Source of the DNA: Methanobacteriota archaeon
GTDB lineage: Archaea > Thermoplasmatota > Poseidoniia > Poseidoniales > Thalassarchaeaceae
NCBI GenBank assembly: GCA_002718995.2
Contig: PBGL02000011.1
Location: forward strand, 1 to 64,000
Reading direction: 5' to 3'
DNA length: 64,000 nucleotides
Shown: in pieces, positions 1 through 64,000 of the stretch
How positions within the stretch are numbered: the first letter of the stretch is position 1
How the letters are laid out: each line of letters opens with the position of its first letter
Translations under genes and position numbers: made by a program
Notes under the pieces: generated by a model
The model's database searches: none
Told to the model about the DNA's origin: nothing
Seen by the model: the letters and a program-made list of their open reading frames with translations, nothing else

Positions 1-1286
1 GTCGAGAAGGTTGGACGCGAGTGCCCGTTCTTGGCGGTCATACCAATCAAATGACACCCTGCAGGAACGCGCGGCCTCCAGACAGAGACGTCTTGTTCTG
101 CGCCGGAACCACTGTCGTTCCATACCTCATCGTACTCACTTATGGGGACGAATTCGAACTTCTCCTCCGCTGGTATCGACTCAGTTGAGTGGATTTTATG
201 CTCCGAGTGGATGGTGAAATCTTTTCGTTCGGCCAGTGTGTATCCGCCGTCTGAAAAGACACGTATGCTCCAATCGCCTTCAGCCCACCCCCCGTTTGAT
301 AACGAAACGTTGTTCACGTCGATGTCCCTGATGTATTTCCATCGCTGGTTATGCTCTCCGTGATCCTGATCAGGTGCGCCCGTTGGATAGATGCCGACCC
401 AAGCATCATTGTGGTTTGGGGGGTTGTTGAGTTTGAAGCGGACGGGTTTACCAGACACGGCTTCCAGCACCTGAATAGATTCATCTGAAGCAAACGTGGA
501 GGAACGGTCGATGTTGAGGTGCTGTTGAGTTTGAGTCGTAGCGTCGGGCGGGTGATAGACTGTTGGCGCCGGATGCTTACCGCCGGGTGCACCCGGATTG
601 CCCCAGCCTTCGACATTTTCCCATACGCCCTCACGCGGGGGAACACCGATCTTTCCACCGGTATGCGCAGCATAGAGGACCCCGACTTTTGAGATGATCA
701 TCCACTTGTTCCACTCCGGGCGTTGATGGTCCGTTCCGCAGTCTTGTAAGGCGATGAAAAGCTCCGGGTTCTGAGTGTGCTGGTAATGGCCAGCGATGGT
801 ACCCCAGTGCCTGTTTTCATGCTCGCCTGACTCGAACACGTAGGTTCCGTTCACTTCTGTACTTCCGGCTCCTGAAACGGTTACGCTCGGGGGCATGGAT
901 GCCGTGATCCTGTACACTGCAGGCCCGCGCCAGCCCTCACCGACATCGTTCCACAATCCACTGTGTTGGCCGTATAGTTGCATTCTGTTCTCGCTACCTC
1001 CGTGGTTGTTCGGCTCGCCACGGGCCCAGCTCGTGTATGTCCAAGGTCGTCCGTCACTCCAATACCAGTGGTCAGCACCAGGCCCATTGCCCTCGCCTTT
1101 CCTGATTCCACCTATCCATACAGATCTCTCGCCGGCGATTCGAGCCACCTGTTCGTTCTCCTCGGCGTTGGTGATCGAGGCGAGATGACCCCCCATCTTC
1201 ATGGCACGATGGTTGTGCTCGTCCCATGTCATAGCCTCCGGAACGAACCTGTACTCGCTGCTCATAAAATCCGCTTCATTTGACAT
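1..1286 (-). CDS. C-type-lectin-domain protein, C-terminus cut by window edge
   Basis: Translating the minus strand from the ATG at 1286 gives an open frame of about 428 codons running off the left edge, so the ORF track missed it. Residues about 5-120 form a C-type lectin domain: GGHLASITNAEEN, then VWIGG, WSDGRPWTYTSW, the carbohydrate-type EPN motif and a WND calcium-site motif. A second region (about residues 275-350, containing DAWVGIYPTGAPD and DGGYTL) looks like another beta-rich domain that I cannot name. There is no signal peptide at this start. Arginine codons include many CGN triplets, whereas neighbouring genes mostly use AGG/AGA, which hints at acquisition by transfer. The fold is clear; sugar binding is inferred from EPN/WND. 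The true C-terminus is unseen. Confidence 0.75.
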   Translation of the reverse strand, partial: MSNEADFMSSEYRFVPEAMTWDEHNHRAMKMGGHLASITNAEENEQVARIAGERSVWIGGIRKGEGNGPGADHWYWSDGRPWTYTSWARGEPNNHGGSENRMQLYGQHSGLWNDVGEGWRGPAVYRITASMPPSVTVSGAGSTEVNGTYVFESGEHENRHWGTIAGHYQHTQNPELFIALQDCGTDHQRPEWNKWMIISKVGVLYAAHTGGKIGVPPREGVWENVEGWGNPGAPGGKHPAPTVYHPPDATTQTQQHLNIDRSSTFASDESIQVLEAVSGKPVRFKLNNPPNHNDAWVGIYPTGAPDQDHGEHNQRWKYIRDIDVNNVSLSNGGWAEGDWSIRVFSDGGYTLAERKDFTIHSEHKIHSTESIPAEEKFEFVPISEYDEVWNDSGSGAEQDVSVWRPRVPAGCHLIGMTAKNGHSRPTFS

Positions 1287-1316
1287 TATACAGTACTTCC
1301 GATTGCAATTACAGCG

Positions 1317-2069
1317 TTAGCCAAAATAACTCACAACCTGGGCTGAAATCATTATTGCGGCCATTATCAAGAACATTGGTCGAAGCATGGAGTATCCATA
1401 TCTCAGAACATACCCGGGAGCTAGGAAACCCCCAACCATATTTGCCAAAGCAAATGGTACTGCAACTTCATAGTTGACAGATGCGGCCATCGCAAAAACC
1501 GCGAAAGAGCCAATGTTGCCCCCGAAATTCAGGACCCTCCCCGTGGCAGCCGCCCTATCCATCCCAAAGCCCGCACCCTTGATGTAACCAGCCATCAGCA
1601 TGCTACCAGTCCCTGGTCCGAGAAATCCCTCATAGAACCCCAGGCCAGCACCCATGCCCACAGTAACTGGAATTATCTTATCTTCCTCAATCTCTTCCTC
1701 CTTTCCAAACTGAGGATTGAACAAGACATAGAGGAACAACGCCGATAGAACAATGATCACAATTCCAAGAACTGCGTCAGCGCTAATCGAAAGCACGACA
1801 CTTGCCCCGATTATAGAAAATAGAACCATCAATGAACATCCAATAAAGGCCGCCTTTCTAGGAACAATTCCACTTTGGAGATATTTCACACTCGCAATTG
1901 CTGCAGCTGCAGCCGATGCAAATTTGTTCGTCCCCAATGCAACGTGCGGAGGTAAGCCCGCGCTCAGCATCGCAGGGAGGCGAAGCAGCCCGCCGCCCCC
2001 TACTGCGCTATCGACAAATCCTGCGAACACCCCAACCAGCATCAGCAGCAGGAATACTTCCGAATCCAC
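1317..2069 (-). CDS. TSUP (TauE/SafE) family membrane transporter
   Basis: This 250-residue integral membrane protein belongs to the TSUP/TauE-SafE family of sulfite, sulfonate or sulfoacetate exporters. The N-terminal motif GVFAGFVDSAVGGGGLL is the family's glycine-rich repeat, and a second copy-like segment (GFYEGFLGPGTGSML) sits in the second half, as expected for this two-repeat fold. About seven to eight hydrophobic helices cover the protein, with one short charged loop near residue 130. The start is GTG. It lies 25 bp downstream of CTP synthase on the same strand and is probably co-transcribed. The substrate cannot be read from sequence; family membership is clear. Confidence 0.88.
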   Translation of the reverse strand: MDSEVFLLLMLVGVFAGFVDSAVGGGGLLRLPAMLSAGLPPHVALGTNKFASAAAAAIASVKYLQSGIVPRKAAFIGCSLMVLFSIIGASVVLSISADAVLGIVIIVLSALFLYVLFNPQFGKEEEIEEDKIIPVTVGMGAGLGFYEGFLGPGTGSMLMAGYIKGAGFGMDRAAATGRVLNFGGNIGSFAVFAMAASVNYEVAVPFALANMVGGFLAPGYVLRYGYSMLRPMFLIMAAIMISAQVVSYFG

Positions 2070-2094
2070 GAATCTATCCGGGGTTCGCGGGATA

Positions 2095-3741
2095 TCATAC
2101 TTCTCGCCCGGTCGCAGCCATCAGCAGGCCTAGGAATGGGGGACTGGGGCGGTAGGGGCGGGACTTGAACTCTGGATGGTACTGCGTCCCGACGAAGTAC
2201 GGGTGCCCCTCGAGCTCCATTATCTCACAGCGCTGCCCGGTCTCGTCCTTGCCAACATACTTCAGCCCGGCATCCTCTATCTTCTCAATCAGCTCGGGAT
2301 TCACCTCATATCGGTGCCTATGCCGCTCGTCCACGTGCTCGGAACCCCCATACAAGCGCCTCATCTTGCAGTCCTCCACTAGGAAGGGGGTCGGCTTGGT
2401 CCCCAGGCGCATGGTGCCGCCCATGTGGGTCTTCGAGATCTCGGGCATGAAAACCACAGCTGGGTTCGGGGAGTCCTCGTCGAACTCGGTGGAGTTTGCG
2501 CCATCTAGGCCTAGCACATTGCGGCAGAACTCTATGGTCGCGATCTGCAACCCGAGGCAGACGCCGAGATATGGCACATTGTTAGTCCGGGCATAGTTCG
2601 CAGCTGCGATCTTGCCCTCGACCCCACGACTGCCGAAACCACCGGGGACCAATATTCCGTCTGCGGCGCGAAGGACATCCCATGCCTCAGCGTGATTCTC
2701 TGTGACGTCATTGGGATCAAGGTCAGTAGACTCGATCCAGTCTATGACAAGCTTGCGGTCCACCGCGAAGGCACTGTGTTGCAGTGCCTTGATGACCGAT
2801 AGATATGAGTCGGAAAGTCCTGTGTACTTCCCTACCATAGCGATGTTTACCTCCTCCTCAAGCTGGTCAACCTTGTCTGCCATTGCCCTCCAATCGTCCA
2901 GTAGGGGCAGGGAATCGGGAACTTCGAAACCAAGATGACTCGAGACCTTCATCAATACAGATTGCTCATAGAGTGAGATGGGGATCTGGTAGAGGTTAGA
3001 AACGTCATGAGCCGAGACGACCGCATCCGTCCCGACGTGACAGAATGCAGCCAGCTTCGCTCGAGTCTCATCCTCAAGGGGCTTCTCTGAGCGACAGACG
3101 AGGATATCGGGAATTATCCCTAGGCCCCTGAGCTCCTTCACAGTGTGCTGGGTAGGCTTTGTCTTTTGTTCCCCTACCGGGCCCATAACTGGAACGAGGC
3201 TGACATGCACGAAACAGACATTTTCCTGACCCACTCTGAACTGAAACTGTCGTAGGGCCTCGATGAACGGAGCACTCTCGATGTCACCAACCGTGCCTCC
3301 CAACTCGATGATGCATGCGTCTGGCGTATCATCAGAACCATCGGCCGGAACGTGAGCGACCCGCTCGATCCAGTCCTGTATCTCGTTTGTAATGTGAGGC
3401 ACCACTTGGACCGTCTTACCGAGGTAATCGCCCCTACGTTCCTTCTCGATGACATTGGCATACACCTTACCTGTGGTGATATTGTTATCACGAGTCAGAG
3501 AAACATCGAGGAACCGCTCGTAGTTGCCGAGGTCGAGATCGACTTCCCCTCCGTCGTCTAGGACGAAAACCTCTCCGTGTTCGAATGGAGACATCGTGCC
3601 CGCATCACTGTTAAGATAGGGATCTATCTTGACCGAAGTAAGCCGTAATCCAGCCGATTTTAGCAGAACCCCGATACTGGAAGCGGTGATTCCCTTGCCC
3701 AGTCCAGAGAGGACTCCACCGGTGACTACGACATACTTCAT
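2095..3741 (-). CDS. pyrG: CTP synthase
   Basis: CTP synthase makes CTP from UTP, ATP and glutamine in the cytoplasm, the last step of pyrimidine nucleotide synthesis. The 548-residue length is normal. The N-terminal synthetase domain opens with [17 protein letters not shown] and carries the [16 protein letters not shown] and [11 protein letters not shown] blocks. The C-terminal class I glutamine amidotransferase domain has the nucleophile region GVCLGLQ (about residue 393) and the HPEF catalytic His-Glu near residue 525. The ATG at 3741 gives the canonical N-terminus. It heads a probable two-gene unit with the TSUP transporter. Confidence 0.98.
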
Positions 3742-3848
3742 CTAATCAACGGGGTCTGAAGCCGTTGAGCCTCCCATATCAACATTGGCCATGAAACTGA
3801 GAATTATGGAGTATCAATGACCAAGTATCGCCAGTCATTCGTTAGGGC

Positions 3849-4814
3849 ATGAGCGGCCCTCCTGGTGAGCGCATTCTGGTAACTGGCGCCTCTGGCCAGA
3901 TAGGGACCGATCTAGTCAGTGAGCTACGGAAGGGCCACGGCAGCGAGAATGTAGTCGCTTCAGACATTAGGGAACCAGACAACGACTCCCCAATTTCGGA
4001 TGGTCCCTTCAGATTACTCAGCGTGCTCGACGGAGACTCCATGGAGTCGACAATTCAGGAGGAGGGAATTGGTACAATATACCACCTAGCTGCAATTCTT
4101 TCCGCCACGGGGGAGACAAATCCAGAACTGTGTCATAGGGTCAATGTCGGCGGGACGGTTTGCGTCCTAGAAGCAGCTAGGGACTTCGAACTCAAAGTGT
4201 ACTCCCCCTCATCAATAGCAGTTTTCGGACCTGATACGCCCAAAAAAGCCCCTCAGACGACCCCCTTGAATCCGACAACAATGTATGGTAAAACCAAGGT
4301 TACGGGAGAGATTCTGGCAATGAACTACTGGAAGCAGTACGGGGTAGACGTCAGGGGGATCAGGTATCCGGGCCTGATTTCATGGAAGGCACCTGCGGGA
4401 GGGGGAACAACCGATTACGCCGTTGATATTTTCCGAGCAGCTATCGAGCATGGCCACTACGAATGCTTTGTTCGTGAGGACACAAGACTCCCGATGATGT
4501 ACATGGACGATGCCATCAGGGGCACCATTTCACTCATGGATGCACCCTCGGAGAATCTTGGGGCTTCGAGGGCAGGCTACAACATTGGAGGAATGTCATT
4601 TACTGCAGGGGAGCTAGTCGACTCTATTTCCAGAAGAATTCCAGAATTCACCTGTGACTTTGTCCCAGACGTACGTCAGAGGTATGCCGACTCATGGCCT
4701 GACGATGTGGAGGATTCGGCAGCTCGAGAGGATTGGGGGTGGGAGCCTAGATTCAGTCTGGAAGAAATGGTGGACGAGATGATAAATAGGCTGAGAGGAA
4801 CTCAGTCTTCCTGA
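3849..4814 (+). CDS. tdh: SDR-type L-threonine 3-dehydrogenase
   Basis: This is a 321-residue short-chain dehydrogenase/epimerase-fold enzyme. The Rossmann motif VTGASGQIG is at residues 11-19 and the catalytic YGKTK at about 145. The segments RYPGLISWKAPAGGGTTDYA and the following DTRLPMMYMDD are hallmarks of the SDR-type threonine dehydrogenase found in Thermoplasma, Bacteroidetes and animals, as opposed to the zinc-dependent type. It oxidises L-threonine to 2-amino-3-ketobutyrate with NAD+. Its 3' end overlaps the convergent thermosome gene by 13 bp. The partner enzyme 2-amino-3-ketobutyrate CoA ligase is not in the window. A UDP-sugar epimerase role is unlikely given these motifs. Confidence 0.85.
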   Translation: MSGPPGERILVTGASGQIGTDLVSELRKGHGSENVVASDIREPDNDSPISDGPFRLLSVLDGDSMESTIQEEGIGTIYHLAAILSATGETNPELCHRVNVGGTVCVLEAARDFELKVYSPSSIAVFGPDTPKKAPQTTPLNPTTMYGKTKVTGEILAMNYWKQYGVDVRGIRYPGLISWKAPAGGGTTDYAVDIFRAAIEHGHYECFVREDTRLPMMYMDDAIRGTISLMDAPSENLGASRAGYNIGGMSFTAGELVDSISRRIPEFTCDFVPDVRQRYADSWPDDVEDSAAREDWGWEPRFSLEEMVDEMINRLRGTQSS

Positions 4815-6415
4815 TCATCCTCGTCTTTCCAGTCGGGTGTCGTAGGATCCTGTTTCGCCCATAGGACGTCGTTGATTCGCAAGACACTTATCGCAGCCTC
4901 AGTAGACCCAGATATTGAATTAGAAACTACGAACAGGGGATCTAGGACTCCCAGTTTGTCCATCCTGGTCCTTTCACCCGTCCATGCATTCAGCCCAATC
5001 CAGCTGCCGTTCTTGGGATCCGATGCCTGAGATGCCGAAAGCTCCAGAACTTCGTCAATAGGACTTAGCCCAGCGTTTTCAGCTAGAGTCCTAGGAACCA
5101 CCTCAAGCGCCGCTGCATAACCCTCTATCGCTATCTGTTCCCTTCCCTTGTTTGTCGGGGCGAAAATCCTCAGGTGCCTAGCCAGGTGAGTCTGAGTGGC
5201 CCCTCCCCCAGGCAGCATCCTAGAGTCTCTAGTCAATCTGAAAGCAACACCCAAAGCATCGTCAAAGGCCCTCTCGCACTCCTCCCTTATTTGTGGTGAA
5301 GACCCTCTTATCATAACGGTCATGGCTCCACCTTCCTCCCCATCTATCCGGGTATGAGTCACTCCTCCAGTTACTATCTCGGATCTCCTAGTGTAGGAAC
5401 CGATATCGTCTCCCTCTAGGCCTTTAACATCCCTGACAATCTGTGATCCAGTAATCCGAGAGGCCATCTCCAAGTCATTCCTTTCGAGCCTTCTGTATGC
5501 GGTTATTCCCGCCTCTCTCAGCAGCGATGCTGCTTCATCCGCGATTCCATCTCGCACAACAAGTAAGTCGACACCAAGGGACGATAGGTGATCAACCTGA
5601 TTCTGTAGATTTTCCATGGTCCTCTTGTGGAATCCCTGCAGTACTCCAGCAGATCTAACTTCGATTTCAGCATCAATCTCAAGCTTTGGATTCTCAAGGC
5701 CTCCATCAATTACGGCAACCCTGCCTCCTTCGGATGAAGCCGGCGTAATCTTATCGAGCCTGGTCTTGGCTATTACTAGGCCATTAACCAACTCACTGTC
5801 GGTTGACAACCCCCCACTGACCGGGAGCCTCTTGACTCTAAGCCTCTCCAAGTCATCCCCTCCCTCTTCGTCAGAAAGAACCTCAGCCGCCTCAATTGCC
5901 AGGCCAGTCAGATGCTCAGCTAGAGACTCTCCGATTTTCCCGGCTAGGGAAGTTGAGACTACCGACCTCCCTTCTTCAGGAGAAGAGGCCTCTTTGGACA
6001 TCGACTCCAGTTCGTCAAGGCACTCTTTCTGAGCAATACTGTAACCATTGATTACTATTGACGGATGGATTCCACTTCTCACCATCTCTAGCGCATTCTG
6101 GAGCAGCTCTGCCGTGAGTACGACAGTCGTCGTCGTCCCATCCCTTGCCACTTTGTCCTGCGAGGCGGAAGCAGCGATTAGAAGACGAGCTGTAGGATGC
6201 TCAATTTGAGCGGTCTCTAGGACGGTAACCCCATCATTTGTTACCAAGCTTGATCCATCGGAATCGACAAGCATCTTGTCTAGGCCTCTCGGACCCAGTG
6301 TGGAACGAACCGCACCCGCCAGAGCCACGGCCGCCTTGACATTATTCACCAATGCAGCCCGACCCTGTAACCGGTCGGTGTCTTGCAGCGCGATGTCATG
6401 CTCGGGCTGAACCAT
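4802..6415 (-). CDS. Thermosome subunit (group II chaperonin)
   Basis: This subunit of the archaeal group II chaperonin folds proteins inside a double-ring cage. Equatorial motifs are [16 protein letters not shown] and TNDGVTVL near the N-terminus; the intermediate domain has [11 protein letters not shown] and the C-terminal equatorial part has GLNAWTGE. The phosphate-binding motif reads VARDGTTTT where chaperonins normally have GDGTTT, so the first glycine is arginine (codon AGG, one base from GGG). The ORF track begins at 6466 (MIIPWSSSKRG); I prefer the ATG at 6415 (MVQPEHD), which matches family N-termini, but the longer form is possible. It diverges from the Hsp20-like/dnaK unit. Length about 537 residues is normal. 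Confidence 0.93.
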
Positions 6416-6505
6416 CGTAGCATCGGACCCTAGTCCCCGCTTTGAACTGCTCCATGGAATAATCATCCATTTTCTAATAGGAAACTCGGTTATGCCGACC
6501 GTAGA

Positions 6506-6516
6506 TTCATATATGA
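6506..6516. promoter_or_regulatory. TATA-like element in divergent chaperone promoter
   Basis: The 90-bp gap between the thermosome subunit and the Hsp20-like gene holds TTCATATATGA. Its core CATATATG is palindromic, so it can be read as a TATA box in both directions. For the plus strand it would place the transcription start around 6535-6540, about 20-25 nt before the ATG at 6560. On the minus strand it would place the start around 6485-6490. One shared element would co-regulate both chaperone units. This is inferred from position and sequence only. Confidence 0.45.
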
Positions 6517-6559
6517 CTCACTACTCCCACTATACAACCCCAAGTTGAGTAGTGGTAAT

Positions 6560-7159
6560 ATGAGCGAAAATGATCGTGACGAATGGGAGGATCAGATGCT
6601 CGAGGAAATGGCCAAGATGTTCAGTCAGATGGGGATGCCAATAGACAAATCAGATCTTGAGCAGATGATGTCAAAGATTAGGGAGCAATTCGAGAATATG
6701 GGGATCGACGCCGAGAAAATGGTTAGGAGCGATGTCAAGATGAATTTCCAAGGAGATCCGGATGTGTTGCGAAAGCAAATGGAGACTATGCTTAACGGAT
6801 CAGAGGGGATCGCCGAGCTATTCAGGAATATGGGAATAAACGTCCAAGTAAACTCCAACCAGGAGGAGGCAAACGTAGAGATTGAAGAGGCCGAGGAGTT
6901 TGAGGAACTGGACATCCCCGTGGAGGACACATACGTAGATGGGGACTCAATGTTCGTAACATTGGACGTCTCGAACCTCACTGATCTCGAAGAAGGCAAG
7001 ATAGAACTAAGCCTCACAGACGGCGGATCCGTCCTTCAACTAATGCGGACAACTCAGCCAAAGCCATTCAAGAGGATGAATTTGCCGCAACCAGCGAACT
7101 CCGTCATAGATTGGGGCCTCAATAACGGCATACTAGACGTAACATTCGATTTGGCTTAG
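6560..7159 (+). CDS. Small heat-shock-like protein (Hsp20/CS-type domain)
   Basis: The protein has about 199 residues from the ATG at 6560; the ORF track's TTG start at 6545 is less likely. The N-terminal half is acidic, methionine-rich and helical (MLEEMAKMFSQMGM and similar stretches). The C-terminal half from about residue 120 is beta-rich and ends in NNGILDVTFDLA, which resembles the final strands of an alpha-crystallin/Hsp20 or CS domain. The gene sits 27 bp before dnaK on the same strand and diverges from a thermosome subunit, which supports a chaperone or co-chaperone role. I do not recognise a named family for the N-terminal half. It may bind aggregating clients and pass them to DnaK. 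Confidence 0.6.
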   Translation: MSENDRDEWEDQMLEEMAKMFSQMGMPIDKSDLEQMMSKIREQFENMGIDAEKMVRSDVKMNFQGDPDVLRKQMETMLNGSEGIAELFRNMGINVQVNSNQEEANVEIEEAEEFEELDIPVEDTYVDGDSMFVTLDVSNLTDLEEGKIELSLTDGGSVLQLMRTTQPKPFKRMNLPQPANSVIDWGLNNGILDVTFDLA

Positions 7160-7186
7160 GCCAACAGAAGAAGGATTTGTGATAAA

Positions 7187-9061
7187 ATGAGTGGACCAGT
7201 AATTGGAATTGACCTCGGAACGACGAACAGCTGTGTAGCTACACTTGAGGGGGGCAAACCAGTAGTTATCCCAAATTCAGAAGGCTCTAGGACCACCCCA
7301 AGCGTGGTTGCCTTCACAAAGAGTGGCGAGAGGTTGGTCGGAGTAACCGCTAAGCGACAGGCGGTTACGAACTCCCAACGGACAATAATGTCCGTGAAGA
7401 GGGAGATGGGTACCAAGTGGAAGAAGAAGATCGACGACGAGGATTATACCCCGCAGGAGATATCCGCATTCGTCCTCCAGAAACTCAAGGCCGATGCAGA
7501 GGACTATCTTGGAAGGGAAGTGAAGGAGGCCGTAATCACATGCCCGGCATATTTCACTGATGCCCAAAGGCAGGCTACCAAGGATGCCGGTAGAATAGCA
7601 GGTTTAGAGGTCCTCAGGATAATCAACGAGCCAACCGCTGCCGCTCTAGCTTACGGAGTCGACAAGGACGACGATCAGACAATTCTCGTTTACGACCTAG
7701 GAGGGGGAACCTTCGACGTTTCCGTCCTCGAGATATACCAAGTAGACGGGCAGCCACAGATTGAGGTGAAGGCCACCAGCGGAGACAATAGGCTAGGTGG
7801 AGACGACTTCGATGAGGTCGTTATCGAATGGCTCGTTTCAGAATTCAAGAAGTCATCCGGGATAGACCTCTCTGAGGACTCTCAGGCAATGAGTAGGCTT
7901 CGTGAAGGCGCAGAGAAAGCAAAGATAGAACTCTCTGGGACGAACACCACTCAAGTAAATCTCCCATTCATCACCATGAACGAAGAAAAACAACCCGAGC
8001 ATCTTGACATTTCACTATCCAGGGCCAAGTTCGAGGAGTTAATTTCCGACCTGATAGAGAGGACAATGGGCCCAACCAGGAGTGCTATGAAGGACGCCGG
8101 CGTGAAGAAGGGAGATGTCGACAAAGTCATCCTAGTCGGAGGCTCAACCAGAGTCCCAGCTGTACAGTCAGCAATCGAGAAGGAAGTAGGGAAGCCCCCC
8201 TTCAAGGGAATCAACCCGGACGAGGCAGTGGCTGTAGGTGCTGTTCTCCAAGCCGGAATAATAACTGGTGACGAGGGAGTCACAGATGTCCTTCTGCTCG
8301 ATGTCACGCCGCTCACACTGGGAATTGAGACTCTTGGCGGTATAATGACCACGATGATCGAGAGAAACACAACAATCCCCTCAAGAAGATCGGAGACTTT
8401 CTCCACTGCCGCAGACAACCAACCAGCTGTCGAGGTCCATGTACTCCAGGGTGAAAGGGAGTTCTCAAAGGACAATGTTACTCTGGGTAGATTTCACTTG
8501 ATGGGAATTCCACCCGCACCTCGGGGAATGCCCCAGATAGAGGTTACATTCGATATTGATGCCAACGGAATTGTGGATGTTTCAGCCAAAGATCTTGGAA
8601 CTGGTACCGAGCAATCGATCAAGATCGAAAGTCAGACGTCTCTTTCCGAGGACGAAATAAGCTCCAAGATCGCAGAGGCCGAGGAGTTCGCATCCGAGGA
8701 CAAGCGAAGAAAGGCGGCTGTTACCCTAATCAATTCTGCAGATAGCATGGCCTATCAGGCCACAAGGATGCTGAAGGAGGCTGGAGAGAAGATCTCTGAC
8801 TTGGACACAACTCCAATTGACGCCAAGTTAGAGGAGCTACGATCACTAATCACCAAGGATGATCAGCCAATAGACATCGACGATTTGGACGAGGCAGCGG
8901 TACAGGCAAAGATGGCAGAAGTCGAGGAGGAGCTACATGGGATCTCCAGCAAGTTGTACGAAGCAGCAGCAGCCGAAATGTCCGAGCAGGACTCGGATGG
9001 GGGCGAAGAGGTAGTAGAAGCAGACTTCGAAGTCGTCGACTCAGACGAAGAGAATGAGTGA
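7187..9061 (+). CDS. dnaK: Molecular chaperone DnaK (Hsp70)
   Basis: This 624-residue Hsp70 uses ATP-driven cycles to bind and release unfolded proteins. The ATPase domain carries [13 protein letters not shown] at the N-terminus, the phosphate-2 loop [13 protein letters not shown] near residue 165 and [11 protein letters not shown] near 315. The substrate-binding domain begins around [14 protein letters not shown]. The C-terminal lid ends in an acidic DSDEENE tail, as in bacterial-type DnaK. In archaea dnaK is widely viewed as bacterial in origin and normally works with DnaJ and GrpE; neither gene is in this window. It appears co-transcribed with the Hsp20-like gene upstream and ends 1 bp before the convergent aminopeptidase gene. 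Confidence 0.97.
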
Positions 9062-9062
9062 T

Positions 9063-10586
9063 TCACCCCTCGTCAATGAGACGGTGAAGGGTCCTCACGT
9101 GGACTCCTGAGACCCCATACTGGAACAGTGGGTTAACTCCCTCTGAACGAGCCTTGGAACCAGGTCCCCAAGCAGAACCGGCGATGTCGAGATGCACCCA
9201 AGGTATCTTCTCACCATCTTTGTCGAATCCCCTGTTTGGGACGAAGAACTCGAGGAAGGCAGCAGCCGTGTTCGATGAACCAGCCCTGCCTCCTATTGAG
9301 CCGTTTCTTATGTCCGCGAAAGCGGAGTCCGTCATGTACTTGCGGAATTGGTCATTGAGCGGCATCTTCCAAACAGACTCCCCGCTCCTCTCTGCAGCGT
9401 CTTTGAGGCTCTTTGCCAGGCTCTCGTCATTTGACCACATGCCGGATATCTGATTCCCGAGTGCAACCACCACGGCTCCAGTCAGTGTGGCTAAGTCTAC
9501 GATGTACTCAGGGTCAAACTCACCTGCCTTCCATAGGCCGTCAGAAAGGACGTTCCTGCCTTCGGCGTCGGTACTGAAAACCTCCACCGTCTTACCGGAA
9601 TATGTCCTGAAAACGTCTCCCGGCCTGTAAGCCCCGGATCCCGGCATATTCTCTGCAAGGCACGAGATCCCATTCACTCTCCTGGAGTATCCAGTCGAAT
9701 GTAGGGCCTCCATCAATCCAAAGACGGTGGCCGCCCCACACATATCGTACTTCATGTCCCACATCCCACTGGTTGGTTTTATCGAGATCCCACCGGTGTC
9801 AAAGGTGATTCCTTTTCCAACGATGCATGGTCTACGAACTCCCTCGTCAGCATCCGGATTCAGCGTAAATAGAACCATGCAGGGCTTCCTGTCGCTACCC
9901 TTCCCCACATTGACTAGGCCGCCCATACCAAGCTCCTGCAACTTATCCCAGTCGTAAACCTCGACTGAGACGTTGTCCTTGCCTTCCGCCCATTCCACAG
10001 CTCTCCTTGCATACTCCATCGGGTAGAGCACGTTAGCTGGCTCGTTCCCTAGATCGCGTGCCAGATGCACACCTCCCACGACTGAGCGAACACTCTCGAG
10101 CCTCTCTGAGAGCAAATCCTGGTACCTAGGGCTAGCTTGGAAGTCAACACTCCACTCTTCGTCTACGTGGTCATCAGGAAGCTCCTGATGCTCGAGGAAC
10201 TCGTAGTCCCGAAGCATCATCCCTTCAGCGAAGTCCAACATTCTCTCTCCTGTCCAACCCGAGGTGAACCTCACCGTCACACCAACCCCTTTCTTCTTCG
10301 ACAGCGAAGCGATAACCTTGGCTCCAGTGTCACGAGCGGTCCTGTGATCTAGACCATCCTTGTCTCCCATCCCGACAAGTACGATGTTACATTCAGGAGT
10401 CCACAGTGACATTCTCTTGCCCTTCTTCCCGTCGAAGCCACCTGAGCCCAATGCCTCTCTGACTAGTCCCCTCTGTACTCTGGATAGCCCTGCAAGAGAG
10501 TTGTTTGGCGGTTTTTCCGCACCCTTGAAAAGTGGTAAAATCAGTTGCTTTCTCAGTCCAGTAAATTCATTATTGCTTATCTGCAT
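9063..10586 (-). CDS. Leucyl aminopeptidase, M17 family
   Basis: This 507-residue cytosolic metallo-aminopeptidase removes N-terminal residues from peptides. The C-terminal catalytic domain has the zinc-binding GKGITFDTGGISIKP, the DMCGAATV segment, and STDAEGRNVLSD, the family's NTDAEGR signature with Ser in place of Asn. Further along are VDLATLTGA and the glycine-rich GGRAGSSNTAAAF. The N-terminal macro-like domain is divergent, as usual for M17. It converges on dnaK with a 1-bp gap and probably supports peptide scavenging together with the secreted M14 peptidase nearby. Confidence 0.93.
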   Translation of the reverse strand: MQISNNEFTGLRKQLILPLFKGAEKPPNNSLAGLSRVQRGLVREALGSGGFDGKKGKRMSLWTPECNIVLVGMGDKDGLDHRTARDTGAKVIASLSKKKGVGVTVRFTSGWTGERMLDFAEGMMLRDYEFLEHQELPDDHVDEEWSVDFQASPRYQDLLSERLESVRSVVGGVHLARDLGNEPANVLYPMEYARRAVEWAEGKDNVSVEVYDWDKLQELGMGGLVNVGKGSDRKPCMVLFTLNPDADEGVRRPCIVGKGITFDTGGISIKPTSGMWDMKYDMCGAATVFGLMEALHSTGYSRRVNGISCLAENMPGSGAYRPGDVFRTYSGKTVEVFSTDAEGRNVLSDGLWKAGEFDPEYIVDLATLTGAVVVALGNQISGMWSNDESLAKSLKDAAERSGESVWKMPLNDQFRKYMTDSAFADIRNGSIGGRAGSSNTAAAFLEFFVPNRGFDKDGEKIPWVHLDIAGSAWGPGSKARSEGVNPLFQYGVSGVHVRTLHRLIDEG

Positions 10587-10682
10587 AAATAGCCCTAACT
10601 ATCCGATTAGAGACCGGTTTACAAATAATTCTATGTCAAACTTTCAATTTAGAGTCCGAATTAGTAGTATTAAGATATTAAA

Positions 10683-12215
10683 TTACTGTTCAATTCTACT
10701 ATTTCTTCCATTAATCGCCGCTAGAGCGAAGGCGACGAAGACAAGCAGCATCGAAGGGGCCGGAAGAAGGCCCTGCTCCACGCCTTCATTACTTTCCACG
10801 ACGCTATCGTTGACCGGGTTTCCCACCCACATCGAGGAATCCACCACTCTCTTCTGGTAGTACAGGACCCAGATCCCTTCACTTGAAATTGGAGCACCCG
10901 TAAAGTCGAGGGTCGTTACCGTGTTGTTAGTGGCATTGACTGCGAAGCCGTATCCTGGGGTGGAGAAGTTGAAGTCTGCATCAAACTGTATTTGCGGCAT
11001 CCCCCCCTTTTGGGCCAGCCCCGTCATTTCGATTGGCTCATTCGACCCAGGGAGCCAAAACCCCGTCGAATCTCCCTCCTCAAAGTATAGCAGTGTGGCA
11101 TTTGAGGTGCTCGCTTGTCCTAGGTTGGATACGCTCAGATGCACCTTTCCGCCTTCCACCTCCAGAGAATCGACAACAAGACGAGCCCTCCAGTACCAGA
11201 CATTCTGGATCAGGTAGTGCATCACATCGAGCTCCTCGTCCAATCTGTCCGAGAGGGCCTCTACTGTTCCAAGCAGGAATTGCTCATCATCGGTCTCGAA
11301 GGTGAATGTGGGGTAACCCATAACCCCGTAGCCGTAATCTCGGCTGGTTCCACAGTTCGGGTAGAGGCCTTGGTTGGCGTTACGAATGGGGATGTCAGAA
11401 ATGTTCGTATTGACCTCATCTCTAATGTGGTGGTACATTTCCCAGTCAGAAGGTTGTTCTGGCCACTTGCCCCATGGATAGAGCATGATCCAGACTCCCG
11501 TGTGCATGGTGATATACAGGTCAGCATGGGGCACGACATCGTTCATGTATATTGAATTCGCAAGAGTCTCCGACTCACTGAATGCAGAACTCCCTGGCTG
11601 AGTCGTAGGGCATGTGTTCCAGTAGTGGTCGTAGTTTCTATTCAGGTCCACTTGGTTAACATTCCGTCTTGTGTCGAAGTCATTACCGTCCGCATTGAGC
11701 ATAATCAGGATATGCAATTCAGTGGTGGACAATAAGTCGACTACCTCTTGATCCCCATTTGCCCAGCCCTCGATGTAGTACTCGGCAACCAGGAAGGCGA
11801 GCTCCGTGCCTAGGTGCTCATTGCCATGATGGCCACCATCAATGTACACCACTTCTTTGCGTAGTAGCAATGGGCCCTCTCTGCCTTCTCCTCCATAGTA
11901 GAGGTGTTCACACCCATCAAAGGCCAAATCAGCCCAACAAGATTCGTCAGTGATTTGCAGCATCCAGAGGTTTCTGCCCATTTCCGTTTGCCCAACGACG
12001 GACAAATTGATGATTTCCGGATAATCATCAGCCCATGCGTTGACGTCCAAGGTCAGTGTTGCATAGGAGTGATACCAGTGCTCCTGGATGATATCCGGCT
12101 GACCGATCTGCGCAGTTGCTGCTGGAGTGGCCGATACGGCAAGCATCGAGGCAACCACCAATGCTGTAATCAATCGGCGCATAGCGCCGATGAAGGGGTC
12201 ATACGCTACAATCAT
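10683..12215 (-). CDS. Secreted, membrane-anchored M14 zinc carboxypeptidase
   Basis: This is an exported M14 metallocarboxypeptidase of about 510 residues. A signal peptide follows the start (RRLITALVVASMLAVSATPAATA). The catalytic set is complete: GGHHGNEH (zinc His and Glu), NADGNDFDTRR and QVDLNRNYDHYW (substrate Asn-Arg), YITMHTG (third zinc His) and TFTFETDDEQ (general-base Glu). A beta-sandwich-like region follows, then a C-terminal hydrophobic anchor (LPAPSMLLVFVAFALAAI). I take the ATG at 12215, which overlaps the agmatinase stop as ATGA behind AAAAGGGAGA, over the ORF-track start at 12251. It would trim proteins or peptides outside the cell, consistent with a protein-degrading heterotroph. 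Confidence 0.9.
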   Translation of the reverse strand: MIVAYDPFIGAMRRLITALVVASMLAVSATPAATAQIGQPDIIQEHWYHSYATLTLDVNAWADDYPEIINLSVVGQTEMGRNLWMLQITDESCWADLAFDGCEHLYYGGEGREGPLLLRKEVVYIDGGHHGNEHLGTELAFLVAEYYIEGWANGDQEVVDLLSTTELHILIMLNADGNDFDTRRNVNQVDLNRNYDHYWNTCPTTQPGSSAFSESETLANSIYMNDVVPHADLYITMHTGVWIMLYPWGKWPEQPSDWEMYHHIRDEVNTNISDIPIRNANQGLYPNCGTSRDYGYGVMGYPTFTFETDDEQFLLGTVEALSDRLDEELDVMHYLIQNVWYWRARLVVDSLEVEGGKVHLSVSNLGQASTSNATLLYFEEGDSTGFWLPGSNEPIEMTGLAQKGGMPQIQFDADFNFSTPGYGFAVNATNNTVTTLDFTGAPISSEGIWVLYYQKRVVDSSMWVGNPVNDSVVESNEGVEQGLLPAPSMLLVFVAFALAAINGRNSRIEQ

Positions 12216-13210
12216 TCTCCCTTTTCGCTCAATAATAGGGCGATATGGCACGAGACCATCTTGCTAGCAATCAGTGCAGCGTTGAATTCAGTCAAAGGAC
12301 CCTCGTCCCCCGGGGCAATCTCATTCACATCTGCTCCGATCACCACAGATTTTGGTGCAGAGAAAACCCTCTCGACGATTTCCACTGCGGCCCAGTATGC
12401 GATTCCGCCCGGCACGGGGGTGCCGGTGGAAGGTACCAATGATCCATCCAAACCGTCTACATCGAAAGTAATCCATACTGGCCCTTCAATCGAATCCAGA
12501 CTCTGAATAAGCCTTGACCATCCGGCTTCTCCCTCGCAGATACCCAGGAAGTCACGAGCAAACCACGTCTCCACCCTGGGATCTCCATTGGAGAATGCGG
12601 CCTCCTCCCTTGAAATGGCCCTGGTCCCTATCTGGATTACCTTCCCCACTCCCAAATCTAGAGCCCTCCTTATGGCAGTACCGTGTGAGAACCTCTCTCC
12701 ATTCAGCTCGTCCCTCAGATCCGCATGTGCGTCAATCTGAACCAACGTCAAATCCCCCAAATCACCCTCCAATACAGGGTGCCTGGAAAGAGCTTCAATT
12801 ATCGGCGGAAGTATCCCATGCTCACCTCCGAGAACCAAGGGAAAAGACTCCCCGATCCAAGGTTGGACGTATTCTCTGATTGATTCCAACTGCTCCTTCA
12901 AGGTGCCAGCATCAGAAGCCCACTCATCTGCCGTGTGGAACGACAGGCCACAAGGCAAGTCACTGGGTAATATCGGATCGTACAACTCGACCTGAGAGCT
13001 GGCTTCGATACACGCAGCAGGCCCCCTCTCCGTGCCCTCCATCCAACTGGTCGTCATCTCATATGGAATTGGCAGAATCACGACATCCCAGGGGCCTACT
13101 TCGTCTTCCTCGAGGCCGAGGAATTTGCCCTCCCCTGTTTCCGCCATACCTCTCCGTACAATATCCTCAGAATAATCGCTTCGCAGTTCACTTTTGTCCA
13201 ATTTTGACAT
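12212..13210 (-). CDS. Agmatinase/arginase-family ureohydrolase
   Basis: This 332-residue manganese ureohydrolase has all family motifs: LGGEHGILPPI (metal His), DAHADLRDEL (metal Asp-His-Asp), a SHG segment and FDVDGLDGSLVPSTGTPVPGG (metal Asp pair). Archaeal members with this form are mostly agmatinases that release urea from agmatine to give putrescine; arginase or guanidino-acid activity cannot be excluded. The gene is the first of a coupled pair with the M14 peptidase. Its start lies only about 35 bp from the divergent DUF6015-like gene, so the two promoters must overlap. Confidence 0.88.
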   Translation of the reverse strand: MSKLDKSELRSDYSEDIVRRGMAETGEGKFLGLEEDEVGPWDVVILPIPYEMTTSWMEGTERGPAACIEASSQVELYDPILPSDLPCGLSFHTADEWASDAGTLKEQLESIREYVQPWIGESFPLVLGGEHGILPPIIEALSRHPVLEGDLGDLTLVQIDAHADLRDELNGERFSHGTAIRRALDLGVGKVIQIGTRAISREEAAFSNGDPRVETWFARDFLGICEGEAGWSRLIQSLDSIEGPVWITFDVDGLDGSLVPSTGTPVPGGIAYWAAVEIVERVFSAPKSVVIGADVNEIAPGDEGPLTEFNAALIASKMVSCHIALLLSEKGE

Positions 13211-13244
13211 CTATCGTGAGACCGTTGAAATACAGCCCCCCTCC

Positions 13245-13688
13245 ATGAAGAGGCGTCCGGGGGACTATGCGATGGGTTTGACACTAGCACAATTGACTTC
13301 TGCCATCAGGAGCAAGGTCGATTCTGACATGGAGGTGGTGGTGGCCGAATCTATTGCCGAGCATGCACTCGGATTCTTCGGCTTCTCAAACAGGATAATC
13401 GACAATGCATTGGAACCAACAGATAGGAATCTATTCTACCAGTTGCAGGATTATGATCTACTAACTACAGAGTCAGAGGAGACAACGCTCTGGGATGGAA
13501 GGGAATGGAGAATCCACTACTGGAAGTTCAAGGCCAATGCAGAGGAATTTGCCAAGGCGGCCGCTGCCGCTGCGCTTCTTCGTAGCAAGGAGGAAGACCC
13601 CTACTCAGATGTGTATGAAGACGTCCCGGTATCTCTCTGGAAGGAACGCTCCGGGGAAGACGATGATTACGAAGAACCCCTGTTCTAG
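13245..13688 (+). CDS. Small conserved archaeal protein (resembles DUF6015)
   Basis: The 147-residue soluble protein contains LTLAQLTSAI, HALGFFGFSNRIIDNAL, DRNLFYQLQDYDLL and TTLWDGREWRIHYW. I recall this pattern from the uncharacterised archaeal family DUF6015, but have not checked it. The C-terminus is acidic (DDDYEEPLF). The ORF-track start at 13194 is a TTG overlapping the divergent agmatinase start; the ATG at 13245 (MKRRPGDYAMG) or the next ATG at 13269 is more likely. There is no clear Shine-Dalgarno sequence, so it may be leaderless. Function is unknown; an alanine-rich helix precedes the acidic tail. Confidence 0.75.
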   Translation: MKRRPGDYAMGLTLAQLTSAIRSKVDSDMEVVVAESIAEHALGFFGFSNRIIDNALEPTDRNLFYQLQDYDLLTTESEETTLWDGREWRIHYWKFKANAEEFAKAAAAAALLRSKEEDPYSDVYEDVPVSLWKERSGEDDDYEEPLF

Positions 13689-13733
13689 ATCGTGACAGGT
13701 CGATTTGGGAATTGATTGATACGTCACTCCGGC

Positions 13734-16700
13734 ATGGGTCACTACATGGGACGTTCGAGTAACGCTATTGCTCTGATTAGTGTGCTATTGCTAAGCGCCC
13801 AGGCCTCAATGGTTGGCGGACAATCGGATAGCGACGTTTCGTGCGATGTTCTGGTGGATTGGGACTATGAGCCTCAATTCTCCGAAGATTCGGGACAGTA
13901 TCTCGACTTCATTCACAGATACAGAGTCACTTTCGACCCACCCTTCGAGAGTGGCGGGTCCCCAAGCGCTCTAACTGTTGATGCGGTCCACAGGGGTGAC
14001 GAGGGGAATGATTTGCAGTCAAATTACAACTTCATAAGCGCCGGAGGGGAAGTGGACGTCATAATCGACGCCACTCCAAGCATAGGTGAAACAGTCTCTA
14101 TTTCTATTCAGAGTTCCGAGGCTTCATGCAGCAGAGAAATCACTGTGACAAACTGGAACCAACCAGTAGAAGACCATGAAATCACTCGCGAGACCACTTG
14201 GTCCATGGAAGGGTTGGAGGACGAATCCCAGGGGATCGAGTTTGAAGGTAGGGGATGGCAGAAGAGGAGCGGGGACACCCTAGAATCAAACGAACTAGGA
14301 AACGGCTCCATGCGAATCAATACGATTAACGAAGACTCGAATGGACTCATGCTCGATCTTATTTTGGATAGGGTGTGGCTGAACGAAACGTATGAGGGAC
14401 AGGTCCTCACCATTCAGGAATTTGAAATGGTAGGAAACGGCTCTATGATGCTCAGGGGAGGATACTCTAGCGAGGAAGGCCAATCCGAGGGGCTTGGAAT
14501 ACATGTTAGCATTAGTCAAGCTTCGATTCTTAGATCGTGGTCAGACGGACAACTGACCGAGAGGATCGTGATAGAGGGCAACGGCTGGCTGTCCTTTGAT
14601 GAGGGTGACAATGAAAGCTCGGGAGGTGGATTTGGAAGCATAGAGGTATTCTACTTCGAGACATGGGACGTCGATGGAAACAGAAGACTGCAGGACCTCC
14701 AGCTCGAGGCAAATGCATCCATCCGCCTTATGGGTGCCAGCGACTACTTCACCTTCGATCTCAGTGAGTTTAAGATTAGAGAGAAATGGGAGGATGACAC
14801 TAGAGTTGATCAATTCTTCAAGGCGGCTGGTTCAGGAGACTTTGCCTTTGAGATTGAGGATGAGGACTTCCAAGTAGATGTCAATGGCACAGTTCCGATA
14901 GTTCACTTGGAATCGAGTGGGGGGGAGGTAACTCATGAAACGATCATCGTGGATGGCACTTACGATGGGGACGTTGAGGGCAGCTTCGGATATGTGAGAC
15001 AGATAGTAGATTCAGGACCCCAGGAAAATTTCAATGGGACACTTTTCGAGGTGGATAAAATTCAGGACGAGTTCTGGTTCAATGTCTCCGCAACACCTTT
15101 CGGGCCGATTGACCAGGAGTTTGGTGCTGAGCACAATCTAACCTACGAATACGTAGTCCCGCAGGAAGAATGGTACAACAGGACTCTAAGATACCAGTAC
15201 GTTGAGGACAACGGCACGGTCACAAATGAGTATCCCGAAGACTCACCAGTAATTTCAGAGCCCGAGAGGCCGCAAGCAAATACGATATCTTCTCTACAAA
15301 TATCTAGGGAGACTGGATTCGCACCTGAGAATGTCGTGATTGGAGATGTCTTCGTTCTCTCCGGCAACCAGGAAGCGATACTCGAGGTGGAAATCATCGG
15401 ATTCACCCAGAGGACGGTCGACGGTCATGAAGTCGAAGTCGCCCAGTGGGTTGGGGAATATGGGACGGATAGCTATGCATCTGGATTTGTCATCAACGAA
15501 GGTCCGTTATCCGGGCTGCTAAGCGAGGTGTTCCGATGGATAGAGATAGATTTCTCTGACAATCAGACTGGGGCTGGCACAATCTCGTTCGTGGAGAATC
15601 AGCTAGTGGATAGGATACTTTATCCATCTGTAATCACAGAAGACGAGAACACACTGCCAACCGTGGAATCGGTTGGATTCAGAGAGGGCATACTATTGAC
15701 GGAAGGCGGAAATGCACATCTGGAAGTAACTGTGATAGATGTCGACACAGACGTAATTTCAGTAGCTGTGGACTTGTCATTCATCGGAATGGGAGTAGTC
15801 GCTCTTTCGGATAGTGGCCTAGATGGCGATATCACTATTCATGACGATATTTGGACGGTGGAACTTACTCACACAGGCCTCGAATACGGTGTATTCAATA
15901 CATCAATAATCATCAATGACTATTGGGCACAAGTATCGGAAAATCACAATTTGACAATAACGAATGCACCGCCAAGAGTCGACTCAGTAGTATTCTCCCC
16001 TACCTCTGCAAAGAGGGGCGATGTGGTTTCAGTAAGTGTGCTTGCAACTGACGGGCACGGCGTCTCAGAGGTATCCGTGGATCTTCTTAGTGCGGGAGGC
16101 GAATTGACGAAACTGTCCCCTCCGTCTCAACTAGGGGCCCCATGGGAAGGGCAATTTACAGTTCCACTATCACTTTCTCCAGGTGCTAGAGTCATACCCC
16201 TAAGGCTAACCGATGGAGAAGGCGAAACTATTCTGGCATCTAACTCGGGATCCCTTCCACTATTGGAGATAGAAAATGAGAATCCCTCACTCCAATCTGT
16301 CGAGGTACTGTCTTCAGGCAATTTACAGACCACAATTTCCGATGAGGGAGAAGTCCGTCATGTTGTTTCCTCGCCCACAAATGATGTGGTTATTCCGCAC
16401 ACCCTGGAGGTTTCAGTCAACGATCCAGATGGCGTCTCATCGGTTCAAGCCAAGATAGGCAGATTGGCCGACATAGGAAAGTCGGACGAGTGGCTTTTGC
16501 TTGTAGATGATGGCACATCTGGAGACAGAATAGCTGGGGATGGAGTTTTCAGCCTTGAGTTCAATGTAAGGCCATCAGTTCCAGAAGGCGATATTGACGT
16601 TCTGATAAGGGCCTCAGATATTTTCTTTGCAACCACCGATCCTGAGGATCAGACGCACACTTTCTCAGTAGAAAAATCAGATTGCTGTTCGGATGACTCA

Positions 16701-16811
16701 GACTGGTTCTCAAAGAATGGCGAAACATTCGCCGTAGTCACGATCAGTATTCTGCTGATCACCGGCCTAGTCGCAATTTTACTTTCGATCAGAAAGTCCG
16801 ATTTCGAATAG
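13734..16811 (+). CDS. Large secreted surface protein with C-terminal membrane anchor
   Basis: From the ATG at 13734 (or 13746) this protein has about 1,020 residues. It begins with a signal peptide (SSNAIALISVLLLSAQASMVGG) and ends in one transmembrane helix (FAVVTISILLITGLVAILLSI) with a short charged tail, so nearly all of it is outside the cell. The body is acidic, serine/glycine-rich and beta-rich with many NxS/T sequons. Residues about 640-1000 look like consecutive Ig/PKD-like modules (PTVESVGF, PRVDSVVFSP, PSLQSVEVLS module starts, each with a DxDG-type turn). No catalytic motif is visible. It is likely a cell-surface or adhesin-type protein; modules are inferred from periodicity. A CCSDDS pair precedes the helix. 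Confidence 0.85.
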   Translation: MGHYMGRSSNAIALISVLLLSAQASMVGGQSDSDVSCDVLVDWDYEPQFSEDSGQYLDFIHRYRVTFDPPFESGGSPSALTVDAVHRGDEGNDLQSNYNFISAGGEVDVIIDATPSIGETVSISIQSSEASCSREITVTNWNQPVEDHEITRETTWSMEGLEDESQGIEFEGRGWQKRSGDTLESNELGNGSMRINTINEDSNGLMLDLILDRVWLNETYEGQVLTIQEFEMVGNGSMMLRGGYSSEEGQSEGLGIHVSISQASILRSWSDGQLTERIVIEGNGWLSFDEGDNESSGGGFGSIEVFYFETWDVDGNRRLQDLQLEANASIRLMGASDYFTFDLSEFKIREKWEDDTRVDQFFKAAGSGDFAFEIEDEDFQVDVNGTVPIVHLESSGGEVTHETIIVDGTYDGDVEGSFGYVRQIVDSGPQENFNGTLFEVDKIQDEFWFNVSATPFGPIDQEFGAEHNLTYEYVVPQEEWYNRTLRYQYVEDNGTVTNEYPEDSPVISEPERPQANTISSLQISRETGFAPENVVIGDVFVLSGNQEAILEVEIIGFTQRTVDGHEVEVAQWVGEYGTDSYASGFVINEGPLSGLLSEVFRWIEIDFSDNQTGAGTISFVENQLVDRILYPSVITEDENTLPTVESVGFREGILLTEGGNAHLEVTVIDVDTDVISVAVDLSFIGMGVVALSDSGLDGDITIHDDIWTVELTHTGLEYGVFNTSIIINDYWAQVSENHNLTITNAPPRVDSVVFSPTSAKRGDVVSVSVLATDGHGVSEVSVDLLSAGGELTKLSPPSQLGAPWEGQFTVPLSLSPGARVIPLRLTDGEGETILASNSGSLPLLEIENENPSLQSVEVLSSGNLQTTISDEGEVRHVVSSPTNDVVIPHTLEVSVNDPDGVSSVQAKIGRLADIGKSDEWLLLVDDGTSGDRIAGDGVFSLEFNVRPSVPEGDIDVLIRASDIFFATTDPEDQTHTFSVEKSDCCSDDSDWFSKNGETFAVVTISILLITGLVAILLSIRKSDFE

Positions 16812-16827
16812 ACGCCTTGCAAAAAGA

Positions 16828-16902
16828 TGGTACGAGTGCCGGGATTTGAACCCGGGTTCCGGCGTTGGCAACGCCGGGTGATAACCACTACACTACACTC
16901 GT
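16828..16902 (-). tRNA. tRNA-Gly (anticodon GCC)
   Basis: The minus strand folds into a complete cloverleaf. The acceptor ACGAGTG pairs with CACTCGT, the anticodon stem CGGCG/CGCCG encloses the loop TTGCCAA (anticodon GCC), and the T arm CCGGGTTCAAATCCCGG is perfect. CCA is encoded after the discriminator A. There is no intron. Upstream on this strand is TTAGAAAAGTGA, a possible TATA box. The anticodon reads glycine codons GGC and GGU. Confidence 0.97.
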
Positions 16903-16945
16903 GTAGACACTGGGAAACCCGAATCACTTTTCTAAGCGTCGGTAC

Positions 16946-17308
16946 CTAATTAGACAGGTCAGACAGCCTACTTCTGATCATGTCCCTAGTTTCCCTGTAG
17001 GCCTCGATCGGCATTCCAACGGGATCATCTAGCCCCCAATCCTCATCTATTGGCAGATTGGGACACTCCACGCCGCATCCCATGCTAATTATCACATCGA
17101 ACCCGCTTTCATCAATGTCATCTATTGATTTGGGAAACTGTCCTTCCATGCTTATTCCTAGTTCTTGTACAACAGAAATTGCATTTTCGGCTACCTTCCC
17201 GCCAGGATGCGTCCCTGCGGACGCCGAAACATGCCCCAAATTCCTTGCTAGGGCTTCAGCCATCTGGCTCCTACAAGTGTTCCCAACGCAAACAAATAGA
17301 ACCCTCAC
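16946..17308 (-). CDS. Low-molecular-weight phosphatase / arsenate reductase (ArsC-like)
   Basis: This 121-residue protein has the phosphatase P-loop CVGNTCRS (CX5R) near its N-terminus and the later Asp-Pro in EDWGLDDPVG. The ISMGCGVECPNLP block with extra cysteines is typical of thioredoxin-coupled arsenate reductases. It may therefore reduce arsenate to arsenite or act as a protein-tyrosine phosphatase. I place the start at the GTG at 17308 (VRVLFVCVGN); the ORF-track start at 17401 adds about 31 residues unlike the family and intrudes on the promoter of the divergent Mrp gene. No arsenite pump or ArsR is in the window, so the arsenic role is uncertain. Confidence 0.82.
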   Translation of the reverse strand: MRVLFVCVGNTCRSQMAEALARNLGHVSASAGTHPGGKVAENAISVVQELGISMEGQFPKSIDDIDESGFDVIISMGCGVECPNLPIDEDWGLDDPVGMPIEAYRETRDMIRSRLSDLSN

Positions 17309-17414
17309 AAAAACTACACCTACGCGGGCCTTAATGAAACCAACCGATATAGATGATTTTGATAGTAGATATCGCCCAACAGAGTTGAAGTATCGAATCA
17401 TGCGCCCCTAATGC

Positions 17415-18419
17415 ATGGCGGACTCACCTGTTAGCCATCATCCCCCGGGAGAAGATGGCCAATCTCAACCATCCACCGACCAAAGGGCACAGATGGAGCA
17501 GGCATATCAGCAGATGCAGAGAAAGATGAGAATGTCGAAGATTGGAGACAGCGTCAAGCACAAAATAATGGTACTGTCGGGCAAGGGGGGCGTCGGCAAG
17601 ACAACAGTAGCCACCGGTTTGGCACTCTCCCTCGCAAAAAGAGGCATGAAGGTAGGCCTGATGGATATTGACATAACAGGGCCAAACGTGCCAAAAATGC
17701 TAGGTCTGGAAGACGTCGAACTCCACATAGAGGACGGACAGATCTTCCCAGCAATCGGGCCAAACGGCCTCAAGGTGATTTCGATGGCATTCCTTATCGA
17801 GGATCCAGATAAGCCAGTAATTTGGAGAGGCCCGATAAAGTTGGGGGCGATTCAACAATTCATTGGAGACGTAGCTTGGGGGGAATTAGATGCCCTGGTC
17901 ATAGACTTCCCGCCCGGCACTGGTGATGAGCCACTAACAGTTAGCCAAACTTTACCAAATTTGGATGGGGTGGTAATTGTCACAACCCCCCAAGAAGTCG
18001 CTCTTCTAGATAGTAGGAAATCCATCAATTTCGCCAAGACAATCAACGTTCCAGTTTTAGGCGTGGTTGAGAATATGAGTGGATACACAGTTTCAGGGAC
18101 GGCCCCAGCTGGCTCCGAGATTTCAATAATCGGCCCGAATGGAGTCCCCTTGGATGTCAAAGTTTCCGACGATGGGAATTGGGAAACCAAACTCGACCTC
18201 TTCAAATCAGGTGGAGGGGAGTCTTCGGCGATCGATCTGGATGTCCCGTTTTTGGGCGCATTACCATTCGATCCTGGGGTGGTAAGAGGAGGAGATGATG
18301 GAGTCCACAGGATAGTCGCCGATCCCGAAGGAGAAACCGCTATAGCTTTCGATTCGGTAGTTGAAGAGATTCTGGAACAACTGAGCAATAGCACTTCTCC
18401 AGACATCAAGATAACTTGA
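17415..18419 (+). CDS. Mrp/NBP35-family Fe-S carrier ATPase with atypical insert
   Basis: This 334-residue P-loop ATPase is of the Mrp/ApbC/NBP35 family, which holds and delivers [4Fe-4S] clusters. The Walker A is LSGKGGVGKTTVATGLA, switch I-like DIDITGPNVPKML follows, and DFPPGTGDEPLT is the family signature. After VVENMSGY (about residue 217) most relatives have a cluster-binding CPHC segment. Here it is replaced by TVSGTAPAGSEISI and DVKVSDDGNWETKL, which look like a bacterial Ig-like (Big-type) strand pattern, before the sequence returns to FKSGGG and VPFLGALPFDP. No CxxC is present anywhere. Cluster carriage by the usual mechanism is therefore doubtful. The N-terminal 40 residues are a polar extension. 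Confidence 0.88.
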   Translation: MADSPVSHHPPGEDGQSQPSTDQRAQMEQAYQQMQRKMRMSKIGDSVKHKIMVLSGKGGVGKTTVATGLALSLAKRGMKVGLMDIDITGPNVPKMLGLEDVELHIEDGQIFPAIGPNGLKVISMAFLIEDPDKPVIWRGPIKLGAIQQFIGDVAWGELDALVIDFPPGTGDEPLTVSQTLPNLDGVVIVTTPQEVALLDSRKSINFAKTINVPVLGVVENMSGYTVSGTAPAGSEISIIGPNGVPLDVKVSDDGNWETKLDLFKSGGGESSAIDLDVPFLGALPFDPGVVRGGDDGVHRIVADPEGETAIAFDSVVEEILEQLSNSTSPDIKIT

Positions 18420-18481
18420 TTTGCCGAATATCTAACAAGGGTCGACTTCATTGATGACCCTTATCCCCGGGTATATTGGAA

Positions 18482-20593
18482 ATGGCAGTAGGCAGTGGCA
18501 TTTACATCACCTGGATTACAGGGGCGATACTGCTCAGTATAGCGATGATGCCACTGTTCAAGCCCCCCTATGCCAAATTGAGCGCAGAGGGCTTCGTAGA
18601 TATGTTCAGGAGATACTGGGCGCATATGTTCGTCGTATTCTCGGTTTACCTCTGGAAGGATCTCCTTGATGGTCTAGACAGAGTTTTGATGGCCAACACC
18701 CAACTAGACATGACTCCCTATGTCTATGCGGTAGAAGGGGACATAGTGCTCTGGATCCAAGAAGCCTTCAGGAGCCCATTACTCGACTTCACACTGACGC
18801 ACTTCTACGTCATGGGCTTCATGACCGCGACCTTTGCCTCGTTCCTATACCCCATCTACTTCGATGACAGGCACATGGCAGATAGGGTGTCCCTGTCCAT
18901 GTTCTGGGTCTACGTCCTCGCCATTCCATTCTACCTTTTCTTCAATGTAAGGGTCACTGGTGACCATATCCCAGCAATGGAAACAGTAGCTTACGATCTA
19001 ACACCAGAGATCCACAACTGGTTCACTAGGATAGACCCCTTCACAAATGGGATGCCAAGCCTTCACATCGGCCTACCGTTAGCCATCTGGCTAACAATGG
19101 GCAGGTGGGATGAGGACGGTCGTTGGAATAAATATCGAACAATTCTATTCGCTTTCATCGCCTTCACTGCTTTCTCAATAGTCTATCTTGGAATCCACTG
19201 GATTGTAGATATAGTGGGAGGGATGATTGTAGCAATTCTCGCTGTCGAGGTAACTGACAGAACCCATGCCAGTATCTGGAAGGTTGCCGATGAGAGAATT
19301 TTCACTAGGAGGCTAGCCCGACTTCTCGACGACCCCTCTGGATTTTTGAAAAATCTTACTTCCGACATTAGAGAATTTGTCAAGCCGTTCAAGGAGCCAG
19401 GTAAGAAACAGACCAGCTTCTTCATAGCGTTACTAATGACATCAACAGGAACGGTCCTGCTCTGGGACGCTACACATCAGGACTTCCCGGTCGAAGGTGT
19501 CGAATGGCCAAAGTCAGCAGCAGGCTCGGATGGTTGGCTAGTGGGGGTTGAAGAAGACCCGATATTGGATGGAATTGATGACATACAGATTACTGCATGG
19601 AATGTTAGTGACGACATTAGCCATAGATTGGGGGGAGAAACTTGGGACAGTTCACCAAACGTGGAAATATCGGGGTCATACCTAGTTCTCTTCGATGAAC
19701 ATAGGTTGGACTTCTATGACCTGGAGAGTAACTCACTGGACCCTTTCGATCCTGTTTTCACCAGGAGTGAGGAACTTCCAATACTAACGTGTGACATAGG
19801 ACTGGATGGATTTGGCGAGCCTTTGGTGGTCATAGTGGCCAATGGGTCTGCAATCACACTAGACATAAACCAGGAAACCTCAGAACTCAGTCAAATCGAT
19901 CAATTCTCCAGCAATTTCGAAGTATCTGGAAATATCATTGCATGGGAAGTTTCCAACGCAACAACCCCTACAATTTCGGTTTCTTCCCTATCCAACCCAC
20001 TATCAATTCAGACAATTTCATTGGATGTCATGGCCAGTGAATCAGATGATGAATTCCTATCGGAATCATCGGACTCCTCGGTGGTTTACGATGGAGCTTC
20101 AGTGGTCGACATTGCAATTGGAAGCGGAGCCATAGTCGCCGTAGTCGATGTAGGGCCAGTCAATAGGACAGTTTTCGTAGATATTGCCACTGGGGAGCAG
20201 ATACTACTCTCCACCCCGATATGGGAGTCATCCTCACCAAGTGTAGGCCATGGATACGTCGCCTTCCTGCAAATACCCAGATTCGACCCTTCGGGAAACT
20301 CGGGTCAGGAGGGGGAAACGAATCAAGTATACCTGTATGAAATTTCAGCCAATCAAACTAGGCAGATTTCTTTCGATGAGGACAGGACTCACACCAGCCC
20401 ACAGATCCTGATCGGCGGAATAGGTTGGATCGTTACCGACTCCGAGGGATTATCCGAGCTTAATTGGCATGACTTAGAGGAAACCTTCGAACCATACTCC
20501 TCAGTACTTCTACAAGTTTCCACAGTCCTGTTGATCCCCTTGCTCTTCATTTGGGCAAGCCAGAATCAGTCAGAGAAGAAGAAAAAGAAATAG
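18482..20593 (+). CDS. PAP2-superfamily membrane phosphatase fused to extracytoplasmic propeller-like domain
   Basis: The protein has about 703 residues from the ATG at 18482. Residues 1-260 are polytopic, with the PAP2/inositol-phosphotransferase motifs NGMPSLHIGLPLAIW (catalytic His) and YLGIHWIVDIVGG (second His). These enzymes hydrolyse or exchange phosphate groups on lipid head groups. After a cytoplasmic stretch, a helix near residue 315 (FFIALLMTSTGTVLLW) leads to a roughly 350-residue beta-rich domain with TolB/propeller-like repeats (VYLYEISANQTRQISFDE is the clearest). A last helix (VLLQVSTVLLIPLLFIW) and a poly-lysine tail finish it. The propeller assignment is inference. The substrate could be phosphatidyl-inositol-type archaeal lipids. 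Confidence 0.82.
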   Translation: MAVGSGIYITWITGAILLSIAMMPLFKPPYAKLSAEGFVDMFRRYWAHMFVVFSVYLWKDLLDGLDRVLMANTQLDMTPYVYAVEGDIVLWIQEAFRSPLLDFTLTHFYVMGFMTATFASFLYPIYFDDRHMADRVSLSMFWVYVLAIPFYLFFNVRVTGDHIPAMETVAYDLTPEIHNWFTRIDPFTNGMPSLHIGLPLAIWLTMGRWDEDGRWNKYRTILFAFIAFTAFSIVYLGIHWIVDIVGGMIVAILAVEVTDRTHASIWKVADERIFTRRLARLLDDPSGFLKNLTSDIREFVKPFKEPGKKQTSFFIALLMTSTGTVLLWDATHQDFPVEGVEWPKSAAGSDGWLVGVEEDPILDGIDDIQITAWNVSDDISHRLGGETWDSSPNVEISGSYLVLFDEHRLDFYDLESNSLDPFDPVFTRSEELPILTCDIGLDGFGEPLVVIVANGSAITLDINQETSELSQIDQFSSNFEVSGNIIAWEVSNATTPTISVSSLSNPLSIQTISLDVMASESDDEFLSESSDSSVVYDGASVVDIAIGSGAIVAVVDVGPVNRTVFVDIATGEQILLSTPIWESSSPSVGHGYVAFLQIPRFDPSGNSGQEGETNQVYLYEISANQTRQISFDEDRTHTSPQILIGGIGWIVTDSEGLSELNWHDLEETFEPYSSVLLQVSTVLLIPLLFIWASQNQSEKKKKK

Positions 20594-21670
20594 CTATTCA
20601 GCTAGCCTAAACATCTCATCCAGATTCCGCTGTGCAAGCTCAATAATTTCCGGCTCTATCTCGATTATTTGGTCCTCCCTAGGGTTTCTCAGAGCCTGCA
20701 GTATGTCCTCCAATTGAGTTGCTTTCATGTGCCTGCACATTACACAGGCACCATACAAGTTCAACTCATTTTCAGACTCTGCCAAAACCCGTTCCGCTGT
20801 CCCGCACTCAGTGATTAGCATTACATCCGGACGATTCTCTGAACCAAGCCTAAGGGCCTCTTGAATCAGCTTCTCAGAGGACCCGACATAATCGGCCTCC
20901 TCCAGGACATCAGCACCGCATTCAGGATGGGCCAGTACTGAAAGCTCACTCCCAATCTCCTTCTTCCATTTTCTCACTTTATCTCCGGTGAATACCGCAT
21001 GAACTTCACACTCCCCGTCGAAAACAATGACTTCTTTCTTTCCTTCAAGGGCCTTCTGTAGGTGAGCTCCCATGAACCTGTCTGGAACGAATATCAGACG
21101 TTCTCCCGGAAGCCTCTCACATATTCGAAGATAATTGCTACTGGTCACACTAACATCGCACTCGGCCTTCACAGCCGCAGTCGTGTTGATGTAGCAAGCC
21201 ACCGGGACTCCCGGATATTGTTCTCGTAGATCCCTTACATCCTGTGCTGTAATTCCATCCGAAAGACTGCATCCAGCCTCTGGAGATGGATGGATTACAG
21301 TTTTCTGCGGACTAACGATTTTCGCGGTTTCTGCCATGAATCTGACACTAGAGAATAATATGGTTTGCTGTGGGGCATCACGAGCGGCCTTAGAAAGCGT
21401 ATACGAGTCAGCGACTTCATCAGCAACGCCATAGATTATGTCGGGGGTCTGGTAAGTATGAGCAATCAGAAAAACATCATTTTCCTTCTTTAGCCGGTTT
21501 ATCTCTAATGTCAATGGAGCAATACTGATACAGGCACTTATTGGCCACCTCTGATTCTGTTGCATGGCTTCCTGCAAACGATTCGCTTCAGCTAGTATTT
21601 CCTCATCTGTGAATCTTGAAGATTCTACTTCCGAGCGCGGGAGAGGTATAGCCGGTAGGGGCAGTCCCAT
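20594..21670 (-). CDS. nadA: Quinolinate synthase A
   Basis: NadA condenses iminoaspartate with dihydroxyacetone phosphate to quinolinate in de novo NAD synthesis, using a [4Fe-4S] cluster. The sequence has AHTYQTPDII, the VRFMAETAKIVSPQKTV block, the HPEAGCSL and HPECGADVLEEAD segments, TECGTAER and the final CVMCRHMK; the cluster cysteines lie in these. The ORF-track start at 21769 would overlap the divergent Bud32 gene, so I prefer the ATG at 21670 (MGLPLPAIPLPRSE). NadB and NadC are not in the window. Confidence 0.95.
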   Translation of the reverse strand: MGLPLPAIPLPRSEVESSRFTDEEILAEANRLQEAMQQNQRWPISACISIAPLTLEINRLKKENDVFLIAHTYQTPDIIYGVADEVADSYTLSKAARDAPQQTILFSSVRFMAETAKIVSPQKTVIHPSPEAGCSLSDGITAQDVRDLREQYPGVPVACYINTTAAVKAECDVSVTSSNYLRICERLPGERLIFVPDRFMGAHLQKALEGKKEVIVFDGECEVHAVFTGDKVRKWKKEIGSELSVLAHPECGADVLEEADYVGSSEKLIQEALRLGSENRPDVMLITECGTAERVLAESENELNLYGACVMCRHMKATQLEDILQALRNPREDQIIEIEPEIIELAQRNLDEMFRLAE

Positions 21671-21757
21671 CCATTTTGCGTCATGTGCAACCGCTTTCAA
21701 GGTATGCGGCCTCCCAGCATCATGTCCGGAGTGCCATACAGGCCTTGGTCCTTCGAA

Positions 21758-22387
21758 ATGAAGGTGCATGAGGGGGCCGAAGCAACGGTCTCCAAGGGCG
21801 TGTGGCTTGGTAAACCGGCCATTCTAAAGGTACGCAAGCCCAAGGGCTACAGGAACCCAGATTTGGATAGCAGGCTAACTAAGAGCAGGATGGCCGTCGA
21901 GGTGAGAGCGCTATCACGATTGCAGAGGGTAAACTTTCCATCCCCCTCTTTGCTCTATGTAGACCAACAAGATTCGTCGATCATTATTTCCGAAATAGAA
22001 GGATTCCCATTATTCGAAGTAATGGTGAATGGTAATTTGGAAGAGGGCGCCCTGTCCAGGGTTGGAGGGACTATTCGTAGATTGCATGAAAATGGCGTGT
22101 CACATGGCGACCTCACCACGCACAACATCATGATTGGCACAGATGGCGAGATTTTCCTGATTGACTTCGGACTGGCAAAAATTTCACCGGAGCTAGAGAA
22201 TTTGGGCCAGGATCTACAAGTGCTCAATGAATGCCTTACGGCTAGCCATTCAGAATATTCCGAGGCGATCGAGAAAGTTGTCGAGGGCTACATCTCTTCC
22301 AGTACAAGTGTCCCCGAAGTCCCCAGCTCCAGTGATGTCACTCAACGCTTCGATGAAATTCGAAATAGGGTAAGGTACCTGGGGTAG
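21758..22387 (+). CDS. bud32: Bud32-type KEOPS kinase
   Basis: This 209-residue atypical small kinase/ATPase is the KEOPS complex member needed for the t6A37 modification of ANN-decoding tRNAs. It opens with KVHEGAEATVSKG (glycine-loop equivalent), then the ATP Lys in AILKVRKPKGYR, the catalytic HGDLTTHNIMIG and the metal-binding IDFGLA, ending in the basic RYLG-type tail typical of Bud32. The ATG at 21758 gives the canonical archaeal N-terminus; the ORF-track start at 21683 is an unlikely extension. Kae1, often fused to Bud32 in archaea, is absent here, so this is the stand-alone form. RdgB follows 4 bp later. Confidence 0.93.
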   Translation: MKVHEGAEATVSKGVWLGKPAILKVRKPKGYRNPDLDSRLTKSRMAVEVRALSRLQRVNFPSPSLLYVDQQDSSIIISEIEGFPLFEVMVNGNLEEGALSRVGGTIRRLHENGVSHGDLTTHNIMIGTDGEIFLIDFGLAKISPELENLGQDLQVLNECLTASHSEYSEAIEKVVEGYISSSTSVPEVPSSSDVTQRFDEIRNRVRYLG

Positions 22388-22391
22388 GGGA

Positions 22392-22985
22392 ATGAAAATC
22401 ATTTTTGTAACTAGCAACAGGGGAAAGGTCCTCGAGGCGAGCGATGTTTTTGTTCCGCTGGGCCATACAGTGGAACAATTCCTTGATGGCGGTCAACTAC
22501 CAGATTTTATCGAACCACAGTCTGATGGGATAGAGGAGGTCACGATTTCGAAGATGAAGCAGGCTCTGATGATGGTTGAAGGAGAAATCAATGAAGAGAC
22601 CGCCCTCATTGTTGAGGATGCTGGGCTTTTCATCGAATCACTAGGGGGCTTCCCAGGCCCCTACTCTTCTTATGTGGAGGAGAAGATAGGATTGGACGGC
22701 ATTCTGCGTGTTATGGAAGGCGAGGGAGATAGGCGTGCCGAGTTCAGAGCCGTGGTCGCTTTCCACCATTTGGGCAATACCCATATTTTCAGAGGCGTCT
22801 GCAAAGGAGCAATATCTCTCGACAAGAGGGGAGAGGGCGGCTTCGGATATGATCCAATATTCGTCCCATCTGCCTCGGATGGAAGGACATGCGCGGAGAT
22901 GACGGCAGTTGAGAAGTCATCAATCTCGCATAGGGGAGAGGCTCTGAAAAGGCTGATACAATTTCTAACGCCCCCGTCAATGTGA
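22392..22985 (+). CDS. XTP/dITP diphosphatase (RdgB/HAM1)
   Basis: This 197-residue house-cleaning enzyme removes inosine and xanthosine triphosphates before they enter nucleic acid. Motifs are FVTSNRGKVLEA at the N-terminus, VEDAGLFIESLGGFPGPYS with the catalytic Asp, GFGYDPIF, and SHRGEAL at the C-terminus, all in the family order and at normal length. It is packed between bud32 (4-bp gap) and a membrane-protein gene whose GTG start overlaps its TGA, so the three genes probably form one transcript. Confidence 0.95.
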   Translation: MKIIFVTSNRGKVLEASDVFVPLGHTVEQFLDGGQLPDFIEPQSDGIEEVTISKMKQALMMVEGEINEETALIVEDAGLFIESLGGFPGPYSSYVEEKIGLDGILRVMEGEGDRRAEFRAVVAFHHLGNTHIFRGVCKGAISLDKRGEGGFGYDPIFVPSASDGRTCAEMTAVEKSSISHRGEALKRLIQFLTPPSM

Positions 22986-23929
22986 AGTCTCGCCCCCTCC
23001 TCTCAAGCGTCGGAGATAACGTGGCGACACTCACCCGCACAGTAAATTGGCTCGCCCTCATAGTGGGTTCCGGACTCTTCCTAATGTTCCAGGGAGAGGT
23101 GGATTTACCACCTAGGATTGCAGGAGCAACGGTTCTTCTGGCGCTTGCTTCCCTTCTCATTTTCACAGGAAGTACCCCAATTCCGAAAACTCCAGCTAAG
23201 GGAGAAGAACCGATGGAAGAAGAAATAGAAACTCTCGCTCCCATGGTCATCGGAGGCTCCGTGGAAATACCTCAGGATACGGAAATGAAAAGGTCCAGAG
23301 GTAGAAAACAGACCCCTCCGATGCCCACGCCTCCTGTCCCCGTTCCAATGCCAATGCCAGATTCACCCGTTCATTCAGATTCTGCAACTATTCCTGCTCC
23401 ACAATTGGGAGATCAGGCAGTAGAACCCCTTCCCGAAGGTACAGCGGTCGCACAGAGATATGTTGCATCCGGAGATGCTGAGTCAGAACAGGAAAGCGAA
23501 ATCGAGCAGCACGTAGCCAGAGAAAGGGAGAGGAGAGCGGAAATACTCTCAGGAATAGAAAGAGAGCGCCGTATGAGGCTAGCTGAGCGTAGAGCTGCCA
23601 AGGCCATGATGTGGTCAGAGGTAGAGGACGGCGAAGATCTAGCCAAGCTCCTCAAGGAGGAGGGCCACGGTTTGACCCTGTTTGAAGAGCCAGAGAATCC
23701 AGACAAAGGGATGCCATTGGGAATTTCATATGTCAGGATAGACGATGAAAGGGTCTTGATGGTCAAGTCCCCCTTGTATATCCCTGAGAAAGAAGACCCA
23801 ATCCAAGATGAAGAGGTTACAATCCCGTCCCCATTAACACCGCCTCCCTTGCCACCACCTGGCGACATGCCCCCTCCCCCGGGGATGCCACCACCCCCAT
23901 CCCCCCCTCCTCCGCAGTCCGAAGATTGA
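22982..23929 (+). CDS. Membrane protein with proline-rich disordered tail
   Basis: The 315-residue protein starts at a GTG overlapping the rdgB stop. Two hydrophobic helices (NWLALIVGSGLFLMFQ and ATVLLALASLLIFTG) occupy residues about 20-65. The rest is cytoplasmic and low complexity: a PMPTPPVPVPMPMP stretch, a charged coiled-coil (residues about 170-215, rich in ERER and RRAA), an Asp/Glu region and a PPPP-repeat C-terminus. I do not recognise a family. A similar two-helix plus acidic/proline-tail layout occurs at 51205-52839. A scaffold or envelope role is possible but unproven. Confidence 0.75.
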   Translation: MKSRPLLSSVGDNVATLTRTVNWLALIVGSGLFLMFQGEVDLPPRIAGATVLLALASLLIFTGSTPIPKTPAKGEEPMEEEIETLAPMVIGGSVEIPQDTEMKRSRGRKQTPPMPTPPVPVPMPMPDSPVHSDSATIPAPQLGDQAVEPLPEGTAVAQRYVASGDAESEQESEIEQHVARERERRAEILSGIERERRMRLAERRAAKAMMWSEVEDGEDLAKLLKEEGHGLTLFEEPENPDKGMPLGISYVRIDDERVLMVKSPLYIPEKEDPIQDEEVTIPSPLTPPPLPPPGDMPPPPGMPPPPSPPPPQSED

Positions 23930-23968
23930 CTGTGATACTTTCAAGCGCCAATCGTGACTGGGAGTCAC

Positions 23969-24805
23969 ATGGCGAACGACGCGTTGACGGTCGACGATAT
24001 ACCAGTGGACGGCTCTAACCCGCCAGGAGGGCTCATTTCAGTTTGGACGCTGAATAGGCCGGAGAAACTCAATGCACTGAACAAGGACTCGCATACGGCA
24101 ATCAAGGAGCAGTGCTCAAGGGCTGAGTCAGATCCGAATGTTAGGTGCATAGTAATCAGAGGGGCTCCCCCCCCTCCTGCGGAGGAAGGTAAGAGGCAGA
24201 AGCCAGCCGCATTCGCCGCAGGGGCGGATATTTCCGAGTTTTCTGGTAAAAACTCGGATGATGTAAGGCCTTTCTTCGAGGATAACGCATGGGAGGCCGT
24301 ATGGTCGCTATCCAAGCCCACTATAGCAATGGTAGACGGTTTCGCCCTTGGAGGCGGCACTGAACTCGCCCTTTCCTGTGATATCAGAATTGCTTCTGAG
24401 AGGTCCAAGTTCGGGCAGCCTGAAATAAATCTAGGCTTAATTCCCGGTGGCGGTGGGACTCAGAGGTTATGCAGACTTATTGGCTATGGCAAGGCAATGG
24501 AGATGGTCCTTACTGGGGACATGATAGATGCAGAAGAGGCATTGAAAATAGGACTTGCGAATAAGGTGGTGAGCCCAGAAGACTTGGAGGATTCGACAAT
24601 GGCAATCGCTAGTTCGATAGCATGTAAATCTCCCTACACGATTAAAGTGGCAAAGAGAGCCGTCCGTGCCTCACTGGAACTTCCCTTTAGTGAAGGAGTT
24701 CTCACCGAGAGATCCGAGTTCGTCGCTTTGTTTGACACAGAAGACAAGGAGATTGGGGTCCAAGCCTTTCTGGATAGGAAGGAAGCAGAATGGGTCGGTA
24801 ACTGA
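23969..24805 (+). CDS. Enoyl-CoA hydratase/isomerase (crotonase fold)
   Basis: This 278-residue crotonase probably hydrates trans-2-enoyl-CoA in beta-oxidation. It has the oxyanion-hole motif FAAGADISEF, DGFALGGGTELALSCD with the first catalytic Glu, and FGQPEINLGLIPGGGGTQRL with the second, so both acid residues are present as in true hydratases. An insertion (APPPPAEEGKRQKP) precedes the oxyanion loop. The ATG at 23969 has GGGAG just upstream, which I prefer over the GTG at 23954. It converges on the aldehyde dehydrogenase with a 5-bp gap. Confidence 0.92.
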   Translation: MANDALTVDDIPVDGSNPPGGLISVWTLNRPEKLNALNKDSHTAIKEQCSRAESDPNVRCIVIRGAPPPPAEEGKRQKPAAFAAGADISEFSGKNSDDVRPFFEDNAWEAVWSLSKPTIAMVDGFALGGGTELALSCDIRIASERSKFGQPEINLGLIPGGGGTQRLCRLIGYGKAMEMVLTGDMIDAEEALKIGLANKVVSPEDLEDSTMAIASSIACKSPYTIKVAKRAVRASLELPFSEGVLTERSEFVALFDTEDKEIGVQAFLDRKEAEWVGN

Positions 24806-24810
24806 AACAA

Positions 24811-26229
24811 TCAGAGTTGTATTGCCTTCACCTCGAGGAATTCCTCAAGGCCATGAGAACCAAGCTCCCTCCCATTTCCAGAGAGCTTGTAACCTCCAAA
24901 GGGCGCACTGATATTGAAGGCGCCGCCATTGATACTGACCTGACCTGTCCTCATCGCTCGGGCAACCCGCATCGCCCTCTCGTCGTCCCCCGACCAGACT
25001 CCTCCGGAAAGTCCGTACTCGGAGTCATTTGCCATCGCTATGGCCTCCTCCTCAGTCTCATAGGTGCTTATTGTTAGCACAGGGCCGAATATCTCCTCGC
25101 GGAAGACAGTCATTTCTGCAGTAACGTCAGCGAAAACCGTAGGCTTGACGAAGAATCCAGAGGATAGCCCTTCAGGCATCCCCTCGCCTCCGGAAACCAG
25201 GGTCGCCCCCTCGGCTATTCCCGAGGCGATGTACCCGCTGACGGACTCCTGCTGCCCAGCCGAAACCATCGGTCCGCACTTGATGCCTTCATCCATGGGA
25301 TCTCCCACCGTGTATCTATCCAATGTGGACGAAATCACCTCGATGACCTCGTCTCGAGCAGAAGTTGGCACTATTAGCCTACTAAGTGATGAGCACTCCT
25401 GTCCGGAGTTGTTGAAGCAAGAATAAACTGCCATTTTTGCAGCCTTCTGAATATCCGCATCATCCATAATAACATTCGCGCTCTTGCCCCCCAATTCTAG
25501 GGTAACACGCTTTATCGTGGGAGCCGCTGCCTTTGATACGCTTACTCCCGCAGAAGTCGAACCCGTGAAACTCACCATATCTATTTCAGGATGAGATGCC
25601 AAAGCCTCGCCTATCTCTCGTCCGTGACCAGAAACCAGATTGAAAACCCCCTTTGGCAATCCTATTTCCTCCATTATGTCAGCTAGAAGAAACGCATTCA
25701 GAGGCGCCTCTTTGGATGGTTTGAGAACCATCGTACATCCAGCAGCGAGGGCCGGGGCAACCTTGCCAATGATCTGATGCAGAGGAAAGTTCCAAGGAGT
25801 TATCATTCCAACCACACCTATTGGCTCCTTTACGATTAGAGAGTTCCTCATCTCTTCCTCCCACTCGAAAGAGTCCAGTATTTTGGCATATGAACGAGAA
25901 ACCACACGAGGAGTACCGACCATTGCCATACGAGAGTAGTTTATTGGAGTACCAACTTCTGAGGTAATCAACTCAGCTATTTCCTCGGCCCTCTCGCCAA
26001 TTGCGGCAGAAAGTGCATTCAGGTATCCCTGACGCTCCTCTATGCTACTCTCAGACCAAGAAGGAAAAGCCAAGCGAGCCGCTTCAATCGCATTGTTCAC
26101 ATCAGTGACATCTCCAACGGGGACAGAACCAATCTCCTCCTCAGTAGTCGGATTTACCACTCCTATTCTCCCCGTCCCATTGGCTGGAACCCATCTCCCG
26201 TCGATGTATATGCAGTCGCGTGTGTGCAT
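24811..26229 (-). CDS. NAD(P)-dependent aldehyde dehydrogenase
   Basis: This aldehyde dehydrogenase of about 472 residues oxidises an aldehyde to the acid. Motifs in order are MITPWNFPLHQI, the cofactor segment FTGSTSAG, the catalytic Glu in ELGGKSANV, the catalytic Cys in NSGQECSSLSR and EIFGPVLTI. I take the ATG at 26229 (MHTRDCIYIDGRW); the ORF-track start at 26274 overlaps the divergent crotonase region. The substrate is not determinable. Its neighbours (crotonases, one PaaG-like) suggest fatty or aromatic acid catabolism. Confidence 0.92.
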   Translation of the reverse strand: MHTRDCIYIDGRWVPANGTGRIGVVNPTTEEEIGSVPVGDVTDVNNAIEAARLAFPSWSESSIEERQGYLNALSAAIGERAEEIAELITSEVGTPINYSRMAMVGTPRVVSRSYAKILDSFEWEEEMRNSLIVKEPIGVVGMITPWNFPLHQIIGKVAPALAAGCTMVLKPSKEAPLNAFLLADIMEEIGLPKGVFNLVSGHGREIGEALASHPEIDMVSFTGSTSAGVSVSKAAAPTIKRVTLELGGKSANVIMDDADIQKAAKMAVYSCFNNSGQECSSLSRLIVPTSARDEVIEVISSTLDRYTVGDPMDEGIKCGPMVSAGQQESVSGYIASGIAEGATLVSGGEGMPEGLSSGFFVKPTVFADVTAEMTVFREEIFGPVLTISTYETEEEAIAMANDSEYGLSGGVWSGDDERAMRVARAMRTGQVSINGGAFNISAPFGGYKLSGNGRELGSHGLEEFLEVKAIQL

Positions 26230-26298
26230 GTAATGGCCCAGCGAGGTCCGACTTATCACCTTCATGGAGTTCAAAAATGGTGGCCCACTTCGCGAATC

Positions 26299-27099
26299 AT
26301 GCCATTCAGCGTGGACAGAGAGGAGGGAGGAGTTGCCATTGTTACTCTCTCCCCCGAGACATCGAGAAACACCTTCAATCCAGCCAATTTCAACCCCTTA
26401 GTTGAAGCATTGGAGGGCCTTATGGACGATCCGTCATGCAGATCCGTGGTCATCACAGGCTCAGGGGGATTCTTCAGTGCAGGAGGTCCAATAGATGAGT
26501 TTGCAGATGCTATTGATGATGGTACGATAGGCCAGGTAACGTCTGAAATGACGGGGACACTTCACCCCCTTATACTCAAGATCAGAGGCAGTGAGACCAT
26601 TTTCATAGCCGCAATCAATGGCGCTGCCGCAGGTGGTGGCTTGGGTCTGGCACTATCGGCCGACTACCGAGTGTGTTCGGAGAAGGCCAAGCTAGCCGCC
26701 GCATTCTTCGCTCTGGGCCTATCTCCTGATGGAGGTACCACCTGGCTCCTTCCACGGCTCGTTGGAGTGCAAGAGGCCAAGAAGTTCTTCTTTGAAAATC
26801 AAGTATGGTCCGCAGGGACTTCCCTCGAGAAAGGAGCGGTCGATGAGGTAGTATCTCATGGTGAATTAATTCAAAGATCCGTAGAAATAGCAAAGAAATG
26901 GGGAAGGTGGTCAGCAAATAGCAGGAGGTCGTCAAAGCAGTTACTAGACGCATCTACATCTACCTTCTTTGAGACCCAGTTGGAATTTGAGAGGGCTCTG
27001 ATGATAGCCTCGTCCATGACTCCTGACTTTGCCGAAGGAGTCTCGGCATTCCTAGAAAAGAGGGAACCAGTGTTTTCAGAGTTATACGAAGAAGAGTAG
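26299..27099 (+). CDS. PaaG-like enoyl-CoA isomerase (crotonase fold)
   Basis: This crotonase-family protein has about 266 residues from the ATG at 26299. The oxyanion motif is FSAGGPIDEF. In GAAAGGGLGLALSAD and LGLSPDGGTTWLLPRLVG the two glutamates of classical hydratases are missing, and the second segment closely resembles PaaG/PaaB 1,2-epoxyphenylacetyl-CoA isomerases. Isomerisation or another Glu-independent crotonase reaction is thus likelier than hydration. It diverges from the aldehyde dehydrogenase. The assignment to aromatic catabolism is inference, strengthened by the BoxB-like gene 6 kb away. Confidence 0.82.
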   Translation: MPFSVDREEGGVAIVTLSPETSRNTFNPANFNPLVEALEGLMDDPSCRSVVITGSGGFFSAGGPIDEFADAIDDGTIGQVTSEMTGTLHPLILKIRGSETIFIAAINGAAAGGGLGLALSADYRVCSEKAKLAAAFFALGLSPDGGTTWLLPRLVGVQEAKKFFFENQVWSAGTSLEKGAVDEVVSHGELIQRSVEIAKKWGRWSANSRRSSKQLLDASTSTFFETQLEFERALMIASSMTPDFAEGVSAFLEKREPVFSELYEEE

Positions 27100-27101
27100 A
27101 A

Positions 27102-28148
27102 TCATCGTAAAGACTCATTGAAGAAGCTGATAAGATTACTTCTGTACTCATCTGAGTTCCCCCACATCGCATCTACATGCGCTCTATCGTCAACATACCA
27201 AGTTTCTACGTTTCCTCCGTTCTCAAGCATTCTTGACTCAAATCTCTCTGCATGAACTATTGATACCCGTGCATCTTCCTTTCCATGAGTCAAAAATACC
27301 TCCCTCTCTCCAGCATTATCGGCGGCCTCCATGGGAGAGCGTTCATCCAAACCCACTCCAACTAGCCAGCCTCCAACTGTTACAGCCGGCCCTGAAAAAA
27401 TAGTTGGAAAACCTAACCTTCCTAATTCGTTGTTAACCAATAACGGGAAGTCTAAGACTGCACTATCAAGCCACATAGCGCCTATTCCAGACTCCTCAGC
27501 GAAGGCAATTGCGGCCCCACCTCCAGCAGATATGGCAGTCATGCCAACTTCCCCGGGCTGGTATCCTTTATTCTCAATCAACCAATCATATGCGCCTAAC
27601 AGATCCTTATACTCAATTTGTCCAACGGCAAAATAATCACCAACAACATCGCTTTCTCCATAATTCCTCAGATCAAAAGAAAGAGTATTGATGCCCCCTT
27701 CAGATAAGTAAGCCTGCATAAGAAGCATCTCTGGCTTACACTTCCCATTCATTGGCATCCCGTGTGTGAGAATTACTACGGGGGCATCAGAATCAACTTC
27801 TACATACCAACCACGAAGGGTAATATCCGTATTATCCCGGGGCGTGAATGAAACATCCTCGTAAGAAGACATTTGATATGATGAAACATCAAAATCCCTG
27901 CGTATATCCACACGCTCTTCTGCATCTGGCCAGGGCTCAAAACTTTCCCAATCATCATCCACATCCCATTCCGAAGGAGTATTTTCTGACCACATCCCAC
28001 AACCGGGATTGATTGCTAATGATTGCGATGCAATCACATATCCGATACCAACGTATCCAGAACCAAACACCATCAATACCACAGTGGAGAGAGAGAACAG
28101 TTTTTTCCTTCCATTCAGTGATTTCCAGTATTCCTTGATTGACGCCAT
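27102..28148 (-). CDS. Membrane-tethered alpha/beta hydrolase
   Basis: The protein has about 348 residues from the ATG at 28148. An N-terminal transmembrane helix (LFSLSTVVLMVFGSGYVGIGYVI) anchors an outside-facing alpha/beta-hydrolase domain. The oxyanion region is VILTHGMPMNG, the nucleophile elbow is MTAISAGGGAA (Ser in SAGG), an acid lies in LTHGKEDARV and the final His in DRAHVDAMWG. It resembles bacterial secreted BAAT/dienelactone-type hydrolases and could cleave esters or peptides. Substrate unknown. It is convergent with the PaaG-like gene (2-bp gap). Confidence 0.85.
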   Translation of the reverse strand: MASIKEYWKSLNGRKKLFSLSTVVLMVFGSGYVGIGYVIASQSLAINPGCGMWSENTPSEWDVDDDWESFEPWPDAEERVDIRRDFDVSSYQMSSYEDVSFTPRDNTDITLRGWYVEVDSDAPVVILTHGMPMNGKCKPEMLLMQAYLSEGGINTLSFDLRNYGESDVVGDYFAVGQIEYKDLLGAYDWLIENKGYQPGEVGMTAISAGGGAAIAFAEESGIGAMWLDSAVLDFPLLVNNELGRLGFPTIFSGPAVTVGGWLVGVGLDERSPMEAADNAGEREVFLTHGKEDARVSIVHAERFESRMLENGGNVETWYVDDRAHVDAMWGNSDEYRSNLISFFNESLR

Positions 28149-28243
28149 ATGGGTGAACGACGCACCGCAATTCATGATTATTGCCATCATAATTCAGCAA
28201 TTGTGACCGATGAGCACTTCAACACAAGTCCACGCGCAGTCTC

Positions 28244-29899
28244 GTGGCAAGGGAGCTAATACGACTAGTTGACGTCCATCGGGCCTTCGGACCACTCACA
28301 GTCCTAGAGGGGGTGAACATTAGGATTGACGAGGGGGATCGAATAGGCGTGGTGGGGCACAACGGCGCTGGAAAGACAACTCTATTGCGGACCATTAGCA
28401 AACAGGATCAGGATTTGGGCGACATTGCGCTAGCACCCGGTCTGCGCCTAGCATTCCTGACTCAAGTCAGGGATATCAACGACTCAGCCACCCTTGGTGA
28501 AGAGCTGAACAGGAGGGGTAGGCAGTTCCAGGAACTTGAGGACGAGATATCATCTCTGGAGGAAAGAATGGCAGACCCCTCCTTCTATGACAGTGATTGG
28601 CAGCCAGCAATGGAACGCTATCAGGAGCTTCAGAGCCTCATGGCTCGTTCCGGAGGAGGGGATGTTGCAGGTCACGCACAAGAGATTCTGAAGGCCCTGG
28701 ACTTAGCACACCATTCTATGGACATACAACTCTCGTCCTTGTCAGGAGGGGAAAGAGCGAAAGTTGCCCTTGCAAGACAATTGGTCGGTTTGGGGGAGAT
28801 CGATGTATTCTTCCTGGATGAGCCAACTAACCATCTCGACTTCCAAACACTGAATTGGCTAGAGGGATTCTTGAATGAATTCAGCGGGGCCCTCCTGATA
28901 GTTAGCCACGATAGGTACTTCCTAGACAGAGTGTGCAATAACATAGTCGAGATACAAGATGCGCATCTCAAGGGATACCCAGGAAACTACTCCTCACATC
29001 TGCAGCAGAAGGAGCTCTTCCTACAGACGCTAAGTGATAGAATAGAGAAGACTCAGAAGGAGATAAAGAGACTGCTTGGAGCCATGCAGTCTATGAAGAG
29101 AGCAAACAAATACGACAAGTCAGTTTCCCAGAAGCATGTAATGATTACAAGAGCACAGAGGGAGTTGAAGTGGTTAAAATCTCTGAAGCCGAGGCAACGG
29201 CAGAATCTGAATTTCAATCTTCAATCAATGGAAAAGAGCAGTCTAGAAGTCCTTGACTTTCACAAAGCCAGCCTAACCTTCGAGGGACTCGGTAGACCTG
29301 TCATTAGAGAATTGGAAGTGGGCGTCAGGAGAGGTCAGAAGATAGGGATAGTAGGCCCCAATGGAGCGGGCAAGACCACAATTCTGAGAATAATCAAAGG
29401 AGAGTTGGAGTTAGATTCAGGATCCCTGGACGTCCGTCCAGGGGTCAAGTTAGGGTACTTCCATCAGGACCATAGGTCTCTAGATTTCTCACTAAATCCC
29501 GTACAGCAGGTCCAGGCTCTAAGGCCCAGGATGGAATATGGTGACATCCGGGCTCTACTAGGCCAGTTCCAATTCACAAAAGATATGGTTTCAGTACCTC
29601 TAGGAAAGTTAAGCGGCGGCGAGAGAGCGAGGATAGCCTTGCTAGAACTCCTTCTCAGTGAGAACAATATGCTACTGCTGGACGAACCTACCAACCACTT
29701 GGATACCGATGCCAAAGAGGCTCTAGAGGATGCCCTCCAAGAATACGACGGAGCGATAATCACTGTAAGCCACGACCGATTCTTCCTCGATAAGATATGT
29801 GATACAATCTGGGAGTTGCCCGGGGACGGAAGCCTTTGGGTATGGCCTGGTAATTATTCAGAATATGTCCGAAGGAAAGAACTCCAACGCTCCAATTAG
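28244..29899 (+). CDS. ABC-F family ATPase (Uup/EttA-like)
   Basis: This 551-residue soluble protein has two ABC ATPase domains and no membrane segment, as in ABC-F proteins that act on ribosomes. Domain 1 has VGHNGAGKTTLL and LSGGERAKVALARQL with FFLDEPTNHLD; domain 2 has VGPNGAGKTTILR, LSGGERARIALLELL and LLLDEPTNHLD. The linker between them (about residues 260-320) is basic and helical, the P-site-tRNA interaction motif region. The start is GTG. The family is mainly bacterial and eukaryotic, so transfer into this lineage is plausible. A role in rescuing stalled ribosomes is inferred from the family. Confidence 0.93.
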   Translation: MARELIRLVDVHRAFGPLTVLEGVNIRIDEGDRIGVVGHNGAGKTTLLRTISKQDQDLGDIALAPGLRLAFLTQVRDINDSATLGEELNRRGRQFQELEDEISSLEERMADPSFYDSDWQPAMERYQELQSLMARSGGGDVAGHAQEILKALDLAHHSMDIQLSSLSGGERAKVALARQLVGLGEIDVFFLDEPTNHLDFQTLNWLEGFLNEFSGALLIVSHDRYFLDRVCNNIVEIQDAHLKGYPGNYSSHLQQKELFLQTLSDRIEKTQKEIKRLLGAMQSMKRANKYDKSVSQKHVMITRAQRELKWLKSLKPRQRQNLNFNLQSMEKSSLEVLDFHKASLTFEGLGRPVIRELEVGVRRGQKIGIVGPNGAGKTTILRIIKGELELDSGSLDVRPGVKLGYFHQDHRSLDFSLNPVQQVQALRPRMEYGDIRALLGQFQFTKDMVSVPLGKLSGGERARIALLELLLSENNMLLLDEPTNHLDTDAKEALEDALQEYDGAIITVSHDRFFLDKICDTIWELPGDGSLWVWPGNYSEYVRRKELQRSN

Positions 29900-29999
29900 T
29901 GCCCGTTCGTTCTACAAAGCCCCTCACCAATTGAATTTCACTTATTCACACTGCCCATACTAAATATGGAACCTACGCGCGCCCCGAGTAGGGTTCCAA

Positions 30000-31382
30000 G
30001 TGGTTCGATTCTCAGATTTAGGAATCAGCCCCGATCTAGTCGAATCGTTAGCCAGTCAGGGCATTACAGAACCATTCGAGGTCCAAGCCGAGGCGATCCC
30101 TAGTCTGATTAAAGGAAGAGACCTATGTTGCAGGGCGCCGACTGGCTCTGGAAAGACTCTAGCATTCGGACTCCCTATGATTGAGAGGACGAAGCCTGCT
30201 GAGCCCAAGAGGCCCACTGCACTGATCCTTACTCCGACAAGGGAACTCGCTGAGCAAATCAGGAATGTTTTGGATCCCCTCGCTTGGAAATCTGGGATGA
30301 AGGTCCTTTCAGTGTATGGCGGGACATCCTATGGTAAGCAGCTGAAAGGATTGGGTAGGGGAGTGGAGATACTTGTCGCGTGTCCGGGGAGGCTGATCGA
30401 TCTTCTAGAAAGAAAGGCATTGACTCTGGAGGATATCAATATGGTTGTATTGGACGAGGCCGACAGGATGGCCGATATGGGCTTCATGGAGCCAGTTTGC
30501 TCCATCATTGAGAAGTGCACGAGTAGCCCTCAAATGGTTCTCTTCAGCGCCACTCTTGATCGCGATGTCGCGAAATTAGTGAAGCTCTACCAAGATGACC
30601 CAGTGAAGATAGAAGTTGGCCCCAAGGAAATAAGCATGGATAGCATGGAGCACAAATTCTGGAAGGTCAAGCCATACAAGAAGACCGAAATTGCTGTAAA
30701 ATCAGTTAGAAGGTCAGGTAGGAGCATAATTTTCTGTCGAACTCGTGCAGGCGTCGATCGTCTAGGCGGCGAGATGCAGTTGGATAGTATCCCACTTTCC
30801 ACGCTGCACGGTGGCTTGAATCAGAGGCAGAGGGATCGCGCTATGAACAAATTCACTAGCGGTAGAAGCATGGTCCTTATTGCAACAGATGTCGCCGCCA
30901 GGGGGATCGATGTTGAAGGAGTAAACTGTGTGATTCACTACGATCCACCTGATGATGCAAAGGCGTACAAGCACAGAAGTGGAAGGACTGCCAGAGCGGG
31001 GCATTCAGGGGTCGTGATTTCTTTCATCAAGGGGAATGAGCAGAGAATTTACGGCAGAATACAGAAACAAGTCGGAATAAGAAAGAGATTTACCGACCCT
31101 CGGCCAGAAGACCTCAAGAAGAATGATTTCAAGATCACCAAGGAAGAGCCAAGAAAAACAACTCGTAGAAATGGAACCGGATCCAGAACATCCGATAAGC
31201 CGAGAAGGAAAAAGAGGGGTAGGGGCGGCAAAGGAAAAAGAGGGAAAGGAGTAGCAAATGGTAAAAAATATCGCAATTCATCTTCCAAGTCGAACAAATC
31301 CTCCAATAACTGGAATCGTGGTAAAAAGAAGAGAGGGCAGAGATCCGGCTCGAAGAAGCGTAAGGCTGATGCCAGGCCATAA
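30000..31382 (+). CDS. DEAD-box RNA helicase with basic tail
   Basis: This 460-residue RNA helicase carries the standard set: ITEPFEVQAEAIP (Q region), APTGSGKT (I), PTRELAEQ (Ia), LDEADRMADMG (II), FSATLD (III), IFCRTRAG (IV), TDVAARGID (V) and HRSGRTARAG (VI). The last 70 residues are very rich in Lys, Arg and Gly (RRKKRGRGGKGKRGKG), a nonspecific RNA-binding tail as in bacterial RhlE/CsdA. The start is GTG, and a TAAATATGG box lies about 35 nt upstream. Likely roles are ribosome assembly or RNA unwinding. Confidence 0.95.
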   Translation: MVRFSDLGISPDLVESLASQGITEPFEVQAEAIPSLIKGRDLCCRAPTGSGKTLAFGLPMIERTKPAEPKRPTALILTPTRELAEQIRNVLDPLAWKSGMKVLSVYGGTSYGKQLKGLGRGVEILVACPGRLIDLLERKALTLEDINMVVLDEADRMADMGFMEPVCSIIEKCTSSPQMVLFSATLDRDVAKLVKLYQDDPVKIEVGPKEISMDSMEHKFWKVKPYKKTEIAVKSVRRSGRSIIFCRTRAGVDRLGGEMQLDSIPLSTLHGGLNQRQRDRAMNKFTSGRSMVLIATDVAARGIDVEGVNCVIHYDPPDDAKAYKHRSGRTARAGHSGVVISFIKGNEQRIYGRIQKQVGIRKRFTDPRPEDLKKNDFKITKEEPRKTTRRNGTGSRTSDKPRRKKRGRGGKGKRGKGVANGKKYRNSSSKSNKSSNNWNRGKKKRGQRSGSKKRKADARP

Positions 31383-31428
31383 TTGGTACCGAGCCGCTAA
31401 ATTACCTGCACCTCTTCCAATGCCATAA

Positions 31429-31503
31429 GCGGACATGGTCTAGTGGTTATGACAGCAGGTTCCCAACCTGCTAACCCGGGTTCAACTCCCGGTGTTCGCA
31501 CCA
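31429..31503 (+). tRNA. tRNA-Gly (anticodon CCC)
   Basis: The acceptor GCGGACA pairs with TGTTCGC (one G-T pair). The anticodon stem GCAGG/CCTGC holds the loop TTCCCAA, anticodon CCC, and the T arm CCGGGTTCAACTCCCGG is intact. CCA is encoded. CTAAATTAC lies 24-32 nt upstream as a likely TATA box. Its 3' end overlaps the last 22 bp of the oppositely oriented SemiSWEET gene. It decodes GGG. Confidence 0.97.
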
Positions 31504-31775
31504 TCGCCTTCCTGTCTGCGCAGTTTCAAAACACCAATAATTATTGTAATGATGCAGCTCAATGCAGCAATATTGGCCAAAATAATTGCTATCGAACCAA
31601 TTAGCATTCCATAAGCAAGCCATAGGATGAGGGAGGTAGAAACCAAGGTGAAGGTGGGAATCGATATCCCCTCATGCTCGCCCTCTGACCACACTTTCAT
31701 GATCTGAGGAAACCAGGCAATCACACCAAGAAATCCAGCAATGACCCCAACTCCCTCAATCCACGCTGGAATCAT
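31482..31775 (-). CDS. SemiSWEET-type PQ-loop transporter
   Basis: The 97-residue protein has three transmembrane helices and the PQ-loop motif FLGVIAWFPQIMKVW in the first, followed by GISIPTFTLVSTSLILWLAYG, the pattern of bacterial SemiSWEET half-transporters. These dimerise to move small sugars across the membrane. The C-terminal tail (RRQEGDGANTGS) is encoded across the tRNA-Gly(CCC) gene on the opposite strand, so that tail is constrained by the tRNA and may not matter for function. It is the last gene of the BoxB-like operon by orientation (19-bp gap). Confidence 0.85.
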   Translation of the reverse strand: MIPAWIEGVGVIAGFLGVIAWFPQIMKVWSEGEHEGISIPTFTLVSTSLILWLAYGMLIGSIAIILANIAALSCIITIIIGVLKLRRQEGDGANTGS

Positions 31776-31794
31776 CTTCCAACCTCCAAATTAT

Positions 31795-32685
31795 TCACAT
31801 TGGGAGGTCATCGCGTTCGGATCTCTCTCCATCCGACCAGTTGTATATCCCCTTTCCAGATTTCTTCCCGAGGCTGCCTTCAGACACCAGCTTCTCGAGC
31901 AAATCATGAGGCCTGTATGAGTCGTCCCCGAATGATTCAGCCAAGCTGTTCAGGATATCGCATCTTACATCCAGGCCTACGAGGTCTGAGAGCTCCAAGG
32001 GTCCCATTGGATGGCGATAACCAAGCCTCATTGCCGTATCGATATCGGAGGCACTAGCCACACCATCAGCCAGCATTCTAACCGCCTCATTACCCAGCAC
32101 AACACCTAGTCTGCTAGTCGCAAAACCGGGTACATCGTTCACGAGAATTGCTTCCTTCCCCATCGAAGCACCTATCATTCTGGCTACTTCGATGGTGCCA
32201 TCGGAGCATCCATCATGACGTACGATCTCTAGCAGCTTCATTATGGGGACGGGGTTGAAGAAGTGCATCCCAACTATCCTATCTCCGCATGTAGTAGATT
32301 CCGCGATCTCGCTGATTTGCAGGCCGGACGTATTCGTAGCTAGTATAGCATTAGGGGGGGCCATTTTCTCCAGTTTTCTGAATATCTCTTGCTTCAGCTC
32401 CATTACCTCCGGAACAGCTTCTATGACTAGATCAGTACCAGAAACCGCCTCTGAGAGGTCCCCCCAAAAACTCAATTTTTCCGACCACTCAGCCTTCTGC
32501 TCCTTTGTCGTCTTACCACGTTCTATACCCTTGTCCCAGAATTCCTCGATAGAACTCATCCCATTCTCTAGTCCCTCGGGAAAGGCGTCATACAACCGAG
32601 TCTCCCAGCCCGCTTGAGCACAGATTTGGGCAATCCCAGCACCCATTGTCCCGGCGCCGATCACGGCGACGGTCCGGATATCCAT
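31795..32685 (-). CDS. 3-hydroxyacyl-CoA dehydrogenase
   Basis: This 296-residue single-function enzyme oxidises 3-hydroxyacyl-CoA to 3-ketoacyl-CoA with NAD+. The Rossmann motif is VIGAGTMGAGIA, the catalytic His lies in GMHFFNPVPIMKLLEIV, and the C-terminal dimer domain has GFATSRLGVVLGNEA and LGYRHPMGPLELSDLVG. It ends with GKGIYNW. It can be a FadB/HbdA-type or PaaH-type enzyme. It follows the unknown 187-residue gene by 4 bp, within a tight five- or six-gene minus-strand operon. Confidence 0.94.
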   Translation of the reverse strand: MDIRTVAVIGAGTMGAGIAQICAQAGWETRLYDAFPEGLENGMSSIEEFWDKGIERGKTTKEQKAEWSEKLSFWGDLSEAVSGTDLVIEAVPEVMELKQEIFRKLEKMAPPNAILATNTSGLQISEIAESTTCGDRIVGMHFFNPVPIMKLLEIVRHDGCSDGTIEVARMIGASMGKEAILVNDVPGFATSRLGVVLGNEAVRMLADGVASASDIDTAMRLGYRHPMGPLELSDLVGLDVRCDILNSLAESFGDDSYRPHDLLEKLVSEGSLGKKSGKGIYNWSDGERSERDDLPM

Positions 32686-32689
32686 TGAA

Positions 32690-33250
32690 TCACTCCCTGC
32701 CGTACGCTGCTAGGGCCGCCTGGAAAAGCCTCTGCCGTGGAACATCATGCTCCAGGAAACACGTGAACGGAGCCACATCTTTCAGTAGCTCAATCGCTGA
32801 TACATAGGCTCCGTAGATGAATGGGTCTGCAACCTTAGTATCTGGAATTTCTATTCCAAGCTTCGAAAGTCCGCTTAGCGTATCCTCGTCCCAGATTGAG
32901 AAAGTGTGATGAGTGAAGTGAAGATAAGCGGAAAGTCTTCTGATGTCAGACCTAGCTGTCTCGGTAAGACTCTCTATCAAAAGGGTGTCTGGGTATCTAA
33001 TTGCATAAAGCGAAAGCATGACTTCCCTCTCGGTCTCGTCTCTCCAGTCTCTTTCCGGTAGACCCATCCACTCGTCAATCATATCGAGCATTTCCGGGGT
33101 ATAGGGCCTCTTAACCCTGTAGAGCAGGTTCTCATAAGCATCAGCATCCTGCTTCTCGGAATGATGATGCTTGTGGAAGTAATCCGTAAGGTACTCAAAG
33201 AAGTGACCGCACTTCTTCTTATCAAAAATCGAAAGTGAATGATACTGCAT
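32690..33250 (-). CDS. Unknown protein, partner of BoxB-like di-iron protein
   Basis: The protein has about 187 residues from the ATG at 33250; the ORF track uses a TTG two codons earlier. I do not recognise the family. It is soluble, helix-rich and histidine-rich at the N-terminus (FHKHHHSEK) and in the middle (YLHFTHHTF), with many acidic residues. The HxxxHH clusters could bind metal, but there is no repeated ExxH pair as in ferritin-like proteins. It sits between a BoxB-like protein (16-bp gap) and a hydroxyacyl-CoA dehydrogenase (4-bp gap), which suggests an accessory or assembly role for the di-iron enzyme. Confidence 0.75.
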   Translation of the reverse strand: MQYHSLSIFDKKKCGHFFEYLTDYFHKHHHSEKQDADAYENLLYRVKRPYTPEMLDMIDEWMGLPERDWRDETEREVMLSLYAIRYPDTLLIESLTETARSDIRRLSAYLHFTHHTFSIWDEDTLSGLSKLGIEIPDTKVADPFIYGAYVSAIELLKDVAPFTCFLEHDVPRQRLFQAALAAYGRE

Positions 33251-33266
33251 CGGCAAAACCCCTTGC

Positions 33267-34406
33267 TTATCCTTTCCATTCTCTGTATTGAATCCACTCT
33301 TGCTTCATGTATTCATTGATCAGTCGTTCCTCGTCTTCATCTGTGGGTAAAACCGTCTTCAGGTATTCTTCCCAGTCTTCCTCGCTCCCTTCGAAAGGCT
33401 CGCCGTGGACAGTGTAATTCTCTCCGGCATACTTCCCAATCCCCCTCTTGAATTTATCAGAGGGGATGAATAGCTCAGGTTCTCCTTCCTTCCTCGACTT
33501 ACTGATTCTGCGCATCTCCTCTCGCAGCTCTTGGAAGTATAGCTCCCTGCTAGCTTCATTCAGATGCTCCCTATCTGCCGGTTCACCAGCCTCCCGCTCA
33601 TCGTACCTACCCTTGATTCCGTAGACATATGCCCACTGCGCACTGCTTGAGTCGTCTGTTCCGAAAAGATCCAAACCAGTACTGACCCACTTGTTGACGT
33701 ACTTCTGTACAAGAGCACATGGAATGACTCCTTGTTTGACGACCCTCCTTAGTCCGTTGGCCCCGGTTCCTAGGTGGAATGACTCCTCCTTGAGCATGGG
33801 TCCCATGCTAGCGGCCAAGGGCTTGAAGGAAGAGGTGCTGAGCATCTTCAGCTGATACTTACCGTCCCTGTCTATGAAGTGGGTGAACATGAAGAAATCT
33901 AGCCAATGATCGATAGGCTCGTTGAATGATCCTAGGATCCTAGTTCCCTCCTGAGCGTTCCTTTCAAGGAGCTTGGATGCCTCCCTGACTCCCTGTTCTC
34001 CAAAGAAGGTACACAGTAAATATGCCATCTGCCATCCATGACGCTGCTCTTCACACATTATCCTAAGTGCGGACTTTTTATCATATTCAGTTGGGGCTGT
34101 AGCGAGAAGGTGGTTTTGTTGCTCAACCGAGGCAAATTCAGTGTCCCCCTGTACACTAACCATGCTGATTATGGCATCTCTGATTGTCTGTTGTGGAATC
34201 TGCATGCGACGATCCCACTTCGGCCTCCCTGTGAAGTCTCCGAATTCTATCGTGTCTCCCGCCGTATCCCAATCAAACTTGATGTCGAATCTGTAGTCTC
34301 CAAGCCACGACGGATCAAAACCAATTCTGGTCTGCCACTCATTGAAATCGTTAATCCAGGTCTCAAAATTTTCTGTATAGCTCTTTACAACTTCCGTATC
34401 TGACAT
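33267..34406 (-). CDS. BoxB/PaaA-like di-iron protein (aromatic-CoA epoxidase type)
   Basis: This 379-residue ferritin-like protein has the di-iron ligand motifs EEQRHGWQM and KEESFHLGTG (two ExxH). The segment RILGSFNEPIDHWLDFFMF followed by RDGKYQLKML matches, as I remember it, the benzoyl-CoA 2,3-epoxidase component BoxB more closely than PaaA. Such enzymes open aromatic rings as CoA thioesters by epoxidation with O2. It is shorter than BoxB (about 470). No BoxA reductase or PaaB-E subunits are adjacent, so electron supply is unknown. Neighbouring crotonase and hydroxyacyl-CoA dehydrogenase genes fit ring-cleavage and beta-oxidation steps. The exact substrate is uncertain. Confidence 0.78.
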   Translation of the reverse strand: MSDTEVVKSYTENFETWINDFNEWQTRIGFDPSWLGDYRFDIKFDWDTAGDTIEFGDFTGRPKWDRRMQIPQQTIRDAIISMVSVQGDTEFASVEQQNHLLATAPTEYDKKSALRIMCEEQRHGWQMAYLLCTFFGEQGVREASKLLERNAQEGTRILGSFNEPIDHWLDFFMFTHFIDRDGKYQLKMLSTSSFKPLAASMGPMLKEESFHLGTGANGLRRVVKQGVIPCALVQKYVNKWVSTGLDLFGTDDSSSAQWAYVYGIKGRYDEREAGEPADREHLNEASRELYFQELREEMRRISKSRKEGEPELFIPSDKFKRGIGKYAGENYTVHGEPFEGSEEDWEEYLKTVLPTDEDEERLINEYMKQEWIQYREWKG

Positions 34407-34449
34407 TATATCTCATCTCCGTGTACTAAGTCAATCAAGTCCCTACCAA

Positions 34450-35352
34450 CTAGTTGCCCTCAAATTCAGGGACCTCTCTCTTCACATAAGCTGCGATCCC
34501 TTTCTTCGCGTCGTCACTCTGGAAGAGGTCTGATTGAAGCTCCCTCTCTAATGCGAGGTGATACTCCAATGGGATTTCCATGCCGCTCTGTACACTTCGC
34601 TTGATGTTACCAATGGCCTTGCTGGCCGCATATGGGAGGGTGAATTGTCCGGCATAGTCCAGCACATCCTGGCGGAAGTCAGAGATACTGCCGGGCCACA
34701 CGTCATGGACAAGGTCCATTTCCTTCGCCTCCTCGTATGAGAACTTCCTTCCAGTTACCATGATTTCCATGGACTTCGCCTTACCAACGAGTCTAGCGAG
34801 GCGGGCAGTCCCGCCTGTTCCTGCTAGAACCCCCAAGGACACCTCTGGAAGGCCAACCTGTCCAGAGTCCTTCCTTCCGATTCGTATGTCTGCAGCCATC
34901 GCTATTTCGAGGCCACCTCCTACTGCGTGACCATTCAGCGCAGCTATGACAAGTTTAGGCGTCTGCTCCAGCCTACTTAGCGTCTCGTTAGCATGTAGGC
35001 AGAAGAAATACTTGAATCCAGGACTTACCGAGTCAAGCATGCTTATGCTGGCACCGGCAGAGAAGAACTTCTCGCCATGACCAGTTAGGATGATCACTGT
35101 CACATCATCATCAAACCTGGCCCTTAGGACAGCCTCATCGATATCCCTCATCATTGCATGAGTGTATGTGTTAACCGAAGTTTTCCCTTCCGAGAGTGGT
35201 TCACCGGCCGAGTCCGAGCACAGCTCGATTACTGCTATTCCATTGTCAGTAACTCCGTAGTTTACTAGGTTGTTTTGCATTGCCTCCATGTCTGGCCATG
35301 ACGTCATATTGTCCCCAATGAGTGGCGCCATATCAATGAAACGGAAGCCCAC
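34450..35352 (-). CDS. Enoyl-CoA hydratase (crotonase fold)
   Basis: This crotonase has FSAGASISML (oxyanion hole), GHAVGGGLEIAMAADIRIG (first Glu) and VGLPEVSLGVLAGTGGTARL (second Glu), so it keeps both hydratase glutamates. The GTG at 35352 gives 300 residues; ATGs at 35331, 35307 and 35280 are alternatives, and MQNNLVNYGV at 35280 fits the family N-terminus best, with GGAGG just upstream. It lies 7 bp after the FAD oxidoreductase and 43 bp before the BoxB-like gene. Possible roles are hydration in beta-oxidation or BoxC-like ring cleavage. Confidence 0.88.
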   Translation of the reverse strand: MGFRFIDMAPLIGDNMTSWPDMEAMQNNLVNYGVTDNGIAVIELCSDSAGEPLSEGKTSVNTYTHAMMRDIDEAVLRARFDDDVTVIILTGHGEKFFSAGASISMLDSVSPGFKYFFCLHANETLSRLEQTPKLVIAALNGHAVGGGLEIAMAADIRIGRKDSGQVGLPEVSLGVLAGTGGTARLARLVGKAKSMEIMVTGRKFSYEEAKEMDLVHDVWPGSISDFRQDVLDYAGQFTLPYAASKAIGNIKRSVQSGMEIPLEYHLALERELQSDLFQSDDAKKGIAAYVKREVPEFEGN

Positions 35353-35359
35353 TCATGAG

Positions 35360-36604
35360 TCAGGCATCAGAATCTGAGAAGGACACTCCGCCTCCTCCTC
35401 CCTGAATTGCCTTCCACTGCTCCCCTATTTCTGATGCTCTTTGACTAGGTTCCCAGACGTCTCTCTTCAGAGCACCCCTGAAGGGCATCCTCAGCACTCT
35501 CCTTCCATCACCCATCACTTTATTCCTTAGCATGCCGAATCGAGCGATTGGCCAAATCATCCTTCTGAAGAAACCGGGCCGATACACCCAGCGCATGAAT
35601 TCCAGACCATCCCCCTTTCTTTTCTGGTCCCTCATCCAATGATTGGCCACCATCTTGAAGCCTCGATCACCGATTCTGTTCATTAGAAATCTGTTAGTTG
35701 CACTAACTTTGATCAGGGGCAATAGGCGATCCTTCACCTCGTCCTCGTAGTCACACTCGCCAAGAATCGCCTTCCCCGCTAATACGCCACTCGTGATTGC
35801 GTAGCGCATTCCAAAGCCCCACATGAAATCTTGGAGCCCGCCTGCCTCTCCAACGTAATATCGGCCCTCGTGAACGTACTTCTCTGGGATCGAGAAGTCC
35901 CCCTTCCCTCCAACTCTCTTGATGGGCCTCCTATTCAGTTCGTATTTTTCTTCATACCAAGCTATGGTTTCATTGAGATAGCGACTGCTCTTCCTCTGTT
36001 TCCTCCATAGGCACGTGCAAATTAGCCCAACCCCATCGATGATAATCAAGTATGAGTAGGCCCCTGGTGCCAACTTGTCATTTAGCTGGAAAGTGACGTG
36101 ATTGGGATGATCCGTATGGAATACTTCCCCGAAGGCTATTGCGCTGGAGTCCTTTGGCCCAGCAGCAATAATCTGGCAATCTTCTGGAGATCTCTTGCTG
36201 CCATAGTGGATCTCTACCCCAGCCGCTCTGGCCATTCTCTTGAATCCCTGATCTATGCAATGGTGATCAGTCCCCCTCTCGACAACCCTGAATGCAACTC
36301 CATCAGTTATTGGATTGGTAATTACATCATCAGGGTGGGCTAGATCTACTATGCTGAATGAATCAGACTTGAACTCATCAGGATCGAGCCCCCAATCCCT
36401 CATCTCATCAAAGAAATCTCTTCGGCTAGTCCAGTTTTCCAATCCTTGGAAGTCTCCATCGAAACGAGCTCCGCTGTCTTTCCTGATTTCATGAACATGC
36501 ACCTCTACCCCAGATTTCGCCAAAATGATGGCTGCAGAGAGGCCTGAAAGACCAGCTCCCAGAATGTGTACGGGCCCTTCAGTCACGAAGCTCCGATATG
36601 ACAT
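35360..36604 (-). CDS. FAD-dependent oxidoreductase (geranylgeranyl-reductase-like)
   Basis: The 414-residue flavoprotein begins with the FAD-binding motif VHILGAGLSGLSAAIILAKSGVEV and has a second motif YYVGEAGGLQDFMWGFGMRYA with a glycine-rich FAD contact, as in FixC/geranylgeranyl reductase-like enzymes. These saturate isoprenoid chains or hydroxylate substrates. The C-terminus is basic and may contact membranes. It heads the minus-strand operon with the crotonase and BoxB-like genes, so besides lipid reduction it might act on the aromatic or acyl substrate of that operon. Substrate unknown. Confidence 0.82.
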   Translation of the reverse strand: MSYRSFVTEGPVHILGAGLSGLSAAIILAKSGVEVHVHEIRKDSGARFDGDFQGLENWTSRRDFFDEMRDWGLDPDEFKSDSFSIVDLAHPDDVITNPITDGVAFRVVERGTDHHCIDQGFKRMARAAGVEIHYGSKRSPEDCQIIAAGPKDSSAIAFGEVFHTDHPNHVTFQLNDKLAPGAYSYLIIIDGVGLICTCLWRKQRKSSRYLNETIAWYEEKYELNRRPIKRVGGKGDFSIPEKYVHEGRYYVGEAGGLQDFMWGFGMRYAITSGVLAGKAILGECDYEDEVKDRLLPLIKVSATNRFLMNRIGDRGFKMVANHWMRDQKRKGDGLEFMRWVYRPGFFRRMIWPIARFGMLRNKVMGDGRRVLRMPFRGALKRDVWEPSQRASEIGEQWKAIQGGGGGVSFSDSDA

Positions 36605-36665
36605 GGCCGCTTGAACAGTTGGGTCGTTCCGTTGTCTTCAAGCACCCATCCTGCATGGGAGAGCC

Positions 36666-37085
36666 GTGACCGTGCACGTCGTGACAGACGACACTTCGAT
36701 AGAACCAGAGGAATTGAGAGATTTACTTTCCACGGATGGTTGTGGAAGCATCGTGAGTTTTGTAGGCCTTACCCGTGGATCGGACGGGGCAAATGAGGTT
36801 CACAGCCTCGAGTTCGATGCATGGGGGGAGAAACTCCCTTCCGTCCTAGAATCAATAGCTCAGCAAGCGATTACAAAATTCGGCGTCTCGTCCGTTGTGA
36901 TAGCCCATAGGACAGGAATCGTACTTCCAGGGGAGACAATTGTTTGCATTCATGTCGGTTCTAAGCATAGGAGAGAGGGATTCGAGGGCTGTTCATGGAT
37001 CATCGATGAACTCAAGGGGCAAGCCCCCCTGTGGAAGAAAGAGACACGCTCAGACGGAGTCCATTGGAAGGGGGGAATTGGTTGA
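36666..37085 (+). CDS. moaE: Molybdopterin synthase catalytic subunit
   Basis: This 139-residue MoaE protein transfers sulfur to precursor Z in molybdenum cofactor synthesis. Motifs are SIVSFVGLTRG, LEFDAWGEKLPSVLE, AHRTGIVLPGE and the catalytic Lys region PLWKKETRSDGVHWKGG. The start is GTG. The end overlaps moaC by 4 bp. MoaD, the small sulfur-carrier subunit, is not adjacent. Confidence 0.95.
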   Translation: MTVHVVTDDTSIEPEELRDLLSTDGCGSIVSFVGLTRGSDGANEVHSLEFDAWGEKLPSVLESIAQQAITKFGVSSVVIAHRTGIVLPGETIVCIHVGSKHRREGFEGCSWIIDELKGQAPLWKKETRSDGVHWKGGIG

Positions 37086-37531
37086 CAGATGCCATTGTAC
37101 CAATAGGTCACAAATCAATAGTACAGAGATATGCAGTGGCAACTGGTATTCTGGAAATTTCAGAAGATTCGGCAGATGCAATAAGAAATGGACAGGTCGC
37201 TAAAGGAGACGTATTGGAGGCTAGTACTGTGGCAGCCATACAAGCTGTAAAAGACACGCCAAGGATGATCCCACATTGCCACGTTATTCCGATCGAGTCG
37301 TGTAACGTGTCTTGGGACTGGGAAGGAAATTCTCTGAGGTGCACCGTATCTGTCAGCGCCCACTGGAAGACTGGTGTGGAGATGGAGGCACTTTGCGGTG
37401 TTTCCACGGGACTCATGTGTGCATGGGACATGGTCAAATCAATGGAGAAAGACCACTCCGGTCAATATCCAGCTACCAGAATTAAGGAAATTAGAGTGAT
37501 AGAGAAACACAAGGGCGATGCGCAGGATTGA
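37082..37531 (+). CDS. moaC: Cyclic pyranopterin monophosphate synthase
   Basis: MoaC converts the radical-SAM product of MoaA into cPMP. Family segments are KSIVQRYAVATGIL, GDVLEASTVAAIQAVKDTPRMIPHCHVIPI (active-site HCH), VSAHWKTGVEMEALCGVSTGL (with KTGVEMEAL) and the DMVKSMEKD region. The 149-residue form starts at TTG 37082, overlapping the moaE stop; the ORF-track start at 37031 lies inside moaE. The usual MVDVS N-terminus is reduced to TDAIVPIG. Translational coupling to moaE is likely. Confidence 0.93.
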   Translation: MTDAIVPIGHKSIVQRYAVATGILEISEDSADAIRNGQVAKGDVLEASTVAAIQAVKDTPRMIPHCHVIPIESCNVSWDWEGNSLRCTVSVSAHWKTGVEMEALCGVSTGLMCAWDMVKSMEKDHSGQYPATRIKEIRVIEKHKGDAQD

Positions 37532-37555
37532 GAACCTCCACCCCCTCGCCCAAGC

Positions 37556-38509
37556 ATGGCGACCGTAGATTTGGAGAGCCACTTTCTCAATGCGACAGAA
37601 GCTGCTGCAGTAGCAGCATCAGTTTGGAGGGGGAAGGGCGATGGAAAGGCTGCTGATGGGGCTGCTGTCGAAGCAATGAGGGCGGTATTTGACAAAGTTC
37701 CATTTGACGGCCGTGTTGCCATAGGAGAAGGCGAGAGAGACGATGCTCCCATGCTCTGGATTGGGGAGCCCCTAGGATCAATGCAAGGAAGCCCAGACGC
37801 CCCAAGTATAGACATAGCAGTTGACCCCCTTGAATGCACTAACCACGTGGCAAAGGACCTCCCAAACGCGATGGCCGTTCTCGCTGCAGCCCCTAGGGGG
37901 ACTTTGCTGCATGCCCCTGATTGCTATATGGACAAAATCGCCGGCCCATCCGAACTTAGTGGTGAGATAAGTCTGGAGGCGGACGTTTCTTACAATGTAG
38001 AAGCGGCATGCGCTGCTCTGGGAAAGAGGTCCGATGAACTGAACGTGGTCGCTATGGATAGGCCAAGGCATGATCAGTTGGTGAAGGACCTCAAGGCCCA
38101 TTCCGTGAATGTAATCCTCATCGGTGATGGGGATGTTTCAGCTGCTCTCAATGCCGCTGATCCAGATTCTCACATTGATATGCTAATGGGAATCGGAGCA
38201 GCCCCCGAAGGAGTGATTACTGCTACTGCAATGAGGGGCCTAGATGCTCCATTCGAAGGTAGATTGGTTTTCAAGAACGAAGGACACAGGGAGCGCGCAG
38301 AGAGGATGATAGATGGAGATATAGAGAGGACGTGGGATAGGGACGAACTCTGTTCTTCCGATGACTCACTCTTCATCGGAACAGGTGTTTGCAAAGGTAG
38401 GACGGAGGGAGTAAGGATGCTAGGCCAGGGCAGGGCAGCGGTTCACTCCGAGATCATTGACGTCGCCAATAAGGCTCACAGGTTCATTTCATCCGAGAGA
38501 GAACTCTGA
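37556..38509 (+). CDS. glpX: Fructose-1,6-bisphosphatase, class II
   Basis: This 317-residue GlpX-type phosphatase makes fructose 6-phosphate in gluconeogenesis. Motifs are IGEGERDDAPMLWIGE, VDPLECTNHVAKDLPNAMAVL (metal site; the usual DPxxGT has Cys for Gly), LIGDGDVSAAL and GAAPEGVITATAMR. It sits 88 bp before class I aldolase on the same strand, giving a gluconeogenic pair. Many archaea use the bifunctional FBP aldolase/phosphatase instead, so this pair indicates bacterial-type enzymes. Confidence 0.94.
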   Translation: MATVDLESHFLNATEAAAVAASVWRGKGDGKAADGAAVEAMRAVFDKVPFDGRVAIGEGERDDAPMLWIGEPLGSMQGSPDAPSIDIAVDPLECTNHVAKDLPNAMAVLAAAPRGTLLHAPDCYMDKIAGPSELSGEISLEADVSYNVEAACAALGKRSDELNVVAMDRPRHDQLVKDLKAHSVNVILIGDGDVSAALNAADPDSHIDMLMGIGAAPEGVITATAMRGLDAPFEGRLVFKNEGHRERAERMIDGDIERTWDRDELCSSDDSLFIGTGVCKGRTEGVRMLGQGRAAVHSEIIDVANKAHRFISSEREL

Positions 38510-38597
38510 AAGTTCAGGCCACGCAATCGCCCAAAAATAAAGAATACATACGATGGCTTCATTTCTCAGTCCCTTCTCGTCGTCACCGGTAATCGCT

Positions 38598-39608
38598 ATG
38601 GATAGAGAACTTCTTGAGAGAACAGCAAGTGAGTTAGTGGCTCCCGGAAGGGGAATTCTTGCTGCTGACGAGAGCAATGGAACAATGTCGAGTAGGCTTC
38701 AGGCTGTAGGCGTTGAACCATCATCGGAATCACGGCGTGCATACAGATCAAACATATTCTCCACATCGGGCTACGAGTCTGCAGTTAGTGGAGTAATTCT
38801 CTTTGATGAGACAATTAGACAATCCATGGATGACGGCACTGCTATTCCTGATTACCTTGCAAGCCGAGGTGTTCACCCCGGGATCAAGGTAGACACAGGG
38901 GCCAAGGAGTTAGCCCACCACTCCGGCGAGAAAATCACCGAAGGGTTGGATGGCCTAAGGGAGAGGTGCATGGAATACTTCTCAATGGGTGCTCGCTTTG
39001 CAAAATGGAGAGCAGTAATTAGAATTGGCGAGGGCATGCCAAGCGATGCAAACATCTCCACGAACGCCCATGCCCTAGCTCGATATGCTGCAATTTGTCA
39101 GGAGCAAGGACTAGTTCCAATCATCGAGCCCGAGGTCATTATGGATGGTGATCATGATGCCCAGGCCTGCTATGATGTTACTGCAAGGATTCTCGATGCA
39201 ACCTTTTCAGAGTGCAAGGCCCAAGGGGTTCACATTCCAGGGGCCCTGCTCAAGCCAAACATGATTTTACCTGGCAAAGATTGTCCCGATCAAGGAGATA
39301 GGGAACAAGCCGCACGGATGACAGTTGAATGCCTGACAGCACACGTCCCACATGATATTCCTGGAATTGTTTTCCTTTCAGGAGGTCAGTCAGATGAAGA
39401 TGCTACTGCCCACCTCAATCTAATGAACGGAATGGACGTCGAACACCCATGGCAATTGTCCTACTCATACGGCAGAGCGCTCCTCGCCCACGCCCTCCAG
39501 ACCTGGGCGAGCGGATCAAGTGAGGAGAGTCAGAATGCCTTTGCTCATCGGGCCTCAATGAACAGCCTAGCTAGAAGTGGAGATTGGTCCGCAGAGTTAG
39601 AAGTTTGA
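38598..39608 (+). CDS. Fructose-bisphosphate aldolase, class I
   Basis: This class I (Schiff base) aldolase of 336 residues cleaves or forms fructose 1,6-bisphosphate. It contains APGRGILAADES, the GVHPGIKVDTGA loop, WRAVIRIGE, IIEPEVIMDGDHD and the Schiff-base Lys in GALLKPNMILPG, then FLSGGQSDEDA. This is the bacterial/eukaryotic subtype rather than the archaeal DhnA type. The ATG at 38598 (MDRELLERTAS) matches family N-termini and lies about 60 bp after an AAAAATAAAG TATA-like box; the ORF-track ATG at 38553 is a possible extension. Confidence 0.94.
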   Translation: MDRELLERTASELVAPGRGILAADESNGTMSSRLQAVGVEPSSESRRAYRSNIFSTSGYESAVSGVILFDETIRQSMDDGTAIPDYLASRGVHPGIKVDTGAKELAHHSGEKITEGLDGLRERCMEYFSMGARFAKWRAVIRIGEGMPSDANISTNAHALARYAAICQEQGLVPIIEPEVIMDGDHDAQACYDVTARILDATFSECKAQGVHIPGALLKPNMILPGKDCPDQGDREQAARMTVECLTAHVPHDIPGIVFLSGGQSDEDATAHLNLMNGMDVEHPWQLSYSYGRALLAHALQTWASGSSEESQNAFAHRASMNSLARSGDWSAELEV

Positions 39609-39620
39609 TTTGAGTACTGC

Positions 39621-39875
39621 TCAATTCTCGCCGTCGAGAACCCCTGGCCTTAGTTGCCAGACGCATATTTCGTACCTTCCAGAAAGCGCGCCGCCCCTCT
39701 TTGTTGTTGCCACCTTCATGATGTCCTTGTCCTTCGAAAGAACATTCCCCAACTGCTGAGGGGTAGTTCCGTGCCTCATGGTGGTGTTCACGTGCTCGAG
39801 TATCTCGGTAGTGTTCGCCTCACCCTTGTTGTGCAGATATTTCTTTATTTTTTGCCTAAGTCTTGTTGTCCTCAT
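39621..39875 (-). CDS. Small winged-helix protein (second of a tandem pair)
   Basis: The 84-residue basic protein starts at the ATG at 39875, overlapping the previous stop as ATGA behind AAGGAGTT; the ORF-track start at 39923 lies inside the upstream gene. The core RLRQKIKKYLHNKGEANTTEILEHVN is a helix-turn-helix and GRYEICVWQL the wing/last strand, a winged-helix DNA-binding pattern. It resembles its upstream neighbour (RKFISDRPRNTAEISAWIES), suggesting tandem duplication. Likely a transcription factor or chromatin protein; targets unknown. Confidence 0.75.
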   Translation of the reverse strand: MRTTRLRQKIKKYLHNKGEANTTEILEHVNTTMRHGTTPQQLGNVLSKDKDIMKVATTKRGGALSGRYEICVWQLRPGVLDGEN

Positions 39876-40150
39876 TTTAACTCCTCCTTGTTGGGCTCCC
39901 CTCTTTCGTGGTAAGCCACCCAATCATCGGTCGCCCATTCCGACAGTGGGTACTCCCTTCCTGCAATCCCGCTTCTCCTGACCGTTCCTATTCTGACGAT
40001 TTTTCCGTCCATCTCAAGTATCGACGCAATATCGGATCGGGGGGTTTGCGAACTGCTCTGGGACTCAATCCAGGCAGATATTTCTGCGGTGTTCCTAGGT
40101 CTGTCTGAGATGAATTTCCTGATCATATTACGAATCTGGTCATTCTCCAT
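39872..40150 (-). CDS. Small winged-helix protein (first of a tandem pair)
   Basis: The protein has about 92 residues from the ATG at 40150 (MENDQIRNMIRKF); the ORF-track start at 40174 adds eight residues. The order helix, NTAEISAWIES helix, DIASILEMDGKIVRIGTV helix-strand and wing (GIAGREYPLSEW) fits a compact winged-helix fold. It is translationally coupled to a paralogue downstream. Its promoter region is shared with the divergent 874-residue winged-helix gene and carries repeated TTTAGTTAC motifs, a plausible autoregulatory circuit. Confidence 0.72.
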   Translation of the reverse strand: MENDQIRNMIRKFISDRPRNTAEISAWIESQSSSQTPRSDIASILEMDGKIVRIGTVRRSGIAGREYPLSEWATDDWVAYHERGEPNKEELK

Positions 40151-40244
40151 TATTACTCGCCATTCCTTGGTCACGGTACCGCAGACGGCCCGATATTCAC
40201 AGGACGGCGGGCACTGATATAACCGTTCTGTACGATTTAATGCA

Positions 40245-40354
40245 ATTTAGTTACCAAACATGACGAATATTGTAGTAGATTTAGTTACATTATCAGGTGT
40301 TGAAATGAAACCACCCTATTCTCCATCGGAAATGTGTAATTAAATGTAACTAAA
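40245..40354. promoter_or_regulatory. Three TTTAGTTAC-type motifs in divergent promoter
   Basis: The AT-rich gap between the small winged-helix pair and the 874-residue gene contains ATTTAGTTAC at 40245-40254 and 40279-40288, and the inverted form ATGTAACTAAA at 40344-40354. The second and third copies share the longer TTTAGTTACAT in opposite orientation. This looks like an operator set, probably for one of the flanking winged-helix proteins. A TATA-like TTTATTTTATTA lies just before the rightward ATG. Binding is inferred. Confidence 0.5.
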
Positions 40355-40404
40355 CAGTTTATTTTATTACTATTACATAATGTCGATTCAAACAGAGGTG
40401 CATT

Positions 40405-43029
40405 ATGGTGTCCGATGGTTCCCAAATTAAACCAGGGGAGCATCTGCAGTCACCCTCTGGCAAGATACGTAGTAGGAATCGAAGAAGGCTGTTGAACAGA
40501 CTTGCCGATGGAGGTGCAACAGTTAGTGAGATGGCAACCGATTCTGGAATACGGGTCCCCCACGTATCTGCAGAAGTAAGGAAGATGAGAAACGATGCAC
40601 TGGTAGACAGTGATATGCCCCCTGGGAGCAGAGGGGCGGTACTTCACCTGACTGACAAGGGATGGGATGCCGTAAGGTCCGACGAATGGTCCAGGGCATT
40701 GGAAGCACTCCCCCTCCCAGAAAATGATAATCAGATTTGCATCCTTTCTAGGGATGGCCCGAATCTTCTGATAGGGTTGATGGGCCCAACTGAATCCCCA
40801 TTGATCCTAATTCCAGATAAGCCACCTGAAATTATCGATAGCACAGAATCTTCCAGTGGAACAGAGGGGGTTCCTTGGAGCTGGGCAGCCATCAGGGAGA
40901 GGGGTCCAAGGTGGCTCGACCTCTCCAGCATGGAATCGCGCAGCTCGCCTTTGCCGATGGACAGAAGCAGGATCGATACTTTTTCAGAAGGACGTTCAGT
41001 AATCGGGATCGTCAGAGCAAGGCTATTAGATGAAGGCCGTCCGATTGCTGTAGCACCTGGCAGATGGTTCTCAGGACCAATACATAGGCCTGTACCGCCT
41101 CTGCCGGAGAACACCATGCATAGGGGCCCATGGGTCCTAGGAACATGTCACAAAATGTCCCCCGACATTAGACCTAAGACAGCAGTAGCCGCCATTGCTG
41201 GAGACAGGCTGCCTCGATCAATGCTCCTGAAGAGCTCGAGATCTTCAGCTATAGTAATTGCAAATTTGGGAGGTATCGATGTCAGTAGTATCCATTATCC
41301 GGTAGAATCACTGGATCATTGGATAGAGGTCGCCCATCCCCGACTATCGGACTCAGAGAGGAGTAAGAGATGCCAGTCTCTGAAGGATAGGATATTGGGC
41401 AATCGAAGGTCGAAGACAGAAGACTCTACTTGGAGGAGGTTCAGACGTGATTGGGGCCAGTCAGAATTTACCTCCGAGCCAATCAGTCCCGGATTTATAG
41501 ATACCAGGGGCATTGGAAGCGCCGCTATTGAATCTCTAGTAAGATGGGTGTCTTCGGTACAGGAACGTCCGCCGATAGTAGTCGACCTCCCTAGCGACAT
41601 TCCCAGTGATGTCGCTATTTCCTTATCCTCCCATCCTAGTCTGAGGATGGTGATATTGGCCGAGAAGTCGCCCCATTTCTCCAATCTAGATCAATTATCA
41701 CAAGACCCACTCAGGCCTCTCCCATGGATGATGCTAGAATTGAGGAGTGGCAAGTCATTACCGGTAAAGCTCGTCGATCCGGTGACCCACTCGCCAGATT
41801 CTGTCAGCATGCAATCGGGCGGAATCTCAGATAATGATCTTCCCGCGGGGACCCGATTCCTGATAGAGGAAGTAGAAGACCAGGAGTACTCGTCTATGAT
41901 CAGATCGGCCTTGTCCCAATATCCAGAAGGAAACGAGGAGTGGGCTAATAGGATGGAAGCCAGCTATCCTATGGCTGCATGGATTGCCTCTCCTCCAAGA
42001 ACCAGGTGGCCGAGATGGCAGAGACTAGGAAAGAGGCTTGATCCAAGATGGCTAGTCATGATGGATTTCTCATTCCTTCCGCTAGAGAGACTCTCCGAGG
42101 CGGCCGAAGTTGCTCCCGAGGAAGCTCTAGAAGAATTCTCGGAAAAATTCAGTGAGCTACTAAGGGAAGCTCCCGATTCTGCATTGAGGGCTAGGCCCAC
42201 CATGGACTCAAGAAATGCCTCATCAGGAACTTCATGGGTAGCAGCTCAATTGCTAGCCAACTCTCCCTGGCTGCCGAATAGCCTTCACGGGGACCTGATG
42301 AAGTGGGCGATTGATGCATGGCTATGTAAGCCCCCCGAGAAATCCCTCGCGGCATTACAAGGGGTGATGTGGCTGTACACGCGTGAGGATATGGAATCCA
42401 CAGAAATTGATGGCATATTGAGAGAAATAATCGAGAAGGGCAGGGAACTCGAGCATGGAAACGAGCTACTGATATGGTCTAACCTCGTAGATCGCTCACA
42501 AAGAATAGCTGAATTAGAAGTTGAACAGATAGGTCCGATACTATACTCTCTTCCTCTGAGTTGGTGGTCGGCAATTTCTCCGGATCTTCTTTTCAATATG
42601 CTTGAGGATGACGACAAATTTGACTGGCTCCTAATGAATCCGGTTCCATGGCCTGCAGCCATCCTAAGAAAGCCCGGGGAAACGTGCAAAGCACCTGCTC
42701 TCAATGAACTAAGGCATAGGGGCTGCGATCCAGAATTACGAGTTCTCTTATCCAGGAGGATGAGAAGCAGGGTCGAAGCAGAGGGCACTTTCCCAGGAGA
42801 ACCATATTTGCTTGACCTACTTGATTCCCTTGATTCTGTTTTCGAGGGCAGGTCCCCAAAAATAGGGAGGACCCATCCACTAGTGGGGTGGCTCGCACAA
42901 CCGTTGGAAAAATGGCCTTATTTCAGTACGAATGAATGTATCTCAGGAGATGCAAATGTGGCGGAGAGAATCATGCTCAAGGAATCCGGATTCCATGATG
43001 GACTCTCAGAATCCCCCACTTTGGACTAG
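40405..43029 (+). CDS. Large protein with N-terminal winged-helix domain
   Basis: The 874-residue soluble protein has an N-terminal MarR/ArsR-like winged helix: NRRRLLNRLADGGATVSEMATDSGI, a recognition helix near VPHVSAEVRKMRND, and a wing ending AVLHLTDKGWDAV. The remaining ~770 residues show no domain I recognise. They contain alternating beta/alpha stretches up to about residue 480 and a mostly helical, tryptophan-rich C-terminal half (WLPNSLHGDLMKWAIDAWL and similar). No nucleotide-binding motif is seen. It may be a lineage-specific regulator controlled through the TTTAGTTAC promoter. Confidence 0.8.
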   Translation: MVSDGSQIKPGEHLQSPSGKIRSRNRRRLLNRLADGGATVSEMATDSGIRVPHVSAEVRKMRNDALVDSDMPPGSRGAVLHLTDKGWDAVRSDEWSRALEALPLPENDNQICILSRDGPNLLIGLMGPTESPLILIPDKPPEIIDSTESSSGTEGVPWSWAAIRERGPRWLDLSSMESRSSPLPMDRSRIDTFSEGRSVIGIVRARLLDEGRPIAVAPGRWFSGPIHRPVPPLPENTMHRGPWVLGTCHKMSPDIRPKTAVAAIAGDRLPRSMLLKSSRSSAIVIANLGGIDVSSIHYPVESLDHWIEVAHPRLSDSERSKRCQSLKDRILGNRRSKTEDSTWRRFRRDWGQSEFTSEPISPGFIDTRGIGSAAIESLVRWVSSVQERPPIVVDLPSDIPSDVAISLSSHPSLRMVILAEKSPHFSNLDQLSQDPLRPLPWMMLELRSGKSLPVKLVDPVTHSPDSVSMQSGGISDNDLPAGTRFLIEEVEDQEYSSMIRSALSQYPEGNEEWANRMEASYPMAAWIASPPRTRWPRWQRLGKRLDPRWLVMMDFSFLPLERLSEAAEVAPEEALEEFSEKFSELLREAPDSALRARPTMDSRNASSGTSWVAAQLLANSPWLPNSLHGDLMKWAIDAWLCKPPEKSLAALQGVMWLYTREDMESTEIDGILREIIEKGRELEHGNELLIWSNLVDRSQRIAELEVEQIGPILYSLPLSWWSAISPDLLFNMLEDDDKFDWLLMNPVPWPAAILRKPGETCKAPALNELRHRGCDPELRVLLSRRMRSRVEAEGTFPGEPYLLDLLDSLDSVFEGRSPKIGRTHPLVGWLAQPLEKWPYFSTNECISGDANVAERIMLKESGFHDGLSESPTLD

Positions 43030-43039
43030 AGGAAATGGT

Positions 43040-43370
43040 ATTTCTCCAAACCGAGGGGTTCTTGACCTACACTTCCGGCCGCAAGTTGCCCAGCGGCAAC
43101 ACCGTGTTGACGAAACCCCCTCGCCGGAGGTAGAGGATGAAACATGGTACCACGCATGGGTAGCCATCTGTCGAAGACCGACTTGACTGCCTCCAAGGCA
43201 GAATGACTGTCGGCGCAAAACAGATGGCCGGACCGGGACAAGGTCCCCTGAGGACCCGCGAGGGGATGAATCAAGGGACTACCACCCAGTCCGACAGACG
43301 TCCCGGGGTGGGTCAGGTGCTGGAGCATTGCAGTGAAGGCTACCGTTACGCCCCGGGGCACACTTTACTA
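43040..43370 (+). ncRNA. Candidate structured RNA of unknown type
   Basis: This GC-rich, non-coding 330-bp stretch folds into nested stems. GCCATCTGT (43163-43171) pairs perfectly with ACAGATGGC (43220-43228). Inside are CCGAC/GTCGG and the hairpin CTGCCT/AGGCAG. GGGTAG/CTACC closes the outside, GTTGCC-CAGC-GGCAAC forms a separate hairpin, and a 3' hairpin pairs GTCCCGGGGTG with CGCCCCGGGGCAC. Purine-rich single-stranded loops (GAAGA, CGCAAAA, GATGAATCAA) and G-U-tolerant pairings favour the plus strand. The 3' hairpin contains GGTCAGGT and GCAG, loosely like SRP helix 8. I could not fit it to SRP RNA, RNase P RNA or a riboswitch. No clear promoter is visible on the plus strand. Confidence 0.4.
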
Positions 43371-43375
43371 ACTAG

Positions 43376-43387
43376 AAATTAAAATTA
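43376..43387 (+). promoter_or_regulatory. TATA-like box of the coaD fusion gene
   Basis: AAATTAAAATTA is centred about 27 nt before the ATG at 43408, the spacing of an archaeal TATA box to a leaderless start. The same AT-rich stretch could also serve a minus-strand transcript across the candidate RNA. Confidence 0.5.
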
Positions 43388-43407
43388 GATTCATCGGTGA
43401 AACGAAT

Positions 43408-44427
43408 ATGTTCGATGTCGGTCTGATTGGAGGCACATTCGACCGATTCCACAAAGGTCACCTACACCTAATTTCCGAGTCTCTGGAACACTGTGAAAAA
43501 TTAGAAATTTGGATTATTTCAGATAGTACGGCTAAGAAAAAGGACACAAGGGTACTGTCATGGGAAGAACGCCTCCATGACCTAAAGAGATCTTTGGACA
43601 ATGAATTGTTGTCAAGGGTCTCTTTCGGCAAATTAGAGGACAGTTTTGGCCCTGCCCCGATCCATGAAGAAGCACGTGTTATCTTCTGCACGGAAGATAC
43701 AAGGAAAAATTGTGAAGAGATAAATGATTTGAGAATCAAGAACGAATTAACTCCATTGCAGATAGTTACCCTAGATCTACAATATGCATGGGATGGAAGG
43801 CCAATATCCAGCTCGAGGATTAGGGAAGGAACGATCGATAGGGACGGCAACCCATGGATCCCTGTAAGCATAAGATCCGGAACCATCGTTATGACGCCAG
43901 AGGTCGAAGGAAATCTCAAAGACCCCTTTGGGACATTATTCCCCGGTCCGGAGGGAAACCCTGCAGAGGCAATGAACAATGCACTTTCTCATATTGAAAA
44001 TCGGTCAGGCCCTACAATTGCAGTTGGTGATGTCACCGTTCTAACTATGCACCAACTGGGAAAGGCCCCCGACATCTCCCTAATCGATGGTATGACCAAA
44101 AGAAAGGAGTGGGAAGGGGCGAGCAGTATTGATCAGGAATACTATGACCACAGAATCGACTGTTCAAGCCCCCCTGGGTCATTGACAACTTCTCTGCTAG
44201 AGGCGTGCGAGGCTGCCATTCACTCTTGGAAGAAGGACGGGTCTTCCACAATAATAAATGTCGAAGGAGAGGAAGACTTGGCCCCACTACTATTGCATCC
44301 TCTGTCTCCAATTGGGGCTGTAGTCCTTTATGGACAGCCCGGAAAGGGAGTCGTAGTCAGAATATGTGGCGAGGAGTCCAAGGGCAGATGCCGCCAACTA
44401 CTGGAGTCATTCGTCAGTGCTGATTAG
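43408..44427 (+). CDS. Bifunctional CoA biosynthesis enzyme: phosphopantetheine adenylyltransferase + DUF359 dephospho-CoA kinase
   Basis: The 339-residue protein joins two enzymes. Residues 1-145 are an archaeal nucleotidyltransferase-fold adenylyltransferase (GGTFDRFHKGHLHLI, with ISSSRIREG near the end) making dephospho-CoA. Residues about 165-335 match DUF359, the archaeal GTP-dependent dephospho-CoA kinase (VGDVTVLTM, DISLIDGMTKR, INVEGEEDLAPLLL, GAVVLYGQPGKGVV). The last two steps of CoA synthesis are therefore on one chain. Both domains look intact. It is probably leaderless from a TATA box 27 nt upstream, and its stop overlaps that of the convergent membrane-protein gene. Confidence 0.92.
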   Translation: MFDVGLIGGTFDRFHKGHLHLISESLEHCEKLEIWIISDSTAKKKDTRVLSWEERLHDLKRSLDNELLSRVSFGKLEDSFGPAPIHEEARVIFCTEDTRKNCEEINDLRIKNELTPLQIVTLDLQYAWDGRPISSSRIREGTIDRDGNPWIPVSIRSGTIVMTPEVEGNLKDPFGTLFPGPEGNPAEAMNNALSHIENRSGPTIAVGDVTVLTMHQLGKAPDISLIDGMTKRKEWEGASSIDQEYYDHRIDCSSPPGSLTTSLLEACEAAIHSWKKDGSSTIINVEGEEDLAPLLLHPLSPIGAVVLYGQPGKGVVVRICGEESKGRCRQLLESFVSAD

Positions 44428-44939
44428 GACTCTGATTCCGAGAGGATGCCAATCCCAACTCCGAAAGAAATCAGTACCACTGCTACCGAGTAGACGCCCG
44501 GGTCGACCCAAGTCGACTCATTAACGCTCCAAATCAGATAGAACAAGACGCCCAATGCAACCAGCCAACTGGAGGCTAATTTCTTGAATCCACCATCAAA
44601 TACAAGCAGGCGCGTCATAATGCACGCAGGCAGTCCAGACACCCAGGAAGCGAAGCCCCCCTCATGCGTCTTATTCAACCCTAGAACTCCAGCTGCTAAA
44701 ATTGCAACACTCAGGGCTCCGAAGATCGCATCATCAGCCACAAATGACATGTCTGTGGTCGACGAATTCTTTACGCCAGTGAGGAATTTCATCCAAAGCA
44801 CCTTTCTCCCCTCAGAATAGGCCCCCTGTGTTAGATTCACAATTGTCAGAAGGGCTAGCCATGCCCCTAGAAGGACCGCAGATGCGGAAAGGGCCTTGCT
44901 AGGTCGAGTCAGGGACTCCATCCACGTTGATTCACTCAT
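44424..44939 (-). CDS. Four-helix membrane protein of unknown function
   Basis: The protein has about 171 residues from the ATG at 44939 (MSESTWMESL); the longer ORF-track N-terminus lacks membrane-protein character. Four hydrophobic segments (ALSASAVLLGAWLALLTIV, DAIFGALSVAILAAGVLGL, ASSWLVALGVLFYLIWSV, VYSVAVVLISFGVGIGIL) predict a polytopic topology. I do not recognise a family; the helix arrangement resembles small uncharacterised marine archaeal membrane proteins. It lies between the CoA fusion gene and cdc6. Confidence 0.75.
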   Translation of the reverse strand: MSESTWMESLTRPSKALSASAVLLGAWLALLTIVNLTQGAYSEGRKVLWMKFLTGVKNSSTTDMSFVADDAIFGALSVAILAAGVLGLNKTHEGGFASWVSGLPACIMTRLLVFDGGFKKLASSWLVALGVLFYLIWSVNESTWVDPGVYSVAVVLISFGVGIGILSESES

Positions 44940-44994
44940 AGTAACGGGCGGGCGACCTAGATGTTTGGTATAACCATTTTCAGAGCTGGCAGAC

Positions 44995-46236
44995 TCATCG
45001 AAGATGACTCTGCAACACATACTTGCCCGCTGCAGCCTGTGCAATGAGTGGCTCTGACTCGCTAAGGGCATCTATCGCATCTATCGCCTTGGGTATTGCT
45101 GAGTTAACCTGCTTGCTCCTGCCGCCTCGCCCCTTACTGACGTTCCTGGCCATGATTAGTCCGAGTGTATCCAACTCATTCAGCAGGGAAGAAATCCTTC
45201 TCGGAGTAAGGGGTTCAACCCCTACTTTGATGCACGCTTCAGAGTACGTCCTGTAAACTTCTCCCGTGCTAATATTTCTGAGCCCGTTACCTTCATTCAA
45301 CCTGATGGAGAATAATACTAACTTTTGATGTAGCGGAAGAGTTCTCAGAACAGGGGTCACCTGGTCATACTCCAACTGACTTTGTGCCATCTTGACATGA
45401 GCAGTTCCTACAAGGGCGTGTTCGTCCTGCTCAGCCTTCTGGATAGAGATCCTAAGGAGATCCAGAGCCCGCCTTGCATCACCGTGCTCTTGGGCAGCCA
45501 GAGCAGCGCATAGTTGGACAACGCCGCCATCCAAAGACCCCTCTCTCAGTCCGAAATCAACTCTCTCCTCTAGGATATCCTGTATCTCCAATGCACTGTA
45601 GGGGTGGAAAACCAAATCCTCTTGGCTCAGCCTGGAACTAACTCTGGGGTCCAGATGTTGAGTGAAGTGCAAGTCATTACTTATTCCGATGATGCAACAT
45701 CTTGAATTATTCAGAACTGTATTGATGTTGGTCAGATTGTACAACAGGCCATCCCCGGATCTTGAGACGAGATTATCGATCTCGTCCAGAACAATGATGT
45801 GAACCCCGCCCTCTCGATCCATTCTGGAAATCAACGTATCGAGAACTCTGTCGGTAGGCCATCCGGTAAATGGTATGGGGGCATCACCTCTCTGCGAGAG
45901 CTGGGTTGCTATGTTTTGAACAACTCTATATTTGGTATCCACGTTTCTACAATTTATCTCGTAGCACCTAACCGACTCGCCCATCTCCTTTCCCTTGTCT
46001 AGTAGCTGTGAAAGTACGAATCTAGTCACCACCGTTTTACCAGATCCTGGAACTCCATATAGCAACATATTGGATGGAATGTGTCCATTCAAAGCATCTA
46101 CAAGATTCCTAACCAAAGAGTCAACCTCGTGTTTACGATGAGGGAGTCTGCTTGGCTCGAAGGCATGGTCGAAAGCCCTCCTATCCAGGAAGAGACTTTC
46201 CTGTCCGAGAATTTTTTCGAAAATATTCCCGTCCAT
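44995..46236 (-). CDS. cdc6: Orc1/Cdc6 replication initiator
   Basis: This 413-residue AAA+ protein binds replication origins and loads the MCM helicase. It has Walker A YGVPGSGKTVV, Walker B IIVLDEIDNLV, sensor 1 near IIGISNDLHF, an RRALDLLRIS lid segment (sensor 2), and a C-terminal winged helix (about residues 300-400, with EACIKVGVEPLTPRRISSLL). The N-terminal basic patch (PSRLPHRKHEVD) also fits. The upstream intergenic region holds AT-rich DNA and one sequence resembling an origin-recognition box. Confidence 0.95.
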   Translation of the reverse strand: MDGNIFEKILGQESLFLDRRAFDHAFEPSRLPHRKHEVDSLVRNLVDALNGHIPSNMLLYGVPGSGKTVVTRFVLSQLLDKGKEMGESVRCYEINCRNVDTKYRVVQNIATQLSQRGDAPIPFTGWPTDRVLDTLISRMDREGGVHIIVLDEIDNLVSRSGDGLLYNLTNINTVLNNSRCCIIGISNDLHFTQHLDPRVSSRLSQEDLVFHPYSALEIQDILEERVDFGLREGSLDGGVVQLCAALAAQEHGDARRALDLLRISIQKAEQDEHALVGTAHVKMAQSQLEYDQVTPVLRTLPLHQKLVLFSIRLNEGNGLRNISTGEVYRTYSEACIKVGVEPLTPRRISSLLNELDTLGLIMARNVSKGRGGRSKQVNSAIPKAIDAIDALSESEPLIAQAAAGKYVLQSHLR

Positions 46237-46637
46237 TTTTTTTCACTTCTCCATATCCCGTACAATTACAGCAACTAAATCCTCATCAGAGTTAGGAACT
46301 GTCTTACCCGGATTCCTAGCGAGTGAGCCAGAGATAATAAGACTCTCTGACGATTTCCACTTGTGATGCCAGTTGGTCGACATAGAGAAAGAAAACTCAC
46401 GATGTCAGATTTACCGATCTATCTTCTCTCTTAATGCCTCCAGGGATAGCGTTTTCTACATAATTTACAGTTACAGATAATATGCTCATTAATGATACAT
46501 CCCTAGTTGCCCGGACTCCATAGTCAAAGCTCCATGGCGGAACAGATAATTTCTTGATTCAGTAGCTAAAAAGAACTCCCAATTTTCCTGAATAATTTGA
46601 AGCCAACTAAGATTAGTATAAATAAGTTATATTTTTT
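46237..46637. other. AT-rich intergenic region beside cdc6; possible replication origin
   Basis: This 401-bp gap upstream of cdc6 has no ORF. On the minus strand TCACAAGTGGAAATCG (46351-46366) resembles the mini-ORB consensus around CCAGTGGAAAC. Near its right end is a very AT-rich tract (AAGATTAGTATAAATAAG, then TATATTTTTTC) that could be an unwinding element. Archaeal origins often lie next to cdc6. I find only one ORB-like copy, so the call is tentative; the region also holds the cdc6 promoter. Confidence 0.4.
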
Positions 46638-47432
46638 CTATGATTTTCCTATCATGATAAAATTCCCATTTCGATCTATTTCAAGAGTATCGCCATCTTC
46701 CAACTGATGTATCGAATTGGGCAAATTGGGGATTGGGAAACCGGACTCATTACCCTTTCCAGAAGAGTAATTGTGAGTCACCAGAATCTTGACTTCCGGG
46801 TGCCTCTCTTCAAATGAAATAACATCAGACGGCCTGTGGTGATGGGGAAACTCACCTATGTCCGGCATGCCCATTTCTAGAATCACCACGTCAGCACTTG
46901 ACGCCCTCTTCTCTATCTCCTCGCATGGTCCAGAATCTCCACAGTGGAGTAGCCTGAATCCGGTTTCGTGAATCAACTCGTACCCATGTGGGTCAGTCTC
47001 AGGAGTATGACAAACTGGAAACCTCTCATACCTCCAACCTGTATCGCTCAATACCCCTGACTCTTCTTCGTCCCAATGCACCCTTTCATTCAATGAATCG
47101 GCCAAGCTCCCTGGGAAGCCCATTTCACAGAGAGAGGAAAGAAATTCTCTACCTCCCGGCCTGAGGTGAACAGACAGATCGTTATTTCCCGAGGGGTCAG
47201 AAATGAATTTCCTATCCAATAAGAAGAATGGAAATCCAAACGTATGATCAGCGTGCCAGTGTGTAATGAGTAAGTGCCTAACATCCGAAGTACCGTATTC
47301 AGCCCTCCTTAGTTGTGCAAGTAGTGTCGGAGGGGCGTCAATGAGTATTTTTCCATCAATCAATGCGAGGGCATGCATTCTCCCATGGGGTGAGAAAGCA
47401 TTGCCAGTGCCCAGGAAGTCGACTCTCGCCAC
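46638..47432 (-). CDS. Metallo-beta-lactamase-fold hydrolase
   Basis: The 264-residue protein has the binuclear zinc motif THWHADHTFGFPF, the GDSGPCEE turn and VTHNYSSGKGN with a further His. The LGTGNAFSPHGR start and spacing resemble the RNase Z/ElaC-like or phosphodiesterase branch of the superfamily, but it is short and lacks a clear flexible arm. It starts at GTG. It could act on a nucleic acid or cyclic nucleotide; the substrate is unknown. Confidence 0.82.
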   Translation of the reverse strand: MARVDFLGTGNAFSPHGRMHALALIDGKILIDAPPTLLAQLRRAEYGTSDVRHLLITHWHADHTFGFPFFLLDRKFISDPSGNNDLSVHLRPGGREFLSSLCEMGFPGSLADSLNERVHWDEEESGVLSDTGWRYERFPVCHTPETDPHGYELIHETGFRLLHCGDSGPCEEIEKRASSADVVILEMGMPDIGEFPHHHRPSDVISFEERHPEVKILVTHNYSSGKGNESGFPIPNLPNSIHQLEDGDTLEIDRNGNFIMIGKS

Positions 47433-47549
47433 GACACTCGAAGTCGGGCCTATGACTTGACCTCATCGCTCCAATCATCAATAATTCACAGCCTCCCTTC
47501 GGCATTTCTTCATAAACAGAACTAGTCTCGCGGGACCGAAGGTGACTGA

Positions 47550-48830
47550 ATGTCCGACTGGAGTGCCAAGAATCCGTATTCGTCCACCCTTACAGACAAC
47601 TTCATTTTGAACGGAGAGGGCTCAGGTAAAGAGACTAGGCATATCGTTTTCGATATGGGCGATTCAGGGATGACCTACAAGTCAGGAGACGCATTAGGGG
47701 TCATTCCGAGATGCCCTCCCGAAATAGTTGAGGAATTGCTGGGACTCTGTGGATTCTCAGGCGATGAGATCGTCGAGACCCACGTTGGGGACTTTCCGAT
47801 AAGAGAGGCGCTTACTGACAAATATGAGATTCACCGAGTCTCGAAGAAGTGGATAGAGGCATTGGGATCTAGGCTGATATCCGATGACTCAGAATTGGAA
47901 ATCCGGATGGTTAGCAGGTCTCGGACATCAACCAGAGATGGCTCGTTAATGGTCGATTGGTCTGGTAGTGGTGAAGAGGGAGATTTACCGGAGGGGTATG
48001 TCGAGATTGGCACATTGGCCGATCCATCTGAAACGCTGTGGAGGGAGCTGACATCAGATTCAGACGCGATGGAGGACTACATGTGGTCAAGGGATTACGT
48101 CGATGCCCTTTCTGACTTCGGTCATTTGGGATTCACACCTCAGCAGATGGTCGAGGGAATGGATCGGCTGAAGCCAAGATTGTATTCCATAGCAAGTAGC
48201 CCAGATTTTGAGCCAGGCACTGTTCATCTAACCGTTGGAATCGTCAGATACAACCACCATGAAAGGGACAGGGCCGGACTTTGCACGGGATATATGGCCG
48301 ATAGGTGCGAAGTCGCAAATACCGAGATTGGAGTGTTCATGTCACCTACTCGATCGTTCGTCCTTCCCGAGGACGGCACAACGGACATGATCATGGTTGG
48401 GCCAGGGACTGGGATAGCTCCATTCAGAGCATTTCTGCAGCAGAGGGAGCTTGATGGGGCGACTGGTAGGAACTGGCTATTCTTCGGCGATTGGACTGAA
48501 GAAGGGGAGTATTACTACAGGGAAGAGATGGAGGAATGGAAGGACAAGGGCGTACTCAATAGGCACGATCTCGCATGGTCCAGGGCAGGCGCCGAGAAAG
48601 TCTACGTCCAGCACCTCATGGAGAAGAATGGCGAGGAAATCTGGGAATGGATTAGCGGTGGAGGGTATTTTTACGTCTGCGGAGACAAGAATTACATGGC
48701 CAAGGACGTACATAAGATGCTCATTTCCATTTGCGCCAAATATGGCGAAATGAGTGACGAAGAGGCGAAGGACTTCGTCGAGACCGGACTTATGAAAACC
48801 GAAAAGCGCTACCTCAGGGATGTATACTGA
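47550..48830 (+). CDS. CysJ-type FAD/NADPH reductase lacking a flavodoxin domain
   Basis: The 426-residue protein corresponds to the FAD-NADPH half of sulfite reductase flavoprotein/cytochrome P450 reductase-type enzymes. It has the connecting domain (YKSGDALGVIPRCPPE), the FAD motif RLYSIASSP, GLCTGYMAD, the NADPH motif MVGPGTGIAPFRAFLQQR, YVCGDKNYMAKDV and the terminal RYLRDVY with a FAD-stacking aromatic. The FMN-binding flavodoxin domain is absent, so electrons must pass to a separate flavodoxin or ferredoxin. AAGGTGA precedes the ATG. No sulfite reductase hemoprotein is nearby. Confidence 0.87.
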   Translation: MSDWSAKNPYSSTLTDNFILNGEGSGKETRHIVFDMGDSGMTYKSGDALGVIPRCPPEIVEELLGLCGFSGDEIVETHVGDFPIREALTDKYEIHRVSKKWIEALGSRLISDDSELEIRMVSRSRTSTRDGSLMVDWSGSGEEGDLPEGYVEIGTLADPSETLWRELTSDSDAMEDYMWSRDYVDALSDFGHLGFTPQQMVEGMDRLKPRLYSIASSPDFEPGTVHLTVGIVRYNHHERDRAGLCTGYMADRCEVANTEIGVFMSPTRSFVLPEDGTTDMIMVGPGTGIAPFRAFLQQRELDGATGRNWLFFGDWTEEGEYYYREEMEEWKDKGVLNRHDLAWSRAGAEKVYVQHLMEKNGEEIWEWISGGGYFYVCGDKNYMAKDVHKMLISICAKYGEMSDEEAKDFVETGLMKTEKRYLRDVY

Positions 48831-48893
48831 CCCACTCAACGATGTGTCAATTGCCGATTTAATCATAGGGCTCTTTCCTCAGCAGCACATCAG

Positions 48894-50240
48894 ATGTTCA
48901 GGAGGGTGCTGATCGCGAATCGCGGTGAAATAGCTCTCAGGATACTAAGATCCCTGAGAGCAATGGGAATAGACGCCGTCATAATTCATGGTAAAGAGGA
49001 CAGACTTTCGCTCCCTGTAAGGCTCGCCGATGAGGGAGTCCATATCCCCCGTTCAGACCCACTAGCCTCGTATCTTGATATTGAGGCAATCGTAGAAGCG
49101 GCGAAGGAAGTCGGCGCTGATGCCGTACATCCTGGATATGGTTTCTTGGCAGAGAATCCAGTCTTCGCTCAGAGGCTCGAGGATGAAGGCATTACTTTCA
49201 TCGGCCCAAGTCCAGATGTTCTCAGATTACTTGGAGACAAGATTACTGCTAGGGATGCAATGACAAAGGCTGGAATACCCGTTGCAAGGGGCTCGGATGG
49301 ACCGATTTCCGAACCGAAAGAAGCCTCCGAGCAGGCGGAAGAGATTGGCTACCCAGTAATCATCAAGGCCGCTGCAGGAGGGGGTGGCATCGGGATGCAA
49401 GTTGTCGAATCGCCAGATGATTTCGACAAAGCGCTGAGGCTCTGCCAGGGCCGGGCACTTTCTGCATTTGGAGATGACAGGGTATTCTTGGAGAAATTCA
49501 TCAAGGGCGCCCAGCACATAGAGTTCCAAGTTCTCGGGGACGGGAAAAAGGCAATTCACTTCGGCGAGAGGTTCTGCTCCATACAGAGGAGACACCAGAA
49601 GATTTTGGAAGAAGGGCCATGGCTTTCTGAGGAGGTCAGATCGGAACTTGGCTCCAAAGTGGTCGCCGGAGCAGAGGCGGTTGGCTACAAAGGACTCGCA
49701 ACCTTTGAATTCCTGCGTGATGACAATGGAGAATTCTTCTTTCTAGAAGTCAACCCAAGGGTTCAGGTTGAGCATACAGTGACTGAGATGATCACTGGAT
49801 ATGACTTAGTCTCACTTGGAATCAGGATCGCCGCAGGAGAATCTTTGCCGATCTCTCAGGATGAGGTGGAAATCAAAGGGCATGCCATTCAAGTCAGAGT
49901 CAATGCCGAGAATCCATCTACCTTGACACCCTCTCCAGGAAGGCTTTGGGAGTGCCATTGGCCCGGTGGACCGGGAATCAGGATAGACTCCCATGCTCAC
50001 ACGGGTTATGACATGCCTGCAGTTTTCGACTCGCTCCTATCGAAGATAATTTCGTGGGGATCCGATCGTGATCAAGCCATCTCCAGGATGGAGGCCGCTC
50101 TTTCGGAAACAATACTCCTTGGCGTAGATACTCTGATCCCCCTGCATCAGGAGATTCTCAAAGAGGAGGACTTCCTAAATAGGGATGTCACAATAAGGTA
50201 CCTAGAGGAACATCCTGATTTGGTAGGTGGAGGCAATTGA
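48894..50240 (+). CDS. accC: Biotin carboxylase
   Basis: This 448-residue biotin carboxylase carboxylates biotin on a carrier protein at ATP cost. It shows FRRVLIANRGEIALRILR, HPGYGFLAEN, the ATP-grasp loop KAAAGGGGIGM, EKFIKGAQHIEFQVLGD and EVNPRVQVEHTVTEM. No BCCP or carboxyltransferase gene is close; these must be elsewhere, as part of an acetyl/propionyl-CoA carboxylase. The next gene starts 1 bp after its stop. Confidence 0.96.
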   Translation: MFRRVLIANRGEIALRILRSLRAMGIDAVIIHGKEDRLSLPVRLADEGVHIPRSDPLASYLDIEAIVEAAKEVGADAVHPGYGFLAENPVFAQRLEDEGITFIGPSPDVLRLLGDKITARDAMTKAGIPVARGSDGPISEPKEASEQAEEIGYPVIIKAAAGGGGIGMQVVESPDDFDKALRLCQGRALSAFGDDRVFLEKFIKGAQHIEFQVLGDGKKAIHFGERFCSIQRRHQKILEEGPWLSEEVRSELGSKVVAGAEAVGYKGLATFEFLRDDNGEFFFLEVNPRVQVEHTVTEMITGYDLVSLGIRIAAGESLPISQDEVEIKGHAIQVRVNAENPSTLTPSPGRLWECHWPGGPGIRIDSHAHTGYDMPAVFDSLLSKIISWGSDRDQAISRMEAALSETILLGVDTLIPLHQEILKEEDFLNRDVTIRYLEEHPDLVGGGN

Positions 50241-50241
50241 C

Positions 50242-51204
50242 ATGGAGATGGTCATCGTTGGGAGCATAGGTTACGATGACATCCAAACGCCCGAAGAGAA
50301 TGGAAGTGGCATTCTGGGCGGAGCCGCCTCACACTCTGGCTTATCTGCCTCCTTCCACATGCGACCACTCCCTGGAAAACCTCCCCGTATAGGCATAGTT
50401 AGTGCGGTTGGAGAAGACTTCTCGACATATCACCAGATGGTTCTTGAGGATGCGGGCATGAATCTTTCTGGAGTCGTAGTTGTCGATGGTAAAACGTTCA
50501 GGTGGTCCGGCAAGTATGATGACTCCATGGACAGGGTGACAACAATTTCCACAGATCTCAATGTATTGGAAAACTTCACTCCGGTGATTCCAGACGCATG
50601 GACAGAACCAGACGTACTTTTCTGTGCAAATGCACACCCTAGAATTCAGCTTGCGGCATTGAATCAGTGCCCAGGTGCCAGAATAACAGTTTTGGACTCT
50701 TTCAGATTGTGGATAGAAGACGAGTTCGAACTACTTTCTGAAGCTATGAGAAATGTGGACGTTGTGATAATTAATGAGGAAGAAGTCTGCTCTATTGCCG
50801 ATGAGCAGGTACTCACAAAGGCGATCTCATCGGTTATGTCAGGGAGCTCTCTTCATGGGGGCGAGTCAGCAGGCCCCGGCCCCAGAAGTCTCATTGTAAA
50901 GAGAGGCAGTAGCGGGGTATTGGCGCATTTGCCTTGTGGCACTATAGCACTGCCTTCCTATCCGACCGAGAATATGGTTGACCCAACCGGATGCGGAGAT
51001 ACATTTGCCGGCGCATTGTTCGCTTGCCTGATTGGTCACGAAGGCCCCTTGAATGACTCCGAGGTCATGAGGAATGCACTGGTTCATGCCACAGTCACAG
51101 CATCCTACTGCGTCGAGCAACTGGGTACCAAGGGCGTAAGGAGCCTGGGAAGGGGGGCCTATCATGCTCGTGCGGATAGGTACAGAAGAATAGTTGGAAT
51201 ATGA
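50242..51204 (+). CDS. PfkB-family sugar/nucleoside kinase
   Basis: The 320-residue protein is a ribokinase-like kinase. It starts with VIVGSIGYDD, then GILGGAASHSGLSA, NEEEVCSI, IVKRGSSGVLA, and the catalytic signature DPTGCGDTFAGALFACL (Asp base in GCGD). The ATG at 50242 follows accC by 1 bp with GGTGGAGGCAA as a ribosome-binding site within accC. Substrate not determinable (sugar, nucleoside or adenosine). Coupling to accC suggests shared expression rather than shared chemistry. Confidence 0.88.
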   Translation: MEMVIVGSIGYDDIQTPEENGSGILGGAASHSGLSASFHMRPLPGKPPRIGIVSAVGEDFSTYHQMVLEDAGMNLSGVVVVDGKTFRWSGKYDDSMDRVTTISTDLNVLENFTPVIPDAWTEPDVLFCANAHPRIQLAALNQCPGARITVLDSFRLWIEDEFELLSEAMRNVDVVIINEEEVCSIADEQVLTKAISSVMSGSSLHGGESAGPGPRSLIVKRGSSGVLAHLPCGTIALPSYPTENMVDPTGCGDTFAGALFACLIGHEGPLNDSEVMRNALVHATVTASYCVEQLGTKGVRSLGRGAYHARADRYRRIVGI

Positions 51205-52839
51205 TCACTCGAGTCTACGTACCCCGGGAATGTGATGCTGCTCATCGCTCGGAGAAGATCTCCTCAGTTGTGAGAACCTAAGCCCCGAGTCAGGCTCTGG
51301 TGCTGAAGTAGTCACTTCATCTCCTCCTTCCAAGACACTCCTGACTCTACGATCAAGGGCGTCCTTGGCAGATGATGGGGGATTCAGGGCCCTCCTGCTT
51401 TCCATCCTCCTAACCACATCTGCCTGGTGATCCTGGTCACTTCGCAACCTGAGGTATTGTGATGTTCTGAATCTCTCTTCTTCAGAATATTCAGCTCCAT
51501 CAGGATCTCCATACTGGGAAGAGTAGCTTTCCTTTTCTCTATCCCTGGCCCTGCTTTTCGGCCTAAGAATGGAAACAATCCAGCTCGGCTTACCCCTAGA
51601 TCTAGCTATACCTTTCGTATTGACGCGACCGCCGTTCATGGATGTCGCCAACTTCGAAATCCCCGGATAGTCCTCGAGGGCGGAGTTGTCGATTGGTGGG
51701 GCCGTCAGTGCCTTTCTCGATTGTGCCTGTCTGGCCTTGGCCATCTTTACCAAACCAGGCCTACACTCCTCCCTTACGGCTTCCACTGTTGGCTCGGGCA
51801 GTGATTGAGCGTTGAATGGTAAAGCCGGCTCTCCGAATCTACTATGAGCAGACTTGATCATTTCTGAGCTTGATGAAACCCTGGAGAATGCCTCGCTAGG
51901 CTCATTGAAAATCTCTCCAAAGACAGGCTCTTCGTCTTCGAGGGGACTGGCCTGCGCCGGGGAATCGTCATCATCGAACATGCCTCCGAAACCGAACATA
52001 TCGGCTGCACCAGAAAGAGCCGACTCAATCCGGCTTTCCGAAGTAGGCACAGGCTCCTTCTCCCTGTACCAATCAGGGGACTCCTGCCTTCCCCAAGCCC
52101 TTTCGTAAGCCGATATCGACTTCTCTGACTCATTAGTCGCGAAGTCTGGTATTTCAGGAGATGGAACCTGTTCTTCTTGGAATGACCTCCAGTTGAACTC
52201 AGGCTGAATTCCCTCAGGTTCTGCCTGAAACGCCCCATCTATTTTCAAATCTGGTGCCGATGGAGAAAGATCTGCAATTGCAGGTGGTGCGGGCATAGGG
52301 AGTGCCATTGTCGTGGGCGCTGCCCCTCCGGCATCCATGTATGCTGGGAATATCGGTAATTCAGTCTCTATGTCTTCCAGGCCAATCCTGGCATCAATGA
52401 CGCTATCTCCGCTCCTTACGCGATCTACCATTAGGCATAGTCGCATCAAGGCCCCGTCGCTTCCACTGATCATGTGACGCTCGTTGCCATTCTCGATGAC
52501 CAGTGTCGATTTCCTCAGCGAGAGATACGACATTATGGAGATCCCTCCGGCTACAGAAACCGCCCAACCAACAGGGGGGAGAAGTACAGAGTATCCCAAC
52601 CCCATTGCAACGGCACCAATTATCGGAGTCCCCCCTGGAAGGCTCGGGACCTTCATGTGCCTCATTTTAGATATCGATTCCAAATCCATTCTGATTCCAT
52701 ACCCATCGAACCTCTCGAGGGTCAGCTGACGCTCAGTAAGTATCGCGCAGAATCTACCTCTGATCCCGACCAAACTCAGGTTTCCGATTAATTCGGCTTC
52801 TCCTTCCGTTCGGCCAGGCCTAAGCCCGGCTATATGCAT
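51205..52839 (-). CDS. Two-helix membrane protein with long disordered acidic tail
   Basis: The protein has about 544 residues from the ATG at 52839. Residues up to about 60 form a small beta-rich (PH-like) segment, and two hydrophobic helices follow (GGTPIIGAVAMGLGYSVLLPP, VGWAVSVAGGISIMSYLSL). The remaining ~350 residues are low-complexity, Pro/Ser/Glu-rich and charged, with a basic stretch (SILRPKSRARDREKE) near residue 420. I do not recognise a family. The layout parallels the protein at 22982-23929. Confidence 0.75.
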   Translation of the reverse strand: MHIAGLRPGRTEGEAELIGNLSLVGIRGRFCAILTERQLTLERFDGYGIRMDLESISKMRHMKVPSLPGGTPIIGAVAMGLGYSVLLPPVGWAVSVAGGISIMSYLSLRKSTLVIENGNERHMISGSDGALMRLCLMVDRVRSGDSVIDARIGLEDIETELPIFPAYMDAGGAAPTTMALPMPAPPAIADLSPSAPDLKIDGAFQAEPEGIQPEFNWRSFQEEQVPSPEIPDFATNESEKSISAYERAWGRQESPDWYREKEPVPTSESRIESALSGAADMFGFGGMFDDDDSPAQASPLEDEEPVFGEIFNEPSEAFSRVSSSSEMIKSAHSRFGEPALPFNAQSLPEPTVEAVREECRPGLVKMAKARQAQSRKALTAPPIDNSALEDYPGISKLATSMNGGRVNTKGIARSRGKPSWIVSILRPKSRARDREKESYSSQYGDPDGAEYSEEERFRTSQYLRLRSDQDHQADVVRRMESRRALNPPSSAKDALDRRVRSVLEGGDEVTTSAPEPDSGLRFSQLRRSSPSDEQHHIPGVRRLE

Positions 52840-52921
52840 CCCAGATGTCGAGCGCATCTCTACCGGTATAAGTTCTAGGGGCGGCGTCCGCCTCAGGACC
52901 CATCTTATTGGGTGAAAAAAA

Positions 52922-53905
52922 TCAAGCCGAGGACAACCTGGAAAGACTTCCGATTATCCTCATTGGGAGCGCATCAAGCTGGACCAGGATCACTCTGGAT
53001 TCACCACTCTCCCTTACTAGTAAGGGACTCTCCCAATTTATTCGAAGCCCACCTTCCATGATTTCATCCACCCTGCCTACTCTGAATTGCATGTCCACAG
53101 ATGCATGAATGACATCACCGACCGAGAGCTCCCTCTTCTGAAATGGGGCCTTCGATAGTGATCCCATGGAGGAGGTGTGCGCCGTTACAGAGCTAGAACC
53201 CTTGTGAACGATAACACTCCCCTTCCCCAATACTCCTTCCTTCAGGCCTCTGAATGCTATTCCCACCCTGTCTCCCGAGTTAGCTTGCTCGACGTCCTCG
53301 TCCATCACTTGCAGACTCCTAACTATCGCGGAGTTTCCCCCTGGCAATTCCTCCACTTCGTCATGCTTGCGGATGACCCCCGATTGGACATACCCTATTC
53401 CAACAGTTCCAATTCCCTGTACGTTGAAGTGCTGGTCAAGAGGGACGATTAGGGAATTCTCGACTGAGCTTTCCATCGCCATCTCGAAGAGAGAATGTCT
53501 GATTTCGTGGGGTTCGGGACAATTCTCCAATATTTCCCAATTCAATCCCGCCTGGGGCAGCAGCATCTTCACCTGTTCTGGATCTACCCATCCACCTTCT
53601 TCCGGCTTGATTATGACAATTCCCCTTTCCACGCCGGCGCAGCCAAAAGCCACCAGGCACTCCCCGAGAGCAGCGTCAATTTTCGATACCTCGATTAGAC
53701 CGACCCTTGAAACGTTCAGAACCGAAAGAAGTGGCCTGATGCTATCTGGATGTTTCAGGGGCCTCAGGATTGATAGTACACGGGACTCATCGCCCACAGT
53801 TTCCTTGTGGACATACGAATCAACATCTCGTGAATCACCCTTCTTGGCAAGAGTACGAGCAAACTCATCGGTACCAACGAATCCGACGTTCAGTACCGAC
53901 ATCAT
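52922..53905 (-). CDS. EF-Tu/SelB-like protein with degenerate GTPase domain
   Basis: The 327-residue protein has an N-terminal region (SVLNVGFVGTDEFARTLAKKGD) where a translational GTPase would have its P-loop, but GxxxxGK[ST] is absent and the switch motifs are not visible. From about residue 160 the sequence (ENSLIVPLDQHFNVQGIGTVGIG, then the VGIAFRGL segment) resembles EF-Tu/SelB domains 2 and 3. Such degenerate relatives are known in archaea. GTP hydrolysis is unlikely; an RNA or elongation-factor-partner role is possible. It lies 21 bp downstream of the thioesterase gene. Confidence 0.75.
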   Translation of the reverse strand: MMSVLNVGFVGTDEFARTLAKKGDSRDVDSYVHKETVGDESRVLSILRPLKHPDSIRPLLSVLNVSRVGLIEVSKIDAALGECLVAFGCAGVERGIVIIKPEEGGWVDPEQVKMLLPQAGLNWEILENCPEPHEIRHSLFEMAMESSVENSLIVPLDQHFNVQGIGTVGIGYVQSGVIRKHDEVEELPGGNSAIVRSLQVMDEDVEQANSGDRVGIAFRGLKEGVLGKGSVIVHKGSSSVTAHTSSMGSLSKAPFQKRELSVGDVIHASVDMQFRVGRVDEIMEGGLRINWESPLLVRESGESRVILVQLDALPMRIIGSLSRLSSA

Positions 53906-53926
53906 CTCACCCAGTCGATCTCGGAC

Positions 53927-54385
53927 TCAAGGAGTTCCACGCATAGCGTCACGTGCATTCTGTGCACCGTCCCAGAGAGATTTCTCATCTTCATTGGACG
54001 GAGTGAATTGAGGAACCGAGATAGGCTTCATGGAATCATCTATGGCTACCATAAAGAAATAGCCAGAGCAAATCTCCTCGGGTTCCCAGTCTGATCGTGT
54101 CATTCGGCAGGACCTAACTTGGACACCGACTGTTCGGGGGGAAGTCCAGACAACGCGTGCTATGGTCCTAATCACATCTCCCTGATATGCAGGCCTCTTG
54201 AACTTCAAAGCATCCACGGAGACAGTAACGAATTCCCTATGGGCAAACTTGCTCGCTGCCATTCCAGCAGCAGTGTCCATGATGGACATCAACCGTCCCC
54301 CAAATAGGGTATCAAGTGCGTTTGTATCGCCTGGAAAGACCTCATTGAGTAGGACTACTGGCTCAGTAGAGCGTGGCTCACCCAT
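53927..54385 (-). CDS. Acyl-CoA thioesterase (YciA/BFIT-type hotdog)
   Basis: The 152-residue hotdog-fold thioesterase hydrolyses acyl-CoA to free acid and CoA. It has VFPGDTNALDTLFGGRLMSIMDTAAGMAA (catalytic Asp-containing segment), FVTVSVDALKFKRPAYQGDVI and VGVQVRSC, the arrangement of YciA/cytosolic acyl-CoA thioesterases. Its likely role is to regulate acyl-CoA pools in lipid or aromatic metabolism. It is transcribed on the minus strand just upstream of the pseudo-GTPase gene, with a 21-bp gap. Confidence 0.9.
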   Translation of the reverse strand: MGEPRSTEPVVLLNEVFPGDTNALDTLFGGRLMSIMDTAAGMAASKFAHREFVTVSVDALKFKRPAYQGDVIRTIARVVWTSPRTVGVQVRSCRMTRSDWEPEEICSGYFFMVAIDDSMKPISVPQFTPSNEDEKSLWDGAQNARDAMRGTP

Positions 54386-54497
54386 GTTCCTCGATTAGGC
54401 GCCGAGGTCGTTCCCCCTTGAATCCATCACCCGGATTTACTCATCGGGAAGCGAAAATGACCGCTTAGTTCAATCGAAAGAGGCCACTCGCAACTCC

Positions 54498-55382
54498 ATG
54501 GTTCGTTTGGCACTGAGAATCCGGAACTGGCTCGCCGGCGGGCCGGTCCACACTTCTGAAACCATAACAGGGCCACCCACGAATGTCCCAGAACTCGGAT
54601 GGAGGGAGAAGACTCTCGACGATCCGGATGGGGGCAAGATAGTTTTGTGGCCACATCTTCCTTGTGTTAGGATGCCCCATGGCCTCAGGTCTAGGAGAGT
54701 GTGGGACGGAGTAGCATTCCTATTGAGTCATAACGATATTTCTATGATGAAGGAGGAGGAGAAACAGGACAGGGCTAGTCCAGGGGTTCACAATGAGGCT
54801 GCGATGGCCTCGGGGACCACCCTTGGCAGATTGGTTAGGGAACTAGAGGGACTGGATATTGAGGGGCCCAGGATCCCAGATCCCGAGCAGATCAGACATA
54901 TTCTCCATGCTGAGAATTCTCGGGGGGGACTCCCAGTTTTCCCCATAGAGCCCGACCTAGATGATGCCGAATGGTCAGATTGGCTAGAGCGCAGTGCCGA
55001 GAAGCAAGTCAATGTCGCAACTTTGCTATCCACGCTAACTCTTGGTAGGCGATGGTCTAGGAATTCATCATCAGCCATTTCCAAGATTCTCCCCGACAAG
55101 GAGGTCGGGGTCGATCTAGGTGCAGCTGCAGCGGCATGCGCAGCTTGGTGGTTAGAGGAGGAAGGGGTTCTTGGTGACTCCCTATACTCCGAGAGAGACT
55201 TGCGCTTCGCTTCTAGGATAAGGGGTGCCCTGGCCGACTTGAGGGACAGTAGGGTTGATGATGAGAAAGCACAGGAGCCCACACTGATGGTACCTGTTCA
55301 CCAAGCCAGACTCCCCTCAATCGAGGCCGCGATTTCCAGATGGCCAATGCCTGAGGCCCTCCAGAAGGAGGAACAGAAATGA
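54498..55382 (+). CDS. Unknown helical protein
   Basis: The 294-residue protein lacks a recognised domain. The N-terminal 90 residues are rich in Trp and Pro (NWLAGGPVHTSE, LVLWPHLP-like stretches). The middle is helical and acidic, and an Ala-rich region (VGLGAAAAACAAWWLEEEG-like) is followed by a regular helical end. It overlaps the next gene by 4 bp (ATGA). Together with the TBP-like and TatD-like genes it forms a three-gene unit, which hints at a shared function that I cannot identify. Confidence 0.7.
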   Translation: MVRLALRIRNWLAGGPVHTSETITGPPTNVPELGWREKTLDDPDGGKIVLWPHLPCVRMPHGLRSRRVWDGVAFLLSHNDISMMKEEEKQDRASPGVHNEAAMASGTTLGRLVRELEGLDIEGPRIPDPEQIRHILHAENSRGGLPVFPIEPDLDDAEWSDWLERSAEKQVNVATLLSTLTLGRRWSRNSSSAISKILPDKEVGVDLGAAAAACAAWWLEEEGVLGDSLYSERDLRFASRIRGALADLRDSRVDDEKAQEPTLMVPVHQARLPSIEAAISRWPMPEALQKEEQK

Positions 55383-55903
55383 CTAATTCTCCATCATTCG
55401 TAGTGGAGACCCAGACATTCAGATTCAGTCCAACTGCCCCTATTGATCTTGACGAGGCAGTATCGTTAGCCGGCGGTTCCAGGAGCGGGGATTATGTGGT
55501 AATCTCTCATGAGAAACCAAGGGCTACCTATGTGGTGGAGCCCGACGGATCAGTCCTTGTTCATGGTCTGGCGAGGGCAGAGGTGGCCGAGCTCGCTGTT
55601 CAAGAGCTACTGCTGACGCTGGGTCAAGCTATCGACGGTCTTTCAATGGAGTCAGGGGAGATGTTAGTTAGCTTTTCAATAGGGAGGGCGGTGATTGAAG
55701 ACATCGCAATCAGGAGATTTGAGGATGTTTCAAAGGACGAGAGGTTAGGGGCCCTCAGGATAGACGCCTCGTTACACAGATCTACATTGATCATTTACGA
55801 TAATGGAAGAGGAGTTGTGATCGGCCAGTCGTCCAGGAGAATAGCTGAGATGGCCGTCCGTCATTGGGTCGCACAGCTTGATGGAGAGGGAGCTTTGGCG
55901 TGA
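55379..55903 (+). CDS. TBP-like protein with two internal repeats
   Basis: The 174-residue protein contains two clearly related segments. Repeat 1 (residues about 48-85) is PRATYVVEPDGSVLVHGL then AEVAELAVQEL; repeat 2 (about 133-170) is HRSTLIIYDNGRGVVIGQ then RRIAEMAVRHW. The pattern RxT-hydrophobic pair-x3-G-x3-V-x-G followed by IAExAV matches the two direct repeats of the TATA-binding protein saddle, where each half has a strand turn and then a helix. Length is close to archaeal TBP (about 180). It lacks an obvious TBP stirrup Phe pair in the positions I can judge, so DNA binding is unproven. It is coupled to its upstream neighbour by a 4-bp overlap. Confidence 0.65.
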   Translation: MTNSPSFVVETQTFRFSPTAPIDLDEAVSLAGGSRSGDYVVISHEKPRATYVVEPDGSVLVHGLARAEVAELAVQELLLTLGQAIDGLSMESGEMLVSFSIGRAVIEDIAIRRFEDVSKDERLGALRIDASLHRSTLIIYDNGRGVVIGQSSRRIAEMAVRHWVAQLDGEGALA

Positions 55904-55907
55904 GAAA

Positions 55908-56789
55908 ATGCTGGAAAATGGCATTTGGACAGGGCCAATAATGGATCAACATATCCATTTAGATCGGAGCAACAGGTTCCTTAGCGCCATAGAGGAGTTT
56001 TCTCAATCCGGCGGAACGGCGATAATGCTTGTACACAAACCCGGGTTCTCAGGGCAACTGCCATTAGACCTGGATGGTTACAGAGATGCGTACTCACAAA
56101 CCGTCTCAATGGCGGAAGTGGTCAGGAAAAAGACCGGGATAGAGGTAGGAGTGACCCTTGGCCCCCACCCAGTTGTTTGGGACTTACAAGCCAACCAAAT
56201 GGGCGTAAAGAAGTCAACCGAGTTACATATCGAGGCTGTGGGATTGGCCTTGGACATGATTGAATCCGGCACGGCTTCTTGTCTTGGAGAGGTCGGCCGT
56301 CCACACTATCAGGTCGATAACGAGAGATGGGGCCATGCAAACGAGGTTCTTCAGGAGGTAATGTCAATGGCCGCAGTCGAAAAAGTACCAATACAGCTCC
56401 ATGTTGAGGACAGGGGCAAGGAAACTTGCAGAGAACTAGCTGAAATGTGCGATTCCGCGGGCCTTCCAAGGTCAAATGCAATCAGACATTTCTCTCCTGC
56501 TGACATAAGCACGGAATTCACTAGTGGCCTCTCTTCAACCGTCAACATGGGAAAGGGGAGTGTGACTGGACTGGTAGAGACTATTTCCAAATCGGACTCC
56601 AAGTGGGGGATGGAGACAGACTTCCTGGATGATCCGAATAGGCCCGGTGCAGTACTGGGGCCCAAGACCGTCCCAAAGAGGACCCAGAGGCTATGCTCAG
56701 CATTGCTCGAATCGGGTTGGGAAGAGGATGATGTAGTCGCCCTATTACTAAACATCCACGAGGTATGGCCGAAGCAGCTGTACAGTTGA
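55908..56789 (+). CDS. TatD-like metal-dependent hydrolase
   Basis: The protein has about 293 residues from the ATG at 55908. MDQHIHLDRSNRF holds the HxH metal site; VTLGPHPVVWDL, CLGEVGRPHYQV (metal Glu), PIQLHVEDRG (metal His), AIRHFSPADIST (His) and METDFLDDPNRP (final Asp) complete the TIM-barrel amidohydrolase/TatD pattern. TatD relatives are nucleases or phosphotriesterase-like enzymes. The substrate is unknown. It starts 4 bp after the TBP-like gene. Confidence 0.85.
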   Translation: MLENGIWTGPIMDQHIHLDRSNRFLSAIEEFSQSGGTAIMLVHKPGFSGQLPLDLDGYRDAYSQTVSMAEVVRKKTGIEVGVTLGPHPVVWDLQANQMGVKKSTELHIEAVGLALDMIESGTASCLGEVGRPHYQVDNERWGHANEVLQEVMSMAAVEKVPIQLHVEDRGKETCRELAEMCDSAGLPRSNAIRHFSPADISTEFTSGLSSTVNMGKGSVTGLVETISKSDSKWGMETDFLDDPNRPGAVLGPKTVPKRTQRLCSALLESGWEEDDVVALLLNIHEVWPKQLYS

Positions 56790-56984
56790 CTACTCAAACT
56801 TCGTTTTGGGAGTAAATGTCAGTATCCCTCCGCTAATGAAAAGTAGAATTGAGTACACGAAGAAACTAGACTCGCTGAATTGATAATCAATTCCAAGAGC
56901 ATCAATTGACATAGTCCAGAACGGGCCGTTAGCAGGCATGAAGACAATCATCATGACAATACCAAGCCTCTGCCTCCAAAGCAT
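56790..56984 (-). CDS. Small two-helix membrane protein
   Basis: The 64-residue ORF contains two hydrophobic segments (RLGIVMMIVFMPANGPFW and SFFVYSILLFISGGILTF) separated by a short polar loop and ends in a basic tail (TPKTKFE). It is adjacent to the convergent TatD-like gene's end and has reasonable codon use. No homologue is recognised. It may be a real small membrane protein; there is no other evidence. Confidence 0.5.
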   Translation of the reverse strand: MLWRQRLGIVMMIVFMPANGPFWTMSIDALGIDYQFSESSFFVYSILLFISGGILTFTPKTKFE

Positions 56985-57077
56985 GTCAGTGCGAAGAGCA
57001 CCCCTCTTTTCAAGGAGAGTCCCGTATCCCCTGCAAACCGAATCGATTTAGAGAGGCCCTGCGCTCGCGAAGCCACA

Positions 57078-57152
57078 GCGCCTGTAGTGAAGGGGTTATC
57101 ACAAGAGGTTTCCAACCTCTTGTCCCGGGTTCAAATCCCGGCGGGCGCACCA
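57078..57152 (+). tRNA. tRNA-Gly (anticodon TCC)
   Basis: The acceptor GCGCCTG pairs with CGGGCGC, the anticodon stem AGAGG/CCTCT encloses the loop TTTCCAA (anticodon TCC), and CCGGGTTCAAATCCCGG forms the T arm. CCA is encoded. CGATTTAGAG about 30 nt upstream may be the TATA box. It reads GGA (and wobble GGG). With the two others, all three glycine tRNA anticodon classes lie in this window. Confidence 0.97.
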
Positions 57153-57206
57153 ACAATGAGGATATGCCAGTGAAGCATTCAAACGCACCCGTCTCTCCCC
57201 TGCCCC

Positions 57207-59105
57207 ATGGATGAAGAGAATGTTTCTCCCGGAGAAAAGGGAGCGTCCATTACAGCAATCAGTAGGGACGATTCTGATATCTCCGACCAGAAGCAGTTGG
57301 TAGGGAGGAAAATCTGGAGAATTTTTCCCTATGTGAAGAGGTACTGGAGAAGGGCTCTGGGGGGGATACTGGCCAATGGCGGTGCAAGGGCCTTCGACCT
57401 GATACCTTTCATTGCCATAGGGATGGCAGCCGATTACTACAGGGACGGAACATTCACCGATTCGAGGATTCAATCCATTGTGACCTCCGAATCGATCCCC
57501 TCCATAGGCGTGATTAGTTCGGAGGAACTCGGTTTTGGCCTCCTAATCCTCTCATGCTTCACCTTCCTGGCCTTCTTCCAAGGGTTGAGCAATCAACTGT
57601 GGCAGTCCACTGCTTACAAGGCCCAGCACGATATCAGGATGGACGCAACTAACTCTCTGATGGCTATGGAAGCTTCATACTTCGAGACCAGGCAAATAGG
57701 AAATCTGATGTCAGTTCTTTCTGCTGACGTAGCCCAGTTAGAGGATATAATTTCGGACGCGAGCACCAGCATGATAAGAATCGCAATTACATTCTCCACG
57801 GCCTTTGGAATCATGTTTTGGATGTCGCCAACATTGGCGTTGATCCTGTTCATGCCACTAGTTCTCATCGTTCCAATGGTCGTGTGGTTCTCTACCAGAG
57901 TCCAGAGGAAGTATAGAAAGCAGAGGGAGAGCACAGGCGGAATCGTCGCGATTCTCGAAAACGTACTTTCTGGAATAACAGTAGTTCAGGCATACAATGC
58001 AACCGGCTTTGAAGGATCAAGGATTGATAGGCAGAGTGGTAACTATCGGGACCAAGCAATTCATGCAGCCAGTCTGAGGAACAGATTTATCCCCGGAATT
58101 TACGTTGTGGCAGGCTTGTCTTTCGGACTCCTAGTTTCAGCAGGAGGGTGGGTACTGCAGTCAGGAGATATTACAATTGGCCAGTTCGTAACGTTCCTCC
58201 TGATTTCAACCAGGATGACTATGCCCATGTTCATCCTCGGAATGCTACTAAACCAGCTTCAGAAAGGCGAGGCGGCCTCTAAGAGGGTGTTCGCAATCAT
58301 CGATTTAGAACCGTCTATTTTCGACCGCCAAGACGCCATTCCGTTAGACGGCCAAATAGAATCAGTGACGTTCGAAGATGTCACATTCTCCTATCCAACG
58401 TCCGAGTCAAATGTCCTGAATGGCATATCGTTCAATGTCGAATCCGGCGACTTTCTCGGTGTCATGGGTCATACAGGTGCTGGAAAGAGCACGATACTGA
58501 AGCTAATCGAGAGATTCTACGAACCACAACATGGAAGGATCCTGATCAATGGGGTGGACATTAATGAGTACTCAATAGAGTCGATAAGGGCGAGAATTGG
58601 ATTTGTGTCACAGGACCCCTTCCTATTCTATGGGACCATCCGTGAGAATGTGGCATACGCTAGGGGCTCAACTGAGGATGAGATTAGTCATGCCCTCGAA
58701 ATGGCTGGGGCCGCAGAGTTCGTCTCCGAACTCACCGATGGAATGGACACTATGGTCGGAGATCGAGGAGTGATGCTTTCCGGTGGCCAGAGGGCTAGGG
58801 TGAGCTTGGCTAGGGCCTTATTGAACGATCCCGATTTACTAATTCTCGACGAAGCAAGCGCCGCTCTAGACGCTGAGACTGAGAAGAAGATTCAACTGTC
58901 CCTCTTCGGGGGTTCCAATGGAAGCAAGAAGAGGATAACCATCGCGGTCGCTCATCGCCTAGCAACCATCAGGAACGCCAACGAGATTGTGGCAATGGTG
59001 GACGGAGCGATAGTAGAGAGGGGAGGGCACAAAGATCTCCTGTCCAACGAAAACGTATACGCATCTCAGTGGTCAATCCAGACAGGAGAACTAGGCGAGG
59101 GGTGA
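57207..59105 (+). CDS. ABC exporter, fused membrane and ATPase domains
   Basis: The 632-residue half-transporter has a short acidic N-terminus, then six membrane helices (about residues 60-350, containing GLLVSAGGWVLQSG), and a C-terminal ATPase domain with Walker A MGHTGAGKSTILK, the Q loop SQDPFLFYGTIREN, signature MLSGGQRARVSLARAL and Walker B LLILDEASAALD, then the switch His in AVAHRLATI. It belongs to the MsbA/LmrA-type exporters of lipids, drugs or peptides. It probably dimerises. The next gene begins 4 bp after its stop. Confidence 0.94.
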   Translation: MDEENVSPGEKGASITAISRDDSDISDQKQLVGRKIWRIFPYVKRYWRRALGGILANGGARAFDLIPFIAIGMAADYYRDGTFTDSRIQSIVTSESIPSIGVISSEELGFGLLILSCFTFLAFFQGLSNQLWQSTAYKAQHDIRMDATNSLMAMEASYFETRQIGNLMSVLSADVAQLEDIISDASTSMIRIAITFSTAFGIMFWMSPTLALILFMPLVLIVPMVVWFSTRVQRKYRKQRESTGGIVAILENVLSGITVVQAYNATGFEGSRIDRQSGNYRDQAIHAASLRNRFIPGIYVVAGLSFGLLVSAGGWVLQSGDITIGQFVTFLLISTRMTMPMFILGMLLNQLQKGEAASKRVFAIIDLEPSIFDRQDAIPLDGQIESVTFEDVTFSYPTSESNVLNGISFNVESGDFLGVMGHTGAGKSTILKLIERFYEPQHGRILINGVDINEYSIESIRARIGFVSQDPFLFYGTIRENVAYARGSTEDEISHALEMAGAAEFVSELTDGMDTMVGDRGVMLSGGQRARVSLARALLNDPDLLILDEASAALDAETEKKIQLSLFGGSNGSKKRITIAVAHRLATIRNANEIVAMVDGAIVERGGHKDLLSNENVYASQWSIQTGELGEG

Positions 59106-59109
59106 TTCC

Positions 59110-59814
59110 TTGGGCGAAGTAGATTGGGTTTGGGTGGAGCCGGGATCAACCTATGTCGGATCGGACAACCGGGCATTGTTGTCAGGTGGTCCACAGCCCC
59201 GACACGAGTCCAGGATAGACTACCGATTTCAAATTTCAAGAGAAATGATCGGCCGAGACGTCGCCGAACCAATGGTCGAGGATGGCGATTCGCAAGTCGC
59301 CTCAGAGTCGGAATGGCAGCTGGCATTTGACAGAGGCGCGATATCAGGGGAAGGCGGAGGTATCGAGGAACTGGCTGATAGGATCAGGGGGAGCTACTGG
59401 GGCAAGATTTGCGACGGCCGACCGTGGTTAGAGGATGACTGGATTGCATTGGCGTGCAGAGGCTGGTTTGGAGGCAAGCCTAGGTCACTTTTCTTGAATA
59501 ATAACGCAAAAAGACCCGATTTCATTCGACTTGTCAGGAGACAAAATGACCCCAGCCCTCTTGCTCCGAGACTTCCCATAATTTCCCCAAACCGTTCTTC
59601 GGTCCTGGTCGAGGAGATTTTGATCATCATGATTATTGGAGTGATCCCCTCATTCATCTGGGCATACTTCAATGCCAGTCCAGGATACATCAGTGAGGGG
59701 TGGCTCAATCTGGTTATGGGCGGTATTTTCATTGGGGTATTCAGTTCAATTTTCTGGAGGCCCCGCCAGAAAACATGGTGGGCAGAGGGCTCGCAGATGT
59801 TTCCAAGAAAGTAA
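59110..59814 (+). CDS. Membrane protein with formylglycine-generating-enzyme-like N-domain
   Basis: The 234-residue protein begins at TTG 59110, 4 bp after the ABC exporter, so the two are probably co-expressed. Residues 10-130 (YVGSDNRALLSGG, HESRIDYRFQISREMIGRD, SESEWQLAFDRG) recall the FGE-sulfatase/sulfatase-modifying fold (typical PTEAEWEYA motif), but the catalytic cysteine-containing region is not recognisable. Two transmembrane helices follow (EILIIMIIGVIPSFIWAY and LVMGGIFIGVFSSIFW) and a basic C-terminus. The family call is tentative; it may be a non-catalytic, membrane-linked partner of the exporter. Confidence 0.55.
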   Translation: MGEVDWVWVEPGSTYVGSDNRALLSGGPQPRHESRIDYRFQISREMIGRDVAEPMVEDGDSQVASESEWQLAFDRGAISGEGGGIEELADRIRGSYWGKICDGRPWLEDDWIALACRGWFGGKPRSLFLNNNAKRPDFIRLVRRQNDPSPLAPRLPIISPNRSSVLVEEILIIMIIGVIPSFIWAYFNASPGYISEGWLNLVMGGIFIGVFSSIFWRPRQKTWWAEGSQMFPRK

Positions 59815-59821
59815 AGGCTCG

Positions 59822-60928
59822 CTAAGAGCCCCTATTCCGATCGTCTATCTGCAACCCGGGACTCCCACTGAATATCCTCCATTTGCCCTTCAGGACTCCC
59901 ATTCCGTAGTTCCAGTGAAGGACGAACGTGACTATGGAAGACAGGAAAATAGTCTGGGGGCTCTTGCTCGGAGAAGCGCCTCTTGAGGACCCAAGCCATG
60001 CAATTAGATTGTAAATCACAATCAGCGATGGAAGCACGTGAACCCCTGCCCTTGGCCACCCCATGGGAACTGTGGACAGCCTGATGTCCCAGAATTCCGG
60101 CCAAGCTAGGCCTCCGTTCGCAAGGCCCCAGAAGAAGAATGCAAAGGCTACCATGACGATTGGAGGGAACGCAGCAACCATTGTGTGTGTGGGGGCGTGA
60201 AGTTCTGGGTACCTGTTGCTGGCAAGGGTCCTCACCATCCCGTAGTTCCTAATCTGCTGCTTAACTCTCGAGAGCCCTCTCCGACGATGCCACATAATCG
60301 CTTCTCTGTCCGTCCACAGGATATGGCCCGAGGAGGTGATCCTATGATCGAGCATAACGTCCTCAGCCCCTATCGCACCTTCGTCAAATCCTCCGACTTC
60401 AGTGAGTACCGATCTCCGATAACCGGAATTCACCCCGGGCAACTGAGAAGTCCTCTCAAGTTCGAATTTACCTCTCTTTCCATAGTTAGTTCCTGCTGTG
60501 AAAATCGTGCTACTGAAAGCCACATCAATAACTCTCTGTGTAAGGGTTGACTCCTCAACAGGAGCGAAGTTAGGCCCTCCAACACCCGCTACATCATCCC
60601 TATCAAACCACCTGATAAGATTGGATGCCCATTCCTCTGGGACAATTACATCATCGTCCGTGAAGAGGACTATCTCAGATTCCGTCTCCTCTATTGCAAT
60701 GTTACACGCATCGGCACGTGTCTTGGATCCACGGTCGTCTATATGCCTAATTCCACGAGATTCAGCCTCTTCCTTACCCGCATCTCTCGACGGGCCAACT
60801 ACTACGATTTCCATGTCCGGGTACGTCTGGGAAAGAAGCCCATCCAAAGTAACCCCCAGTTCTTCCGCGTTCCCAATGCTGGGTACGATTACGCAGACTG
60901 AGCGGGTCATGTGCTGCCGTCGCCCCAT
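59822..60928 (-). CDS. Family 2 glycosyltransferase with membrane helices
   Basis: The protein has 368 residues (or 362 from the ATG at 60910, MTRSVCVIVP). The GT2 catalytic domain starts VCVIVPSIGNAEELGVTLDGLLSQTYPD, has the DDDV metal motif in LFTDDDVIVPEEWA, GVGGPNFAP and the acceptor segment RRRGLSRVKQQIRNYG. The C-terminal part carries two or three membrane helices (VAAFPPIVMVAFAFFFWGLA and VLPSLIVIYNLIAWL). It probably adds a sugar to a lipid or surface polymer. It ends close to the convergent FGE-like/ABC exporter unit. Confidence 0.88.
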   Translation of the reverse strand: MGRRQHMTRSVCVIVPSIGNAEELGVTLDGLLSQTYPDMEIVVVGPSRDAGKEEAESRGIRHIDDRGSKTRADACNIAIEETESEIVLFTDDDVIVPEEWASNLIRWFDRDDVAGVGGPNFAPVEESTLTQRVIDVAFSSTIFTAGTNYGKRGKFELERTSQLPGVNSGYRRSVLTEVGGFDEGAIGAEDVMLDHRITSSGHILWTDREAIMWHRRRGLSRVKQQIRNYGMVRTLASNRYPELHAPTHTMVAAFPPIVMVAFAFFFWGLANGGLAWPEFWDIRLSTVPMGWPRAGVHVLPSLIVIYNLIAWLGSSRGASPSKSPQTIFLSSIVTFVLHWNYGMGVLKGKWRIFSGSPGLQIDDRNRGS

Positions 60929-60953
60929 TAGCCTTCAACGCAGCGCATAGAAG

Positions 60954-61703
60954 TCAGGGGTCATTTGTCACTCTTGGAGCGAGGAAGTAGGTCCAACTTG
61001 CCCCTCCCTCATTGCTGTTCCACGACATCTTGAACGGGAACTTATCCTTGAATTCGACAGAGACGTCCTCAGTTAGGCCAGTGGCCAACTTCTTTGCTAA
61101 TGGCTCTAGAAATTGCAATGAGTAAGTGGAGCTTGTTGGACTTGGTGCGTTAAGCTCGCTAAGCTCACCAGACTCGAAAGAAACAGTCACGCTCTCGCCA
61201 GCTTCCTGATCCGCGGAAACAGTCAACTTGTTCTCTTCGATACTGAGCTTTACTAACTCATTCACCATCTTTGATGCCCTCAGGGCCCTGGAGAGCTTAT
61301 CCGCCCCTATTTTGGCACCATGCTCGTAGCTAATTCCCGGTTCCTTTGCGGAATTCATGGTCCCTACATCGAGCCCACGGAGGATTCGATGGACCTCCCC
61401 AACTCTGACGTTTATCGCACCTACTGCGTCATCATAGTCAATTTCCACCAAGTCCCCTGGTCCTGCAAGGCCCAAAAGGTCCCTCATCTTGCTGAGCTCG
61501 ATTCCGATTTCAACCGGCTCGACCTCATACGTTTCAAAACAGGCATCGCCGATGGTCGCAGACAAAAGTGCCACATGCGACCCATCGACGACTGTTGTGT
61601 GTAGGCCATTCTCGCCCCAGACTAGTTTCGCCTCCTCGGCCAAAACAGAGAGAAGATCAATGATCTCCCTCATCAACTGGGTGTTAGCAGTCACTCTCAG
61701 CAT
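60954..61703 (-). CDS. pcn: DNA polymerase sliding clamp (PCNA)
   Basis: The 249-residue protein is archaeal PCNA, the ring that tethers DNA polymerase and other enzymes to DNA. It begins LRVTANTQLMREIIDLLSVLAEEAKLVW and contains LLSATIGDACFETYEVEPVEIGIELSKMRDLLGLAGPGD-type domain 1 strands, the interdomain connector (GISYEHGAKIGADKLSRALRASKMV) and the C-terminal FLAPRV segment. The length is normal. It lies 64 bp downstream of TFS on the same strand. Confidence 0.96.
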   Translation of the reverse strand: MLRVTANTQLMREIIDLLSVLAEEAKLVWGENGLHTTVVDGSHVALLSATIGDACFETYEVEPVEIGIELSKMRDLLGLAGPGDLVEIDYDDAVGAINVRVGEVHRILRGLDVGTMNSAKEPGISYEHGAKIGADKLSRALRASKMVNELVKLSIEENKLTVSADQEAGESVTVSFESGELSELNAPSPTSSTYSLQFLEPLAKKLATGLTEDVSVEFKDKFPFKMSWNSNEGGASWTYFLAPRVTNDP

Positions 61704-61767
61704 CTCATCACTCGCACTGGTCTGGGCAGGGGGGGTTATTCATCATTCGGAGACTGAACCTGCTCGT

Positions 61768-62148
61768 TCATTGATACTCCCTGAACCTCTTACCACAGTT
61801 TTTGCACGTACAAACCTTGGTCTCTGGCTCATCGGAGCTCCTTGTCTGCATCAGTATGACGTATATCTCATTCAGATCGCATTTAGGGCATCTTATGTCC
61901 CCTACGCGCAGGACTCCCTTGCCACCTTCATCCTCAACAACCTCGGTCAGGTGCTTCAGGTCCTTTGACTCCCCGGATGACCTTGCAGTGCTGAGATCGA
62001 TCGTCTCACCTGTCATCGGGTCGGTGAACTCAGCTCCTTTGCCATCCATCCCGGTAAGCGGCCCCTCATATCCACAGGTGTAGTTAGTGCACCTAATATT
62101 GCCGTTTGGCTCCATGAATCCAAGGGTGCCACATTCGGGGCAGAACAT
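61768..62148 (-). CDS. Transcription factor S (TFS, TFIIS/RPB9-like)
   Basis: The 126-residue protein has an N-terminal zinc ribbon (FCPECGTLG and CTNYTCGYEG) and a C-terminal one (CPKCDLNE and CTCKNCGKRFREYQ). The C-terminal loop has RSSDEPET, the acidic DE hairpin that stimulates RNA cleavage by stalled RNA polymerase. It is thus TFS rather than a pure RPB9 subunit. The N-terminal CGTLGFMEP resembles the archaeal family. It is probably co-transcribed with pcn. Confidence 0.95.
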   Translation of the reverse strand: MFCPECGTLGFMEPNGNIRCTNYTCGYEGPLTGMDGKGAEFTDPMTGETIDLSTARSSGESKDLKHLTEVVEDEGGKGVLRVGDIRCPKCDLNEIYVILMQTRSSDEPETKVCTCKNCGKRFREYQ

Positions 62149-62241
62149 TTCTCACATCACCTGTCAGTTTACACAGACATAGCAGGGCTGAGTCAACAGA
62201 CTATTCAACTATTCTACAAAAAGGGCCAATTTTGGCCTTCA

Positions 62242-62616
62242 TTATGAAGCAATGGAAAGGGCTGCACGATATCCAAGCCATGCCAAGATCAGGCTTCCAG
62301 CGATACTCATGGTCACATATGCCGCAGCCGTACCCGCCGAATCCTCTGACAACCTAACCGAGTCCATAGCAAAGGTCGACATAGTCGTGAAAGCACCTAA
62401 AATGCCTGTCCCCAGAAGAACCACACTACCCTCACTCATAACCGTCCCAGCTGCGATGACGCCAAAGAGAACACCAAGCATGAGTGATCCAACTAGATTG
62501 ATCGCCAGCGTTGCATACGGCTCTGAGTCAGGCCCAGATACGGTTTGTAAGACATATCTCAGAACCGCTCCGACGGCCCCTCCAATTGCTACCAAGGCCA
62601 GTAGCTTGGTGTCCAT
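62242..62616 (-). CDS. crcB: Fluoride ion channel CrcB/Fluc
   Basis: The 124-residue protein has four membrane helices with the Fluc motifs GGAVGAVLRYVLQ, INLVGSLMLGVLFG and GAFTTMSTFAMDS (the Phe box and polar track). Fluc channels export fluoride as dual-topology dimers. One gene encodes the whole homodimeric channel here. No fluoride riboswitch is evident upstream. Confidence 0.95.
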   Translation of the reverse strand: MDTKLLALVAIGGAVGAVLRYVLQTVSGPDSEPYATLAINLVGSLMLGVLFGVIAAGTVMSEGSVVLLGTGILGAFTTMSTFAMDSVRLSEDSAGTAAAYVTMSIAGSLILAWLGYRAALSIAS

Positions 62617-62730
62617 GATGGTACACGGAAACTAGACGTTTTCATCCCTTCGCTCATTTCCAATATCTTCCGCACCGTTGAAGCGGGGTGACTCAACGCG
62701 TAAGGCGTGGAAATACGGTTCGACTGGAGG

Positions 62731-63711
62731 ATGGCGCGAGTCGTCGACCAACAAGGCTCGGTCCTCGATCAATTGGATTGGGGCCCCTCTAGGTCCCCTG
62801 CCGCCCTCGCTACAAGGCTCTCCGATCTCCAATCAGGAAGGATGAGTCCCGAGGCAAGGGCTCTCCGAGATAGGTTTCCAGATGCCGAACCAAATCCACT
62901 TGGTGCCATGGATGACCCAGAATGGCCGGAAAATACGCCTGAAGAGCAAGATTTGTTCTCAGATGCCACCGCGATCCTCGCCCGTAGGGGCGTCGCTGAA
63001 TCTGCAGCGGACAAGGATAGGAGATTGGACATGCTTTCCTCCTCCTCGGTGGAGCTGCGCGCAGCTTGGACCACACAGGAGGCACGGTCAGTGGAGTGGG
63101 CTGGCCTTTTCCTCCCCGACCTCGATTTGGACGGAATGAGGGCGGAGATACCCCAAGCAATCTCCGGGGCCAAAGACATTGATTCGGCTGCAGAGTCCCT
63201 GGGAGTCGATGAACCAACTCACAAGCCCTCGGGGGCTGAGTGGGAGGCAATGAAGTCACAAGCCAGAGGTGTGGTGGAGATATCCTCCAGGCTGGAGTCG
63301 AATGAGGAGGCGACAAAGCAACTGGCCAGGGATTACATTCCAACTCTGAGCTTGCTGGTCGGGCCTCTAGGCGCGGCAAGGATGGTAGTTCTGGCCGGTG
63401 GTAGGGAGAGACTGGCTAGGATGCCAAGCGGAAGCCTGCAGGTCCTGGGGGCCACCGGCGCCATGGCCGCACACAGGAGAGGAGCGCCGCCCCCAAAACA
63501 CTCCCCGATTCTGTTCTCAATGCCCCTGGTAAGCCGCTCACCTAGGTGGGTGAGGGGCAAGGTATCTCGCTTCCTGGCTGGAAAGTGCTCAATCGCAGTA
63601 AGGGTCGACCACTTCGACGGAGAGCCATGGGACGAGGAACAAATAGCCGAGATTCACAGAGAGGCAGAGGGGATCAGAGATAAGTTCCCAAAGCCCCCAA
63701 AGAGGGGCTGA
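62731..63711 (+). CDS. Nop5/Nop56-type box C/D RNP protein
   Basis: The protein has about 326 residues from the ATG at 62731; a GTG at 62707 is an alternative and the GGAGG that touches the ATG is too close to act as its own site. The C-terminal Nop domain reads PTLSLLVGPLGAARMVVLAGG, ARMPSGSLQVLGATGAMAAHRRG and FSMPLVSRSPRWVRGKVSRFLAGK, the RNA-binding signature of archaeal Nop5. The long coiled-coil segment (about residues 90-190) precedes it. It scaffolds box C/D sRNPs that 2'-O-methylate RNA with fibrillarin, whose gene follows 1 bp later. Confidence 0.93.
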   Translation: MARVVDQQGSVLDQLDWGPSRSPAALATRLSDLQSGRMSPEARALRDRFPDAEPNPLGAMDDPEWPENTPEEQDLFSDATAILARRGVAESAADKDRRLDMLSSSSVELRAAWTTQEARSVEWAGLFLPDLDLDGMRAEIPQAISGAKDIDSAAESLGVDEPTHKPSGAEWEAMKSQARGVVEISSRLESNEEATKQLARDYIPTLSLLVGPLGAARMVVLAGGRERLARMPSGSLQVLGATGAMAAHRRGAPPPKHSPILFSMPLVSRSPRWVRGKVSRFLAGKCSIAVRVDHFDGEPWDEEQIAEIHREAEGIRDKFPKPPKRG

Positions 63712-63712
63712 C

Positions 63713-64000
63713 ATGCCTCGGAAGCCCATCCTCCTGGGATGGGGGATCAGGAAGGAAGGAAGGTCACTATGGACCAGAAATGCAAATCGTGGAGTCTCCT
63801 TGAGGGGCGAGAGGAGGAAGAGGGACGGAAGAGTCGAATGGAGGCAGTGGAGCCCGAAAAAGTCGAAAGTCGCTGCCGCATTGGTCAGGACCAAGGGAGA
63901 TCCCTCCGAATTGCTTCCGAAGACTGGCTCTACATGCCTGTACCTAGGCGCATCAGCAGGAAGCACCGTGAGCCACATACATGATCACGTATGCGGCTCT
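63713..64000 (+). CDS. flpA: Fibrillarin, N-terminal part, cut by window edge
   Basis: From the ATG at 63713 the frame stays open for 96 codons to the window edge, so the ORF track omits it. The visible part contains WSPKKSKVAAALV and GSTCLYLGASAGSTVSHI, matching the SAM-binding Rossmann start of fibrillarin (usual WNPFRSKLAAAI and LYLGAASGTTVSH). Fibrillarin is the 2'-O-methyltransferase of box C/D RNPs. The Nop5 stop is 1 bp upstream, the usual archaeal Nop5-fibrillarin arrangement. Confidence 0.92.
   Translation, partial: MPRKPILLGWGIRKEGRSLWTRNANRGVSLRGERRKRDGRVEWRQWSPKKSKVAAALVRTKGDPSELLPKTGSTCLYLGASAGSTVSHIHDHVCGS

Follow-up and report, generated by a model that had tools for sequence, protein, structure and literature searches.

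A mosaic lectin-module gene of Poseidoniales archaea that probably encodes a membrane-anchored recognition protein

Introduction

The closest described relatives of the protein studied here are the mannose-receptor-type carbohydrate-recognition domains of Pfam family PF00059, which its C-type lectin domain (CTLD) joins above the curated cut-off and with a complete EPN/WND calcium site 2. Conserved disulfide cysteines mark the canonical animal CTLDs, not the PF00059 family overall; the Poseidoniales domain differs in having neither these cysteines nor a signal peptide, and in being set in shuffled archaeal proteins. The Vps62/DUF946-type beta-prism family (PF06101) is likewise matched above the gathering score by intact Poseidoniales relatives, although here it forms one module of a larger mosaic and the copy under study is cut by the contig end. 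The SKICH domain of NDP52 offers the best PDB fold for a repeated module of the protein, a likeness that is structural only and statistically weak, whereas the Poseidoniales module lies below the Pfam SKICH cut-off and is possibly just a generic Ig-like sandwich.

In other archaea CTLDs are reported as proteins diversified by diversity-generating retroelements (DGRs) (PMC4372165). They resemble the present family in using the CTLD as a variable recognition module and differ in mechanism: no reverse transcriptase was found in 10 Poseidoniales genomes, and the family exchanges modules instead of undergoing targeted hypermutation. No description of a Poseidoniales lectin-module family was found in the titles and abstracts that open-access literature searches on the group with lectins and eukaryotic-like domains returned. 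What is new is thus the mosaic family and its shuffling; the lectin domain itself is of a known kind, and function and location are what we infer.

Results

A lectin gene cut by the contig edge

The window, a stretch of 64,000 nucleotides, begins at base 1 of its contig (C19) in a genome (G000) of 1.48 Mb that is 86% complete. At this edge a frame opens with an ATG at position 1286 and runs without a stop for 428 codons to the window edge; since the window starts where the contig does, the gene was cut by the assembly and not by the window alone. The sequence to the left, which the initial annotation wished to see, does not exist on C19, and the remainder of the gene very probably lies on another contig, C23. 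The features of the visible part and its neighbours are the following.

3..1286 (-): 5' part of the mosaic lectin-module gene, 428 aa, running off the contig end
906..1262 (-): C-type lectin domain, aa 9-127, cysteine-free; Pfam PF00059, E=5.2e-10
1008..1016 (-): EPN motif (E91, P92, N93) of the mannose-type Ca2+ site 2; EPN in 25/25 Poseidoniales CTLDs
990..992 (-): E99, Ca2+ site-2 ligand position
945..953 (-): WND motif (W112, N113, D114) of Ca2+ site 2; in 24/25 homologues, the remaining one being truncated
558..890 (-): VSGAG module, aa 133-243; unmatched in Pfam and the PDB
210..476 (-): SKICH-like Ig-fold module 1, aa 271-359; C23 has two further copies
3..161 (-): front end of the Vps62-like module, aa 376-428, truncated where the contig ends; intact relatives match PF06101 here above the cut-off
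1317..2069 (-): neighbouring gene, presumably a TauE/SafE-type permease; sister species G007 likewise has it next to its lectin gene
2095..3741 (-): neighbouring gene, presumably CTP synthase PyrG, used as housekeeping yardstick

The reading of this frame as a C-type lectin domain with EPN and WND sugar-site motifs, proposed from the bare sequence, was borne out: Lectin_C (PF00059) matches residues 18-115 and scores 40.5 bits, well over its gathering score of 22.6, the PDB sequence matches are mannose-receptor-type CTLDs, and all Ca2+/sugar-site residues (E91, N93, E99, N113, D114) are present. The disulfide cysteines of canonical animal CTLDs were looked for in this domain and are absent; Cys183 and Cys411, the only cysteines of the 428-aa ORF, both lie outside it, and the 25 Poseidoniales domains average 0.16 Cys per CTLD. 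No signal peptide is visible in the frame, as had also been remarked of its start.

Among the modules, only the SKICH-like one was predicted with confidence (AF2 pLDDT mostly >90). Its top fold in a Foldseek comparison against the PDB was the NDP52 SKICH domain (probability 1.00, TM 0.57 on the target, weak E of 0.013), with fibronectin-like designs scoring close behind, and Pfam SKICH (PF17751) stayed below its curated cut-off (E 0.004-0.013), giving no match for A2 members. Structure prediction of the VSGAG part yielded a poor model. PF06101 was matched above its gathering score in the intact relatives L035, L036, L088, L091, L092 and L099; the truncated Vps62-like copy of the window alone gave no Pfam match, and NCBIfam profiles gave no match.

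The two neighbours carry presumptive names, assigned from the general character of their sequences and not from profile searches. The initial annotation had pointed to CGN arginine codons that set the lectin gene apart; the difference is real (a CGN share of 0.64 vs 0.27 +/- 0.15 in 49 neighbours) but not unique, as PyrG reaches 0.78, the highest of the 49, so that an unusual choice of arginine codons is not by itself a sign of a foreign gene here. The GC content is also raised (0.556 vs 0.508 +/- 0.024 in neighbours), and in most relatives tested the family gene is likewise GC-richer than its surroundings. The TauE-type permease itself occurs in only 3/16 genomes of the genus, thus the accessory region may exceed the lectin gene. 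No native empty site between TauE and Grx could be demonstrated: of the other genomes in the genus only G012 has TauE, and there too contigs end beside both genes.

The missing half of the gene

Within the same genome, further matches to the window protein were found only on contig C23.

G000:C23:2-1615 (+): C-terminal part, very probable continuation of the gene; intact homologues join both parts

This piece, which takes up the opening 1,615 bases of C23, comprises the end of the Vps62-like module, then a SKICH-like module, a Cys-containing loop enclosed by four membrane helices, and a final SKICH-like module; structure prediction of the four-helix part with its loop gave a pLDDT of 64.5 and no significant fold. 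Intact single ORFs, from both MAGs and single cells, link the lectin or its neighbours to this membrane half: L035 (971 aa, L035:9627-12542), L036 (1,095 aa) and L091 (940 aa, from a single cell). The module order in intact relatives is lectin, VSGAG, SKICH-like, Vps62, SKICH-like, four helices around a loop predicted to lie outside, and SKICH-like. When both contig ends were matched to the L035 translation, about 86 residues were missing between them. In G007, which has the same locus at 97% protein identity, PyrG, TauE and the lectin gene share one contig and the C-terminal half lies beside Grx, NADK and ThrRS on another, the same arrangement as in C19 and C23, and both G007 contigs also end inside the lectin-module gene. 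The intact homologues and the G007 arrangement make the join likely, though not proven; C19 and C23 very probably carry the two ends of one gene, as judged from homologues and not from a spanning contig. The full-length protein would have roughly 1,050 residues, the window holding its front half. Of its modules, at least seven in number, the lectin domain comes first, and it is the only one that the initial annotation picked up.

A patchy family with exchanged modules

Close orthologues throughout the Poseidoniales, which the initial annotation had named as counter-evidence to its reading, do not occur: the CTLD was found in 32/319 genomes (~10%), spread over both families of the order. Using module names and borders defined here by local similarity, more than 30 ORFs were found to be built in varying orders from about a dozen modules (CTLD, VSGAG, SKICH-like, Vps62, fascin-type, EF-hand, two or four helices, loop, and several unnamed). 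The window gene has CTLD, VSGAG, SKICH-like and Vps62 modules, all shared with this family. The SKICH-like module was confined to this order among 390 genomes sampled across the phylum; a distant one also lies at G000:C1:3384-3671, in a 585-aa ORF of the same genome (E 1.8e-16), with comparable distant copies in other genomes of the order.

Four loci (L038, L042, L043 and L108) have the same ABC-ATPase gene at a distance of 52 bp and nevertheless differ in module order. The single SKICH-like module of L099 corresponds in its front part to the first copy of L100 (86-100%) and in its rear part to the second (83-97%), as expected from a crossover between repeats that deleted the helices. Across genera, the block from VSGAG to Vps62 has 90.7% DNA identity over 902 bp between the window and G070, compared with 68.0% for PyrG, and in G070 fascin-type repeats replace the lectin at the front end; the VSGAG part is 90% identical over 418 bp to that of G052 (PyrG 69%). 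These values support a horizontal exchange of module blocks between Poseidoniales genera, and taken together the comparisons demonstrate that species have exchanged modules and that recombination has rearranged them. No operon partner is conserved across lineages, each of which has its own site.

Several loci deserve separate mention. The L099 contig (PBUF01000008.1), whose deposited label is Gammaproteobacteria RS465, holds the archaeal family gene and beside it 2.75 kb that are 99.5% identical to the Marine Group II contig L100, and is most likely misbinned. At L100:4647-6744 the family gene is split, relative to L099, into two overlapping ORFs, which reflects a copy in decay or else an error of sequencing. 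A stable sub-lineage (L039, L040, L093 and L097) occupies a single conserved site, with a GcvT-like gene about 60 bp away, and combines EF-hand, ILVS, CTLD and SKICH-like modules without the four-helix module.

Discussion

Function and location

We consider that this is probably an accessory gene of Poseidoniales (Marine Group II) and encodes a mosaic recognition protein anchored in the membrane, of which the window holds the N-terminal part. A beta-rich chain (CTLD, VSGAG, SKICH-like, Vps62-like) leads into the four-helix membrane module with its Cys-containing loop and on to the last SKICH-like module. The CTLD would bind a mannose-type glycan through Ca2+; the mannose-type site is kept in all homologues that reach it, which makes Ca2+-dependent glycan binding the likeliest activity. 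From what is known of their families, the Vps62-like (beta-prism) and SKICH-like modules may add membrane or protein contacts, and module swapping would alter what is recognised.

Homologues consistently keep K/R-rich stretches ahead of TM1, in the TM2-TM3 connection and behind TM4, which predicts that both protein ends lie inside and the loop outside. Lectin-first members have no N-terminal signal, and several family members have neither helix nor signal. The lack of a signal peptide and of CTLD cysteines, along with the positive-inside topology, points to a cytoplasmic placement, in which the recognition modules might, more tentatively, be coupled through the helices to the outside loop. The intact Ca2+ site fits seawater better than the low-calcium cytoplasm, which argues for the outside; rapid turnover of modules, most often met on cell surfaces, also counts against cytoplasmic exposure. 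That these genes form a modular intracellular recognition system is a minority possibility, in which a tethered lectin with eukaryote-like SKICH, Vps62, fascin-type and EF-hand modules would be diversified by repeat recombination and inter-genus exchange; its logic would be comparable to that of polymorphic recognition families elsewhere.

The Ca2+ site and the module turnover lend some credit to a surface adhesin or decoy, whose modules would reach the outside by non-classical export or inverted topology and vary under pressure from grazers or viruses. The conserved, complete Ca2+ site, the rapid module swapping and the patchy presence would all suit it, but the positive-inside pattern puts the N-terminus in, the signal-less lectin-first members and those with neither helix nor signal are at odds with it, the CTLD lacks the usual disulfide cysteines, and no contractile-injection sheath gene was found in 11 genomes, so that we hold it to be a real but minority possibility. 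Delivery by contractile injection was rejected on that same absence.

An intracellular conflict protein for defence or self-recognition, whose swappable modules would sense a component of an invader and whose four-helix module would act on the membrane, appears improbable. Its appeal lies in an N-terminus that varies and resembles a sensor, set on a membrane module that is more constant, and in a gene that is accessory and horizontally moved; against this, PADLOC gave only one weak match (E 0.003), for which reason membership of a known defence family was rejected, PHROGs gave no convincing match, and neither viral relatives nor a partner gene conserved across lineages were found. A viral origin was also rejected, no relative being present in IMG/VR scans or phage records.

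Origin

In a scan of named genomes, 24 loci were found at >=50% identity, all of Poseidoniales type, the one under a gammaproteobacterial label (L099) included, and the next matches were bacterial, at <=40% identity; among the close homologues are those of the single-cell genomes AG-422-I22, AG-404-A19 and AH-287-M04. In lectin-domain scores, homologues reach at least 171 bits, the best bacterial domain 73 and the best animal one 62. The 25 Poseidoniales CTLDs form one clade with a support of 100/100, and animal CTLDs are no closer to it than bacterial ones, in a tree of few columns with seven animal domains and no protist sequences. Given the same locus in the sister species, the single-cell homologues and the single clade, the lectin-module gene is, on phylogenetic and positional grounds, native to Poseidoniales. 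In another bin, a 2,803-aa CTLD-bearing ORF (L048:664-9075, G110:C51) has an N-terminus resembling a signal peptide and, judged by eye, a Bacteroidota-like sequence; it is probably a contamination.

The animal- or protist-like character seen by the initial annotation finds no support as a sign of recent descent, while an ancient eukaryotic source is conceivable, and of the transfer that it left open the part that stands is movement between Poseidoniales genera. A recent acquisition from an animal or protist is very unlikely: fascin, Vps62, SKICH-like and EF-hand modules do have a eukaryotic flavour, and GC and CGN use are raised, but the single clade and the gap in scores do not support it and the homologues span two families of the order. 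That a foreign fragment was joined to the contig end by assembly or binning is scarcely credible; the gene does sit at a contig end with odd composition, but the identical junction in the separately assembled G007 already refutes it, and the single-cell homologues speak against it as well. A DGR target, suggested by the CTLD fold and by diversification, can be set aside almost entirely, as 10 genomes held no reverse transcriptase (positive controls worked) and the variation consists of exchange of whole modules.

Implications

The abundant, uncultured archaea of Marine Group II recognise surfaces, particles or viruses in ways that are largely unexplored; a patchy family of shuffled recognition proteins provides a concrete target for studying them. 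Module shuffling may be part of the reason that metagenome assemblies break at these loci, and the family shows how genes are remodelled by module recombination among close relatives.

Follow-up and report, generated by a model that had tools for sequence, protein, structure and literature searches.

The window (the whole stretch of DNA that was analysed, 64,000 nucleotides from an archaeon of the order Poseidoniales) encodes a genuine but repurposed TATA-binding protein (TBP), named here TBPL, which is an ancient single-copy paralog of a canonical TBP that has been retained. Judged from residue conservation, its promoter-binding equipment is largely gone, and its gene lies in an operon with those of an order-specific protein, N294, and of a hydrolase of the TatD family. 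This suggests that a core transcription factor has been recycled for another job. The regulator or enzyme-partner role that a first-pass annotation had put forward for this protein is plausible. Our own preferred reading, tentative and with a probability of roughly 0.4, is that this TBP has been recycled and now serves the TatD hydrolase system as its binding subunit, a function that we infer.

Few proteins of archaea and eukaryotes are as conserved as TBP and, to our knowledge, the known two-lobed TBP forms act in transcription. TBPL is a second TBP, nearly universal in an order that ranks among the commonest archaea of the plankton. With its DNA-bending face rewritten by invariant charged residues and its place in a hydrolase operon, it would show a general transcription factor leaving transcription. 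Furthermore, the recurrence of a TBP-TatD gene pair in Thermoplasmatota provides a testable lead on the function of archaeal TatD. Neither the fold nor the superfamily is new; the novel variant is a two-lobed TBP that has an acidified N-lobe and a fixed place in a hydrolase operon. A word search of the open literature returned no description of TBPL or of the TBP-TatD gene pair, and this pair is apparently undescribed so far. The key survey of TBP-domain evolution is reportedly that of Brindefalk et al. 2013.

Table 1. Features of the TBPL operon in the window (forward strand, window coordinates)
Feature	Position	Strand	Description
Conserved 14-nt element ACCGYTNNNNTSAA	54460..54473	+	25-38 nt ahead of the N294 start codon
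N294	54498..55382	+	Order-specific; opens the operon; 4-nt overlap with TBPL
TBPL	55379..55903	+	Divergent two-lobed TATA-binding-protein homolog, 174 aa, ATG start
N-terminal TBP lobe, residues 6-85	55394..55633	+	E-H-E-E-E-E-H in the AlphaFold2 model; residue mapping
His62 codon	55562..55564	+	Position of yeast TBP Thr124; invariant in 33/33 orthologs
C-terminal TBP lobe, residues 88-170	55640..55888	+	PF00352 match 116-167; hhalign E about 1e-7 against either TBP lobe
TatD-family metal-dependent hydrolase	55908..56789	+	PF01026, E 5.7e-21

TBPL is a two-lobed TATA-binding protein

The first-pass annotation had described an open reading frame of TBP size in which two internal segments align with each other and follow the period of TBP halves. 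The frame and its length are as described, the predicted structure matches archaeal TBP over its full length, and the internal alignment, which pairs RATYVVEPDGSVLVHGLARAEVAELAVQELLLTL with RSTLIIYDNGRGVVIGQSSRRIAEMAVRHWVAQL, was borne out. Indeed, the two halves reach a local score of 45 against a mean of 25.2 for shuffled sequences (sd 4.5; score reached by 3 of 2000 shuffles), and the profiles of the halves match each other with an E value of 1.2e-4. The repeat is clear at the pairwise level in some orthologs only (median Z 1.1; Z >3 in 25 of 83).

Taken alone, the protein of the window matches the Pfam TBP family with an E value of 1.7e-4 and 21.8 bits, 1.1 bits below the cut-off of 22.9, and the PDB sequences that it resembles are TBPs without exception. 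A profile built from 33 orthologs finds significant matches in the PDB to TBPs only (best E 2.3e-10). PF00352 matches all 33 members of the family (best E 1.2e-11), several of which exceed the cut-off and several of which are matched in both lobes. In a profile-profile comparison (hhalign), TBPL aligns with 18 Thermoplasmatota TBPs over 173 columns (E 8.9e-8).

The AlphaFold2 model, based on 20 sequences (pLDDT 92.7, pTM 0.78), is a two-fold pseudo-symmetric saddle with the helices on its convex side and the element order E-H-E-E-E-E-H in each half. The saddle that the annotation had anticipated is thus what the prediction gives. When the model is compared with the PDB by Foldseek, the top 44 matches are TBPs or TBP-containing chains (best TM 0.88, Pyrococcus woesei TBP, 1ais), after which TM drops to about 0.3-0.4. 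A domain of the RNase HIII or DNA-glycosylase type, suggested earlier for comparison, was rejected: DUF3378 is matched by one of the 33 members (E 0.27), no such domain occurs among the top 50 folds, and TBPL is nearest to TBP itself. On the strength of the profile, profile-profile and fold searches, a chance or non-TBP similarity was rejected, and the identity of TBPL as a TBP homolog is firm. Neither of the outcomes that the annotation had named as refuting its interpretation, a model other than a saddle or a lack of significant profile matches, came about.

A changed DNA-binding face

Residues were mapped on yeast TBP by gapless alignments of the strands; the saddle positions considered are the DNA contacts of TBP-TATA structures and, for L5.1, follow PMC7221094. 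At the intercalating Phe position of the N-lobe (L5.1, yeast F116), all 33 orthologs carry Asp or Glu (Glu54 in the window), and all 33 carry His at the position of Thr124 (His62). The position of Thr73 is occupied by Arg in 31 of them and that of Gln68 by Glu in 32. At the intercalating position of the C-lobe (yeast F207), Phe, Trp or Tyr is found in 33/33 (Tyr140 in the window), and a basic residue occupies the K211 position in 26/33. The aromatic residue at L5.1 is a near-universal nucleic-acid signature of TBP lobes (PMC7221094), which TBPL breaks in its N-lobe and retains in its C-lobe.

Both Phe-Pro pairs of the stirrups (yeast F99 and F190) have been lost. The first stirrup is deleted or shortened, whereas the second carries Leu-Gly in a DERLG motif that replaces EPEQFPG and in which the first acid, D120, is nearly invariant and the second varies. 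Judged by the marks of a canonical TBP, that is an intercalating Phe and a stirrup Phe-Pro in both lobes, TBPL is not one. Conservation is higher at the concave positions of the N-lobe (mean entropy 1.12 bits) than elsewhere in TBPL (1.71 bits), indicating that selection for a new role acts on this face. The mean pI is 5.9 for TBPL and 4.6 for the canonical TBPs of Poseidoniales.

An operon with N294 and a TatD hydrolase

The annotation had also reported the coupling of TBPL to a 294-residue protein and to a TatD-like hydrolase. This coupling, through a 4-nt overlap with the former reading frame and across a 4-nt gap to the latter, is real and recurrent. The order N294-TBPL-TatD, on one strand, is found at all loci examined in both families of Poseidoniales. 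At all 86 loci with measured gaps the coupling is tight, each neighbour lying almost always within about 10 nt and never beyond 80 nt: the gap before TBPL ranges from -4 to +14 nt (one of 40), and that after it from -4 to +9 nt in most loci and up to 80.

N294 has no match in Pfam or the PDB, which led to the rejection of a known family or a TFB-like protein, and its real matches come from Poseidoniales only. Its model is mostly helical and of low confidence (pLDDT 43.6). In the hydrolase, the metal-site residues D13, H15, H17, E128, H165, H194 and D238 are invariant among 27 sequences, and the metal ligands are nearly invariant in 41 homologs from the phylum too.

In the window, a protein with an EF-Tu domain 2 (PF03144) is encoded at 52922-53905 (-); towards the N-terminus it looks like a translational GTPase, but no P-loop can be recognised, and it is possibly an inactive GTPase homolog. 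A tRNA-Gly (tcc) gene lies downstream of the TatD gene, at 57078-57152 (+). In the other family of Poseidoniales, a gene for a membrane or surface protein with the conserved tail EEIQGYFDQGW..ALRDWV directly precedes N294 (L079:3398-4498, -), so that the start of the operon differs between the two families.

Of 47 unique upstream regions in the window's family, 40 contain the element ACCGYTNNNNTSAA ahead of the operon. Its possible functions are those of an operator or of a core promoter that gives a leaderless mRNA. The element occurs once within the 64-kb window and is absent from the other family, so that a general promoter reading is not supported. At one locus (L067:3046-3133), a 22-bp unit holding its GACCGCT part is present in four tandem copies.

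Distribution of TBPL and the canonical TBP

TBPL lies, as the annotation had supposed, outside a known TBP: the canonical TBP of the same genome is a separate gene on another contig (C12:60141-60827), which rules out TBPL as the sole TBP of the genome. Related genomes likewise encode a canonical TBP apart from TBPL. The canonical TBPs of Poseidoniales retain all four Phe, with Phe-Pro-Gly stirrups and Met/Ile-Phe at the strand positions.

Of 60 relatives, 59 carry a single copy of TBPL, which in the phylum sample is present in 101 of 104 Poseidoniales genomes; the named relatives are Poseidoniales or Candidatus Thalassarchaeum. In two of the three genomes of the order without it, fragments of N294 or TatD lie at or near contig ends (G056, G326), and in the third the entire locus is missing (G276). 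These absences fit assembly gaps, and a true loss was rejected. Outside Poseidoniales, the TBPL profile retrieved from the phylum sample nothing but TBPs, with weak scores. The TBPLs of the two families share about 30-38% identity. In one single-contig genome (G037, locus L088), the TBPL match reaches only to about position 127-144 of the profile or of an ortholog, possibly owing to a frameshift, an altered C-terminus or a sequencing error.

TBP beside TatD in other Thermoplasmatota and the origin of TBPL

The TatD family was found in 88 of 97 Thermoplasmatota genomes. At 17 of the 40 TatD loci examined outside Poseidoniales, a TBP gene with the orientation of TatD lies no more than about 1.5 kb away and is usually adjacent or overlapping. 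Such pairs, with a canonical or a diverged TBP, include L165, L167, L169, L171, L176-L180, L190, L192, L198, L201 and L204. The TatD-linked TBP is canonical where it is the sole TBP found (e.g. G063, G133, G060, G080, G101 and G088), whereas in several lineages that have another, canonical TBP the linked copy is diverged (families f11, f12, f32 and f33). In some genomes with several TBPs, e.g. G128 and G083, the linked copy is nevertheless canonical, which indicates that divergence is not automatic.

In the linked TBPs of f11, the Phe of the N-lobe has been lost and His occupies the Thr124 position. In the tree, the linked copies of f11 are the nearest neighbours of TBPL (support 88/74), followed by those of f12. 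The TBPLs come together as a single clade (100/100), whose branch is very long (about 2 changes per site), so that its exact sister is unsure; given this branch and a support of 88/74, the grouping with f11 could be artefactual. The canonical TBPs of Poseidoniales and of the sister order fall together (97/88). The simplest account would be that an ancestral Thermoplasmatota TBP gene adjoined the TatD gene, that promoter recognition and general transcription passed to a second, canonical TBP, and that the TatD-linked copy, thus freed, specialised as TBPL.

Other diverged TBPs were observed in the phylum. In families f16 and f34, a canonical and a diverged TBP gene stand in tandem (L158-L161). 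A second, diverged TBP with partly altered stirrups occurs in the sister order, which belongs to the same class (L212-L214); none was seen beside TatD, and a canonical TBP is encoded elsewhere in the genome.

Proposed role of TBPL and rival explanations

If TBPL is the subunit that does the binding in a TatD hydrolase system, it would use its C-lobe, with its aromatic residue, basic residue and hydrophobic contacts, to grip a nucleic-acid duplex or a structured strand. The concave, now invariant cluster of the N-lobe (Glu10, Arg15, Asp/Glu54 and His62) would contact a partner protein or the end of the substrate and present it to the active site of TatD, and N294 might be an assembly or regulatory subunit. 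The linkage to TatD has been kept while the determinants of transcription decayed, as expected if the partnership with TatD, and not promoter binding, is what has been conserved. TBPL is acidic on average, which disfavours nucleic-acid binding and speaks against this reading, but canonical TBP is more acidic still. In addition, gene neighbourhood can reflect co-regulation instead of a physical complex. A more far-reaching version, which we consider rather unlikely, holds that TBP and TatD are an ancient Thermoplasmatota pair and that in Poseidoniales this TBP became a dedicated non-transcriptional subunit of a nucleic-acid-processing complex, with a charged N-lobe possibly binding a ligand or assisting catalysis.

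It is possible, but on balance doubtful, that TBPL is a protein-protein module only, whose saddle holds N294 and/or TatD (or TFB or TBP) and no nucleic acid. The nucleic-acid signature of the N-lobe has given way to Asp/Glu in all orthologs, the stirrups are truncated, and the strictly linked N294 is confined to the same order. Moreover, the C-terminal TBP-like domains of CPSF73 and CPSF100 serve as surfaces for nuclease assembly (PMC10688271). However, the C-lobe retains its aromatic residue, the frequent basic residue (26/33) and a V/I/L-x-S strand, and nucleic-acid duplexes are the ligands of most TBP lobes characterised so far (PMC7221094).

TBPL might also be an alternative promoter factor that recruits TFB and RNA polymerase at non-TATA promoters, possibly that of its own operon, where the conserved non-TATA element ACCGYTNNNNTSAA stands at the core-promoter position. 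The TFIIB family is represented by at least two genes in most Poseidoniales genomes (about four lobe matches), and acidic residues persist at the second stirrup, where TBP contacts TFB (D120 in DERLG versus EPEQFPG). We nevertheless regard this role as clearly unlikely. Of the four DNA-kinking Phe, three have been lost, and the residue at the N-lobe position is an acid in every case. The sister order equals or exceeds Poseidoniales in TFBs and lacks TBPL, the other family carries TBPL but not ACCGYTNNNNTSAA, and strict linkage to a hydrolase is not something that an ordinary regulator gene requires.

Very improbable is a function as an anti-TBP that titrates TFB or canonical TBP, TatD and N294 being merely co-transcribed: TBP homologs can dimerise and share surfaces, and the convex side of the fold has been kept, but neither the order-wide link to TatD and N294 nor the recurrent TBP-TatD adjacency in other Thermoplasmatota would be explained. 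Lastly, that TBPL comes from another helix-grip family and resembles TBP by convergence or chance is hardly credible, since against the sub-threshold Pfam score of the window protein alone the family profile, the profile-profile comparison and the fold comparison all single out TBP and refute it as far as computation can.

Comparison with known systems

Among known proteins, archaeal TBP (PF00352; P. woesei 1ais/1pcz) shares with TBPL the tandem lobes, an alignment over the full length, the order of strands and helices and a fold similarity of TM 0.88. TBPL differs from it by an identity of about 18%, by the loss of the stirrup Phe in both lobes, by the replacement of the N-lobe Phe by Asp/Glu and of Thr124 by His, by its coexistence with a canonical TBP and by its fixed operon with TatD and N294. 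The TatD-linked TBPs of other Thermoplasmatota (e.g. L190, L215-L217 and L179) lie, like TBPL, directly beside the same TatD family, and those of f11 have likewise lost the N-lobe Phe and gained His at the Thr124 position. Unlike TBPL, these proteins are less diverged (about 40 bits per lobe against PF00352), have stirrups that are mostly of full length, and are encoded without N294.

The metazoan TBPL1/TRF2 and TBPL2/TRF3 are also second TBP copies specialised after duplication. In metazoan TBPL1, Trp replaces the intercalating Phe of the N-lobe (PMC7221094). These paralogs have kept most TBP signatures and remain transcription factors, whereas in archaeal TBPL an acid replaces the intercalating residue and the gene is tied to a hydrolase operon.

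The TBP fold is also found in nucleases, where that of RNase HIII holds nucleic acid and those of CPSF73/100 hold a partner (PMC7221094, PMC4132731, PMC10688271). The TBP-like domains of RNase HIII, RnlA and CPSF73/CPSF100 are single lobes fused to the enzyme, whereas TBPL is a free, two-lobed protein encoded by a neighbouring gene and is nearest in sequence to TBP, not to these domains. As for the hydrolase, it belongs to a diverged archaeal branch whose profile matches TatD entries of the PDB weakly (best E 0.005), and it shares with the TatD family (PF01026) the complete set of metal ligands.
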